Source: Alphaproteobacteria bacterium (GTDB taxonomy: Bacteria > Pseudomonadota > Alphaproteobacteria > Rs-D84). From it: 42,900 nt of DNA. The notes below the pieces were generated by a model. That model was not told where the DNA came from, searched no databases, and saw nothing but the letters and a program-made list of their open reading frames with translations. Of the stretch, positions 1 through 42,900 are shown piece by piece. Positions within the stretch are counted from its first letter, which is position 1, and each line of letters starts with the position of its first letter. The stretch is from positions 1-42,900 of the forward strand of contig JAFXUI010000006.1 in the NCBI GenBank assembly GCA_017535105.1. Reading direction: 5' to 3'. Position numbers and translations under genes: made by a program.

Positions 1-2
1 CA

Positions 3-62
3 TATGGCATACCGGAATACCCGCTACAAAAAGCAAAAATATTTATACCGGATAACGATTGA
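3..62 (+). CDS. Possible 3' end of an upstream gene (partial)
   Basis: An open frame enters from the left edge and stops at TGA 60-62, giving 19 residues that begin YGIPEYPLQKA and end IPDND. Of the three forward frames it reads most like an ordinary protein tail, and a terminator-like hairpin lies about 80 bases downstream. It is too short to identify a family, and the frame could be open by chance. Confidence 0.25.
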   Translation, partial: YGIPEYPLQKAKIFIPDND

Positions 63-140
63 ATAAATTATTAATAGTTCGGCCAAGAGTCAGTAAATCA
101 AGTATATCACGAGTTCGAGAAATGCTAAGACACTCCAACC

Positions 141-175
141 AAAAATTCAACCGGCTTTATGCCGGTTTAATTTTT
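141..175 (+). terminator. Terminator-like hairpin
   Basis: A perfect 7-bp stem, AACCGGC / GCCGGTT (149-155 with 161-167), is flanked by AAAAATT on the left and AATTTTT on the right. It can work on either strand. On the plus strand it would end a gene entering from the left edge. On the minus strand it would end the structured RNA proposed at 172-324. Confidence 0.6.
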
Positions 176-324
176 GGTCGCGCACGGATCGGTCAGAGCC
201 CACAAGGGCGCATGACCAATACGCAGATGAACAATTAGCAACCGCGCAAAAACGGATATTTTTAATAGAGTTTTTGCATAGGGTTGGTTATTGTTTATCA
301 AGGTCTCGTGCGCCCCAACCAAAA
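172..324. ncRNA. Candidate structured non-coding RNA, strand unknown
   Basis: This stretch has no convincing ORF but its ends can pair over 150 bases. Bases 172-178 (TTTTGGT) pair with 318-324 and 180-186 (GCGCACG) pair with 307-313, which is 14 bp with one internal loop. Inside are a hairpin at 191-217 (GGTCA/TGACC closing GCCC-ACAA-GGGC) and an 8-bp hairpin at 246-277 (GCAAAAAC/GTTTTTGC), possibly extended by AACC/GGTT. Terminator hairpins lie on both sides, so either strand could be transcribed. The size and rod-like fold resemble 6S RNA, but no conserved 6S, SRP, RNase P or tmRNA sequence was recognised. It could instead be a remnant of another element. Confidence 0.4.
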
Positions 325-325
325 T

Positions 326-352
326 AAACAAAAACACCCGAACGGGTGTTTT
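326..352 (-). terminator. Terminator of the radical SAM gene
   Basis: The stem AAAACACCCG / CGGGTGTTTT (331-340 with 343-352) begins at the TAA stop codon of the minus-strand gene and is followed on that strand by a T-rich run. It also has T residues on the plus side and could serve both strands. Confidence 0.75.
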
Positions 353-1563
353 TATCTTTCTATTTCGCCTTTGTAATTATTGAATATTTGCCGTGACAAA
401 GATTGTATTATTTCACTATATGTTCTGTATTCGCCTGATCGAGTTTTGATTGGCGTGATATATTTTTTATTAGGATTTAACCTATCCCGGGTAAAAGCTT
501 GCCCATCTGGGGTAAAATGTAAGCTGATGCGCATTTTATTACACCCATCAAATGCACATGGTTTCATTACTGCAAAACATATATTTCCTGGGATTTCTTT
601 GTTTCCAATTATAATCGCACGCTTGGCATCATGGTCTGTATCACAAGATGTTTTATTTGGTATTGTTGCGGCGCGCCCCCCAGAAACAATGCCCGATTCA
701 AAATCAAGACGAACATGCACATTGTTGGTTGATAATGTGTCGCATTGTGATTTAAATTCGGCCATATCAAAATCAAACCCGTGAACATTCACATTGATTG
801 GTTTGTGTAAATTGCTATCCAATTTTTGAATGATTTTTTTCGCATTTTCTACAGAGTTTTTGTGGAATCGACTGACAGATATTTGAAACAAGAATTTTGG
901 AATTGTTTCATACATCTTAATAATTTCGCCAATCAAATAATCAGCATGTTTGCCATTAATCCAATTACCATTTGTACTGAATGCCATTTTTTTGTCGCCG
1001 ATGGCCTTGGATATTTGTTCAAAATAACCTTTATTGTGAATTTCTGCAAATATTGGTTCGCCACCAAACAAAGCAAAATGACACACGGACACGTCTTCTG
1101 TTTTTGCTTGTTCTATGTAATGCGTGATGTCACCAACAGGCATAAAGTTCATTGGCTGTTTTGGTCCCGCATCTGATATGCAATGTCTACATTCTAAATC
1201 GCAATAATACGTTGTATCAAAATATACATGATATGATGCACAAGCCATAAGAGTGTACAAATCATACCAATTACGACATTGATTGCTGTATAATACGGCG
1301 AATTTGTCATCTTTCTTAAATCTAGGATGATCTAAAAACACCAACAATCGCTTTTCATATGGAATAGAACCATCACAAACAAATGCGGATAACTCTTTTA
1401 TGCTATACGGCTCCCCTGGCGTGCCATTTGTGTAATCCGCCAGAATTTTAGCAGGTGCTACGAATTGTTTAACAGGTTTAATAACGCTTGTCATGTCGCT
1501 CATTGTTGGCACAATATTATAATTTGTCAAGCACAAAATCATTTTCTTGCGTTTTGCTGGCAC
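352..1563 (-). CDS. Radical SAM enzyme of unknown substrate
   Basis: The protein has 403 residues. The radical SAM cluster motif CxxxCxxC is at C121, C125 and C128, followed by a GGEP motif at 167-170 (S-adenosylmethionine binding) and STNG at 196-199. These mark a TIM-barrel radical SAM enzyme that would cleave S-adenosylmethionine to start radical chemistry. Three C-terminal cysteines (C329, C336, C341, within ICFAVMKPCAFDGC) could bind an auxiliary iron-sulfur cluster, as in SPASM or Twitch-type members, but the spacing is not a standard SPASM pattern. About 110 residues precede the cluster motif, and this N-terminal part was not recognised. The start shown is GTG at 1563 without a clear Shine-Dalgarno; ATG codons at residues 8 and 21 are alternatives. 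No precursor peptide gene or other pathway gene is visible nearby, so the substrate is unknown. Confidence 0.8.
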   Translation of the reverse strand: MPAKRKKMILCLTNYNIVPTMSDMTSVIKPVKQFVAPAKILADYTNGTPGEPYSIKELSAFVCDGSIPYEKRLLVFLDHPRFKKDDKFAVLYSNQCRNWYDLYTLMACASYHVYFDTTYYCDLECRHCISDAGPKQPMNFMPVGDITHYIEQAKTEDVSVCHFALFGGEPIFAEIHNKGYFEQISKAIGDKKMAFSTNGNWINGKHADYLIGEIIKMYETIPKFLFQISVSRFHKNSVENAKKIIQKLDSNLHKPINVNVHGFDFDMAEFKSQCDTLSTNNVHVRLDFESGIVSGGRAATIPNKTSCDTDHDAKRAIIIGNKEIPGNICFAVMKPCAFDGCNKMRISLHFTPDGQAFTRDRLNPNKKYITPIKTRSGEYRTYSEIIQSLSRQIFNNYKGEIER

Positions 1564-1573
1564 CCCACAACCA

Positions 1574-1608
1574 AAAACAAACCGCCTTTTTGGCGGTTAT
1601 TTTTTTTA
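1574..1608 (-). terminator. Terminator of the PAP2 gene, probably bidirectional
   Basis: The stem AACCGCC / GGCGGTT (1580-1586 with 1592-1598) has a T5 loop and T-rich flanks on both sides. It lies just after the stop of the minus-strand PAP2 gene and about 10 bases before the start of the radical SAM gene. Confidence 0.7.
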
Positions 1609-1621
1609 CAAACCAACAATC

Positions 1622-2149
1622 TCAAAACTTTACGTTCACACGGACACTGTTGGGGGTTGCGGAAATGGCCACATTTTCATATCGGTCAACCATGTTCCAA
1701 GTGATTAGGCCCGCAATCGCGGCACCCGCCGCCGTATCCCACCACCAATGTTTGTTCGCATCAACACGCGCAAACGCGGTAAAACCGGTCATCAAATATG
1801 GTACAATTGCACGGTCCAAACCATAGCGCTTATGGATAAATGTTGCGCCCGACATCGCCGATGCGGTATGCCCAGACGGAAAAGAATGATTGTTCGCCTT
1901 GTTCGGGCGACGTTCATGTACGGTGTATTTCAATGCGTACACCGCGGCGGTTGTCGTGCCGTATGAATACGCAAATTGCTTTACCCCGTCCCAGTCTGGT
2001 TCGTTCATCGCCATACCGAAAGCGTATGCCGGCACAAGCAATTGTAAATAATCGCCAATTTGTTCAACCGTGCTTCTGTGCGCATGCGCCGCATTTGCGA
2101 CACACGAAAAACATAACGAACAAACGATGATTTTACTTAAATTTGACAT
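1622..2149 (-). CDS. Secreted PAP2-family phosphatase
   Basis: The 175-residue protein has a signal peptide of about 23 residues. It carries all three phosphatase motifs of the PAP2 superfamily: K74-x6-R81-P82, PSGH at 91-94, and R128-x5-H134-x3-D138. The histidines of motifs 2 and 3 are the expected nucleophile and acid/base. PAP2 enzymes remove phosphate from lipid phosphates such as undecaprenyl pyrophosphate, phosphatidic acid or lipid A. With a cleaved signal and few hydrophobic helices, this one probably acts in the periplasm or at the outer membrane. The exact substrate cannot be read from the sequence. AAGGAA lies about 15 bases before the ATG, with GGG closer. It is followed by its own terminator. 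Confidence 0.85.
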   Translation of the reverse strand: MSNLSKIIVCSLCFSCVANAAHAHRSTVEQIGDYLQLLVPAYAFGMAMNEPDWDGVKQFAYSYGTTTAAVYALKYTVHERRPNKANNHSFPSGHTASAMSGATFIHKRYGLDRAIVPYLMTGFTAFARVDANKHWWWDTAAGAAIAGLITWNMVDRYENVAISATPNSVRVNVKF

Positions 2150-2225
2150 ATTTTTCCCACTGAAAATATTCCTTTTGTGATTTGTATCCTAGCAACATTT
2201 ATAAAAAAGAGCAAAATAAAAAGAA

Positions 2226-2253
2226 TTGAAAAGATAAATTTAGCGTGTAAAAT
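2226..2253 (+). promoter_or_regulatory. Sigma-70 promoter of tRNA-Glu
   Basis: TTGAAA at 2226-2231, a 16-base spacer and TAAAAT at 2248-2253. The expected transcript start is about 2260, a few bases before the tRNA. Confidence 0.65.
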
Positions 2254-2266
2254 GACTACACCAAAT

Positions 2267-2341
2267 GGTCCCATCGTCTAGAGGTCAGGACATCGGATTC
2301 TCATTCCGGTAACATGGGTTCGATTCCCATTGGGACTGCCA
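2267..2341 (+). tRNA. tRNA-Glu (anticodon CTC)
   Basis: A 75-base cloverleaf can be drawn by hand. The acceptor is GGTCCCA with TGGGACT. The D arm contains TCTAGAGGTCAGGA. The anticodon stem TCGGA/TCCGG encloses loop TTCTCAT, giving anticodon CTC, which reads GAG. The T arm is ATGGG-TTCGATT-CCCAT. The discriminator is G and the CCA end is encoded in the DNA. It has its own promoter and terminator. Confidence 0.95.
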
Positions 2342-2350
2342 AAAATTCAT

Positions 2351-2383
2351 AAAAAAACACCGGCATTTACCGGTGTTTTTTTG
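2351..2383 (+). terminator. Terminator of tRNA-Glu, probably shared with the minus-strand barrel gene
   Basis: The stem AACACCGG / CCGGTGTT (2356-2363 with 2370-2377) is followed by T-runs, with A-runs on the other side. It lies between the tRNA and the convergent gene that ends at 2397. Confidence 0.75.
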
Positions 2384-2396
2384 ATTTTTTATGTGG

Positions 2397-2981
2397 TTAA
2401 AAATTATACCTTAAACCGACTGTTGGGCCATAACTGACCACATTTGGGAAAGATATATAATCAACACCAAAACCGATATCAAACCGCATATGGCCACCAC
2501 CAAAAGACAAGCCTGTATTCGCACCCGCAGCAAAAGAGAATCCGCGTTTGTGATCGTCACGACCGTTATATTGTTCTTTGATTTCATATTCATAGTGATT
2601 TACACCAAAACCACCACCAATATACATCGCGAAACTTTCATGCGATACATAGTCGTAATATCCATTTAAACGCAACGAAACATTTTCCATACCAATCGTA
2701 TGTCCAAACAGTGCCTGGAATACACCCGATACTTCGGCGGCATCTTTTAATGCCACCCCAACCCGATAGCGATTATACCGCGCACCAAATTCCAACGCAC
2801 CCGAAACCCCAAAATCAACAAAGGAATCATCGTGTATTTCCGCTTCGGATAAAAACATACCCATATTCATACCGATATAGTATTTCCAAGCATTTGCATC
2901 ATTTGACGCGCTGGGAATATTTTCCGCAAAGGAAACCATTGGTGTAAATAACAACAATGTGCATAACAGAAATTTTTTCAT
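2397..2981 (-). CDS. Outer-membrane beta-barrel protein
   Basis: The 194-residue protein has a clear signal peptide (cut near VSFA-EN, residue 19). It then alternates polar and hydrophobic residues in amphipathic strands rich in glycine and tyrosine and ends with a C-terminal phenylalanine (YNF), the usual outer-membrane insertion signal. Size and pattern fit a small eight-stranded barrel of the OmpA/OmpW/opacity-like type, possibly a surface adhesin or structural porin. No specific family was recognised. A good Shine-Dalgarno (AAAGGAAG) precedes the ATG, and only 18 bases separate it from the MerR gene upstream, so it is probably the last gene of the gyrA operon. Confidence 0.75.
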   Translation of the reverse strand: MKKFLLCTLLLFTPMVSFAENIPSASNDANAWKYYIGMNMGMFLSEAEIHDDSFVDFGVSGALEFGARYNRYRVGVALKDAAEVSGVFQALFGHTIGMENVSLRLNGYYDYVSHESFAMYIGGGFGVNHYEYEIKEQYNGRDDHKRGFSFAAGANTGLSFGGGHMRFDIGFGVDYISFPNVVSYGPTVGLRYNF

Positions 2982-2999
2982 AAATATCTTCCTTTGGAT

Positions 3000-3398
3000 T
3001 TACACCGCCGACAAAATCTCGCGCGCGGTATTTAATAACGATATCACCGTTTCGACTTCGTCCGATATATCCGCCGGCATTGGCTGTGTTGCGGCCGCCA
3101 CGGTTTGTTTTGGTTGTGACGGGGTCGTCTTTACAACAAATTCGTCTGGTGATTTTGGTAATTCGCCATCGTGAATCAATTTTTTCACACCGGCGATTGT
3201 CATACCGCGGTCATACAAAAGCGATTTTATTGTTTCCAACTTTGCGACCGTTTCACCGCGATAGTACCGCCGGCCACCCGCGCCCGTTGTTGGGCGAATC
3301 GCCACTGGGAATTGTTTCTCCCAATAGCGTAGTGTGTGCGCCGGCACATTTAATCGCTTTGCAACTTCATTTATCGAAACAAAATATTCCGCGTCCAT
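3000..3398 (-). CDS. MerR-family transcriptional regulator
   Basis: The 132-residue protein begins with a MerR winged-helix domain. The sequence INEVAKRLNVPAHTLRYWEK (residues 9-28) is the helix-turn-helix with the family's T-x-R-Y-W/Y core, followed by GGRRYY, the wing. After about residue 75 the protein becomes linker-like (KTTPSQPKQ), then forms a short helix at the C-terminus. It has no metal-binding cysteines, so it is not a metal sensor. Alphaproteobacteria often carry a MerR-like protein of this size in housekeeping operons, usually next to ihfA; here it follows gyrA by 14 bases. The effector and targets are unknown. Confidence 0.85.
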   Translation of the reverse strand: MDAEYFVSINEVAKRLNVPAHTLRYWEKQFPVAIRPTTGAGGRRYYRGETVAKLETIKSLLYDRGMTIAGVKKLIHDGELPKSPDEFVVKTTPSQPKQTVAAATQPMPADISDEVETVISLLNTAREILSAV

Positions 3399-3412
3399 TT
3401 ATTCCCCACATA

Positions 3413-6196
3413 TTATTCCGCAACTGGTTCGGCTGGTGCCGATGTTTCAGTTGGCGTTTCCGCTGGTGCTTCTGTTTGTTCTGTTGGCGTTTCTTCGGTT
3501 GATTCTTCGTGTTCAATCGAAATAGCCGACATAACCTTTTCGTTTTCGGCCGTTCTGAACAATGTCACACCCGCCGTTGCGCGACCCGCGATACGAACGT
3601 CTGCGACCGGTGTACGAATAATTTTTCCACCGTCCGTCACCATGATTATATCGTGGTTGTCATCAACCGGGAACGAACCCGCAACCGCAGTGTTTTTACC
3701 ACCCAGTTTGATGTTCGCAAATCCCGAACCGCCACGATGTGTTATACGATATTCATATGACGAAGTACGTTTTCCAAATCCATTTTCAGAAATTGTCAAA
3801 ATGAATTGTTCGTTCTTTGCCAATTCTGCCATCTTGGCATCGTCCAGCACCAAATCTGTTGCTTCTTCTTCGCCGTCCCCTTCTTCCTCAATACCGGTTG
3901 CGGCACGACGTGCGGCGCGACTCTGTTTAATATACGCGGCACGTACAGCGGAATCTGTTTCACCGTGATTCAGCATCGCCATACCGATAATGCGGTCATC
4001 TTTGCCAAGCGACAATCCACGAACACCAGTTGAATTACGTCCCGCAAAGATACGAATTTCATTCACTGGGAATCGGATACAGCGACCGCGATATGTGGCC
4101 AAAAACACATCTTGATCTTCGGTGCATGGCAAAACAGAAATCAAACTGTCGCCATCGTCCAATTTCATCGCAATCTTTCCATTTGCGCGGATTGAATCAA
4201 AGTCCGACATACGATTGCGACGCACCGTACCGGACGCAGTCGCGAACATAAGGAAGTGCTCTTTGCCACTTTCTTGTACGCGCTGCACTTCTTCTTCGTC
4301 CACTGGCAAAATCGCAGTAATTGTTTCGCCGTTTTCAAGTGGCAACAGGTTCACCAACGGGCGACCCTTTGCTGCGGCGGCGGCTTCTGGTAATTTATAT
4401 GTCTTTAATTTATAGCACAAGCCCTTGGAACTAAAGAACAACAACGGTGTATGTGTATTTGCAACGAACACCTGGACCACATAGTCATCGTCTTTGGTTG
4501 TCATTGCATTGCGTCCCTTGCCCCCACGTTTTTGCGCGCGGTATGTATCCAGCGCAACACGTTTTATATATCCAGTATTCGAAACGGTCACAACCATATC
4601 TTCGCGTGCAATCAAATCTTCCATATCAATATCAATTTCCGCATCAGAAATTTCCGTACGACGTTTTGAAGACCAGTTGTCGCGTTCATCAATTGTTTCT
4701 TCGCGAATAATTTGGACGATACGGGCATGACTGCTTAAAATATCCAACAAATCTTTAATCTGGGCGCCCAATTCAACAAGGTCGCTGTGAATCTTGTCGC
4801 GTTCCAACCCCGTCAAACGATGCAATTGCAATTCCAAAATTGCGCGCGCTTGATCTTCGGACATACGGAACATACCGTTTTCATATTCGGTATTTGGGTC
4901 ATCAATTAATTTGATATATGTTTCAATATCAGCCGCCGGCCATGTACGCGCAATAAGTTGTTCACGTGCGACATCTGGATTCGGACTTGATTTAATCAAT
5001 TCAATCACTTCGTCCAAATTTCCAACCGCAACGGTTAAACCCAACAAGGTGTGTGCACGATTACGTGCCTTGTTCAAATCGAAAATCGTACGACGACGAA
5101 TAACCTCTATACGAAAATCAATAAACGCGTCCAGCACACCACGAATATTAAACAACATTGGGCGACCACGATTCAGCGCCATTAAGTTCACAGGGAAATT
5201 CGTCTGCATTTCAGTGTATTGGAACAACTGATTCAACACAACGTCCGGTATTGCATCGCGCTTTAATTCAATAACAACACGCAAGCCTTCTTTGGACGAT
5301 TCATCACGAATTTCAGAAATACCTTCGATTCTTTTATCTTTGGCCAGTTCCGCAATTTTGATAATCATTTGCGACTTGTTCACCTGATACGGAATTTCAT
5401 CAACAACAATCGCCGGGTGGTCATGGAATGTTTCCATATGTGTTTTTGCACGAACAATTATTGAACCACGACCCGTTGTGTGCGCCTTATACGCGCCACT
5501 GCGACCCATGATTATTGCGCCCGTTGGAAAATCTGGTCCTGGAATAATTTCGAACAATTCATCATCAGAAATTTTATCATTGTCCAGAATTGCCAAAATA
5601 CCGTTGCACACTTCGGCCAAATTATATGTCGGAACATTTGTCGCCATACCAACCGCAATACCCGAACCACCATTGACCAAAAAGTTTGGAAACTTGGTTG
5701 GCAAAACAACCGGTTCTTGTAATGTACCGTCAAAGTTCGGTTGCCAATCAACCGTATCCTTATCCAAATCGTCCATCATAGACGCACCCAATTTGGACAA
5801 ACGTGCCTCAGTATAACGCATAGCAGCGGCCTTATCACCATCGCGCGAACCAAAGTTACCTTGACCCTGGACCAGCATTTCGCCCATGGAAAAGTCTTGT
5901 CCCATACGAACCATAGCCTCGTATATTGAACTGTCGCCATGTGGGTGATATTTACCCATAACGTCACCGACAATACGTGCCGATTTAACCGTTGCCTTGG
6001 TCGCCGGTGCCACATCATTCATAACGTATAAAATACGGCGATGCACCGGTTTACAACCGTCGCGAACATCGGGCAAAGCACGGTCAACAATGACCGACAT
6101 AGCATAGTCCAAAAAACTTGTTCGCATTTCGTGTTCCAACGAAGATTGTGGAACTTTTATCTCGTTTATTTCGTTTGTTTCAATAATTTCTGACAT
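3413..6196 (-). CDS. gyrA: DNA gyrase subunit A
   Basis: With the start at 6196 the protein has 927 residues. It is the breakage-reunion subunit of gyrase, which with GyrB introduces negative supercoils. The N-terminal domain contains the catalytic tyrosine Y128 in [10 protein letters not shown]. The quinolone-pocket helix is [10 protein letters not shown], with serine and glutamate at the positions of E. coli S83 and D87, so no classic resistance change. A GyrA-box-like QKRGGKG in the C-terminal beta-pinwheel separates it from ParC. Two acidic stretches are extra: one inside the pinwheel (EEEGDGEEE) and a Glu/Thr/Pro-rich C-terminal tail. The start at 6196 follows AGGGATTTCAGG; an upstream in-frame codon at 6256 lies before the likely -10 box and is unlikely. 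Confidence 0.95.
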
Positions 6197-6226
6197 ACCT
6201 GAAATCCCTTGTTTTTTAGCATACAA

Positions 6227-6256
6227 AGAATAGCAAAATTTTAGTATATCGGTCAA
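6227..6256 (-). promoter_or_regulatory. Likely gyrA promoter
   Basis: Read on the minus strand: TTGACC (6256-6251), an 18-base spacer and TATTCT (6232-6227), with a TG one base before the -10. The transcript would start near 6220, which supports the gyrA start at 6196. Confidence 0.5.
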
Positions 6257-6278
6257 GAAATAAAGCCCATTTTTTACA

Positions 6279-6306
6279 TTGACAAACGCGCTTTTTGTAG
6301 TACAAT
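6279..6306 (+). promoter_or_regulatory. Strong sigma-70 promoter for the small ORF and rpmH
   Basis: TTGACA at 6279-6284, a 16-base spacer and TACAAT at 6301-6306. It faces away from the gyrA promoter and probably drives both the 37-codon ORF and rpmH. Confidence 0.75.
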
Positions 6307-6335
6307 AAACCGCAGAAATCAGGGAAAAACGTAAA

Positions 6336-6449
6336 ATGAATACGACAACAAAATTATTTTTACCATTGTGGCAATTTTTTGTCGCTATTTTTGTGTATTA
6401 TCTTATGCTTGAGGGGTTAAAAAAACTCGGGCTGATAAAATCTAAATAA
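6336..6449 (+). CDS. Small single-span membrane protein
   Basis: A 37-codon ORF reads [20 protein letters not shown] and continues to KLGLIKSK. It has a short polar start, a hydrophobic span over about residues 7-25 and a basic tail, so it would be a single transmembrane helix. AGGGA lies about 10 bases before the ATG, and the ORF sits directly behind a near-consensus promoter, 56 bases before rpmH. Its position, ribosome-binding site and composition argue for a real gene. No family was recognised. Confidence 0.5.
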
Positions 6450-6505
6450 AAATGTTGCGTTTTGTAAAAACGTATGATTAAATAGGTTCGCAAAAGGATT
6501 TAGTT

Positions 6506-6658
6506 ATGGCAACAAAAAGAACATATCAACCGTCAAAAACACGCCGTGTAAAAACACACGGGTTCCGTGAAAAAATGGCAACGAAAAGCGGACGCGATGT
6601 ATTGAATCGTCGTCGTGCAAAGGGTCGCGCACGTTTGGCCGTTTCTGCGGTTAACTAA
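6506..6658 (+). CDS. rpmH: 50S ribosomal protein L34
   Basis: The 50-residue protein begins [20 protein letters not shown], has the [13 protein letters not shown] core and ends AVSAVN. This is the full usual length of L34, a small very basic protein of the large ribosomal subunit. AAAGGA lies before the ATG. In most bacteria rpmH precedes rnpA and yidC; here a terminator follows at once and the next gene is convergent, so the usual rpmH-rnpA linkage is broken. Confidence 0.97.
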
Positions 6659-6690
6659 AAAATCCGGCTGTTGCCGGTTTTTTATTTTCA
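6657..6690 (+). terminator. Terminator of rpmH
   Basis: CCGGC and GCCGG pair around a short TGTT loop, extended by A-T pairs and followed by a T-run (TTTTTTATTTT), directly after the rpmH stop codon. Confidence 0.8.
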
Positions 6691-6705
6691 ATAAACAGAT
6701 AATTT

Positions 6706-6730
6706 AAAACGGGGTGACCACCACGTTTTT
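6706..6730 (-). terminator. Probable terminator of the valS-thioesterase end of the long operon
   Basis: Just after the thioesterase stop, the minus strand can pair AAACG-TGGTG with CACCC-CGTTT, ten positions with one mismatch, followed by TAAATT. The T-run is weaker than at the other terminators of this window. Confidence 0.45.
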
Positions 6731-7453
6731 TTATTTCCAATGACAAATTACAATTGCATGGTCGGCGGCATCCGTCCGAATTTTATGATATGACGTGTTG
6801 CCGTCCAATTTTACATCAACAAATACCTCTGGAACATCGGGGTTGATTTCTTTTTTATAGTTCAATTCGATTCCGCAAAGTTTATGTTCGTTGCGATATG
6901 CATATCCAACACTTTCCGTTGCCCACACCGCATAGACCGCATTGTTTATATGCTGGTTCACATCGATATCGTCAAAGCGGCATTTCATAACGTGTGTTTT
7001 TTCCGCATCAAAGTCTGGGAACTTTTCAAACTTTCGATCCAGCGCACGTTCACCAACCAAAATGCGTTCTGGCAATTTGTCGGTTAACACAACTGGACGG
7101 CGGCGCTCCATATCAATCAAAATCCATTGTGATGTTGCACGCACCATTAAACGATTGTCCGCCCCGCGAATTTCAAAATCACGAACAGTACGTAATGCGT
7201 CCGCAACCGATGGCCAAGTGATAAAATGTAATTCTTCGTTTTCGTGTGGTAATTCCACAATATCGACCAAGTAATGTGTCACCACCCACGCCAAATTATT
7301 TTCCAGCAAAAACGTACGACCAACACCGATTTTTTCCGCGTGCGTATCCGCAACCGATTGCAATTCATTCATCAAAATAAGTGGACGAACATTGCCATAG
7401 CGGTCGCATTGGTACGCCTGTAATTTTCGGATTTCGGTGTATTTGTCCGCCAT
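6731..7453 (-). CDS. Acyl-ACP thioesterase (FatA/FatB-like, double hotdog)
   Basis: The 240-residue protein fits the acyl-ACP thioesterase family, which releases fatty acids from acyl carrier protein in the cytoplasm. The first hotdog half carries LMNELQSVADTHAEKIGVG. The second carries the catalytic segment DIDVNQHINNAVYAVWATE, with the D164, N166, H168 and distal E180 pattern seen in plant and bacterial members. The ATG overlaps the last base of the valS stop codon, so the two are translationally coupled at the 3' end of the mraY operon. The physiological acyl chain is unknown; it may feed membrane-lipid turnover. Confidence 0.85.
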   Translation of the reverse strand: MADKYTEIRKLQAYQCDRYGNVRPLILMNELQSVADTHAEKIGVGRTFLLENNLAWVVTHYLVDIVELPHENEELHFITWPSVADALRTVRDFEIRGADNRLMVRATSQWILIDMERRRPVVLTDKLPERILVGERALDRKFEKFPDFDAEKTHVMKCRFDDIDVNQHINNAVYAVWATESVGYAYRNEHKLCGIELNYKKEINPDVPEVFVDVKLDGNTSYHKIRTDAADHAIVICHWK

Positions 7454-9858
7454 TATTTCGCCTCGTTCGCTTCTGCAACGACAAAGTCAATCGCATCACC
7501 CAACACAATTTTATTTGCACGTGCCGCAGATTTAATCACACCGTGCAACACGCTTGGGGTATCCGATGGTATTGTCAATGTTTCCAGTTTTGCGCCATTA
7601 CCAACCTTGCGTTCTGTGCGCAGACCACGAACCGTTTTCAATATATCCAACGCAATTTGCATTTGTGAAACGTCTGTTTCGCGTGCCGCATCAACATCTG
7701 GATATTGGGTCAGGTGTAATGTTTCACCACCTTCGGAATCCTGATAAATCTTTTGCCACAATTCTTCGGTGATAAACGGCACAAACGGTGCATACAAACC
7801 GATTATTGCACGCAACACTTCCCATAATGTCCACTGTGCCGCCAACTTTGATTCAGCACTGTACTTTTCTGGTGACCAGAATCTGTCCTTGATAAATTCA
7901 AGGTATTGATCACAGAACACTTCCCAGAAAAATGTATCAATCGCCGCACGTGAATTATAATTGTCGTATTTATCCAGATTCTTGCGCACTTCGGCAATCG
8001 TTTTGTTCAGTTCAGAAAGCACCCAACGGTCTTCTACAAAACGATTTGCGATTTCAATTTTCGTTGTCGCTTTTGGATCAAAATCTTCCAAATTCATCAA
8101 CACATAACGTGACGCGTTCCATAATTTAGTAAGCAGTTTTGAACCACGCTTCACCTCGTCATCACTGTATCTTAAATCTGTTCCGATTGGTGCGGTTGCA
8201 ACCCAATAACGCAATGCATCTGTTCCAAACTTGTCAATTGTTGTCAATGGGTCGGTACCATTACCCTTGGTCTTGGACATCTTTTGCCCCTTGGAATCAC
8301 GAACAAGGCCATGGAAATTCACCGTTCTGAACGGAACATCGCCCATAACGTACATACCCATCATCACCATACGCGCAACCCAGAAGAATATAATATCGGG
8401 TCCGGTGTATAATAAATCGGTTGGGTAATACTTTTTCAATTCTGGTGTTTCATCGGGCCAACCCAATGTTGAAAATGGCCACAGCGCAGATGAAAACCAC
8501 GTATCCAACACGTCATTATCGCGTATCAACGCTTTGCCGCCCGATTGTGCAATCGCCGCTTCTTCGGTTTCTGCAACATAAACATTGCCGTCCGCATCAT
8601 ACCATGCTGGTATACGATGTCCCCACCACAACTGGCGCGATATTGCCCATGGACGAATTTCGCGCATCCATGCCATAAACAGATTATAACGATGATCCGG
8701 CATAAATTTAATACGCCCGTCTTCCACTGCTTTTATTGCTGGTACCGCTAATTTTTGTGCATCAACAAACCATTGGTCCGAAAGCCATGGTTCAACAACC
8801 ACCGCGCCACGTTCGGAATATGGTGTTGGAATAACTTTGTCTTCAACTTTAACCAACAAGCCCGCCGCCTCGATATCCGCCATAACCGCGGCACGCGCAT
8901 CATAACGATCCATTCCCCAATATTTTTCGGGCACTGGAAATTCAGAAATCATTTTTGCGGTTGGCGTTAAAATACAAACCGGTGTTAAATTGTGACGAAG
9001 TCCAACCTCATAGTCATCAAAGTCATGCGCCGGTGTAATTTTCACCGCACCCGTTCCTTTTTCAGGGTCCGCGTGTACGTCACCAATAATTGGAATTTCA
9101 ATATTGGTCAGTGGAATAATCGCTTTTTTCCCGATTAAATGTTTCAATTTTTCGTTTTCGGGGTGAACCGCAATTGCCTGGTCGCCGAACAGTGTTTCCG
9201 GACGTGTTGTTGCGATTTCAATAAAGTCACCGTCAACCAATGGGTAATTGAAATAATAAAACTTTCCTGTTTCTTCGCGTGTTTCAATTTCCAAATCAGA
9301 CACTGTTGTCTGTTGCTTTGGACACCAATTCACCATACGTTTTGCGCGGTAAATCAAACCCTCGTTATACATTTTCACGAACAACTTTGTAACCGCGTTG
9401 GACAGGCCCGCGTCCATTGTGAATCTTTCGCGATGCCACGTTGGCGTAACGCCCAATGTGTGTAATTGGTGCATAATTTGACCACCCTTGTCCGCCTTCC
9501 ATGCCCATGCGATTTCTAATAATTCTTCCTTGGTCTTCGAGCGTGGATTGATACCGCGCTTTGACAAGTCGCGTTCAACAAGTAATTGGGTCGCGATTGA
9601 TGCGTGATCGGTACCGGGCTGCCACAACACGTCAAACCCGCACATACGTTTATAACGACAAACAATATCGGTCAAAACATTGTCCAACGCGTGCCCCATG
9701 TGCAGATTTCCCGTCACATTTGGTGGTGGCATCATCATACAGAACGACTTTTTCGATGAATTGACATCGTTATCCCAAAAGTTGTGATTATCCCAGAATT
9801 CCTGGATTCTGGTTTCGATATCACGCGGACTTATGTTTTTACCCAATTCTATTTTCAT
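7453..9858 (-). CDS. valS: Valyl-tRNA synthetase
   Basis: The 801-residue class I synthetase charges tRNA-Val. The HIGH motif appears as HMGH at 53-56 in PPPNVTGNLHMGH. The editing CP1 domain follows (TTRPETLFGDQAI), then DTWFSSALWPFSTLGWP, and the KMSKS loop as KMSKTKGN. The anticodon-binding domain ends with a short tail. E. coli ValRS is about 150 residues longer and ends in a coiled coil that this protein appears to lack. The start at 9858 has GGGGTAAAG before it; an upstream in-frame codon at 9915 has no such signal. It lies in the long minus-strand operon between comF and the thioesterase. Confidence 0.95.
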   Translation of the reverse strand: MKIELGKNISPRDIETRIQEFWDNHNFWDNDVNSSKKSFCMMMPPPNVTGNLHMGHALDNVLTDIVCRYKRMCGFDVLWQPGTDHASIATQLLVERDLSKRGINPRSKTKEELLEIAWAWKADKGGQIMHQLHTLGVTPTWHRERFTMDAGLSNAVTKLFVKMYNEGLIYRAKRMVNWCPKQQTTVSDLEIETREETGKFYYFNYPLVDGDFIEIATTRPETLFGDQAIAVHPENEKLKHLIGKKAIIPLTNIEIPIIGDVHADPEKGTGAVKITPAHDFDDYEVGLRHNLTPVCILTPTAKMISEFPVPEKYWGMDRYDARAAVMADIEAAGLLVKVEDKVIPTPYSERGAVVVEPWLSDQWFVDAQKLAVPAIKAVEDGRIKFMPDHRYNLFMAWMREIRPWAISRQLWWGHRIPAWYDADGNVYVAETEEAAIAQSGGKALIRDNDVLDTWFSSALWPFSTLGWPDETPELKKYYPTDLLYTGPDIIFFWVARMVMMGMYVMGDVPFRTVNFHGLVRDSKGQKMSKTKGNGTDPLTTIDKFGTDALRYWVATAPIGTDLRYSDDEVKRGSKLLTKLWNASRYVLMNLEDFDPKATTKIEIANRFVEDRWVLSELNKTIAEVRKNLDKYDNYNSRAAIDTFFWEVFCDQYLEFIKDRFWSPEKYSAESKLAAQWTLWEVLRAIIGLYAPFVPFITEELWQKIYQDSEGGETLHLTQYPDVDAARETDVSQMQIALDILKTVRGLRTERKVGNGAKLETLTIPSDTPSVLHGVIKSAARANKIVLGDAIDFVVAEANEAK

Positions 9859-9948
9859 ATCTTTACCCCAATAAACTGTGTTTTTTACCGCCGAATAGTA
9901 GCATATAAAAAACAAAATTCAAGTGTACAGTAGCGAAAGCAAATACCA

Positions 9949-10719
9949 CTAGTTTTGTGTTATATGTGCAACACGACAAAACGTCACCCCATATACCGCC
10001 ACCGCGCCCGCTTCCATTAAAACACGTTTTAATTCATTAAATGTTGCGCCGGTGGTCATAACATCATCAACCAGCAAAATCTTTTTACCACGAATTTTAT
10101 CGGGCCGCCGAACCGTGAATACGTTATGAACGTTTTGCACGCGTTGCGCGCTTGTTTTATGCCCCATATTTTCACGATATTTACGTGACACTGAATCTAA
10201 ATCTATTTTCACCCCGAATGCACGTGCGATTGGTCGCGCCAGTAATGTTGCCTGGTTATAACCACGTTGGAACAAACGTTTATTTGCCAGTGGTACCGGC
10301 ATAACAACATCGGGCGATATATTCACATCACGCAACGCCCAAATCATCGCACGTGCCATAAAACCCGCATATTGAATACGACCCACGTGTTTATATGGCA
10401 ACATTGCGGCGCGTGACGCATCATCATAAACACATGCCGAACGAATTAAATCTAATTCACATTTACCCGCGGCGCATGTCGGGCACATCATATTTGGCCC
10501 CGCATCAAAACTGGAAACAAATGGAAAACCACAACGCACACATTTTGCACCGTCAATCCAATTAAACGAAGTCCAACAATCACCGCACAATTCACCATGC
10601 GTTTCAACACGTGCGTTACATAATGGACATGACGGGGGATAAACGAATTCGATAAACGATTTCAGAAACCTAAGCACATTACCACGAAATACTTTTATAT
10701 GTTTTACTGCTGACACCAT
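9949..10719 (-). CDS. ComF-family phosphoribosyltransferase-like protein
   Basis: The 256-residue protein has an N-terminal zinc-finger region with four CxxC pairs: CPLC, CGDC, CVRC and CPTC. The C-terminal phosphoribosyltransferase-type fold carries ILLVDDVMTTGAT, the PRPP-loop signature. ComF (GntX) proteins take part in DNA uptake or in use of imported DNA, and the mechanism is not settled. The ATG at 10719 overlaps the end of the OmpA-like gene by about 40 bases. A TTG at 10725 and a GTG nearer the CPLC motif are alternative starts. Confidence 0.88.
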   Translation of the reverse strand: MVSAVKHIKVFRGNVLRFLKSFIEFVYPPSCPLCNARVETHGELCGDCWTSFNWIDGAKCVRCGFPFVSSFDAGPNMMCPTCAAGKCELDLIRSACVYDDASRAAMLPYKHVGRIQYAGFMARAMIWALRDVNISPDVVMPVPLANKRLFQRGYNQATLLARPIARAFGVKIDLDSVSRKYRENMGHKTSAQRVQNVHNVFTVRRPDKIRGKKILLVDDVMTTGATFNELKRVLMEAGAVAVYGVTFCRVAHITQN

Positions 10720-11962
10720 TACCAAACGTGTTCCGTTGCTGTTGTGTCAACGTTTCATATTGTTCGTTTGATATTATGCGAAGCAAGAAACCATCGTCAC
10801 TGCGTGATGACATAACCGGCAAAATACGTTGTTCTGCAACACCAGTATCCCGCAACACTTGTTCGATAATTGCCAATCTGCGTGCCGCCAATTTACGTGC
10901 ATCAGAATTAGTTGTCGCATCTGCTGGGATTGCAACCTGAATCGCGCGTTTTGGATTGCTTACCACAATCGATGCGTATTCGGTTAACAATGTATAATTA
11001 TCACGCGACAGTGCCGAATCATCATTACGGAATTTGATTTTAATTTCCAATGGACGAATACCACCAGCCTCGGACAAATCACGTGCGGCGGTAAAACCTT
11101 CAATCCCAGTGGACATATCACTTACCACGTCAAAACGATCGTCCATTTGGAATGTTGATAAATGCTTGTTTTCCGACAAGAACGTTTTGCGGAATGCGCG
11201 GCGTAATTCAGATGGCGACATAGACGTCATATCATTACGTACCGATGTAATACGTGGCGATGTATTTTTTTCAACAGAGCGCACGACAACATCTGATTCC
11301 ATTGGCACAACCAAACGTGACAATTTCACCGTTGTATCTTCGGTTTTTGGTGTCTCGGCTTGTGCGACAATTGGCTCAATCTTTTCGACAACCGGCGCGG
11401 CAACAATTTGCGATGGACGATCCGCAACACTTTCTTCGGCACGGCGTTGCAATTCAACCAAACGTGCAATTTGATTATCAATTGCGGTCATCGCCTCATG
11501 CTTGGTCACTGGTTCCGAATTACGCGCAACCAAATCACGTTTTGGCGCGGAATAGTCAATGCTTTCTTCGGGCAAATCATAATCATAATTCATAACGGAA
11601 AATTCGCTTGGGCTTGGCATACGCAACGGTGCATCGTTTGTTGCCCATAAATCAGAACTTGGACGGCGCGGAACCAAAACATCGGCAACCGCCGCCACCT
11701 TTTCACCCGTCACCGATTTTTTTGCAACCGGTTTTGTACCCGCACGCGCAACAACCGCACGAGTTCTTGTTTTTGGTGTGGCAATAACGTTCGTATTTTG
11801 TGTAATCGGCGCCTGTGTTGCGACCGGCAAAACAATTTCTTCACCAAAAGCCGCACGTGCCGAAACGCCCGCAGAACCAACGTTTACAACCGGTAAACGC
11901 GCATCTCCCCATGCATTATATGTCGCGAAAATCGCCAATATTGACGCAAATAATTTATGCAT
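10679..11962 (-). CDS. OmpA-like (peptidoglycan-associating) envelope protein
   Basis: The 427-residue protein has a signal peptide (start MHKLFASILAIFATYNAWG). A long low-complexity Ala/Val/Thr/Arg-rich and probably disordered middle follows. The C-terminal region from about residue 300 resembles an OmpA/MotB domain: IKIKFRNDDSAL, a helix, an IQVAIPA strand, then SDARKLAARRLAIIEQVLRD like the family's N-x2-L-x2-R-A helix. The usual charged peptidoglycan contacts are only partly conserved. The start at 11962 has GGAAGGAAAGGAAA before it; an upstream codon at 11983 overlaps that signal and is rejected. It lies between murG and comF, so an envelope-anchoring role is likely. Confidence 0.6.
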   Translation of the reverse strand: MHKLFASILAIFATYNAWGDARLPVVNVGSAGVSARAAFGEEIVLPVATQAPITQNTNVIATPKTRTRAVVARAGTKPVAKKSVTGEKVAAVADVLVPRRPSSDLWATNDAPLRMPSPSEFSVMNYDYDLPEESIDYSAPKRDLVARNSEPVTKHEAMTAIDNQIARLVELQRRAEESVADRPSQIVAAPVVEKIEPIVAQAETPKTEDTTVKLSRLVVPMESDVVVRSVEKNTSPRITSVRNDMTSMSPSELRRAFRKTFLSENKHLSTFQMDDRFDVVSDMSTGIEGFTAARDLSEAGGIRPLEIKIKFRNDDSALSRDNYTLLTEYASIVVSNPKRAIQVAIPADATTNSDARKLAARRLAIIEQVLRDTGVAEQRILPVMSSRSDDGFLLRIISNEQYETLTQQQRNTFGNGVSSKTYKSISW

Positions 11963-12034
11963 TTTCCTTTCCTTCCAATTCAATCATAGAACAAATGACG
12001 AATCGGGGGCAAGCGGAAAATGCACAACAAAAAA

Positions 12035-13081
12035 TTATTTTGTGACGGTATCGGATATCAGTTTCACTGCGTGGTTTTCCACACACGATTTTTTTGCCAT
12101 TTTTGCCAAACGCGATGGATTATCAAATAATTCGTCCAGTGTTGCTGTTAACCATTTTGGTGTAAACTTGGATTGTTCAATCGCAAACCCGCCACCCAGA
12201 CGCGCATATGATGCCGCGTTTGCTGCTTGGTCGGGATTTATTCCCAATGGTACGATGATTGCCGGGCGACCAATTGTTTCAAGTTCGATAACGGTACTTG
12301 CCCCGCCACGCGATATAACCAAATCAGAGTCCGCGATTGCGCCCGCCATATCGTGTACAAACGACAAAACGTTCGCGTGGATTTTATGTTCGGCATAAAA
12401 GCGTTGTAATTTTTCAACATTTTCCGGACGTGTTTGATGCGTGACAAAAATCTTTTTGTTTTTCATATCTGCGATTGCCACCGGCACAACTTCGTCCAAA
12501 ATCTGCGCCCCCAGTGATCCACCCGTCACCAACAAATGCGATTTGTTTGGCAATTTACTGCCGGCATATTCAATAAAATCGCGACGCACCGGCAAACCAG
12601 TATAAACCACACGTGCAGATGATTTTTTCGGCATACCATCAACGGTTGGAAAACTTGTCATCAGTGTTTTTACCCAACGCATAGTGAATTTATTTGCGCG
12701 CCCAATCGCCGCGTTTTGTTCGTGTAAAAATGTTGGAATATGCCACACGTGCGCCGCGAACACCGCCGGCACAGAAGCATAACCACCAAACGCAACAACA
12801 CGCGCTGGACGAAACAGCGCAAAACGTAATGTCAATGCAATGGCTGAAACACCGATTTTGAACAAGGCATAAATTTGCTGGACGCGACTTTTTGCGCCGA
12901 CACCTGATGCCCAAATATGAATCATTTTTGCGTGTGCGGCCTTACCATCACGCACCATTTTTTTAACACGACCGTCACAAGATATTGTTATTTTATGACC
13001 ACGTTCTGCTAATTCTGTGGCGACCGCCAATGCGGGATATACATGTCCACCGGTACCACCTGTTGCAATAAGTATTCTCAT
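12035..13081 (-). CDS. murG: UDP-GlcNAc:lipid I GlcNAc transferase MurG
   Basis: The 348-residue membrane-associated glycosyltransferase adds GlcNAc to lipid I to give lipid II on the inner face of the cytoplasmic membrane. The N-terminal glycine loop is ATGGTGGHVYPALAVA. HEQNAAIGRANK and VAFGGYASVPAVFAA form the acceptor side. VTGGSLGAQ and DLVISRGGASTVIELETIGRP form the donor site, with DQAANA after it. The ATG at 13081 follows GGGGGAAA. It starts 12 bases after the ftsW stop, in the mraY-ftsW-murG order. Confidence 0.96.
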   Translation of the reverse strand: MRILIATGGTGGHVYPALAVATELAERGHKITISCDGRVKKMVRDGKAAHAKMIHIWASGVGAKSRVQQIYALFKIGVSAIALTLRFALFRPARVVAFGGYASVPAVFAAHVWHIPTFLHEQNAAIGRANKFTMRWVKTLMTSFPTVDGMPKKSSARVVYTGLPVRRDFIEYAGSKLPNKSHLLVTGGSLGAQILDEVVPVAIADMKNKKIFVTHQTRPENVEKLQRFYAEHKIHANVLSFVHDMAGAIADSDLVISRGGASTVIELETIGRPAIIVPLGINPDQAANAASYARLGGGFAIEQSKFTPKWLTATLDELFDNPSRLAKMAKKSCVENHAVKLISDTVTK

Positions 13082-13093
13082 AATTTCCCCCAA

Positions 13094-14260
13094 TTATTCC
13101 CATTTGTCTTCACGGATAAGCGCTAATATCATTCCGAACAATAAACAATATGCGACAAGCGAACTGCCCCCATGTGAAATAAACGGCAACGTCATACCCT
13201 TGGCCGGCATTAAACGCAAGGTTGATGCCAGGTTGATACACGACTGGACCCCGAACATAGCCGCAGTTCCCGCCACCGCATTAGAAACAAAATCATTGCG
13301 CGCACAACGCGATTGTTTAAGCAAGCGTGCTACAACAAACAACAGCAACAAAATAATACCACACGCCGCGATTGCGCCAAAGTTTTCCGCAATAACCGAC
13401 AACACAAAATCACTTTCGGCCATGGGTAAATGTTCAACGATGTCCGCTTTATCCCCCGCACCAAAAACGCCGCCATTACGAATTGCGCGCAGGGCAATAC
13501 CAATCTGGCTGTGTGGGTCAACCGCATCAAACAGTGCAAATGTACGTTCACGCACGTGCTTTAATAACAGAATTCCCAGAACACCCAAACCCATACCGCA
13601 ACCAACAACGGTTACAATCCAACGTTTTGGCAAACCACCAACAATAAGCATTATACAGAATGTCGCCAAGTACAGCGCCATTGTACCAAAGTCTGGGTGC
13701 CAAAATTGAATCCCCAGCACGATTGCAAACGGTATTAAATACCATAACCACGACCATGTCTTGATTTGATACAATGTGCGTTTCAAATCAAAAGTATCTT
13801 TGCCATAAATCGATTGCATTTTGGAAATAAACCATGCCGATATAATCACGAACCCTGGCTTCATCAAGTCAGACGGCATAATACGTGGCAACCCCGGTAT
13901 TACCAACCAACGATGCGAATGATTCATTACATGCGGAAACGCAACCGTACCCAACAATAAAACAAAACACAAAATCAAATCAGCCCATGCCAATTTCATA
14001 ATGCTGTTGCGGCCCAACATACTGACCCCGAACAGTGTTCCAACCCCAATTAAATAATATGGAATCATACGAATAAAAAACTCATACCATTCTATGTTGT
14101 GACGCATATTCATTGTTCGCACAAACATGGCGGAGCCACTGGATATCGCCATTATCATCGCAATAAAAATCATCAGCAAAACCAGACCAAACAGTGTTTT
14201 ATCTATACTGAAATACCAATTAGTAAAAATACTCTCATTACTTCTGTCTGGTTTCCACAT
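13094..14260 (-). CDS. ftsW: Lipid II polymerase / divisome protein FtsW
   Basis: The 388-residue SEDS-family protein has about ten membrane helices. Family signatures are the HPDFGTM loop, HLPMAESDFVLSVIAENFG (equivalent of the PEAHTDF loop) and LMPAKGMTLPFISHGGSSL near the end. SEDS proteins polymerise glycan strands from lipid II together with a class B PBP at the division site. The gene follows mraY and precedes murG, where ftsW normally lies, which favours FtsW over RodA. A strong Shine-Dalgarno (GGGGGTG) precedes the ATG. murD, usually next to ftsW, is absent here. Confidence 0.93.
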   Translation of the reverse strand: MWKPDRSNESIFTNWYFSIDKTLFGLVLLMIFIAMIMAISSGSAMFVRTMNMRHNIEWYEFFIRMIPYYLIGVGTLFGVSMLGRNSIMKLAWADLILCFVLLLGTVAFPHVMNHSHRWLVIPGLPRIMPSDLMKPGFVIISAWFISKMQSIYGKDTFDLKRTLYQIKTWSWLWYLIPFAIVLGIQFWHPDFGTMALYLATFCIMLIVGGLPKRWIVTVVGCGMGLGVLGILLLKHVRERTFALFDAVDPHSQIGIALRAIRNGGVFGAGDKADIVEHLPMAESDFVLSVIAENFGAIAACGIILLLLFVVARLLKQSRCARNDFVSNAVAGTAAMFGVQSCINLASTLRLMPAKGMTLPFISHGGSSLVAYCLLFGMILALIREDKWE

Positions 14261-14281
14261 ACCACACCCCCAAATGATTTT

Positions 14282-15415
14282 TTATGCGAACTTTAATATC
14301 ACCAATGCCAAGCCTGCGAACAACACAGACATAACAAAAAATCTGTCTACGATTTTTGTTTCAGACCAACCAAGTTCTTCGAAATGATGATGTAATGGTG
14401 CACGCAAGAATATACGGCGACCGGTGCCGGTTATTTTACGTGTGATTTTGAAACACATTGTTTGTAAAAATGATGACAGCAAAATAATCACCATCATACC
14501 GGCGGCAACACCCATAATAATTTCTGACTTTAACAGCATTGCAACCGTACCCATCAATCCACCAAGAGCCAACGAACCAACATCACCCATAAATATTGAT
14601 GCCGGTTTTGCGTTGTACCACAAGAAACCAAGAACCGCACCAAATGTCGACCCCAATACCGCGTACAATTCACTTGTTGCAGGTAAAAACGCGACTGTAT
14701 CCATAAATCCGATTCGTGTTGCACCATATAACGCCACAACCAAAACAATCAACACTGGCATATACAATTTCGCCAACATACCGTCCAAACCGTCCGTAAT
14801 ATTGGTGGCGTTTGCCGAACCACAAATCACAAAATACGCAAAAATGTAATAAAGAAAACCAAAGGTTATTGTCCGCCCCAAGATTTCCGCCAATACCCAA
14901 TTATCAAAAGGTAATACTATCCATGAACCGAATACCAGTGCTAAATCTGGGATATAATCTGGCATTGTTTTGTTGATAAGGTACGCCAAAATCACCACAA
15001 AAATTCCCTCAATAATAAGGCGCATTTTTGGACTTAAACCATTTGATGCCTTAACCGACTGCGATGTGACCTTTTTATAGTCGTCCGCAAACCCAAGCAT
15101 TGAAAACATAACCAGCGATAACAACGCAATCCAGCCAGTCATTTCATGTATCGGCATAAACAGAATACTTGCCACCAAAATCGCAATAACCATCAGCACA
15201 CCACCCATTGTCGGTGTACCCGCTTTTGCCCGATGCGATTCGGGGACATTTTCACTGATTGGCTGACCCTTTTTCTGCCACGTGTGCATTGCACGTATAA
15301 ATGGGCGCCCAAAAACAAGCATTATCAGGAACGCAAGCCCAAAACCACACGCAAATTGCGTCCAACCACTTGCGAAAAAACCGAACCCATATTTCAAGAA
15401 AAAATCAGTCAGCAT
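14282..15415 (-). CDS. mraY: Phospho-MurNAc-pentapeptide transferase MraY
   Basis: The 377-residue, roughly ten-helix membrane enzyme makes lipid I from UDP-MurNAc-pentapeptide and undecaprenyl phosphate. Signatures are PTMGGVLM near residue 70, the catalytic NATNITDGLDGML, MGDVGSLALGG and LRAPLHHHFEELGW near the end. The length is a little above the usual 360 because of loop insertions. AAGGAG stands 6 bases before the ATG. It heads the long minus-strand operon. Confidence 0.96.
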   Translation of the reverse strand: MLTDFFLKYGFGFFASGWTQFACGFGLAFLIMLVFGRPFIRAMHTWQKKGQPISENVPESHRAKAGTPTMGGVLMVIAILVASILFMPIHEMTGWIALLSLVMFSMLGFADDYKKVTSQSVKASNGLSPKMRLIIEGIFVVILAYLINKTMPDYIPDLALVFGSWIVLPFDNWVLAEILGRTITFGFLYYIFAYFVICGSANATNITDGLDGMLAKLYMPVLIVLVVALYGATRIGFMDTVAFLPATSELYAVLGSTFGAVLGFLWYNAKPASIFMGDVGSLALGGLMGTVAMLLKSEIIMGVAAGMMVIILLSSFLQTMCFKITRKITGTGRRIFLRAPLHHHFEELGWSETKIVDRFFVMSVLFAGLALVILKFA

Positions 15416-15435
15416 AAAAGTCTCCTTCTTATGCT

Positions 15436-15441
15436 GAATAT
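15436..15441 (-). promoter_or_regulatory. Likely promoter (extended -10) of the mraY operon
   Basis: Upstream of mraY the minus strand reads TGTGGTAAAAT, an extended -10 (TGG-TAAAAT), with a TTGTTT about 15 bases before it. The leader would be short and end with AAGGAGA. The position of the hexamer is approximate. Confidence 0.4.
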
Positions 15442-15470
15442 TTTACCACAAAATCGGCATAAACAAAATG

Positions 15471-15770
15471 TTATTTAACCCGACAATCAATAATTTGGTC
15501 ATCGTCCAAAACAAGTGTCCATTTTTCACCGTCTGACAAAAAAACGACCAATGTATCATTCAAGATTCCAGCGTATTTTGCGCCACTTACCACTGCGACC
15601 TGGGACAATTCGACTATGTCGCCATTGATGTCTGCGCGCATTGTTTCACCGTTGTCCGAAAAGGTCATTTGCACATCATATCCACCACATTGTTGAATCG
15701 GTGTTTTTTCTTTGCGATTACACGCCACCAACGCGCACGCACACAAAATACAAACCAGAAGTTTTTTCAT
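15471..15770 (-). CDS. MliC-like lysozyme-inhibitor lipoprotein
   Basis: The 99-residue protein has a lipoprotein signal with lipobox LVAC (lipidated C17). The mature part resembles the MliC/PliC fold: a first cysteine C28, a beta strand DVQMTFSDN, a Gln-containing strand, the signature loop SGAKYAG at 62-68 (family S-G-A-R/K-Y), a late strand with EKWTLVL and a final cysteine C96 able to pair with C28. MliC proteins protect peptidoglycan from c-type lysozyme, which would suit a host-associated cell. It lies upstream of mraY and downstream of PBP1A, with its own promoter. The start at 15770 has GGGGAAA before it. Assignment is by motif only. Confidence 0.65.
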   Translation of the reverse strand: MKKLLVCILCACALVACNRKEKTPIQQCGGYDVQMTFSDNGETMRADINGDIVELSQVAVVSGAKYAGILNDTLVVFLSDGEKWTLVLDDDQIIDCRVK

Positions 15771-15775
15771 TGATT

Positions 15776-15806
15776 TCCCCATTTCAATATGGGGCTATTA
15801 TATCAT
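15776..15806 (-). promoter_or_regulatory. Extended -10 promoter and 5' hairpin before the MliC-like gene
   Basis: On the minus strand TGATATAAT (-10 at 15802-15797) is followed at once by CCCCAT-ATTGAA-ATGGGG (15794-15777). This hairpin would lie at the very 5' end of the transcript and cover part of the GGGGA ribosome-binding site. It may stabilise the mRNA or tune translation. Confidence 0.5.
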
Positions 15807-15825
15807 ACTTTTGTGTGATATTAAA

Positions 15826-17865
15826 TTAAAATACACCGCCAACAACTGGGCCTGATTCCGCACTTTTCTTGCTGGGTGCTGGGTTTGGCTTTTGACCGGG
15901 CTTAAATGCCTCAGTAATAATAACACCATCAGGGTCGGCGGACGCAGCCGCGCCACTGCGCCGATTTACGCGCACAAAACTTAAACCACTGGGCACTGGG
16001 AACGGCTGGTTCGTTTCGTTTTCAAGCGCCACCTTCATAAAGTCCGCAAACACACGTGCGGCCATGTGACTGCCGGCACCCTTACCCAACGGGGCTGGTG
16101 TATCATAACCCAAATACACACCCGCAATCATATTTTTAGAAAAGCCGATAAACCAAACGTCTTTTACATCGTTTGTTGTTCCGGTTTTGCCCGCAATTGT
16201 ACGACCATCAACACGCGCCTGGCGCCCGGTACCACGTTCAACCGCGCCCTGTAAAATAGAAACCAATTGATACAAACTCTGTGCGTCAACCAATGGTTCT
16301 TCGGGGATTATTTGTTTTGGCGGCAACATATCGTCCGACCATTCAACAAACTTGGTCGGCGTACCATCAACGGTGCGACCATATCTATCCTGGATATAGT
16401 CAACCAATTGTGGTTTTATCGCGCGACCACCATTTATCAGTGCCGAATATCCCAACACCAACTTTTCCAATGTTGTTTCGCCCGCACCCAAAGCCATGGA
16501 CAGATTCACGTTTTTAAGGTTTTCTGGATACACCCCGAATCGTTGCGCCATTTCAATCGCGTTTTCTGGACCGATTTCTTGGGCCAATCTTACGGTTGTG
16601 ACATTGCGCGATGTTTCAAGCGACAAACGCAACGGCACATCACCCAAAAACTTTTTATCATAATTTTCTGGTTTCCAAACCATATTGTTTTCACGAATAC
16701 CAACAATCGGCGCGTCTAATAAAATATGTTCCGGGGAATAGCCACGTTCCAATGCCGCCAAATACACAAATGGTTTAATCGTACTGCCGATCTGGCGATA
16801 TGCCTGGGTTGCGCGATTAAAAGAACTTGCCGCGAAACTGCGACCACCGGTCATTGCCAGCACGCGCCCCGTATGTGGATTCATCGCGATAATTGCGCCC
16901 TGTAATTTATCGGTACGTCCTTCATTATACGCATCTAATTCCTTATTCAGTGCCGCCGATGCCGCACGTTGTAATTTTGGGTCAATTGTTGTTTTGATAT
17001 ACAAGCCCTGGTTATACAAAACATCGCGTCCCAGTTTGTTTAATAATTGACGGCGCACATCTTCGGCGAAATATTGAAAAGCCGAATCCATTTGTTCAAT
17101 AAAACCACTGTTGATATTTAATTCTTCGGCGATTGCGGCATCTGCCTGGGGCTTTGTAATATAACCCTCTTCAAGCATACGGCGAATAACATAATTCCGG
17201 CGTTCAACTGCACGGGCCCTGTCATTTGGTGCCTTTGGCAGTGATGCTAAAAATGCGCATTCCGATAAAGACAATTCCGACACCGGTTTATTAAAATACA
17301 TCAACGCCGCCGAACCAACACCGTATGCGCGCGCGCCAAGGAATATTTCGTTCAAGTACAATGTTAAAATATGTTTTTTGGAAAAAGTGCGTTCCAAACG
17401 CAACGCAAGTATCGCCTCTTTTATTTTACGCGACAAACTGCGTTCCGATGTTAAAAAGAAATTTTTTGCAACCTGTTGCGTGATTGTTGAAGCGCCCGAA
17501 AAGTTTGTATTAAAGCCAACAAAACGTGCACCATTATTAACAACCGCACGCAAAATACCCTGGACATCAATACCGGGGTGTGTCCAGAAATTTTGATCTT
17601 CGGCGGCAACAAAGGCGTTTACCAATTGCGCCGGCAAATCATCATAGTCAATGAACACACGTCTTTCTTCGGCATATTCGATAAGCAACGAACCGTCCGC
17701 CGCATAAAGTCGTGTTGCCACCGGTGGCGCATACGTTGCCAATTTGCGATAGTCTGGCAAATCATTTCCATAAATAAAAATCAAAGTGGCCAACGCTGCA
17801 ATTGCTGCGGTAAAAGACCAAAACACAACGTGTAATAAAATGCGCAGAACTTTACGAAATTTCAT
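15826..17865 (-). CDS. mrcA: Penicillin-binding protein 1A
   Basis: The 679-residue class A PBP polymerises and cross-links peptidoglycan in the periplasm. A membrane anchor occupies about residues 10-35. The glycosyltransferase domain shows AAEDQNFWTHPGID, with the catalytic Glu, and TITQQVAKNFFL. The transpeptidase has SxxK as GSTIKPF, SxN as SALINGG and KTGTTND. The C-terminus is basic and disordered. It is shorter than E. coli PBP1a (850 residues), in line with a reduced linker/OB domain. The start at 17865 has a weak ribosome-binding site; a TTG 39 bases upstream is possible. A terminator separates it from the gene upstream. Confidence 0.95.
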   Translation of the reverse strand: MKFRKVLRILLHVVFWSFTAAIAALATLIFIYGNDLPDYRKLATYAPPVATRLYAADGSLLIEYAEERRVFIDYDDLPAQLVNAFVAAEDQNFWTHPGIDVQGILRAVVNNGARFVGFNTNFSGASTITQQVAKNFFLTSERSLSRKIKEAILALRLERTFSKKHILTLYLNEIFLGARAYGVGSAALMYFNKPVSELSLSECAFLASLPKAPNDRARAVERRNYVIRRMLEEGYITKPQADAAIAEELNINSGFIEQMDSAFQYFAEDVRRQLLNKLGRDVLYNQGLYIKTTIDPKLQRAASAALNKELDAYNEGRTDKLQGAIIAMNPHTGRVLAMTGGRSFAASSFNRATQAYRQIGSTIKPFVYLAALERGYSPEHILLDAPIVGIRENNMVWKPENYDKKFLGDVPLRLSLETSRNVTTVRLAQEIGPENAIEMAQRFGVYPENLKNVNLSMALGAGETTLEKLVLGYSALINGGRAIKPQLVDYIQDRYGRTVDGTPTKFVEWSDDMLPPKQIIPEEPLVDAQSLYQLVSILQGAVERGTGRQARVDGRTIAGKTGTTNDVKDVWFIGFSKNMIAGVYLGYDTPAPLGKGAGSHMAARVFADFMKVALENETNQPFPVPSGLSFVRVNRRSGAAASADPDGVIITEAFKPGQKPNPAPSKKSAESGPVVGGVF

Positions 17866-17904
17866 AACGAAAATAAGTTTAAGATAAATATTTATTCTTT
17901 GCAA

Positions 17905-17930
17905 ATAAAAACCGCCATCGTGGCGGTATG
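17905..17930 (-). terminator. Terminator of the rpmE-IMPase-like operon
   Basis: ACCGCCA / TGGCGGT (17911-17917 with 17921-17927), followed on the minus strand by TTTTTATTT, directly after the stop codon at 17932. Confidence 0.75.
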
Positions 17931-17931
17931 T

Positions 17932-18636
17932 TTATAATTCAATGTGACCATTTGTCGCAATTAAATCGGCACCCATTTCGATTTTTCCGCCTGCCTCTCG
18001 CACCAACAAATCACCAGCGGCAATTTCTGCGAAATCCAACGGTTCAGAAACGAAACCATCAAATTTACCAGACGCAACCCACGCCAAGTCAAGTGCTGGA
18101 CAACCAGTACGGCGCACATCGCCAATTGTTTTACGGTTGTCGGTTGTGTTATAGCAAACCGTCAAATCCGATTCTTCTTTCAGATTTGAAACCTTTATTT
18201 TTGCCGAATGAAACGCTGAAAAAGCATACGCACCCGCGCCGCGTTCCGCGTAATACAAACGTTCATCAATTGGTGAATATACCAATGCGATTTGCGTTTC
18301 GTCATTTGTACGCAAAGCCAATGAAATTGCAAAATGTGGATTTGCGCGAACAAAATTCGCCGCGCCTGATAACGCCAACACAAATTCATCGCGTCCGTCA
18401 CCCGCACGCGACACATTTGGGGTAAGCAAGCCCGCACTTGGGCGGACCAACATTAAATCAGAAAGAATGCTTTCTTCGATTCGGGCTTCGGCCTTTTGTA
18501 CAAAGTCACGCGCACCGCGCAACGACTGTTGTAAATTTTCCACTTCGCCGAAATCATGACGCAAACCAGTTGCCGTACGTTGCAACGCCATAAACATTTT
18601 GTTTAATTCCGTTGAACCCTTAATCAGCAATTCCAT
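17932..18636 (-). CDS. Inositol-monophosphatase-like protein lacking catalytic motifs
   Basis: The 234-residue protein aligns by eye with the SuhB/inositol monophosphatase family (Mg-dependent sugar-phosphate phosphatases). Family context such as NF-x7-HFAISLAL and AAGDLLVREAGG is kept. The catalytic residues are not. Where the family has DPLDGTTNF this protein reads ALSGAANF (88-95), removing both metal-binding aspartates. The GEE motif is replaced by LVRPSAG (63-69), and the late WD-x-AAG becomes LDFAEIAAG (200-208). It is therefore probably a pseudoenzyme, perhaps regulatory, as E. coli SuhB also has non-catalytic roles in rRNA transcription. It follows rpmE by 23 bases in one operon. Confidence 0.75.
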   Translation of the reverse strand: MELLIKGSTELNKMFMALQRTATGLRHDFGEVENLQQSLRGARDFVQKAEARIEESILSDLMLVRPSAGLLTPNVSRAGDGRDEFVLALSGAANFVRANPHFAISLALRTNDETQIALVYSPIDERLYYAERGAGAYAFSAFHSAKIKVSNLKEESDLTVCYNTTDNRKTIGDVRRTGCPALDLAWVASGKFDGFVSEPLDFAEIAAGDLLVREAGGKIEMGADLIATNGHIEL

Positions 18637-18659
18637 TTTGCGCCCCCGAAACCGTTTAA

Positions 18660-18872
18660 TTAAAACTTAAATCCGGCAAATTTGCTCTTGAACTCTGCAG
18701 CACGTTGACCACGATCACCAGTGTTTGCACGTTGACCGGTCCATGCGGAATGGTTCAAATTGTCCGTTGACAAAACCAAGTCTTTTTTGACCGAAGAATA
18801 CATTTTAACCGTTTTACCGTCCGTCATTGTGACGTTGATTTCGTGGTATTCTGGATGAATTCCTTTTTTCAT
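18660..18872 (-). CDS. rpmE: 50S ribosomal protein L31
   Basis: The 70-residue protein begins MKKGIHPEYHEINVTMTDG and has the HPEYH start and the W-T-G-Q core of L31. It has no cysteines, so it is the zinc-free (C-minus) type. Its length matches the family. AAGGG stands before the ATG. It shares an operon with the IMPase-like gene. Confidence 0.95.
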   Translation of the reverse strand: MKKGIHPEYHEINVTMTDGKTVKMYSSVKKDLVLSTDNLNHSAWTGQRANTGDRGQRAAEFKSKFAGFKF

Positions 18873-18903
18873 AATATAACCCTTTTGATTTTTTTGCCCG
18901 ATG

Positions 18904-18931
18904 ATTATACAAAGATTTTTCCAGAAAGCAA
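18904..18931 (-). promoter_or_regulatory. Sigma-70 promoter of rpmE
   Basis: On the minus strand: TTGCTT (18931-18926), 16 bases, TATAAT (18909-18904). Confidence 0.7.
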
Positions 18932-18947
18932 GCGATATTCGCGTAAT

Positions 18948-19457
18948 TTAATAGCGGCCGATACAGCCCAAATATGAATTTCCAGTCGATTCCAGTACGT
19001 TTATGAACTGATTTTGGTTTTTGCCCGAAAACAGTGCCAAAATCGTCCCCGCGTCCGTTGCCAGCATATCCGCCACCGTGGCAATAGACGAATTCATTTT
19101 CTTGAAAAACCCACTGGCCGGATATATTTCTGCAGCAAATAATTGGTGCGACCCATGGTGCGCACCATCACGTTCAGCCTTTATCACCATTAACTGACAT
19201 TCCGGGGAAATAATCATTTTGTCGGTGACAACTGCGCCACCACCCAACAATTCGCCCCACCAACCTGTCGATTCGCAAAATACCGGATAATACACAACAG
19301 CATCTGGATTATTTTCGAAAATAGACGGAAAATCGATGTCTGATGAAATAACCTCTGGCATTTCGCCGGTGGCTGAATTTATGACTTTGCGCGCCAACTG
19401 GTATGTTGTGTCCCCAGTTGTTTTACGTGGCCAATAAAGAATCGGAAACTGACTCAT
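18948..19457 (-). CDS. Hypothetical protein, 169 residues
   Basis: Not recognised. The protein has no signal peptide or membrane span and looks like a cytoplasmic alpha/beta protein. It has an aromatic-rich N-terminal half (ILYWPRKTT, YYPVFCESTGWWGELLGGG) and a C-terminal half with H/G clusters (DGAHHGSHQLF). Two of its three cysteines lie near the middle and the third near the end (YLGCIGRY). The ATG is only about 8 bases behind a TATAAT, so the mRNA is probably leaderless. It lies downstream of the minus-strand VirB6-like gene. Confidence 0.6.
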   Translation of the reverse strand: MSQFPILYWPRKTTGDTTYQLARKVINSATGEMPEVISSDIDFPSIFENNPDAVVYYPVFCESTGWWGELLGGGAVVTDKMIISPECQLMVIKAERDGAHHGSHQLFAAEIYPASGFFKKMNSSIATVADMLATDAGTILALFSGKNQNQFINVLESTGNSYLGCIGRY

Positions 19458-19465
19458 TGCTATGA

Positions 19466-19474
19466 ATTATACCA
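19466..19474 (-). promoter_or_regulatory. Extended -10 box just upstream of the hypothetical gene
   Basis: On the minus strand TGGTATAAT is followed by TCATAGCA and then ATG. The transcript start would fall at or next to the start codon, and no Shine-Dalgarno is present. Confidence 0.5.
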
Positions 19475-19525
19475 GATTCGGACGTAATAAAAAAGGGGGG
19501 TATGTAAAATAAAATGCTTGATTTT

Positions 19526-20812
19526 TTATTTTTTTATATCTTTGTACCATTTCTGCACGTTTGACCACACATTTTCCACGTTCTTTTTGGTCGTCTGATA
19601 GAAATCGTCCGATATCGAAACGTTAAACAAAGTCTTGACCAGCGCAGGAATTGCCGTCATAAACATCGCAATAAATGCGCCCATAAGGATAATTGTGATA
19701 ATACTGTCGTTGCGCATCATCAATCCGTCCATAAGAATTGTCGAATCGTTTTCAGAAAATGCCGCAGACAATGCCGACACACCGTTCCACGCCCCAAACA
19801 CCGCGTTCAGAAACATTATTGCAAACGTCACAAACACGCCCGTCAGCGCGATACCCAGCGCCCCTTGGACCACGTCATTTATGATTGATTTTATGTTTTT
19901 ACGTCCATCGGGCAAAATTTTCCATCCTGGAAACACCCACGCCATAAGTGATAATGGCAACATCACCAAATCCAGCGACAGCTTTACAAATATCTCTAAG
20001 AAATATATTGGCACCGGCAATAATGCCGCAAAGAACAGCACCACAATCAACAAACCGCTAAAGAATATTGGAACATTGGGGAAAATCGGCACTTTCCACA
20101 TAATCTTGTGCATATAGTTTTCGTTGAATGCCATATTCATCATTGTCCAACCCGCCGTCATACCAATTCCAGTCATTTGGTGAACATTTGCAATCTCGCA
20201 CGCCAGGTTATGCCGCAATTTTGGTGAAAAAGTACCACGCGATGCCGAATCAGCAGATACAGACACCGGATCCGCAATTGCCGTTGCAACAATACATGTA
20301 TTAAATGCCTCATCATCTGTGACCGCGTGATTTAATGTCATACCAACACTGAATATCGGTTCAATTGCGATGTCGTTTATCATACGTGGCAATGGCGCAA
20401 CCAATAACGCGCACACGACCCCCAGTTTTAATATCCGAACACCAAAGTCCCCCGACAACGACCACGGCTCAATATTTTTTCCGTTCATATAACTTTCCAG
20501 CAACTGCCACGCAAACCAAATTGCCAATAATGCCGCAGTAAATGGAATCACAACCAAACCGATTGTACGATATATGTTTGGTAATATATCCGACATTGTG
20601 CCGATAATATCCGAAAACATCTGGCACGACCAACACGATGAAAAGAAACTGAACGCGTCATTCATATTCACCGGTACCGATGAACGATATATCGAAAAGC
20701 CCGCCAAAACGACACCACCGGCAATTGCCCCCACAACAAACGGCGCAACCGCCCCCGCCGACAGCGGCAAGAATGTTATAAATACCCGCCAAAAATTTTT
20801 TAACCATTTCAT
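19526..20812 (-). CDS. VirB6/TrbL-like inner-membrane protein 1 (divergent copy)
   Basis: The 428-residue protein has about seven membrane helices and a short basic C-terminal tail, the layout of VirB6/TrbL channel proteins of type IV secretion systems. A pair of cysteines (C60-W-S-C63) comes before the second helix, followed by a periplasmic-size loop with single cysteines, then a helical cluster (IFFSGLLIVVLFFAALLP, LDLVMLPLSLMAWVFP). It is transcribed away from four similar genes on the other strand. The -10 (TATACT) sits seven bases before the ATG, so the message is probably leaderless. Family assignment rests on topology and neighbourhood rather than strong motifs. Confidence 0.65.
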   Translation of the reverse strand: MKWLKNFWRVFITFLPLSAGAVAPFVVGAIAGGVVLAGFSIYRSSVPVNMNDAFSFFSSCWSCQMFSDIIGTMSDILPNIYRTIGLVVIPFTAALLAIWFAWQLLESYMNGKNIEPWSLSGDFGVRILKLGVVCALLVAPLPRMINDIAIEPIFSVGMTLNHAVTDDEAFNTCIVATAIADPVSVSADSASRGTFSPKLRHNLACEIANVHQMTGIGMTAGWTMMNMAFNENYMHKIMWKVPIFPNVPIFFSGLLIVVLFFAALLPVPIYFLEIFVKLSLDLVMLPLSLMAWVFPGWKILPDGRKNIKSIINDVVQGALGIALTGVFVTFAIMFLNAVFGAWNGVSALSAAFSENDSTILMDGLMMRNDSIITIILMGAFIAMFMTAIPALVKTLFNVSISDDFYQTTKKNVENVWSNVQKWYKDIKK

Positions 20813-20819
20813 CGTTTTA

Positions 20820-20853
20820 AGTATATCATATTTTGCCCCAAATGTGATATAAT
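20820..20853. promoter_or_regulatory. Divergent promoters between VirB6-like genes 1 and 2
   Basis: On the plus strand TGATATAAT (-10 at 20848-20853) precedes gene 2 by about 30 bases. On the minus strand TATACT lies seven bases before the ATG of gene 1. Neither has a convincing -35, so both look like extended or activator-dependent promoters. The 72-base gap is the only control region for the whole set. Confidence 0.5.
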
Positions 20854-20884
20854 TGAAAAGATAAAAATATAAATAAGAGAGAGA

Positions 20885-22156
20885 ATGAATTTTCTGCGCA
20901 AATTTTTGCCGGGATTATTCGCGTTGGCGGTGTGTTTTATCCCACTGTCTGCGTTTGCCGATGGCGGCATTATTGACCAGTTTAATTTGGCACCGTTTGT
21001 GCCGATGGTGCTGGACGCGATGATGACAATTGCCAGTGGTGGCTATGAATTCTTTGTCGGCAACGGAAATGGAATTATTTATTTACTGATTTGGGGATTC
21101 TTGGCAATCACCATTGTATTGTATCTAACAAAACTCTATTTACCAAAAAATTGGCTTAGCGCATTCGGTTTTTCGGGTGGTGGCGAATTAGTAGACGGCA
21201 GTGCAAAACCCGACACAATTGTCTTTAATGTTTTTAAGCCATGTCTGCGTGGAATAATTGCCGCAGGATTGCTGTTGCAAATTCGTCCAGTTATGTTGAC
21301 CGAAGTTTTGGTAAATCCATTTCTGCAATTTGGCGCACTGTACACGCACAGTATTACCGAAACTGTAAAAGGGGCCGGTGTTCCAACCGAAACAATTAAA
21401 TGTCCCGAATCTATTACACAGAAAGCTTGGATATCTGAATCGTCTTGCGAATTTTTGGTACAACCCGTTTCCGATTTATCGGTTGCAAACAACACGATGA
21501 TTAAACGTGGCTTTGAATCATTGTCACGGGGATTGCGCCAACTGATGACACTTATTCCACACGGTGGCGAAGGTTTCATAAACGTACTGACGGGCATTCT
21601 TTTAATCACAACATTTTTTGGCTGTAATCTTTTTATGGCGCTACTTATTATCCAGGGTGTATTTGAGTTTGGTATGGCACTGATACTCTATCCGTTCCAA
21701 GTTTTATCGTACGTTGTAAAATCAAGTGATAAATGGTTGGATATATGGCCCGCATTTGGTGGCGTTGTTGACGCGTTAAAGAAACTAGTTATCACGATGA
21801 TTATGTGTTCATTTATGTTGTGCGTGAATATCGCGATAATAAAATCATTGTTCACTTGGAACACATCAATCTTTGTTGTTGCCGCACACGGTTCCACAAC
21901 AACTAATGTTCCAATGGCGGCAAACACTGCGGGTGCGTTCGGCGAACACGCGATATTATGGCTGTCGTCAATACTGACGTTCTATTTGATGTTAAAGTTA
22001 TTTGATTTGACCCGTAAACAACTGGTTTCTTATGCGGGCAAAAATCCGGACAAACTGTATAACAAAGTTGTTGGCGACACAAAAACCTTGTGGACCGACA
22101 CTAAAAACGCTGGCAAAGCATTGGGCAAAGCAATTGGGTGGATTAAAAGTAAATGA
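20885..22156 (+). CDS. VirB6/TrbL-like inner-membrane protein 2
   Basis: The 423-residue protein has a cleavable signal peptide (cut near AFA-DG), a long hydrophobic core with about six helices (IIYLLIWGFLAITIVLYL; FINVLTGILLITTFFGCN; LVITMIMCSFMLCVNIAI; LWLSSILTFYLMLKLF) and a Lys-rich cytoplasmic tail. A loop with two cysteines (IKCPES, SSCEF) lies between helices 3 and 4. It opens the four-gene plus-strand run; its stop overlaps the next start as ATGA. It lacks the CxxC pair of copies 1, 3 and 4. Topology and context support a VirB6-type channel subunit. Confidence 0.65.
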   Translation: MNFLRKFLPGLFALAVCFIPLSAFADGGIIDQFNLAPFVPMVLDAMMTIASGGYEFFVGNGNGIIYLLIWGFLAITIVLYLTKLYLPKNWLSAFGFSGGGELVDGSAKPDTIVFNVFKPCLRGIIAAGLLLQIRPVMLTEVLVNPFLQFGALYTHSITETVKGAGVPTETIKCPESITQKAWISESSCEFLVQPVSDLSVANNTMIKRGFESLSRGLRQLMTLIPHGGEGFINVLTGILLITTFFGCNLFMALLIIQGVFEFGMALILYPFQVLSYVVKSSDKWLDIWPAFGGVVDALKKLVITMIMCSFMLCVNIAIIKSLFTWNTSIFVVAAHGSTTTNVPMAANTAGAFGEHAILWLSSILTFYLMLKLFDLTRKQLVSYAGKNPDKLYNKVVGDTKTLWTDTKNAGKALGKAIGWIKSK

Positions 22157-23358
22157 ACGAAGCACTTGGCAATTTTGTTGATAAAACCGTCCAATGTTAT
22201 GGGTGCCCGATATTTGATCGGCTTTTCCAGATTGTATCCAGCGCGGCGGCGGGTGTATATGAACGTATGGCGTTTTTAATGACAGTGTTGTTCTGTGTGC
22301 TATTTGCGTTCTATGTGTTAAACGCCGTATGGAAAAACATTAAAAACGATATCAAGGATCCGCTTTATCAAAAATCGATTCGTCCCGTAATTATCAATTC
22401 ACTGGTTGCACTGACGTTTTTGTTTATGGGTGTTGGTTTGCCACGTCTTATATCGCAAATAACATTTGAACCCGCAGCGGAAATCGCAACGATATACACG
22501 CAAAGTATGCTGAATACTGATTCTGAAATTGTGAATGAACGCGTTACATATCAACCGATAAAAATATCAGACGATGGTTTTTTCCGGCCTGAGCTACGCG
22601 ATAAAATCATTATGCTTATGAAAACAACAATTACACAATTCCAGTCATATATGAAACTGGGGATTGCGGTAATGGATAAAGCGTTTTCTATAAAAATGCT
22701 GTTGGGCGTTGGTGCGTTTGTTAAACACATTATTTTGTTCTTTATCGGCCTGTATTTATTCTGGGAATTCTTTAAGTTATTTTTCAGATTCTGTTGCTAT
22801 TTCGCAGACATAATTGTTGCAATGACAATGTTTGCATTTTTCTTTCCATTGTCGCTTATATTGGTCGCATTTCGTGGTGCAGACAATGCGCCATCGTGGA
22901 TGTCGGGACTGGGTAAAAACTTTGGCGCAAAGCAAATCAAAACACTTATCAACGCGATTATTGGTTTGGCCGCGGCGGTTATAACATATACCGTTATAAT
23001 GGTTATTATTGCAAAATTCTTTTCATCACCCGACACGTCTGTTACCGAAATTATGAACGCAATTACCAGTGGTGATATATTCGAAACAGATTTGTCTGAT
23101 GATAACCTTGCCACACCTACGATGATGGGAACGGTTGTGTTGGTTTATGTGATAAACTTTATCCAAGACGAAATACCAAACGTTAAAAAAATGATACTTT
23201 CCGCATTTAATGTCGAAGAAGGAAATACGTACAGCGAACAATTGGCGAATGATGCCGAACATTTAACAACACTGGCATTTAACGCGGTCAAGAAAGTCGG
23301 AGAAACTATTATTTCTGGTGGTGAAAAGAAAGAAGAAAAGAAAGACGATAAGAAATGA
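22153..23358 (+). CDS. VirB6/TrbL-like inner-membrane protein 3
   Basis: The 401-residue protein has a CxxC pair at C15-Y-G-C18, then a short amphipathic segment and a first helix (AFLMTVLFCVLFAFYVL). Four to five further helices include a very aromatic stretch (HIILFFIGLYLFWEFFKLFFRFC). The tail is charged and Glu/Lys-rich. It shares the ATGA overlap with copy 2 and again with copy 4, so these proteins are probably made in similar amounts. The aromatic helix cluster and the large loop before it are in the VirB6 style. Confidence 0.65.
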   Translation: MNEALGNFVDKTVQCYGCPIFDRLFQIVSSAAAGVYERMAFLMTVLFCVLFAFYVLNAVWKNIKNDIKDPLYQKSIRPVIINSLVALTFLFMGVGLPRLISQITFEPAAEIATIYTQSMLNTDSEIVNERVTYQPIKISDDGFFRPELRDKIIMLMKTTITQFQSYMKLGIAVMDKAFSIKMLLGVGAFVKHIILFFIGLYLFWEFFKLFFRFCCYFADIIVAMTMFAFFFPLSLILVAFRGADNAPSWMSGLGKNFGAKQIKTLINAIIGLAAAVITYTVIMVIIAKFFSSPDTSVTEIMNAITSGDIFETDLSDDNLATPTMMGTVVLVYVINFIQDEIPNVKKMILSAFNVEEGNTYSEQLANDAEHLTTLAFNAVKKVGETIISGGEKKEEKKDDKK

Positions 23359-24788
23359 AGGCAAAAATAATTTTGCTTATTGTAAGACTTGTTATGGGCG
23401 CAATCGCGTTGGGGTTGGGCGTTTGGTATTTATCGTCTTCGATTGGTGGTGCGGCAATAACATATACCAGTATGGATAATTTCCTAAATGCGATTGGTGC
23501 TGGCTCAGACATTGCGAACGCGAATGGCTGTTTCTTGTGTAAATATGTTGCGGAATTATTTGGTGTATTGGGTGACGCAACCGAAATGTTCTGGACGGCA
23601 ATAATTGACACGTTGTGGGTTTTAATGGCAATTGGGTTTGGAATATTCTTGTTCGTATACACCGGACAATACATCTATGATGCCGCAAAAAAGACCGCCA
23701 AAATTGATACGTCCGAAAAGAAAATAGAACTGCAAGCGTGGTTTGACAAGGTTTGGCATACCGGTGCACGGATTTTGGTATGTGGCGCAATACTTGGTAT
23801 GTTCAGTTTAGGCGGTACAACGGCACTGCGTTATGTAACACGCGTGACCGTAACACCGGTTATGTTTGTTGGTGCGGAACTTGGTATGGCGGCAACTGGA
23901 ATATCCGATTCCACAAAATGTGGTGTAATGGAAACGACGGTGGATTCAGACGATGTATTAAATCCTGTTTTACAACCGTTTATGTGTTCTATTGGAAATC
24001 TGAATGCAACAATGTTGGCTGGTGCGGCGGGTGGTTTTTCAATGATGAATTACGCGTGGCTTGGTATGGGTGGCGGCGCAATAACGTGGCTTGCGGGATT
24101 GGCGCTGGTCATAATGTTTTTGATAATTGGATTTGATTTGTTCTTCCAGGTGTTGTCTGTGGTGTTCAAGTTGATATTCATAATAATCTTTATGCCAATA
24201 TTTATTGCGGCGGCGGCGTTCGAACAAGTATGGGACAAAGCATCAAAATTATTCACCAAAGCAATTGAAATGCTTGCCTCATCGGCGATAAAGATTGTCG
24301 CAATATCACTTAAAATCGTAATCATATACGCAACGGTTTCCTTTGCGGCCGATGCGCATTTCCCAGGCCCAGTGGACGGATTCAGTGTGACAATGCCACC
24401 GATTTTGGGTCAGACAGCGGAAAACCCAGACGCAAAAACATTATCCGTAATGAATACATTTTCTGAATGTGAACACGTTGCGTTGGTAAATGGCGAAATG
24501 AATGCTAAAAAGTTCAAAGATTGCTTTACCGCACACCGTGCAACAATTGAACGGCGATATCCGGGTGCATTTGATTTCTTGCACGATGGCTGGGGCTTTT
24601 TAATGATGATGATTGGTATATTCGCATTATACTATTGGGTCATTTCCCCAGAAATAGACAAGATTATTACATCTGGCAAAGACACCGAATTTGACTTTGG
24701 CGGAAACATAAAACAACTTGGTAAAAACATTTGGAATTTACCATTAAGCATAACAGAAAAAATAACATCGGCAATGGGTAATAAATAG
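23355..24788 (+). CDS. VirB6/TrbL-like inner-membrane protein 4
   Basis: The longest of the set at 477 residues. An N-terminal membrane segment is followed by a CxxC pair (C59-F-L-C62) in the same place relative to the next helix as in copies 1 and 3. It then has about six helices (FDLFFQVLSVVFKLIFIIIF is typical), a C-terminal periplasmic-size loop with two cysteines (SECEHV, KDCFTAH), a last helix and a short cytoplasmic tail. Glycine-rich helices and the position of the hydrophobic cluster resemble TrbL/VirB6. Its stop (TAG) overlaps the GTG start of copy 5 by one base. Confidence 0.65.
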   Translation: MKAKIILLIVRLVMGAIALGLGVWYLSSSIGGAAITYTSMDNFLNAIGAGSDIANANGCFLCKYVAELFGVLGDATEMFWTAIIDTLWVLMAIGFGIFLFVYTGQYIYDAAKKTAKIDTSEKKIELQAWFDKVWHTGARILVCGAILGMFSLGGTTALRYVTRVTVTPVMFVGAELGMAATGISDSTKCGVMETTVDSDDVLNPVLQPFMCSIGNLNATMLAGAAGGFSMMNYAWLGMGGGAITWLAGLALVIMFLIIGFDLFFQVLSVVFKLIFIIIFMPIFIAAAAFEQVWDKASKLFTKAIEMLASSAIKIVAISLKIVIIYATVSFAADAHFPGPVDGFSVTMPPILGQTAENPDAKTLSVMNTFSECEHVALVNGEMNAKKFKDCFTAHRATIERRYPGAFDFLHDGWGFLMMMIGIFALYYWVISPEIDKIITSGKDTEFDFGGNIKQLGKNIWNLPLSITEKITSAMGNK

Positions 24789-26101
24789 TGATTAAATACG
24801 TGCGCAAATTTTTATCAAAAATCTTTATCGCAATTGTTTGCGCAACATTGTCTTGTGCCGCGATCGCCGCAACAAATATCCCAACTGGCGAAATCGGCGA
24901 ATATGGTACATGGATGACCGAAAGCAACCGCGATGCATTTGTTGATACATTGGTCGGTCAAGACGGTGATTTGATTGCGTTTCAATCAGATTTCCAAAAA
25001 CAACTTGTCCGCGACTATGTCCCGGTTGAGGCACGCGTTGGTGTCGCAATGATGAACGGATTAAACATAGTTGCGAAAATACTGGATTCAACACTTGTGC
25101 GATTTATGGTTATTTTCATCATCACAATGTATGCGTTTTGGATAATGCTGGAAGCATACAATATGATGACCACCGACAGCGATGTTAAAAAACTTATCAA
25201 ATCTATTGTCAATAAAACTGTCTGGCTTATTGTTTGGCTTGCCGTATTGGAAATCGGTCCGGCCCAGATATTTATGTTTGTTGTTGGTCCAATCATAACA
25301 CTTGGGACGATGCTTTCTGATTTTATCTTGAACGCAATTACCAAAACCGCCGGCATTGTTATCCCAGACACATGTAGTGCAATTCGTGATTATGCCGCCG
25401 CAACAACACCACACGATATGATTATTGACGCAACCGCGGCCGCTGATGTTTTATGTGTTCCAACACGCCTGTCTGGCTTTTTCGTAACGGCAATTTCCGC
25501 TGGATTTAAATGGATGATTGTGGGCATCGGACACAGCGCATTCACATTCCTTATGGGTGCCGTATTTGTTGTTATCTTTGCGTGGAACACGTGGAAATTT
25601 GCATTGATGGCAATGTCGGTGATAATGAATCTATTTTTGGGTGTGTTGCTGTTACCGTTCACCGCATTGGCCGAAACAATTCCACAAACATCGTACAAAG
25701 GTGTTGTGGGTAACATATTTAATTCATTTTTGGGATTGTTTAAGTTGGGGTCGGTCAAACTAGACACACAAATAAATCGCTTTGTAAATGCCGCAGTTTA
25801 CTTTGTGTCATTATCTATTGTAATTGCGATATGCGCGGCGCTACTTTCGGGTGTTATTACACCAACGACTGTGGCCGATGTACCAACACTTGAAAACGAT
25901 GGCTTTATACCAACATTACTGACCGGCGCATTGGTTGCGTGGCTTGCGGCCCAGGCGGGCAGCATCGCCAAAGACATTGGCGGTCAAATACCCGATGACG
26001 GCACTGGCAAACAATTTACCGAAGACATTAAAACATTTATCAAAGATAATTACGATGCTGCTAAATCCTGGGTAAAAGCATATAAAGAAAGCAAAAAATA
26101 A
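24788..26101 (+). CDS. VirB6/TrbL-like inner-membrane protein 5
   Basis: The 437-residue protein starts at GTG with a signal peptide ending near AIAA-TN. It has about seven helices (RFMVIFIITMYAFWIMLE; WLIVWLAVLEIGPAQIFMFV; FTFLMGAVFVVIFAWNTW; FVSLSIVIAICAALL) and a Lys-rich tail. Two cysteines stand in the central loop (DTCSAI, VLCVP). It ends three bases before the convergent helicase gene, with no terminator between, so the transcripts probably overlap. It closes the coupled run of four. Confidence 0.65.
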   Translation: MIKYVRKFLSKIFIAIVCATLSCAAIAATNIPTGEIGEYGTWMTESNRDAFVDTLVGQDGDLIAFQSDFQKQLVRDYVPVEARVGVAMMNGLNIVAKILDSTLVRFMVIFIITMYAFWIMLEAYNMMTTDSDVKKLIKSIVNKTVWLIVWLAVLEIGPAQIFMFVVGPIITLGTMLSDFILNAITKTAGIVIPDTCSAIRDYAAATTPHDMIIDATAAADVLCVPTRLSGFFVTAISAGFKWMIVGIGHSAFTFLMGAVFVVIFAWNTWKFALMAMSVIMNLFLGVLLLPFTALAETIPQTSYKGVVGNIFNSFLGLFKLGSVKLDTQINRFVNAAVYFVSLSIVIAICAALLSGVITPTTVADVPTLENDGFIPTLLTGALVAWLAAQAGSIAKDIGGQIPDDGTGKQFTEDIKTFIKDNYDAAKSWVKAYKESKK

Positions 26102-26104
26102 AAA

Positions 26105-28174
26105 TTAATCTGCAACAGACACAAACGATTTCATAACGTTTTTAATTCCATGCTTGCCAAACGCAACTGTTAAAACATCGCCATTTTCAGCAATCACTGT
26201 GCCATGCCCCAGTTCAACATGCGAAACAAGTTTTCCAACCATTGTATCGGTTGTGTACACAGGCTTGTGCCGCACTGGCGCACGATAAGACGTACCATAA
26301 TTACGTGGCGTACCACCCTGGAAATCAAGATATCGCCCGTCCATTTCGGTTATAAAACGTGACGGGGAATTATATTTTACTTCGCCGAACAACATACGCG
26401 ACATAGTATTCAATATAACGCACCGATTGCGTGCACGTGTAATTGCAACGTATGCCAATCTGCGTTCTTCTTCGATACTTCCTTCATCAACCGATTTTTC
26501 ATTTGGAAAAACACCCTCTTCCCACGCGGGCAAAAACACCGTATTAAACTCTAACCCTTTGGCCGCATGAATTGTCATAATATTGACCGCATTTTTATCG
26601 CCACCAATTTTGTCTGCTTCGTCATCATCGGTTGTCATCAACGCCGCCTGTTCCAAAAACTCTGGCAAGGTATCATATTTGGCAATCACATCGACAATCA
26701 ATTCGCGTATATTATCCAATCGGTCGGTACTGTCCGCGTCTTTGGAATCGCGCCACATCTGTAAATAGCCCGATTTTTCCAATAATGTTTGCGCCACGTC
26801 ACGTGGTGCCATATCTATCCAATTGAAATTAAACGCGTCCAAGAATTCGTCTGCAGCGGTACGCTGTTTTGCAGATAACTTTGCTGTACGCAATCCCGAC
26901 ATCAGATTTGGGCCAGATGCCCGCAATTTATCAATTGCCGATGAACCAAAACCACGCCGTGGTTTTCCGATAATACGCAGGAAAGAAATATCGTCAAACG
27001 GATATACCAACAACCGCAAATACGCAATAGCATCGCGAATTTCCATACGATCATAAAACTTAGTCGCACCAACCAAACGATACGGCACGCCACGCCGTGA
27101 AAACTCTTCTTCGAATAAACGCGACAAACTGCCTGTGCGAATTAAAATCGCGGTATTAGAAAAGTTATTTCCATCACGCGCAATTGCTTCTGCAATGACG
27201 CGCGCTTCGTCTTTATCGGTTGGCACCGTCAAAACATATACTGGTTCACCCGACACATCTGATTTTATACTGCGTAAATCTTTACCCAGACGACCCTTGT
27301 TATAATGAATCAGTGAATTTGCCGCCCCCAATATATTTTGCGTACTGCGGTAATTTGTTTCCAACCGAATTATTTTCGCGCCACCATAGGTTTTATCAAA
27401 ATTCAGAATATTTTTTATTTCTGCACCACGCCAAGAATAAATAGATTGGTCGTCATCGCCCACACAACAAATGTTCGGACATTCCGACCCACGTGTCAGC
27501 ATTTCTAACAATTGCATTTGTGCCGCATTGGTATCTTGAAACTCATCAACCAAGATATACTTAAATTGACGTTGATAACGCGCCAAAATTTCTGGCTGGG
27601 CGTTAAATAATCGTAACACGTGTAAGATTATATCACCAAAATCAATCGCGTTCATACGCGCCAATTCTGCGTTATATGCAACATAAACCTTGTCTTTATG
27701 TTCCAGCGCAGATAAACCCTTATCTTTTATGTATGAAAACTGTTCAACGTAATCGCCAGGCGAACGCGTTGTTGTGCCCATATCGGCCAAGATATTTTTT
27801 ACAACGGCCTTTTGGTCATCTTCGCCAAATATAATAAAATCACTGCGCAGACCAGCCGCCGTGGCATTTGCACGCAATATGCGCAAACATATTGAATGGA
27901 ATGTTCCACACCATAAATCGCGTGCGTCCCAACCGGCACTGGTCTCGGCCAATGCCGCAATACGCGATTTCATTTCGTTCGCGGCTTTATTGGTAAAAGT
28001 CAATGCCAAAACCTGCCACGGCAATGCAAGCCCTTTATTTAATATGTATGCAACACGTGTTGTTAAAACGCGGGTTTTGCCTGTTCCGGCCCCCGACAAC
28101 ACCAAAACGGGACCTTCGGTCGTCTTTACCGCCGTTATTTGTTCCGCATTAAGATTTTCTAGCATTGAATTCAT
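26105..28174 (-). CDS. UvrD/PcrA/Rep-family DNA helicase
   Basis: A 689-residue superfamily 1A 3'-5' helicase. Walker A is LSGAGTGKTRVL, motif II is VDEFQDTN, motif III is GDDDQSIYSWRGA, motif IV-V is MTIHAAKGLEFNTVFLP and motif VI is VAITRARNR. The C-terminal tail ends with a small domain (VGKLVSHVELGHGTVI) like the PcrA/UvrD tail that contacts RNA polymerase. It unwinds DNA in nucleotide-excision and mismatch repair or at stalled forks; UvrD and PcrA cannot be told apart here. The start at 28174 is chosen because a -10-like TATTAT ends about nine bases before it; an ATG nine bases further in is an alternative. Confidence 0.93.
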   Translation of the reverse strand: MNSMLENLNAEQITAVKTTEGPVLVLSGAGTGKTRVLTTRVAYILNKGLALPWQVLALTFTNKAANEMKSRIAALAETSAGWDARDLWCGTFHSICLRILRANATAAGLRSDFIIFGEDDQKAVVKNILADMGTTTRSPGDYVEQFSYIKDKGLSALEHKDKVYVAYNAELARMNAIDFGDIILHVLRLFNAQPEILARYQRQFKYILVDEFQDTNAAQMQLLEMLTRGSECPNICCVGDDDQSIYSWRGAEIKNILNFDKTYGGAKIIRLETNYRSTQNILGAANSLIHYNKGRLGKDLRSIKSDVSGEPVYVLTVPTDKDEARVIAEAIARDGNNFSNTAILIRTGSLSRLFEEEFSRRGVPYRLVGATKFYDRMEIRDAIAYLRLLVYPFDDISFLRIIGKPRRGFGSSAIDKLRASGPNLMSGLRTAKLSAKQRTAADEFLDAFNFNWIDMAPRDVAQTLLEKSGYLQMWRDSKDADSTDRLDNIRELIVDVIAKYDTLPEFLEQAALMTTDDDEADKIGGDKNAVNIMTIHAAKGLEFNTVFLPAWEEGVFPNEKSVDEGSIEEERRLAYVAITRARNRCVILNTMSRMLFGEVKYNSPSRFITEMDGRYLDFQGGTPRNYGTSYRAPVRHKPVYTTDTMVGKLVSHVELGHGTVIAENGDVLTVAFGKHGIKNVMKSFVSVAD

Positions 28175-28236
28175 CTTTTCTTTATAATACACTAAACTTT
28201 AATAAATAAACACCTAATTTTTGTCCGGGGCGGGTT

Positions 28237-28914
28237 ATGAAACGGGTTATTTGCTTTGATATTGAAACGACTGGGTTGGAATATATGCGTGGCGACCGCT
28301 GTATTGAAATTGGCGCGGTTGAAATTGATGACGGGGTTATTACCGAACGCACTTTCCACGAATACATAAACCCTGACGGCAAGATTATTCCATCCGATTC
28401 GTATATGGTTCACAAAATATCTAATGCGTTTTTGGAAGACAAACCGAAAATGTCCGTTATTGCCCCAAAGTTTTTGGAGTTTATTGGTGACGCGCCCGTT
28501 GTCGCGCATAATGGCGCAGACTTTGACTTTCCATTTATGAATCACGAATTGGCTATGCTGAATCTGCCCCAGATTCCGCGCAATCAACAACTGGACTCTA
28601 TTGTTATCGCGCGCAATCGCGTTTTTGGGCCAAAAAGTTATTCACTGGACGCGTTGGCAAAATGGTTTGGCATTTCACTGACCGCGCGTGCCGATGCGCA
28701 CGGTGCGTTAATTGACGCCGAAATTTTGGCCAAGGTGTTTTTGGAACTTGAAAACACTGAACCGGCACCCGATGTTCGTGATATTATTGAAAAACAGCAT
28801 TCGGCTTTCTTGGCACACCCAAAGATTGGTGCGGACTTTCCACGCCGCACATTTGCGCCACATGACGACGAATTGGAAAACCACAATGCATTTATGCAAA
28901 AGATAGCGGGATAA
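28237..28914 (+). CDS. dnaQ: DnaQ-like 3'-5' exonuclease (DNA polymerase III epsilon type)
   Basis: A 225-residue DEDDh exonuclease. Motif I is FDIETTGLE (D8, E10), motif II is HNGADFDFPF (D97) and motif III is RADAHGALIDAEIL (H155, D160). These residues bind the two metal ions of proofreading nucleases. Length and the single domain match the epsilon subunit of alphaproteobacterial DNA polymerase III; the C-terminal tail could carry the clamp-binding and alpha-subunit-binding part. It is divergent from the helicase, 62 bases apart. Confidence 0.9.
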   Translation: MKRVICFDIETTGLEYMRGDRCIEIGAVEIDDGVITERTFHEYINPDGKIIPSDSYMVHKISNAFLEDKPKMSVIAPKFLEFIGDAPVVAHNGADFDFPFMNHELAMLNLPQIPRNQQLDSIVIARNRVFGPKSYSLDALAKWFGISLTARADAHGALIDAEILAKVFLELENTEPAPDVRDIIEKQHSAFLAHPKIGADFPRRTFAPHDDELENHNAFMQKIAG

Positions 28915-28919
28915 ATCTA

Positions 28920-28958
28920 GATTTATGATTTCTGATTTATGACTTCTGATTTTTTAAG
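28920..28958. repeat. Short 14-base tandem repeat
   Basis: GATTTATGATTTCT (28920-28933) is followed by GATTTATGACTTCT (28934-28947) and a partial third copy. It lies in the gap between dnaQ and the end of the convergent cysteine-rich gene. No classical terminator hairpin is seen here. Confidence 0.6.
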
Positions 28959-31194
28959 TGCCACTTGATGTGTTTGGAACACACGTGTATCCATTACCAG
29001 TAAAACCACCATCACACTCGCATACACCGTATGTATTGGGTGTTGCATTTGCATCGCAATTTTCAACACAGGTGCCATTCCATACAAAATAACCCGAATT
29101 ACACCGACATGCCGCATTGACATATCCATCAGCAGGGCCGTCTTCACGTTTTGATTTATTTGGTGAAATCTGATGACCAACACTAACAAACGTACTGTTG
29201 TCTGGGCAAATTAACGATTGATAGAACATCTTGGATACCGCACCAATTAATGTCTTTTCGTCTTTATACGGTGTAACGTGTTGTCCACCGTCTGAGGTCG
29301 ATTCTATCCCATTCGGGAATATCGCATATGCACATGTCAGCGCAACATTATGACACGCACCACTCATAACATTCATAACACTGTCTGCACTTGCCGCCGA
29401 AGACCAAGAATTAACTTGTGAAACTTGTTGATTATAACAAGATGCCACATCAACCATACAACTTGATGCATAGTCAGAAATAATTTTATGTTGTGATGCA
29501 CGGATATTTATCATTGCGCGCTGTACATAGTTTACAACAATGTCGTTCCATGGTTTATATGTACCTTCGGTATATGAATACGCCTGGCATTTATCCAGCA
29601 CCGCACGGCACAAACCTTCATCTGTGACTTTTTGTTTAGTACCAATTTTCTGTAATAAATACTTTACTGTACACGCACCATCACCACCACTGGACGTTGT
29701 TGTACCACCCTCTGTCGATGTCTGGGCCGCACACGATGGACCAATTGCCGTTGTTTTATATGAACTTTCCAAGAAATCACCAGTAATAGCGGTTGTATCG
29801 TAATTTGTCATAAACTCCAGTATCTTGGAAATATCCTGACCCAGAACAACCTTGCCATTTTCGTCGATATATTTTTTTGTTGGGTCGACACATTTCGCAT
29901 AGTCTGCGCCACATACCATTTCATCGGTCATACATGTTTCCAGCGCAGCAATACAACCCTTGGCATCATATTGGTTTTTATTTTGTAACACCGCAAGGCG
30001 CGCCTTTTGTAACATACGTTCTGCACTGCGCACATTTGAAACCAATGTTTCATTTAATTTTTCCAAACCCTTTTCATACGCGATACAATCTTTATCAATA
30101 GCCAAGTCATAATTCCCAGACACTTGTTGAATTGTTGAACCCGCTTTTTTACATTGGTTCAAAACAGTTTTACAACGGCTTTTTGCGGCATTGTACAGTT
30201 CCGCACCACGCAAGTTGGATAAACTGCTGGTATTGGTGGTCAAGAAATCTAAATTAAACAAATCAACTTCGGACGAAAAATCCAAATCCATATCCAAACC
30301 AAAATCACCCGAAGAATAAGACGCAGTTAGTGTTGTTGGATCCTTTATCATCTTTTCGATTTGTTCCAACATATTGCGGTTTTCGGTCGTATCGGTTGAA
30401 CCACTTAACGCTTCTTCGGCCTCGGTCGCGTTCATAATTGCGCGAATTTCGTCCGCCGACAAACCGATATAACGAATATTTTGCGCAACCTCATTCAACT
30501 TTGCATTTGCTTCATTGACGGCATCTTCGACCTTTTTATACCTGGACAGATTGGCACTGCAACTGCAACGCTTTTGGTTATTATCAATTACCGCACAGAA
30601 TTGATCCATACATTCGTTATACTGGTCCTGGCATGAACTGTTCAATTCCGCGGTTTGCTCCAAAATTTCTTTTGCTTCGGCAATTGATTCCTTGGTCGGT
30701 GTTTTGGCGGCGGCACGACCCGTCACCTTGCGAATATCAATATCAATGTTGGAACCAGTTTGTTGATTTGTACCCGCAATAATCGCACGACCACCATATT
30801 CGGCAACACTGGGGCGCAAAACCAATCCCGCACGACGTACCGATGGATCGCTGTTTATGTCCGATTTACGTGTATTTAATTCCAAACCACCACGTGCCGT
30901 TACCGATGTGCCCAAACCCGAACGCGCCACAACCGTTTCCGATTTAGCTTTTTCCGCGACTGTCTCTGTTGTTTCGGTTGGAATTATACGTTTAATAGAG
31001 GTCTGACTTTGTACCGCGGTACGTGTTGAATTACGCGTGCCGGTCCCCTGGCTCGATGTTGTTGATGTTGCGCTTTCCGTACTTTGTGCCGCACCCGTTG
31101 GAATTACACGCGATGGAACAACCCCGTCAACTGCAAATGCAGGACAGGCAACCAGAGCCATCAATAAAAATAACGGCTTGTGCATAATCATCAT
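28954..31194 (-). CDS. Large secreted cysteine-rich protein with EGF-like end (paralogue A)
   Basis: The 746-residue protein has a signal peptide (cut near AFA-VD) and a Ser/Thr-rich spacer to about residue 180. A cysteine core follows with C188-x6-C195-M-D-x2-C200-x9-C210-x-C212. Long helical stretches hold further cysteine pairs (CIAALETCM, CGADYAKC, SSCMVDVASC). The final 50 residues (C696-C738) form an EGF-like segment with CRCNSGYFVWNGTC, then CECDGGFTGNGYTC. The even, paired cysteines suggest an oxidised periplasmic or cell-surface protein. A second copy lies at 32019. No known family was recognised. The reading begins with ATG ATG ATT ATG, so the start is uncertain by up to three codons; the promoter is an extended -10 close to it. 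Confidence 0.8.
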   Translation of the reverse strand: MMIMHKPLFLLMALVACPAFAVDGVVPSRVIPTGAAQSTESATSTTSSQGTGTRNSTRTAVQSQTSIKRIIPTETTETVAEKAKSETVVARSGLGTSVTARGGLELNTRKSDINSDPSVRRAGLVLRPSVAEYGGRAIIAGTNQQTGSNIDIDIRKVTGRAAAKTPTKESIAEAKEILEQTAELNSSCQDQYNECMDQFCAVIDNNQKRCSCSANLSRYKKVEDAVNEANAKLNEVAQNIRYIGLSADEIRAIMNATEAEEALSGSTDTTENRNMLEQIEKMIKDPTTLTASYSSGDFGLDMDLDFSSEVDLFNLDFLTTNTSSLSNLRGAELYNAAKSRCKTVLNQCKKAGSTIQQVSGNYDLAIDKDCIAYEKGLEKLNETLVSNVRSAERMLQKARLAVLQNKNQYDAKGCIAALETCMTDEMVCGADYAKCVDPTKKYIDENGKVVLGQDISKILEFMTNYDTTAITGDFLESSYKTTAIGPSCAAQTSTEGGTTTSSGGDGACTVKYLLQKIGTKQKVTDEGLCRAVLDKCQAYSYTEGTYKPWNDIVVNYVQRAMINIRASQHKIISDYASSCMVDVASCYNQQVSQVNSWSSAASADSVMNVMSGACHNVALTCAYAIFPNGIESTSDGGQHVTPYKDEKTLIGAVSKMFYQSLICPDNSTFVSVGHQISPNKSKREDGPADGYVNAACRCNSGYFVWNGTCVENCDANATPNTYGVCECDGGFTGNGYTCVPNTSSGT

Positions 31195-31204
31195 TACTAG
31201 ATGT

Positions 31205-31225
31205 AATTATATCACAAACCGCCCG
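31205..31225 (-). promoter_or_regulatory. Extended -10 of paralogue A
   Basis: On the minus strand TGTGATATAAT is followed by TACATCTAGTA and then ATG ATG. The leader is only a few bases long. The same TGTGATATAAT string occurs before VirB6-like gene 2. Confidence 0.5.
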
Positions 31226-31247
31226 TATAAAAAAGAAAATATGCAAC

Positions 31248-31277
31248 AAAAAATCCCGCGATGGCGGGATTTTTTTA
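31248..31277 (-). terminator. Terminator of the rplU-rpmA operon
   Basis: AAATCCCGC / GCGGGATTT (31251-31259 with 31264-31272) with T-runs after it, at the end of rpmA. Confidence 0.85.
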
Positions 31278-31544
31278 TTTAGATTCTTCTGTTTCTGGAA
31301 CAACCGATACAGTCTTACGATCGCCCAAACCACGTTTAAATTTCACAACGCCCGCAATCTTGGCGAACAATGTGTGATCTTTACCCATACCAACATTCAA
31401 ACCTGGGTGTACAGATGTACCACGTTGACGAATGATGATATTACCTGGGATAACGCGGCTGCCGCCAGATTTTTTAACACCTAATCTGCGTCCTGCTGAA
31501 TCGCGTCCGTTTGTGGTTGCCGAACCTGCTTTCTTATGTGCCAT
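31275..31544 (-). CDS. rpmA: 50S ribosomal protein L27
   Basis: The 89-residue protein begins [20 protein letters not shown] and has the [22 protein letters not shown] core of L27, whose N-terminus reaches the peptidyl-transferase centre. It has no N-terminal pre-sequence of the Firmicutes type. It follows rplU by 12 bases, the usual order. Confidence 0.97.
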
Positions 31545-31556
31545 AGTTCAAACTCC

Positions 31557-31856
31557 TTAACCTTTGATATCTGTTATTTTCAAAACAGTAATGAACTGAC
31601 GATGACCCTTGGTCCGACGATAGTTTTGACGGCGTTTTTTCTTGAACACCAAAACCTTGTCAGCGCGTTTCTGTTCAACCACTTCGGCAACAACCTTGGC
31701 CCCTTCGACCGTTGGTGTACCAATTTTTTCACCAAGCATTAAAACCTGGTCAAATTCAATTTTACCGTCAGCATTCAGTTTTTCAACCTTGATAACATCG
31801 CCCTTTTGCACGCGATATTGTTTGCCACCGGTTTGAAAGATTGCAAAATCGCTCAT
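31557..31856 (-). CDS. rplU: 50S ribosomal protein L21
   Basis: The 99-residue protein begins [20 protein letters not shown], a standard L21 start, and ends with the basic [16 protein letters not shown] rRNA-binding part. The start at 31856 is chosen from the family; a longer frame from 31919 would overlap the leader. Promoter and gene are about 60 bases apart. Confidence 0.96.
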
Positions 31857-31919
31857 ATTCTTGCTCTTTTTGTTCGTTTTTATTACTTTTTTCGCACTTT
31901 TGTCGAAAAGTTTATGCAA

Positions 31920-31947
31920 ATTGTATGTTTTTTATACCAAAAGTCAA
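31920..31947 (-). promoter_or_regulatory. Sigma-70 promoter of rplU-rpmA
   Basis: On the minus strand: TTGACT (31947-31942), 16 bases, TACAAT (31925-31920). Confidence 0.7.
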
Positions 31948-31976
31948 GAAAAAGTTTAATAAATACGACAAACAAA

Positions 31977-32004
31977 TAAAAAACCGCCCAAACGGGCGGT
32001 TTTC
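31977..32004 (-). terminator. Terminator of paralogue B
   Basis: AAACCGCCC / GGGCGGTTT (31981-31989 with 31994-32002), followed by a T-run on the minus strand, 14 bases after the stop. Confidence 0.85.
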
Positions 32005-32018
32005 ATATTACATTTTGA

Positions 32019-34202
32019 TTATGGATTTGCCGGTGTGTTATCTTGCAACCATGTACGCAATGAAACACCCTTTGGATCGTAATCGTTAGCCGTTGTTCCC
32101 AACGCTTCCTGCAGACACAATTCACGTAATGCCGCAGAATCTTTGACCGCGGTTATACCATTTGTCGCAATTGTTGTTGCCACAGCGGCGGTCGCGTCCT
32201 TGGTCGCGGCACCATTCAAAATTTCGTTTAATGTTATGACGTTACGACATGTATTGTTCGCATAATCTTGGGTGTACGAACACTGTAAACTGTCTGCGTC
32301 ATCAATAATTGCCTTGAATTGAGCATACGATGGGTTACAAACCATGTCTTCATAGCAATTCGGAACCTGGGACATTTGTGCACAGTATGTTTTGATACGC
32401 GCGTTTGTCCATGGAACAGATGAGGTTGGTCCGTGTGCCGACAACATTGTTTCATAGCAATCATAAATTTCATCAACACATTCTGTAAAGTTGGTGATTG
32501 CGTTTGTCGCATCCGCCAAAATGTTTTCCTCTTCTTCATTCTTAAATTCAAGACGCTTTTGCTGTAATGCCTGTTGTGCAGCAATTTTCTGATAACCAAT
32601 CTTTTGCGCTGTTGCCTTTAACATATCGCCATACACGTCGCACGCCGCGTTTGTATCCAGCAAATATTTCTGCATCACCGAACGACGCGCATCGGCAACC
32701 GGGCCACGCAATGTCGCATATGGATCGGTCGTTGTTGTTGTACCGTTCGTTGTTGTTGACGATGTATAACCAAAGCATGTTGCAGACGATGTTGTTGTCG
32801 CATTTGTCGAACCACGTTCATTTAATGTGACATCACCAGTGGACGAAATTGCAACCTTGCTGTTATAATTAAATGGACAATTCGATGTTGCACCGTTTGC
32901 ACAAAGCGATGCAGTTGTTGAACCACCGGTTGAATTATTCACACGAACGGTCGGCGGTGTACCACACGCTTCGTAAATACCGTTAAAGCATGTATCCAAA
33001 ACACGACCACAAACGTTGTTGTGTGCATATTGGAACAATTCATAACCCCATGTGTTTGCCAAACTGTCCAGTGTTCTGTCCGAAGAATCAGCCGAACTGG
33101 TCAACCCAGAAACGATATTGGAAACGTTTGTGAACGCATTTAACAAATTGTTATTATCTGTTTCAAGCAATTTAACCGTGTCAGCCTTACTATCCGCCCA
33201 CGATTGTAATGTTGCCAAGATGTCCGATGACGAACCTTCGATATTTGCAATATCAAATCCAAATGTATTGCCCGAAGCGGAACAATACGATGGTTTTGCA
33301 CATTGACTTACCGAACCACCATTGTTCGCAAAGATATGATGGTTTGAACACCAATCAATTGCTTCCTGGGACGACAGACCATATTTCGATGTTGTTTCCT
33401 GCCATGAAACACAGTTCATAACCTTTTCAGCGTCGGTCAATTGGAAAGCTTGGGAAACGTCTTTACCCTTGTTTGCAATCAACAATGCCAATTCGCCCGA
33501 TGCTTTGATAAGTTCTTCGTTTGCGGTTTCCAATGCATCTTCGGCCTGGATAAATGATTTTACACGTGCCGCACATGCGCATCTGCCCTGGGCCGCGCTA
33601 CGTGCCGTACAAATTTCGTCCATACAGGTATAGTATGAATCAAGACAGTTCTGATAAGCCTCCGCTGAAATCAAACCAGTTGTAGAATCGATGATATTGG
33701 AATAGTTCCCAGTATATAATTTACCCGACAAATATGTGTATTGCGTTGATGCCGCCGCGCCCTTGTTACCCTGGATAGCATTTCCAGAAAGTGATACACG
33801 CGATGGCGAATTTGTTGTACGGGCAACGACATTACGCCCGACCGACGTACGACCACCGCCACGCGATACAACGTTACGAGATGGCGTATTTGCGCGCGAT
33901 GCAGAATTAGATGTTGTACGTGCAACAACATTGCGTTGTGGTGCGTTTGCACGTGATGCCGCCACTGGTGCGGTTGTTGTACGCACACGCGATGCCGCAT
34001 TACTGCGCCCAGATGCACGCGATGTCGCGTTTGCACGTGGCGATGCCGCATTTGATACGGTCGGCGAAATTACCGGCGCAATTGGATCAGCAAAAACCGC
34101 GCGCATAGACAAAAATGTCGAACACACAAAAAACGCCCCGGCCAGCAAGAAAACTGTACCCATCGCATTTTTTGCAACACCCGCAATATTACGTCTTGTC
34201 AT
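32019..34202 (-). CDS. Large secreted cysteine-rich protein (paralogue B)
   Basis: The 727-residue protein has an N-terminal membrane/signal segment (about 12-38, ending RAVFA-DP). A basic Ser/Arg/Asn-rich region of about 100 residues follows, with a repeated RNVVARTT element (around 90 and 123). The cysteine core is C186-x6-C193-M-D-x2-C198-x9-C208-x-C210, with exactly the spacing of paralogue A. Long helices with spaced cysteines follow (ECVDEIYDCYE and others). It lacks the EGF-like end of A. The shared core, the later helical regions and the secretion signal show common descent. A strong AGGAG lies before the ATG. Function unknown; a surface or periplasmic structure is likely. Confidence 0.8.
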   Translation of the reverse strand: MTRRNIAGVAKNAMGTVFLLAGAFFVCSTFLSMRAVFADPIAPVISPTVSNAASPRANATSRASGRSNAASRVRTTTAPVAASRANAPQRNVVARTTSNSASRANTPSRNVVSRGGGRTSVGRNVVARTTNSPSRVSLSGNAIQGNKGAAASTQYTYLSGKLYTGNYSNIIDSTTGLISAEAYQNCLDSYYTCMDEICTARSAAQGRCACAARVKSFIQAEDALETANEELIKASGELALLIANKGKDVSQAFQLTDAEKVMNCVSWQETTSKYGLSSQEAIDWCSNHHIFANNGGSVSQCAKPSYCSASGNTFGFDIANIEGSSSDILATLQSWADSKADTVKLLETDNNNLLNAFTNVSNIVSGLTSSADSSDRTLDSLANTWGYELFQYAHNNVCGRVLDTCFNGIYEACGTPPTVRVNNSTGGSTTASLCANGATSNCPFNYNSKVAISSTGDVTLNERGSTNATTTSSATCFGYTSSTTTNGTTTTTDPYATLRGPVADARRSVMQKYLLDTNAACDVYGDMLKATAQKIGYQKIAAQQALQQKRLEFKNEEEENILADATNAITNFTECVDEIYDCYETMLSAHGPTSSVPWTNARIKTYCAQMSQVPNCYEDMVCNPSYAQFKAIIDDADSLQCSYTQDYANNTCRNVITLNEILNGAATKDATAAVATTIATNGITAVKDSAALRELCLQEALGTTANDYDPKGVSLRTWLQDNTPANP

Positions 34203-34285
34203 TCATTACTCTCCTGCGGACAAAAGCCCAGAAATCCGCCCTTTAAGGTACGCAAAACAGCGCACCGATATATCTAGTTTATATT

Positions 34286-34314
34286 TATTATACCATTTTT
34301 GGCGTGCTCTGTAA
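34286..34314 (-). promoter_or_regulatory. Promoter of paralogue B
   Basis: On the minus strand: TTTACA (34314-34309), 17 bases, TGG before TATAAT (34291-34286). The leader of about 75 bases contains GCGGA/TCCGC, which can form a hairpin just before the AGGAG. Confidence 0.6.
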
Positions 34315-34386
34315 AGCCAGAAAACAGTTTCAGAAACGCATATTTTTGTCTTTGGGTTTTGATGAATAAGTAGTAATATAGGGGTG

Positions 34387-34944
34387 ATGAGAAAAATATT
34401 ATCCATTTTCGCGATTTTGTGTTTTGTCGCGCCCGCATTCGCGGCAACAAACCCGATGTTTAGTGACGGCTATGAAAATTCCGTCATGCTGAACGTTGCC
34501 CAAAGCACCGGTTCACACAATATTCGCAAATTGATTTGGCCACCTGATTGGACAATTTATCCACAAACGCTTATTATGATGACATACGCACAACCAATGG
34601 AAATTATGCGCTTGCCATCACGTATGAATATCAGCATCGTACAAAACATCGCCTATGAATCAAGCCACGGTTTATCGTTCATCGGTGTAGGCATGTCATG
34701 GGACGTATCATTGTTTGACTGGCGCGGTTATTACCTTGGCATTGGCATCGGCCCATATTACCGCGACAATCGCGACCGCTGGGTTTCAAGCCGACTGATG
34801 TTTGGTGAAAAAGTATTTATTGGAAAAGATATTTCTGACCGTTGGCGCGGCGAATTCTTTACCCAGCACTTTTCCAACGGTGATTTAACCGACATAAATA
34901 CTGGGTTTAATTTTATCGGTCTGGGCATAAATTACAGTTTTTAA
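34387..34944 (+). CDS. PagL-like outer-membrane lipid A deacylase homologue
   Basis: The 185-residue protein has a signal peptide (cut near AFA-AT), amphipathic beta strands and a C-terminal phenylalanine (INYSF). Near the end it has EFFTQHFSNGDLTDINTGF, matching the PagL catalytic segment with H-x-S and the following Asn. PagL enzymes remove the 3-O acyl chain of lipid A in the outer membrane and change host recognition. The third catalytic residue of Pseudomonas PagL (Glu, in N-D-G-x-E) appears as Asn here, so activity is uncertain. The ATG at 34387 follows AGGGGTG; a GTG one codon upstream is the alternative. Confidence 0.65.
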   Translation: MRKILSIFAILCFVAPAFAATNPMFSDGYENSVMLNVAQSTGSHNIRKLIWPPDWTIYPQTLIMMTYAQPMEIMRLPSRMNISIVQNIAYESSHGLSFIGVGMSWDVSLFDWRGYYLGIGIGPYYRDNRDRWVSSRLMFGEKVFIGKDISDRWRGEFFTQHFSNGDLTDINTGFNFIGLGINYSF

Positions 34945-34962
34945 CCCAAACCTATTATTTTG

Positions 34963-34990
34963 TTGACAAATTAAATATCTGTGATAAATT
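34963..34990 (+). promoter_or_regulatory. Sigma-70 promoter of the 103-residue gene
   Basis: TTGACA at 34963-34968, 16 bases and TAAATT at 34985-34990. Confidence 0.65.
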
Positions 34991-35021
34991 GCCATACCTA
35001 TCGAAAAATAAAGGGTATATT

Positions 35022-35333
35022 ATGGCAACTATTACAGATGATATTTGTGATTTGATTCGCAGTCCAGAATACAAAATGCAATACAAGCCATTTCGCACAA
35101 AAGATGGCCGTTCTTGTGTTAAAAACTATGTTTTGACCGCGGGCAGTTTTAACGAACGTATCGACATTACATTCAATACACGTTTTGTTGAAATTTTCGC
35201 ATTCAGCAACAGAAATTCTAAATATTACGAACGTTTATCGTTGGACGTATTTGCAGAAAAATTCCGTGCTGACAAGATTAGAGAGTTATTGGCTGCTAAA
35301 CTTCCTGCAAAGAAAACAGTTCGTTGCAGATAA
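35022..35333 (+). CDS. Small hypothetical protein, 103 residues
   Basis: Not recognised. A small soluble protein without signal peptide. It starts MATITDDICDLIRSPEYKMQ after AAAGGG, and an upstream in-frame ATG at 34989 falls within the -10 region and is rejected. It alternates helices and strands (YVLTAGSFNERIDITF, FVEIFAFSNR) with a Lys-rich end. By eye it shares a D-[IV]-x3-I-x-S-x-[YK] start and a hydrophobic strand pattern with the 104-residue protein at 35937-36251. It has its own promoter and a terminator shared with the next, convergent gene. Confidence 0.65.
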   Translation: MATITDDICDLIRSPEYKMQYKPFRTKDGRSCVKNYVLTAGSFNERIDITFNTRFVEIFAFSNRNSKYYERLSLDVFAEKFRADKIRELLAAKLPAKKTVRCR

Positions 35334-35343
35334 AACGAAAATT

Positions 35344-35380
35344 ACAAATAAAAAAAAACGCCCGTTTGGGCGTTTTTTTA
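35344..35380. terminator. Bidirectional terminator
   Basis: AAAAACGCCC / GGGCGTTTTT (35354-35363 with 35368-35377) lies between the convergent genes ending at 35333 and 35378. Confidence 0.85.
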
Positions 35381-35845
35381 TTCTGCTGTTGGTTGCTGGA
35401 ACATACCCTTAATTGCGGCGCCAGTTTCTTTGGCATCTGCTTTGACCTGTTTTGCGGCTGCCTTTATTTCTTTGGCTGTTTCAACCGCGGCATTTTTCTT
35501 TTCAACAACTTCGTTCACTTGTTCGTTTGCAGAATCAACCGCGCCGGATTTCACCGCTTCGACTGTTTCTTTTGCTTCGGCAACTTGGGCCTTTAATGAC
35601 TTTTTCACAAACTTGGAACATTTTTTTGACAGTGCCTTTACATTATCCGCCAAACATGTTGGAATTGTTTTTTCGCCCAACAAGATTTCTGGACAGAACT
35701 TGCTGACTTCGTCTTTATTACACGCTTCGGCCAATGTGGTTGGTTCGGCTTCTTTTTGTCCCAGACCCAAAAAGTCCAGCAATCCCGCATTCGCGGATGA
35801 AACCGTCATAATTGCGGTGGCACCAAAAAGTACATATTTTTTCAT
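35378..35845 (-). CDS. Secreted protein with GLG1-type cysteine repeat
   Basis: The 155-residue protein has a signal peptide (cut near ANA-GL). One cysteine-rich repeat follows (about 42-78): C-N-K-D-E-V-x3-C-x11-T-C-L-A-D-N-x6-K-K-C, which fits the GLG1/cysteine-rich repeat pattern found in small secreted bacterial proteins. The rest is a Lys/Glu/Ala-rich helical tail, probably a coiled coil. It is likely periplasmic; function unknown. The promoter was not clear; AAAGGGGA lies before the ATG. Confidence 0.75.
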   Translation of the reverse strand: MKKYVLFGATAIMTVSSANAGLLDFLGLGQKEAEPTTLAEACNKDEVSKFCPEILLGEKTIPTCLADNVKALSKKCSKFVKKSLKAQVAEAKETVEAVKSGAVDSANEQVNEVVEKKNAAVETAKEIKAAAKQVKADAKETGAAIKGMFQQPTAE

Positions 35846-35902
35846 ATTTTCCCCTTTTCGTTATTGGTAATAAAATCATAGAAAATAAACGTCTTACGCG
35901 TC

Positions 35903-35930
35903 AACAAAAAACCGCCCAAACGGGCGGTTG
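35903..35930 (-). terminator. Terminator of the 104-residue gene
   Basis: AACCGCCC / GGGCGGTT (35910-35917 with 35922-35929) with T-runs on the minus strand. Confidence 0.85.
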
Positions 35931-35936
35931 TACCAA

Positions 35937-36251
35937 TTACAGACTGTTGATATGATTAACCATGGCGACAGTATTATGTGCAAGCAACATATCTTTGAAA
36001 CGATTAACCGTTTTCTCTCCGTGAGCCGTCGTAAGTTTAACAGAGTTTGCATATTGAATCTTGTTTTTCGCATATGCTGTGATATTCATCGTATCTTTTG
36101 TGATACAAATGTACATTTTATGAGACGGCTGTTTATAGTGGTGTAATTTATAAATAATATCCCGTACAACAGTTGGTTCTGCGGGCTGATATTCTATTTT
36201 ATACACAGACTGGTTAATCATATTATAAACATCATTAAGGTTCTTTATCAT
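35937..36251 (-). CDS. Small hypothetical protein, 104 residues
   Basis: Not recognised. A soluble, slightly basic protein starting MIKNLNDVYNMINQSVYKIE. Strands rich in Y/I and a helical end (KTVNRFKDMLLAH) recall the gene at 35022. AAAGGGG lies before the ATG and a TTGACA promoter stands upstream. A strong terminator follows. Confidence 0.65.
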   Translation of the reverse strand: MIKNLNDVYNMINQSVYKIEYQPAEPTVVRDIIYKLHHYKQPSHKMYICITKDTMNITAYAKNKIQYANSVKLTTAHGEKTVNRFKDMLLAHNTVAMVNHINSL

Positions 36252-36280
36252 ATTACACCCCTTTTGTTAAATCAGAACAG

Positions 36281-36309
36281 TTTGTAGCATACAACACCCA
36301 TATTGTCAA
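36281..36309 (-). promoter_or_regulatory. Sigma-70 promoter of the 104-residue gene
   Basis: On the minus strand: TTGACA (36309-36304), 17 bases, TACAAA (36286-36281). Confidence 0.6.
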
Positions 36310-36321
36310 CTTTTTGACACA

Positions 36322-36350
36322 AAAAAACCGCCCAAATGGGCGGTTTTCAT
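36322..36350 (-). terminator. Terminator of ppdK
   Basis: AAAACCGCCC / GGGCGGTTTT (36324-36333 with 36338-36347), followed by T residues on the minus strand, just after the ppdK stop. Confidence 0.85.
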
Positions 36351-36357
36351 TTGCGTT

Positions 36358-39015
36358 TTAGTTCCGTGGGAACTTGACTGCGGCTTGTGCTGCTGCCAAG
36401 CGTGCGATTGGCACACGGAATGGACTGCACGATACAGAATTGAATCCACATTTATGGAAGAATTCAATAGAGTCTGGATCGCCACCGTGTTCACCACATA
36501 CGCCAAGGTGAATTTTGTCGCCCTTGGTCGCACGTGCCTTGGCCACTGCGTCCTTAATCAACAGACCAACACCCAATTGGTCAACCGATGCGAACGGGTC
36601 GGCAACGTAAACACCGCGTGCGCGATATTCGTCCAAAATCTTGCCCGTATCATCACGGCTCATACCCAATGTGGTTTGTGTCAAATCGTTTGTTCCGAAT
36701 TCAAAGAATTCGCAAGATTCGGCGATTTCATTTGCCAACAATGCTGCACGTGGCAATTCAATCATTGAACCAACGGTATATTCAACACGTGCACCAGTTT
36801 CTGCGAACAGGCTTTCTGCTGTTGCATCAATAACGGCCTTGACGATATCGACTTCTTTTTTCGAACCAACCAATGGAACTTCGATTTCTGGGTGTACGAT
36901 AACGCCCGCGTTCTTGCATTCCAGCGCAGCCGACAAAATCGCGCGTGTCTGCATTTCGCAGATTTCTGGGTATGTAATTGCCAAACGGCAACCACGATGA
37001 CCCAACATTGGATTTTGTTCTTTCAATGCTTCGCTGCGTTGTTTTACGAATTCAACCGACTTACCAATATGTGCTGCCAAAGCTGCGATATCTTCTTCGG
37101 TGTGTGGCAAAAATTCGTGAAGTGGTGGGTCAATCAAACGAATTGTGACCGGCAGACCGTCCATAATCTTGAACAATTCAACAAAGTCCGCTTTCTGGTA
37201 CGGCAACAATTTTGCCAATGCCGCACGGCGACCTTCGACATCATCTGCCAAAATCATTTCACGCATATCTTGGATACGTGATGGGTCAAAGAACATGTGT
37301 TCTGTACGCGCCAAGCCGATACCTTCGGCACCAAATTCACGTGCTTGTTTTGCGTCTTTTGGTGTTTCAGCATTTGCTTTAACTGTCAATGTTTTGATTT
37401 CATCAACCCATTTCATCAATGTTCCAAAATTACCCGTCATTTCCACAGATACGGTTGGAACCGCACCTTCGATGATTTCACCACGTGCACCATCGATTGA
37501 AACCCAATCACCTTCGTGGATAACAGCGCCAGATGTTGTTTTCAATGTTTTGGTATCATAGTCAATTTTGATGTCTGGCGAACCAGAAACGCATGGTGTA
37601 CCCATACCACGTGCAACCACCGCCGCGTGTGATGTCATACCACCACGTGCCGTGATAACACCCTGGGCTGCGTTCATACCCGCAATGTCTTCTGGGGATG
37701 TTTCAACGCGGATAAGCATAACTTTTTTGCCCTCAGACGCCCATTTTTCAGCATCTTCGGCATTGAACACTGCTTGACCAACTGCGGCACCTGGGGACGC
37801 TGGCAAACCAGTTGCAATAACTTTCTTGTCTGCCTTTGGATCCAACATCGGGTGCAACAAGTGATTTAATTGATCGGCACCAACGCGCAAAATTGCTTCT
37901 TCTTTGGTCAACAAGCCTTCATCAACCATTTCAACCGCCATACGAACAGCGGCGGCCGCGGTACGTTTACCGTTACGGCACTGCAACATCCACAATTTTC
38001 CATGTTCAATTGTGAATTCCATGTCTTGCATGTCTTTATAGTGCTTTTCCAACTTTTCACGAACATCGCACAAATCTTTATAAACCTCTGGCATTGATTC
38101 TTCCAATGACACACGGCCAGAATCATCTTTGCTCATTGGTTGTGGTGTACGAATACCCGCCACAACGTCTTCACCCTGGGCATTAATCAGGTATTCACCA
38201 TAGTATTTGTTTTCACCGGTTGCTGGGTCACGGCTGAAGCATACGCCAGTCGCAGAATCATCACCAGAATTACCAAACACCATTGCTTGAACGTTCACTG
38301 CGGTACCCCAATCGCCTGGGATATTGTTGATTTTGCGGTATGTGATTGCCTTTTTGGACATCCAAGAACCGAACACCGCACCAATACCCAATTTCAACTG
38401 TTCCCATGGATCTTGTGGGAAAACTTTACCAATCTTGACACCGATTTCTTTGAACTGTTCGACCAATTCTTTCAAATCGTCCGCGGTCAGTTCGGTATCA
38501 ACCTTGTAGCCTTTGTCTTCTTTCATCTTTTCCAATGTGTGTTCGAACAAGTCAATGTCCGCACCCAACACAACGTCAGAAAACATCATAATAAAGCGGC
38601 GATATGAATCGTATGCAAAGCGTTCGTTATTTGAAGATTTTGCCAATGCTTTTACTGTTTCATCGTTCAAACCCAAATTCAAAACCGTGTCCATCATACC
38701 CGGCATGGAAACGCGCGCACCCGAACGGACAGATACCAACAATGGATTGTCCATATCGGCAAACTTTTTGCCCATAATGTTTTCAATGTGCTTAATACCC
38801 GCTTCTACCTGTTCCATCAAATCAGCTGGATAGGTTTGGTTGTTATCATAGTAGTATGTACAAACTTCGGTTGTGACCGTAAAGCCCGCAGGCACCGGCA
38901 AACCAACCAAATTCATTTCTGCCAGGTTGGCACCCTTGCCACCCAACAAGTTCCGCATATCAGCACGACCTTCGGCCGCACCGTTACCAAATGTGTATAC
39001 CCATTTGTTACTCAT
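36358..39015 (-). CDS. ppdK: Pyruvate, phosphate dikinase
   Basis: An 885-residue enzyme that interconverts pyruvate, ATP and phosphate with PEP, AMP and pyrophosphate. The N-terminal ATP-grasp half starts MSNKWVYTFGNGAAEG and has LLGGKGANLAEM and LLVSVRSGARVSMPGMMDT. The swivelling histidine domain has GGMTSHAAVVARGMGTPCVSG, with the phosphorylated His. The C-terminal TIM barrel has FGTNDLTQTTLG and CGEHGGD, with the catalytic Cys. Full length, complete and alone in its transcription unit with a good promoter and AAAGGAG. In Rickettsiales it links pyruvate to PEP when a full glycolysis is missing; that would be consistent here but is not shown. Confidence 0.97.
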   Translation of the reverse strand: MSNKWVYTFGNGAAEGRADMRNLLGGKGANLAEMNLVGLPVPAGFTVTTEVCTYYYDNNQTYPADLMEQVEAGIKHIENIMGKKFADMDNPLLVSVRSGARVSMPGMMDTVLNLGLNDETVKALAKSSNNERFAYDSYRRFIMMFSDVVLGADIDLFEHTLEKMKEDKGYKVDTELTADDLKELVEQFKEIGVKIGKVFPQDPWEQLKLGIGAVFGSWMSKKAITYRKINNIPGDWGTAVNVQAMVFGNSGDDSATGVCFSRDPATGENKYYGEYLINAQGEDVVAGIRTPQPMSKDDSGRVSLEESMPEVYKDLCDVREKLEKHYKDMQDMEFTIEHGKLWMLQCRNGKRTAAAAVRMAVEMVDEGLLTKEEAILRVGADQLNHLLHPMLDPKADKKVIATGLPASPGAAVGQAVFNAEDAEKWASEGKKVMLIRVETSPEDIAGMNAAQGVITARGGMTSHAAVVARGMGTPCVSGSPDIKIDYDTKTLKTTSGAVIHEGDWVSIDGARGEIIEGAVPTVSVEMTGNFGTLMKWVDEIKTLTVKANAETPKDAKQAREFGAEGIGLARTEHMFFDPSRIQDMREMILADDVEGRRAALAKLLPYQKADFVELFKIMDGLPVTIRLIDPPLHEFLPHTEEDIAALAAHIGKSVEFVKQRSEALKEQNPMLGHRGCRLAITYPEICEMQTRAILSAALECKNAGVIVHPEIEVPLVGSKKEVDIVKAVIDATAESLFAETGARVEYTVGSMIELPRAALLANEIAESCEFFEFGTNDLTQTTLGMSRDDTGKILDEYRARGVYVADPFASVDQLGVGLLIKDAVAKARATKGDKIHLGVCGEHGGDPDSIEFFHKCGFNSVSCSPFRVPIARLAAAQAAVKFPRN

Positions 39016-39043
39016 AATATCTCCTTTAATAAAAAGCCAAAAG

Positions 39044-39071
39044 ATTGTAAATAATTACAAATTAAATGCAA
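39044..39071 (-). promoter_or_regulatory. Sigma-70 promoter of ppdK
   Basis: On the minus strand: TTGCAT (39071-39066), 16 bases, TACAAT (39049-39044). The leader is about 20 bases and includes AAAGGAG. Confidence 0.7.
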
Positions 39072-39107
39072 GCGTAAAAAACCATTTTTTATGAAAAATA
39101 TTATAAA

Positions 39108-39140
39108 AAAATACCCTGTGAACACCACAGGGTATTTTTA
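39108..39140 (-). terminator. Terminator of the 117-residue gene
   Basis: AATACCCTGTG / CACAGGGTATT (39110-39120 with 39126-39136), 11 bp, with A- and T-rich flanks. Unlike most others here its core is not CCGCC/GGCGG. Confidence 0.8.
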
Positions 39141-39153
39141 TCAAGATTTTGCG

Positions 39154-39507
39154 TTATTTGCCGCAATCTTTACCTTTACAAACCGCACGGAATGTTGTGT
39201 ATGTTTCGTCTGGTTCATAGCGTACGACCGGTTCATACTGTTGTACTGTTTCACGAACAAAATATTCACGGTTTACAACGCGCGCAAATGGTTCGCCACA
39301 TGGTTCTGCTTTAACCGGTTCTGGAACCACAATCGGCTTTTCGCAAACGATTTTTGTAATAACCGCATGATGATGCGCCACCGCACGATTTAATTCTGAA
39401 CGCATAGACGCAACATCACAATTACCAGTACGCAATTCGACAACTTCTGCATTTGCCGCCACAATTGCCATGATTCCAACGAAAGAAGAAACCAAAACTT
39501 TTTTCAT
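39154..39507 (-). CDS. Small secreted cysteine-containing protein
   Basis: The 117-residue protein has a signal peptide (cut near ANA-EV). The mature part is about 98 residues with five cysteines (GNCDV, IVCEK, EPCGE, AVCKG, KDCGK), a His cluster (AVAHHHAV) and a Glu/Pro/Val-rich middle with repeated YEP (YEPVVRYEPDETY). Probably periplasmic. The histidines could bind metal, but this is only a suggestion. AAAGGCG lies before the ATG. Not recognised as a family. Confidence 0.7.
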   Translation of the reverse strand: MKKVLVSSFVGIMAIVAANAEVVELRTGNCDVASMRSELNRAVAHHHAVITKIVCEKPIVVPEPVKAEPCGEPFARVVNREYFVRETVQQYEPVVRYEPDETYTTFRAVCKGKDCGK

Positions 39508-39549
39508 ATTTATCGCCTTTTTGTCTGTCCATTCTCTCTGTTTTTGCCA

Positions 39550-39577
39550 ATCTTAGCCCATATTTTTCAATTATCAA
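39550..39577 (-). promoter_or_regulatory. Sigma-70 promoter of the 117-residue gene
   Basis: On the minus strand: TTGATA (39577-39572), 16 bases, TAAGAT (39555-39550). Confidence 0.6.
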
Positions 39578-39646
39578 CAAAAAATTGACAAAAACACAAA
39601 AGGCACGAATAAAATTGACATTGTGAATATTTTGTCTATTTTTTTC

Positions 39647-39674
39647 TTGCATTTGATTTTTTTAATGCTACTAT
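39647..39674 (+). promoter_or_regulatory. Sigma-70 promoter of the 154-residue gene
   Basis: TTGCAT at 39647-39652, 16 bases, TACTAT at 39669-39674. Confidence 0.6.
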
Positions 39675-39707
39675 AACCACACAAACAAGACACAAAGAGG
39701 TAAAAAA

Positions 39708-40172
39708 ATGGCAGAAAAGTCTAATAAAAACATTCGTTTCGACCCGCACAGATATCCAGATCGTGCAAACTATATTTTAAAGCAAATCAAGGACGGGTTG
39801 GAAAACTCGCATACTAAGTATGACATTGAACCAAGTTCAGATAGAAACAGCAATGCGTTTAAATCGATTACTGGTACAATGGCCGATGGCACAATGTTCA
39901 AAGTTGAACACATTGCACCAAAAACACAGAGTGAATCTGAAAAATTGTATGTTATGTACGGCAATGTTGAATTCTATTCTGAATGGGAAGGCATGGGTTT
40001 CAAAATCAACATTGTTAGTTTGATTGATGCTTTTATCAGCCAACAATATGTGTACGATATGAATTCTAATCGTTATGTGCAATTGCCAAAAGAAATGACA
40101 TTCACTGATAAACTTGACCATTTCCTTACACGTCTGAGAGCACCAAAAATAAAACAGCAAAGAACCAAATAA
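39708..40172 (+). CDS. Hypothetical protein, 154 residues
   Basis: Not recognised. A soluble protein without signal peptide or cysteines. It starts MAEKSNKNIRFDPHRYPDR, then a helix, then strand-rich parts (AFKSITGTMADGTMFKVEH, LYVMYGNVEFYSEW) and a basic end. AGAGG lies before the ATG. It is convergent with the next gene, with a shared terminator. Its build recalls the two small proteins at 35022 and 35937, but similarity is weak. Confidence 0.6.
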   Translation: MAEKSNKNIRFDPHRYPDRANYILKQIKDGLENSHTKYDIEPSSDRNSNAFKSITGTMADGTMFKVEHIAPKTQSESEKLYVMYGNVEFYSEWEGMGFKINIVSLIDAFISQQYVYDMNSNRYVQLPKEMTFTDKLDHFLTRLRAPKIKQQRTK

Positions 40173-40191
40173 AAGCAATATCTAATTTGTG

Positions 40192-40226
40192 TCTAAAAAA
40201 ACCGCCGAAAACGGCGGTTTTTATTT
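40192..40226. terminator. Bidirectional terminator
   Basis: AAACCGCCG / CGGCGGTTT (40199-40207 with 40212-40220), with A- and T-runs on both sides, between the convergent genes ending at 40172 and 40226. Confidence 0.85.
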
Positions 40227-40774
40227 TACTTGATGCGGGAATTTATCAAACTGTCCATATTCACAGTTCCCTTGGCACGTTCTGTTTCATACGAATTCAG
40301 CAATTCTTTGGCAAATTCAATTTTTTCTTGTTTTTCCTTATTCTGCTTGCGATTTATACCGAATATCAACCCCAATTCAAGCACAATCACAAAAGCACCC
40401 AAACCCAAAATCGTGACAATCTTTTCCTTGTTATCTTTTCTGGTCTTTTTCACTTTTGTCTGCGACAAGTCCTTTCCTTTGGTACACTTGTCATACAGCG
40501 CTTTTGCTGCGTTGTATAATTCGGAATTTTTGTCGCTGCGCATGATTTTACCATTGACCTTGGCCACATGTATTTTTTGCATATGCTGCTCAATATCATA
40601 AAAAGCAATATCTATATCGGGTTCCGTGCCCTTATGTAATTTCAACCAGCGATCATTCAGTGTTATTTCATACTGGCTAAAATTGTCATTCAAGTATTTC
40701 AGATTTGCCAAAATGACTGAATCTCTTAAATTTACCCAAAATTCTGTAAACAATGTTTCTTTATCATCTGCCAT
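40226..40774 (-). CDS. Single-span membrane protein, 182 residues
   Basis: Not recognised. The first 120 residues are soluble and helical, with an aromatic start (TLFTEFWVNLRDS). A very basic stretch (KVKKTRKDNKEK) then leads into one membrane helix (about 122-142, IVTILGLGAFVIVLELGLIF). A Lys/Glu-rich helix closes the protein. By the positive-inside rule the long N-terminal part is cytoplasmic and the last 40 residues face the periplasm. It follows the gene at 40804 by 29 bases and is probably cotranscribed with it. Confidence 0.6.
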   Translation of the reverse strand: MADDKETLFTEFWVNLRDSVILANLKYLNDNFSQYEITLNDRWLKLHKGTEPDIDIAFYDIEQHMQKIHVAKVNGKIMRSDKNSELYNAAKALYDKCTKGKDLSQTKVKKTRKDNKEKIVTILGLGAFVIVLELGLIFGINRKQNKEKQEKIEFAKELLNSYETERAKGTVNMDSLINSRIK

Positions 40775-40803
40775 AACATACCTTTTTGCGTATTTGCGCC
40801 GAT

Positions 40804-41139
40804 TTAACGCACCTTTTCTGAACGCGCTTTTTTCCGATATTCGCGCAAGATTTGGCGTCTTAATTGCCGATATTCCGGCAAACTTGCGTTATAATAGGTC
40901 AAAATGTTTTCCCGTCTGTGCAGTTCAACCCGCGTATATATGTCTAAATCTTTATCTTCCAGACGGCTTTTTATGTTGACCAGTTCTTGCTTTAAAACCT
41001 GTCTGTCCCTGTCGATTTTTTTACAAAATGAAAAACCACCCCACAGTTCCAGCGCAATAACTATGCTCAACTGAACGCATAAACACCAATCTGTCAAAAC
41101 TGGTTTTTTATTTACCTTTTTCTTTTTTTTCTTTGACAT
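40804..41139 (-). CDS. Small membrane-anchored coiled-coil protein, 111 residues
   Basis: Starting at 41139 the protein reads MSKKKKKKVNKK, then one membrane helix (about 17-38, WCLCVQLSIVIALELWGGFSFC) and a charged helix (about 40-111) rich in Lys, Arg, Glu and Leu. It may form a coiled coil. Topology like FtsB/FtsL or DivIC proteins (short basic cytoplasmic start, one helix, periplasmic coiled coil) is a possible reading, but no sequence motif supports it. GAAGGT lies before the ATG; an upstream start at 41154 is less likely. Confidence 0.55.
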   Translation of the reverse strand: MSKKKKKKVNKKPVLTDWCLCVQLSIVIALELWGGFSFCKKIDRDRQVLKQELVNIKSRLEDKDLDIYTRVELHRRENILTYYNASLPEYRQLRRQILREYRKKARSEKVR

Positions 41140-41172
41140 ATACAATACCTTCACCCAAGAAAATAGGCAAAT

Positions 41173-41200
41173 ATCTTAGCCAAAAAACGCAAAATGTCAA
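41173..41200 (-). promoter_or_regulatory. Sigma-70 promoter of the membrane-protein pair
   Basis: On the minus strand: TTGACA (41200-41195), 16 bases, TAAGAT (41178-41173). Confidence 0.65.
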
Positions 41201-41201
41201 T

Positions 41202-41225
41202 AAAAACCCGCCAAAACGGCGGGGA
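41202..41225 (-). terminator. Terminator of the tandem-repeat gene
   Basis: CCCGCC / GGCGGG (41207-41212 with 41218-41223), followed on the minus strand by TTTTTATTG, right after the TAA stop at 41226. Confidence 0.8.
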
Positions 41226-42200
41226 TTATTTTTCATGTTGATTATCGGGAACAATTTTTTGGATAGTTTTTTGTATTTTATCAATTACGGCGATCTTGCC
41301 CTTTATAAGCGACTTCTTTTTTTGTTCATTTACCCGCTTTAAGAACTCTTGCCGCCCCTTTTTGTGCAGACACAGGCCTGACTGACCCCGAAGCGGCCGG
41401 CGCACCTGGATATATTCCGGCATTTCGTCCTGAAACTCTGCTAATTTCTTAGTTATGATATTAACCCCCGTCATTGGGAAAGTTTTATCTTTCATCAAAT
41501 CTGTCGCCGATTGCCATTCGTCTGTTTTGGGCGGATAAGATTTATACCCCACCCTTTCTAAAAACATTTTCCGGCCCTTTTTATGTAAACACAGACCCAC
41601 TTTGCCCACCGCCGGCTTACGCACCTGAATATACCCCGGCATTTCGTGCTGTAATTCTTGCAATTTCTTGTTGATGATAATTTTATTCGGCATTGGAAAT
41701 GTTTTGTCGTTTTGTAAATCAAATGCGGATTGCCATACCGATGTTTTTGGTGGGTAATACACATAACCTATTTTTTCCAAAAATACATCTATCGCATCAC
41801 GACGCAAACACAAACATTCCAAGCCCGACGTCGGCCGGCGCATCTGGATATAATCCGGCATTTCGTTTTGTAATTTTTTCATTTTTTCACCAATAGAAAC
41901 ATTATCTTGTATTGGGAAATTTTTATCTTTGGCTAATTCATTTGCCGATTTCCATGCCGATGTTTTTGGCGGATAATACTTGTACCCTATTTTTTTTAGG
42001 AACATATCACGCCCGTCACGCCGCAAACACAGCGCTGGCTGGCCACTTGCGGGTTTACGCAATTGGATATATTCTGGCATTTCTTCTCTGACCTCTTGTA
42101 ATTTCTTGTTTATGGTCATTGTATCGCCCATCGGAAACGTTTTATCATTTCGCAAATCTATACCCGATTGCCATTCAGATGTTTTCTTTAATAATTCCAT
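41226..42200 (-). CDS. Protein of four 73-residue tandem repeats
   Basis: The 324-residue protein consists of four direct repeats and a basic tail. The repeats are residues 7-79, 80-152, 153-225 and 226-298, each 73 residues (219 bases). The shared pattern is W-x-S-A-x-[DE]-L-x3-K-x-F-P-[MI], then [IV]-x-x-K-[KM]-L-x-x-x-x-x-E-M-P-x-Y-I-Q-x-R-[KR]-P, then G-x3-L-C-L-x4-x3-FL-x-[KR]-[IV]. The first three end with G-Y-x-x-Y-P-P-K. Every repeat keeps one LCL cysteine. Each could be a small helix-rich module, perhaps winged-helix or nucleic-acid binding given its charge, but this is unproven. No signal peptide or membrane helix. The ATG at 42200 follows GGGGGTTG; a TTG at 42215 is less likely. 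Confidence 0.8.
   Translation of the reverse strand: MELLKKTSEWQSGIDLRNDKTFPMGDTMTINKKLQEVREEMPEYIQLRKPASGQPALCLRRDGRDMFLKKIGYKYYPPKTSAWKSANELAKDKNFPIQDNVSIGEKMKKLQNEMPDYIQMRRPTSGLECLCLRRDAIDVFLEKIGYVYYPPKTSVWQSAFDLQNDKTFPMPNKIIINKKLQELQHEMPGYIQVRKPAVGKVGLCLHKKGRKMFLERVGYKSYPPKTDEWQSATDLMKDKTFPMTGVNIITKKLAEFQDEMPEYIQVRRPLRGQSGLCLHKKGRQEFLKRVNEQKKKSLIKGKIAVIDKIQKTIQKIVPDNQHEK
41307..42182 (-). repeat. Four-fold 219-base coding repeat
   Basis: Units 41964-42182, 41745-41963, 41526-41744 and 41307-41525 encode the repeats of the preceding feature. They have diverged in sequence yet kept the exact period of 73 codons, which points to old duplication under selection rather than recent slippage. 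Confidence 0.85.
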
Positions 42201-42229
42201 TTTCGCAACCCCCAAACATTACAAGGGGT

Positions 42230-42238
42230 ATTATACCA
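42230..42238 (-). promoter_or_regulatory. Extended -10 of the tandem-repeat gene
   Basis: On the minus strand TGTGGTATAAT, so TGG-TATAAT with -10 at 42235-42230, about 30 bases before the ATG. No clear -35 is seen; the region upstream is the 5S terminator. Confidence 0.5.
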
Positions 42239-42250
42239 CAAAAAAAGCAA

Positions 42251-42278
42251 AATAAAAACCCGCCATATCGGCGGGTTA
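42251..42278 (-). terminator. Terminator of the rRNA operon
   Basis: AACCCGCC / GGCGGGTT (42257-42264 with 42270-42277), followed on the minus strand by TTTTTATTTT, about 35 bases after the 5S gene. Confidence 0.8.
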
Positions 42279-42300
42279 AATTCGGTTTTTAGTGTCATAA

Positions 42301-42434
42301 CTGGATTTATTCTGGCGACGACCTACTCTTCCGTGGCTTAAGCCAAAGTACCATCGGCGATACGGAGTTTCCCTGTCTGGTTCGGGATGGAACAGAGGGT
42401 GACTTCCGCTCAATAATCACCAGAATAAATCCAG
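42301..42434. repeat. Inverted repeat closing the 5S rRNA
   Basis: CTGGATTTATTCTGG (42301-42315) and its exact complement at 42420-42434 enclose the 5S gene. The stem would bring the ends of the precursor together for RNase cutting. Confidence 0.8.
42311..42427 (-). rRNA. rrf: 5S ribosomal RNA
   Basis: On the minus strand the sequence contains the 5S hallmarks: TTATTGAGCGGAAGTCACC near the 5' end, CCATCCCGAACCAGACAG in the middle and AGAGTAGGTCGTCGCCAG at the 3' end. The length is about 115 bases. The ends are approximate. Confidence 0.93.
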
Positions 42435-42487
42435 CGAACATCATAATAACTTATTTTTAGAATCTGTCAACACTTCTCTTCAAGCAT

Positions 42488-42510
42488 TTCGTTTGAACAA
42501 GTCAAACGAA
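42488..42510 (-). other. 23S-5S spacer hairpin (processing stem)
   Basis: TTCGTTTGA / TCAAACGAA (42488-42496 with 42502-42510) is a perfect 9-bp hairpin at or just beyond the 3' end of 23S rRNA. It is probably part of the precursor-processing structure. Confidence 0.6.

Positions 42511-42900
<390 letters not shown>

Follow-up and report, generated by a model that had tools for sequence, protein, structure and literature searches.

The described systems closest to the locus studied here are type IV secretion systems (T4SS) that possess several VirB6 proteins. The rvh system of Rickettsia has five tandem and divergent VirB6 paralogs, rvhB6a-e (PMC2653234, PMC11077975), and its T4SS genes are distributed in scattered islets (PMC2653234). 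Four VirB6 paralogs are present in Anaplasma, two of which have been reported to be surface exposed (PMC7648143). The solved structures of VirB6 and DotA have a pentameric stoichiometry (PMC12624023, PMC12857230). The reason why some bacteria retain several divergent VirB6 genes has been an open question since the 2009 work on Rickettsia. The VirB6 paralogs of Ehrlichia reportedly interact (Bao 2009, cited in PMC7648143).

We analysed a 42,900-nt stretch of DNA (the window) from a genome of 0.87 Mb and 96% completeness, which belongs to the GTDB genus of Candidatus Enterousia scatequi in the order Rs-D84. What is new here is a compact five-VirB6 variant of the known multi-VirB6 T4SS, found outside the rvh of the Rickettsiales. 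The features of the block are compiled in Table 1. The five ORFs of 401-477 aa lie where the preliminary description had placed them, and the ATGA, ATGA and TAGTG junctions and the divergent gap that it had reported can all be read in the sequence. Its statement that the proteins are polytopic also stands, but hydropathy gives 6-8 membrane segments for each of the five, slightly more than the 5-7 helices it had counted.

Table 1. Features of the VirB6 block, with positions numbered along the window.
Feature	Position	Strand	Description
VirB6 paralog a	19526..20812	-	ORF, 428 aa; transcribed divergently from the other four
CxxC of a (CWSC)	20624..20635	-	Residues 60-63; kept in 13/13 aligned orthologs
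a/b divergent intergenic region	20813..20884		72 bases, read from sequence; both promoters presumed here
VirB6 paralog b	20885..22156	+	ORF, 423 aa
b/c stop/start overlap ATGA	22153..22156	+	Read from sequence
VirB6 paralog c	22153..23358	+	ORF, 401 aa
CxxC of c (CYGC)	22195..22206	+	Residues 15-18; kept in 14/14 aligned orthologs
c/d stop/start overlap ATGA	23355..23358	+	Read from sequence
VirB6 paralog d	23355..24788	+	ORF, 477 aa
CxxC of d (CFLC)	23529..23540	+	Residues 59-62; kept in 14/14 aligned orthologs
d/e overlap TAGTG	24786..24790	+	d stop and e GTG start share base 24788
VirB6 paralog e	24788..26101	+	ORF, 437 aa, GTG start

Structure models were obtained for paralogs b and d; their mean pLDDT values, 56 and 62 for the two models, indicate low confidence. 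The top match of the b model is the R388 TrwI/VirB6 (Foldseek probability 1.00; VIA Z 13.2, with 256 of 260 residues aligned), and its first eight Foldseek rows are all TrwI-containing entries with probabilities of 0.98-1.00, the Foldseek E-values of the two models not being significant by themselves. DotA, the VirB6 of the Dot/Icm system (PDB 9ngy), is also among the top structural rows of b, with a Z of 10.7. For the d model, the top PDB match is again the R388 TrwI/VirB6 (7o3v_F, VIA Z 13.3, 261 of 261 residues), with DotA coming after TrwI among its matches (Z 8.8). According to these models, b and d would share the VirB6 fold over nearly the whole TrwI chain, and a, c and e are tied to them through profile comparison with hhalign. 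The traits of the VirB6/TrbL family, at least five hydrophobic helices, a length of at least about 300 aa and a T4SS in the same genome, are present as well.

Sequence profiles give a more indirect picture. PF04610 (TrbL) has no match among the window proteins or in the whole genome, even at an E-value of 10, and the Pfam/NCBIfam scans of the five block proteins returned chance-level matches only, so that standard profiles would label them as hypothetical membrane proteins. A search of PDB sequences with profile A1 found nothing, and the single TrwI sequence was too distant to match the block profiles in hhalign. Block members from other families of the order match PF04610 with E-values of 1.7e-4, 9e-4 and 1.5e-3, all of them below the gathering cut-off, and block members of the order also reach 5e-6 against the type IV secretion model PRK13852. 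Outside the order, the HMM of paralog a (B6a) reaches multi-VirB6 arrays with E-values down to 1e-19, in loci that had been picked by PF04610, and members of these arrays match PF04610. The Pfam VirB6/TrbL model does not recognise the five proteins directly, but relatives in the order and in the outside arrays do link them to the family. Because the window proteins remain below the PF04610 cut-off, we class them by fold and intermediate sequences and not as Pfam-scored members. On the fold match, the intermediate sequences and their mutual paralogy taken together, the five block proteins are VirB6 proteins, and the VirB6/TrbL likeness first proposed for them holds on the structural as well as on the profile side.

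By sequence comparison, the five proteins are mutual paralogs, with an identity of about 20% between them. Paralogs a and c show full-length BLASTP similarity (E 1e-13), and hhalign gives 97% for a-c, 92% for b-e, 88% for a-d, 68% for d-e and 50% for a-e, compared with 0.1-1% for the MraY and FtsW controls; b and d belong to different profile clusters. The paralogs are not equally conserved: d is the most widely recognisable, and e is the least conserved, with a mean pairwise identity of 54% versus 63-66% for the others, and it evolves faster than the other four. The CxxC motifs of a, c and d each precede the first core membrane helix, and hhalign lines up those of c and d with that of a; these conserved cysteines, presumably on the periplasmic side, could lock subunits or loops through disulfides.

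No further VirB or VirD gene is found in the window, as had been noted before, and the remaining ones sit elsewhere in the genome. They are spread over four places away from the block, as VirB3-B4, VirB8-B9-B10, VirB11 and VirD4 groups, with clear profile matches for VirB3 (6e-9), VirB4 (TIGR00929, 2e-113), VirB8 (1.4e-13), VirB9 (CagX, 2.5e-21), VirB10 (TrbI, 2e-18), VirB11 (TIGR02788, 4e-43) and VirD4 (4e-51). The VirB/VirD4 set (type IVA, MPF_T-like) therefore comprises B3, B4, B6, B8-B11 and VirD4, with B6 assigned by fold evidence. The genome-wide search that had been suggested recovered a T4SS, so that neither of the outcomes named beforehand as a refutation was observed, and the earlier reading of the block as a compact version of the multi-VirB6 system proves right. 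No candidate for the VirB2 pilin or the VirB7 lipoprotein was recognised among the small ORFs beside the T4SS genes, nor was a VirB5, a component that rvh systems lack and that is hard to detect, recognised next to VirB4. A 203-aa ORF coupled behind VirB4 was considered as VirB5 and dropped; it has no VirB5 match and carries instead a HENRH (HExxH-type) motif.

The gene order and orientation of the block, together with a 169-aa ORF upstream of it, are repeated in the related genomic contigs of sufficient length, two of which (L007 and L012) keep the block although their outer flanks differ. Since the same five genes recur in related contigs, the block is not a product of chance. Among the order loci that show the whole block, all those found earlier and 20 of 20 further ones have exactly five VirB6 genes. 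Orthology of the five positions extends deep into the order, most firmly within the family of the window and for position d: each position best matches its own-position profile, and the paralog tree clusters by position (12 changes versus 61 when shuffled). The deep part of the tree, where branches are long, is resolved only in part, and the arrays from outside the order, L099 and L100, group by genome. Of 190 order genomes, 178 contain paralog d and 168 contain VirB4; the block is absent from the viral contigs searched, and profile d, run against 190 sampled genomes of the class, did not find it outside the genus. The system is present across the order, which favours inheritance within it, and its chromosomal location over this whole range speaks against a mobile element, although DNA transfer by the system is still compatible with such a distribution. 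In the order, about 60% of the junctions between block genes on the same strand (26 of 39 for b/c, 25 of 41 for c/d and 22 of 37 for d/e) have a short overlap of stop and start, 1 or 4 bases long or, in a few cases, 8.

We consider it fairly probable that the five block genes specify VirB6 subunits of a single type IVA T4SS, chromosomal and vertically maintained, and that these subunits co-assemble, one of each. Five non-redundant VirB6 proteins, in one copy each, would form the pentameric inner-membrane funnel or stalk that substrates would traverse, and the overlapping reading frames would help to equalise the production of b-e. By analogy with the homopentamers of the R388 VirB6 and the Legionella DotA, we infer that the five paralogs may form a single hetero-pentamer; the hetero-oligomeric channel of the preliminary description would be narrowed to this form by the fixed number of five, which, together with the overlapping frames, is the sequence-level support for the proposal. 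Several points count against it, namely the low-confidence models, the lack of a direct PF04610 score, the faster-evolving e, the unrecognised VirB2, VirB5 and VirB7, and the four paralogs of Anaplasma (PMC7648143), which indicate that five is not universal.

The alternative that survives best, although we regard it as unlikely, is that one paralog, most likely d, is the true VirB6 of a homopentameric stalk and that the other four are derived accessory membrane proteins, with surface-exposed, substrate-specific or assembly roles. The position and recognisability that d retains in every order family examined would fit this arrangement, as would the different rates of the paralogs, with e the fastest, and the surface exposure reported for two Anaplasma paralogs (PMC7648143). 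However, all five are alike in size class and membrane layout, the order loci that contain the whole block show neither loss nor gain of a paralog, and b, in spite of its separate profile cluster, is predicted to align to nearly the whole TrwI just as d is. It is improbable that the five are alternative homopentamers swapped in for different substrates or stages: their low mutual identity makes specialisation plausible, but the tight packing and conserved overlapping frames of b-e favour simultaneous, equal synthesis over switching. We assign a similarly low probability to the reading that this is one more rvh locus, common to or taken over from the Rickettsiales, in which the duplicates of VirB4, VirB8 and VirB9 have been lost. 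Rickettsia likewise has VirB6 genes in a tandem row of five and T4SS genes in scattered islets (PMC2653234), which would fit such an origin, but PF03135 (VirB4) has one match here and is single in each of the 168 order genomes with a match (168/168), VirB8 and VirB9 have one match each in this genome, and the distribution described above speaks for descent within the order. Membership in rvh was accordingly rejected, although the multicopy VirB6 is an rvh trait; the system is not rvh because VirB4, VirB8 and VirB9 are single and VirB6 lacks large extensions. A reading of the five as unrelated membrane proteins, or as transporters, without a secretion role is very improbable given the fold search, the intermediate-sequence links and the T4SS elsewhere in the genome, even if no direct Pfam/NCBIfam match exceeds the cut-off and the block does not adjoin other T4SS genes.

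If the hetero-pentamer is real, its stalk would be asymmetric where the solved machines are five-fold symmetric, with five identical copies, and the compact, extension-free paralogs fixed at five in the order offer a clean test of a one-of-each assembly. In the 2025 description of Rs-D84/Enterousia, feeding is proposed to proceed via "intercellular connections", not further specified, and "hypothetical membrane-bound proteins"; no secretion system is mentioned there (PMC12306168). An order-wide T4SS is a concrete candidate for these connections; more speculatively, it would join the partner-dependent gut bacteria to other cells. The combined proposal, that the one-of-each hetero-pentamer is an obligate, asymmetric stalk and that this machine is the intercellular connection through which Rs-D84 exploits its partner cells, is tentative, and we hold it to be more doubtful than the co-assembly by itself.

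Compared with the known systems, the R388 TrwI/VirB6 (PDB 7o3v, 8rt9, 8rtd) has the same predicted fold over nearly its whole solved chain, but is a homopentamer of 342-aa subunits from one gene and lacks the CxxC. The Legionella DotA (PDB 9ngy), the second VirB6-type structural match, is pentameric in its own machine (PMC12857230) and differs in that it belongs to a type IVB system and is encoded by a single large gene. Anaplasma and Ehrlichia VirB6-1 to VirB6-4 are likewise tandem, co-transcribed paralogs of one T4SS; however, they are four, have C-terminal extensions of up to thousands of residues and lie in a virB3-virB4-virB6 operon (PMC7648143). The rvh system shares with ours the five tandem divergent VirB6 genes, the scattered T4SS genes and a small-genome, host-associated alphaproteobacterial setting, whereas it is defined by the duplication of VirB4, VirB8 and VirB9, which are single here; in Rs-D84, an order distinct from the Rickettsiales, the VirB6 proteins are compact (401-477 aa), without large flanking extensions, and VirB9 bears a C-terminal SPOR domain.

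The assembly from which the window comes, of which it is contig 1, comprises 869,733 bases in six contigs and is 96% complete. Candidatus Enterousia scatequi (locus L013, coinciding with G349:C3:110553-112022), a relative reached by sequence, is listed in the same genus. GTDB places Enterousia in Rs-D84, an uncultured alphaproteobacterial order in which genomes are reduced throughout and dependence on partners is presumed (PMC12306168). The preliminary description of the five-gene block was confirmed in all particulars open to checking: five ORFs, with ATGA overlaps at the b/c and c/d junctions, TAGTG at d/e, and 72 bases between the divergent a and b. Its view of the proteins as polytopic also stands, with a hydropathy count of six to eight membrane segments in each instead of the five to seven claimed.

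Coordinates of the VirB6 block, the other secretion genes and accompanying features (window positions unless a contig or locus is named)
Feature	Location	Strand	Remarks
Paralog a	within 19526-26101	-	428 aa
Paralog b	within 19526-26101		423 aa
Paralog c	within 19526-26101		401 aa
Paralog d	within 19526-26101		477 aa
Paralog e	within 19526-26101		437 aa, GTG start
Upstream ORF	18948-19457	-	169 aa, no family match
VirB3, VirB4	window genome, C2, about 95.6-98.3 kb		adjacent
VirD4	window genome, C2, 32-35 kb
VirB8-VirB9-VirB10	window genome, C3, 27-32 kb
VirB11	window genome, C3, about 103-104 kb
VirB9	L021:11524-13068	-	peptidoglycan-binding SPOR domain at the C terminus, E 4e-5, better than the Pfam cut-off
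VirB10	L021:9121-11502	-	793 aa; extra N-terminal choice-of-anchor-D-like (Ig-like) stretch, cysteine-rich tail
Exported ORF	L017:2317-2928	+	203 aa, HENRH (HExxH-type) motif, no family match
PilB/GspE-type ATPase, T2SSF protein, PilP-like protein	L017:8970-13685	+	Enterousia genome
Cysteine-rich exported protein	28954-31194	-	near VirB6 block
Cysteine-rich exported protein	L016:14348-16555	+	near VirB3-VirB4
Weaker relative of this pair	32019-34202
VirB6-type protein with M23 insertion	L063:9499-12213		same order; E 6e-33
VirB6-type protein with M23 insertion	L106:6213-9854		other order; E 5e-15

Standard profiles miss all five proteins; the likeness to VirB6/TrbL proposed earlier is nevertheless borne out, and structure, intermediate sequences and mutual homology, three independent lines, make it nearly certain that a to e are VirB6 proteins. 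One protein from each of two profile clusters, d and b, was modelled with AlphaFold2, at modest confidence (pLDDT 56 and 62). Among approximately 350,000 PDB chains, the R388 VirB6 protein, TrwI, was the top match of both (d: Z 13.3, 4.2 A, 261/261 residues; b: Z 13.2, 4.9 A, 256/260 residues), with Z-scores that helical bundles can attain by chance; we give the match weight because the top rows among all chains are VirB6 proteins aligned end to end. The first eight Foldseek matches of b were all chains from R388 stalk entries, and DotA, the VirB6-type protein of Legionella, also ranked high for both models. Proteins of the five-gene block from other families of the order match PF04610 (1.7e-4 to 1.5e-3) and the type IV secretion NCBIfam model PRK13852 (5e-6), while an HMM of a reaches, at up to 1e-19, multi-VirB6 arrays of other alphaproteobacteria that themselves match PF04610. 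Comparison of the paralogs by hhalign gave 97% for a-c, 92% for b-e, 88% for a-d, 68% for d-e and 50% for a-e, against about 1% or less for the control profiles of MraY and FtsW.

A CxxC motif (often CWxC) lies shortly ahead of the first core membrane helix in nearly all orthologs of a, c and d, and hhalign aligns the motifs of the three with one another. It may form periplasmic disulfides. The motif occupies all five positions of L099 and L100, arrays from outside the order, and most positions in family f149; it was not found in TrwI, in L098, or in b and e of the window's family.

Each of 20 further loci, drawn from other species and genera within the window's family, has exactly five VirB6 genes. 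No whole block with another count was seen among these, L002, L003, L005-L013, L054-L058 and L060-L065, some members in the last two ranges being assigned by position and membrane helices instead of an HMM match; blocks truncated by a contig end (L004, L014, L015, L059, L066) were left out. Of 190 genomes from the order, 178 match profile d. At 59-67% of the same-strand b/c, c/d and d/e junctions the reading frames overlap briefly, mostly by 1 or 4 bases. In L056 and L058, which branch deeply within the family, the five genes share one strand in the order a-b-c-d-e, so that the divergent orientation of a in the window lineage probably arose by inversion. The block and its upstream ORF recur in related contigs, including L007 and L012 with differing outer flanks. 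Close relatives of the window and all 20 further loci have this ORF next to a. Its mean pairwise identity (78%) exceeds that of the VirB6 genes, but the block of deeper genera (L055-L058) lacks it as a neighbour; it is possibly a T4SS partner or a bystander.

The five paralogs are old and distinct. In profile comparisons, each scores highest at its own position in families f150 and f151, whereas in f149 only d and e clearly do so. On a tree of 100 proteins, the position labels need 12 changes, compared with 61 when shuffled, and identity is only about 20% between paralogs and on average 54-66% between genomes. In two other alphaproteobacterial families, VirB6-type genes are spread over two or three loci, as 2+1+2 in genome G047 (L101, L102, L103) and 3+2 in G151 (L105, L106); tentatively, these again total five, some members lacking a Pfam match.

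The search for other T4SS genes in the rest of the genome, proposed at the outset, recovered VirB3, VirB4, VirB8 to VirB11 and VirD4; among the ORFs beside these genes, no VirB2, VirB5 or VirB7 was recognised. A single VirB4 is present in each of the 168 genomes of the order where it was detected. The exported 203-aa ORF shares 8 bases with the end of VirB4 and is perhaps a periplasmic metalloprotease of the T4SS. The paralogous cysteine-rich pair (38% identity over 402 aa, E 7e-77) are candidate surface or secreted partners of the T4SS. The M23 peptidoglycan peptidase domains give the impression that VirB6 incorporated a wall-cutting enzyme in each of two lineages. The ATPase cluster of L017 belongs to a type IV pilus or a type II system; type IV pili have been named for UBA9783 only (PMC12306168).

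The VirB6 protein of R388 and that of Dot/Icm each form a pentamer in the middle of the machine, believed to be the passage for substrates (PMC12624023, PMC12857230). Because exactly five divergent VirB6 genes are kept, four with overlapping frames, the simplest reading is a hetero-pentamer that would contain one of each paralog, a step to which we give even chances. The main rival is a homopentamer of the d type with the other four as accessory relatives. The VirB6 paralogs of Ehrlichia reportedly interact, by the title of Bao 2009 (cited in PMC7648143). Anaplasma, with four paralogs (PMC7648143), counts against a universal one-of-each rule. No paper in the open-access literature searched connects VirB6 with a heteropentamer, or a type IV secretion system with Rs-D84, RF32 or Enterousia.

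For bacteria described as living through unspecified intercellular connections, the system offers a definite candidate machine; it is also a compact setting in which to test why VirB6 multiplies. Multi-VirB6 arrays are already known in Rickettsiales (PMC2653234, PMC7648143), whose rvh system has as its defining traits duplicate copies of VirB4, VirB8 and VirB9, several copies of VirB6 and the lack of VirB5 (PMC11077975). Membership in rvh is rejected, as VirB4, VirB8 and VirB9 are single copies in the window genome; the multicopy VirB6 is the only defining feature demonstrated to be common to rvh and the Rs-D84 system.
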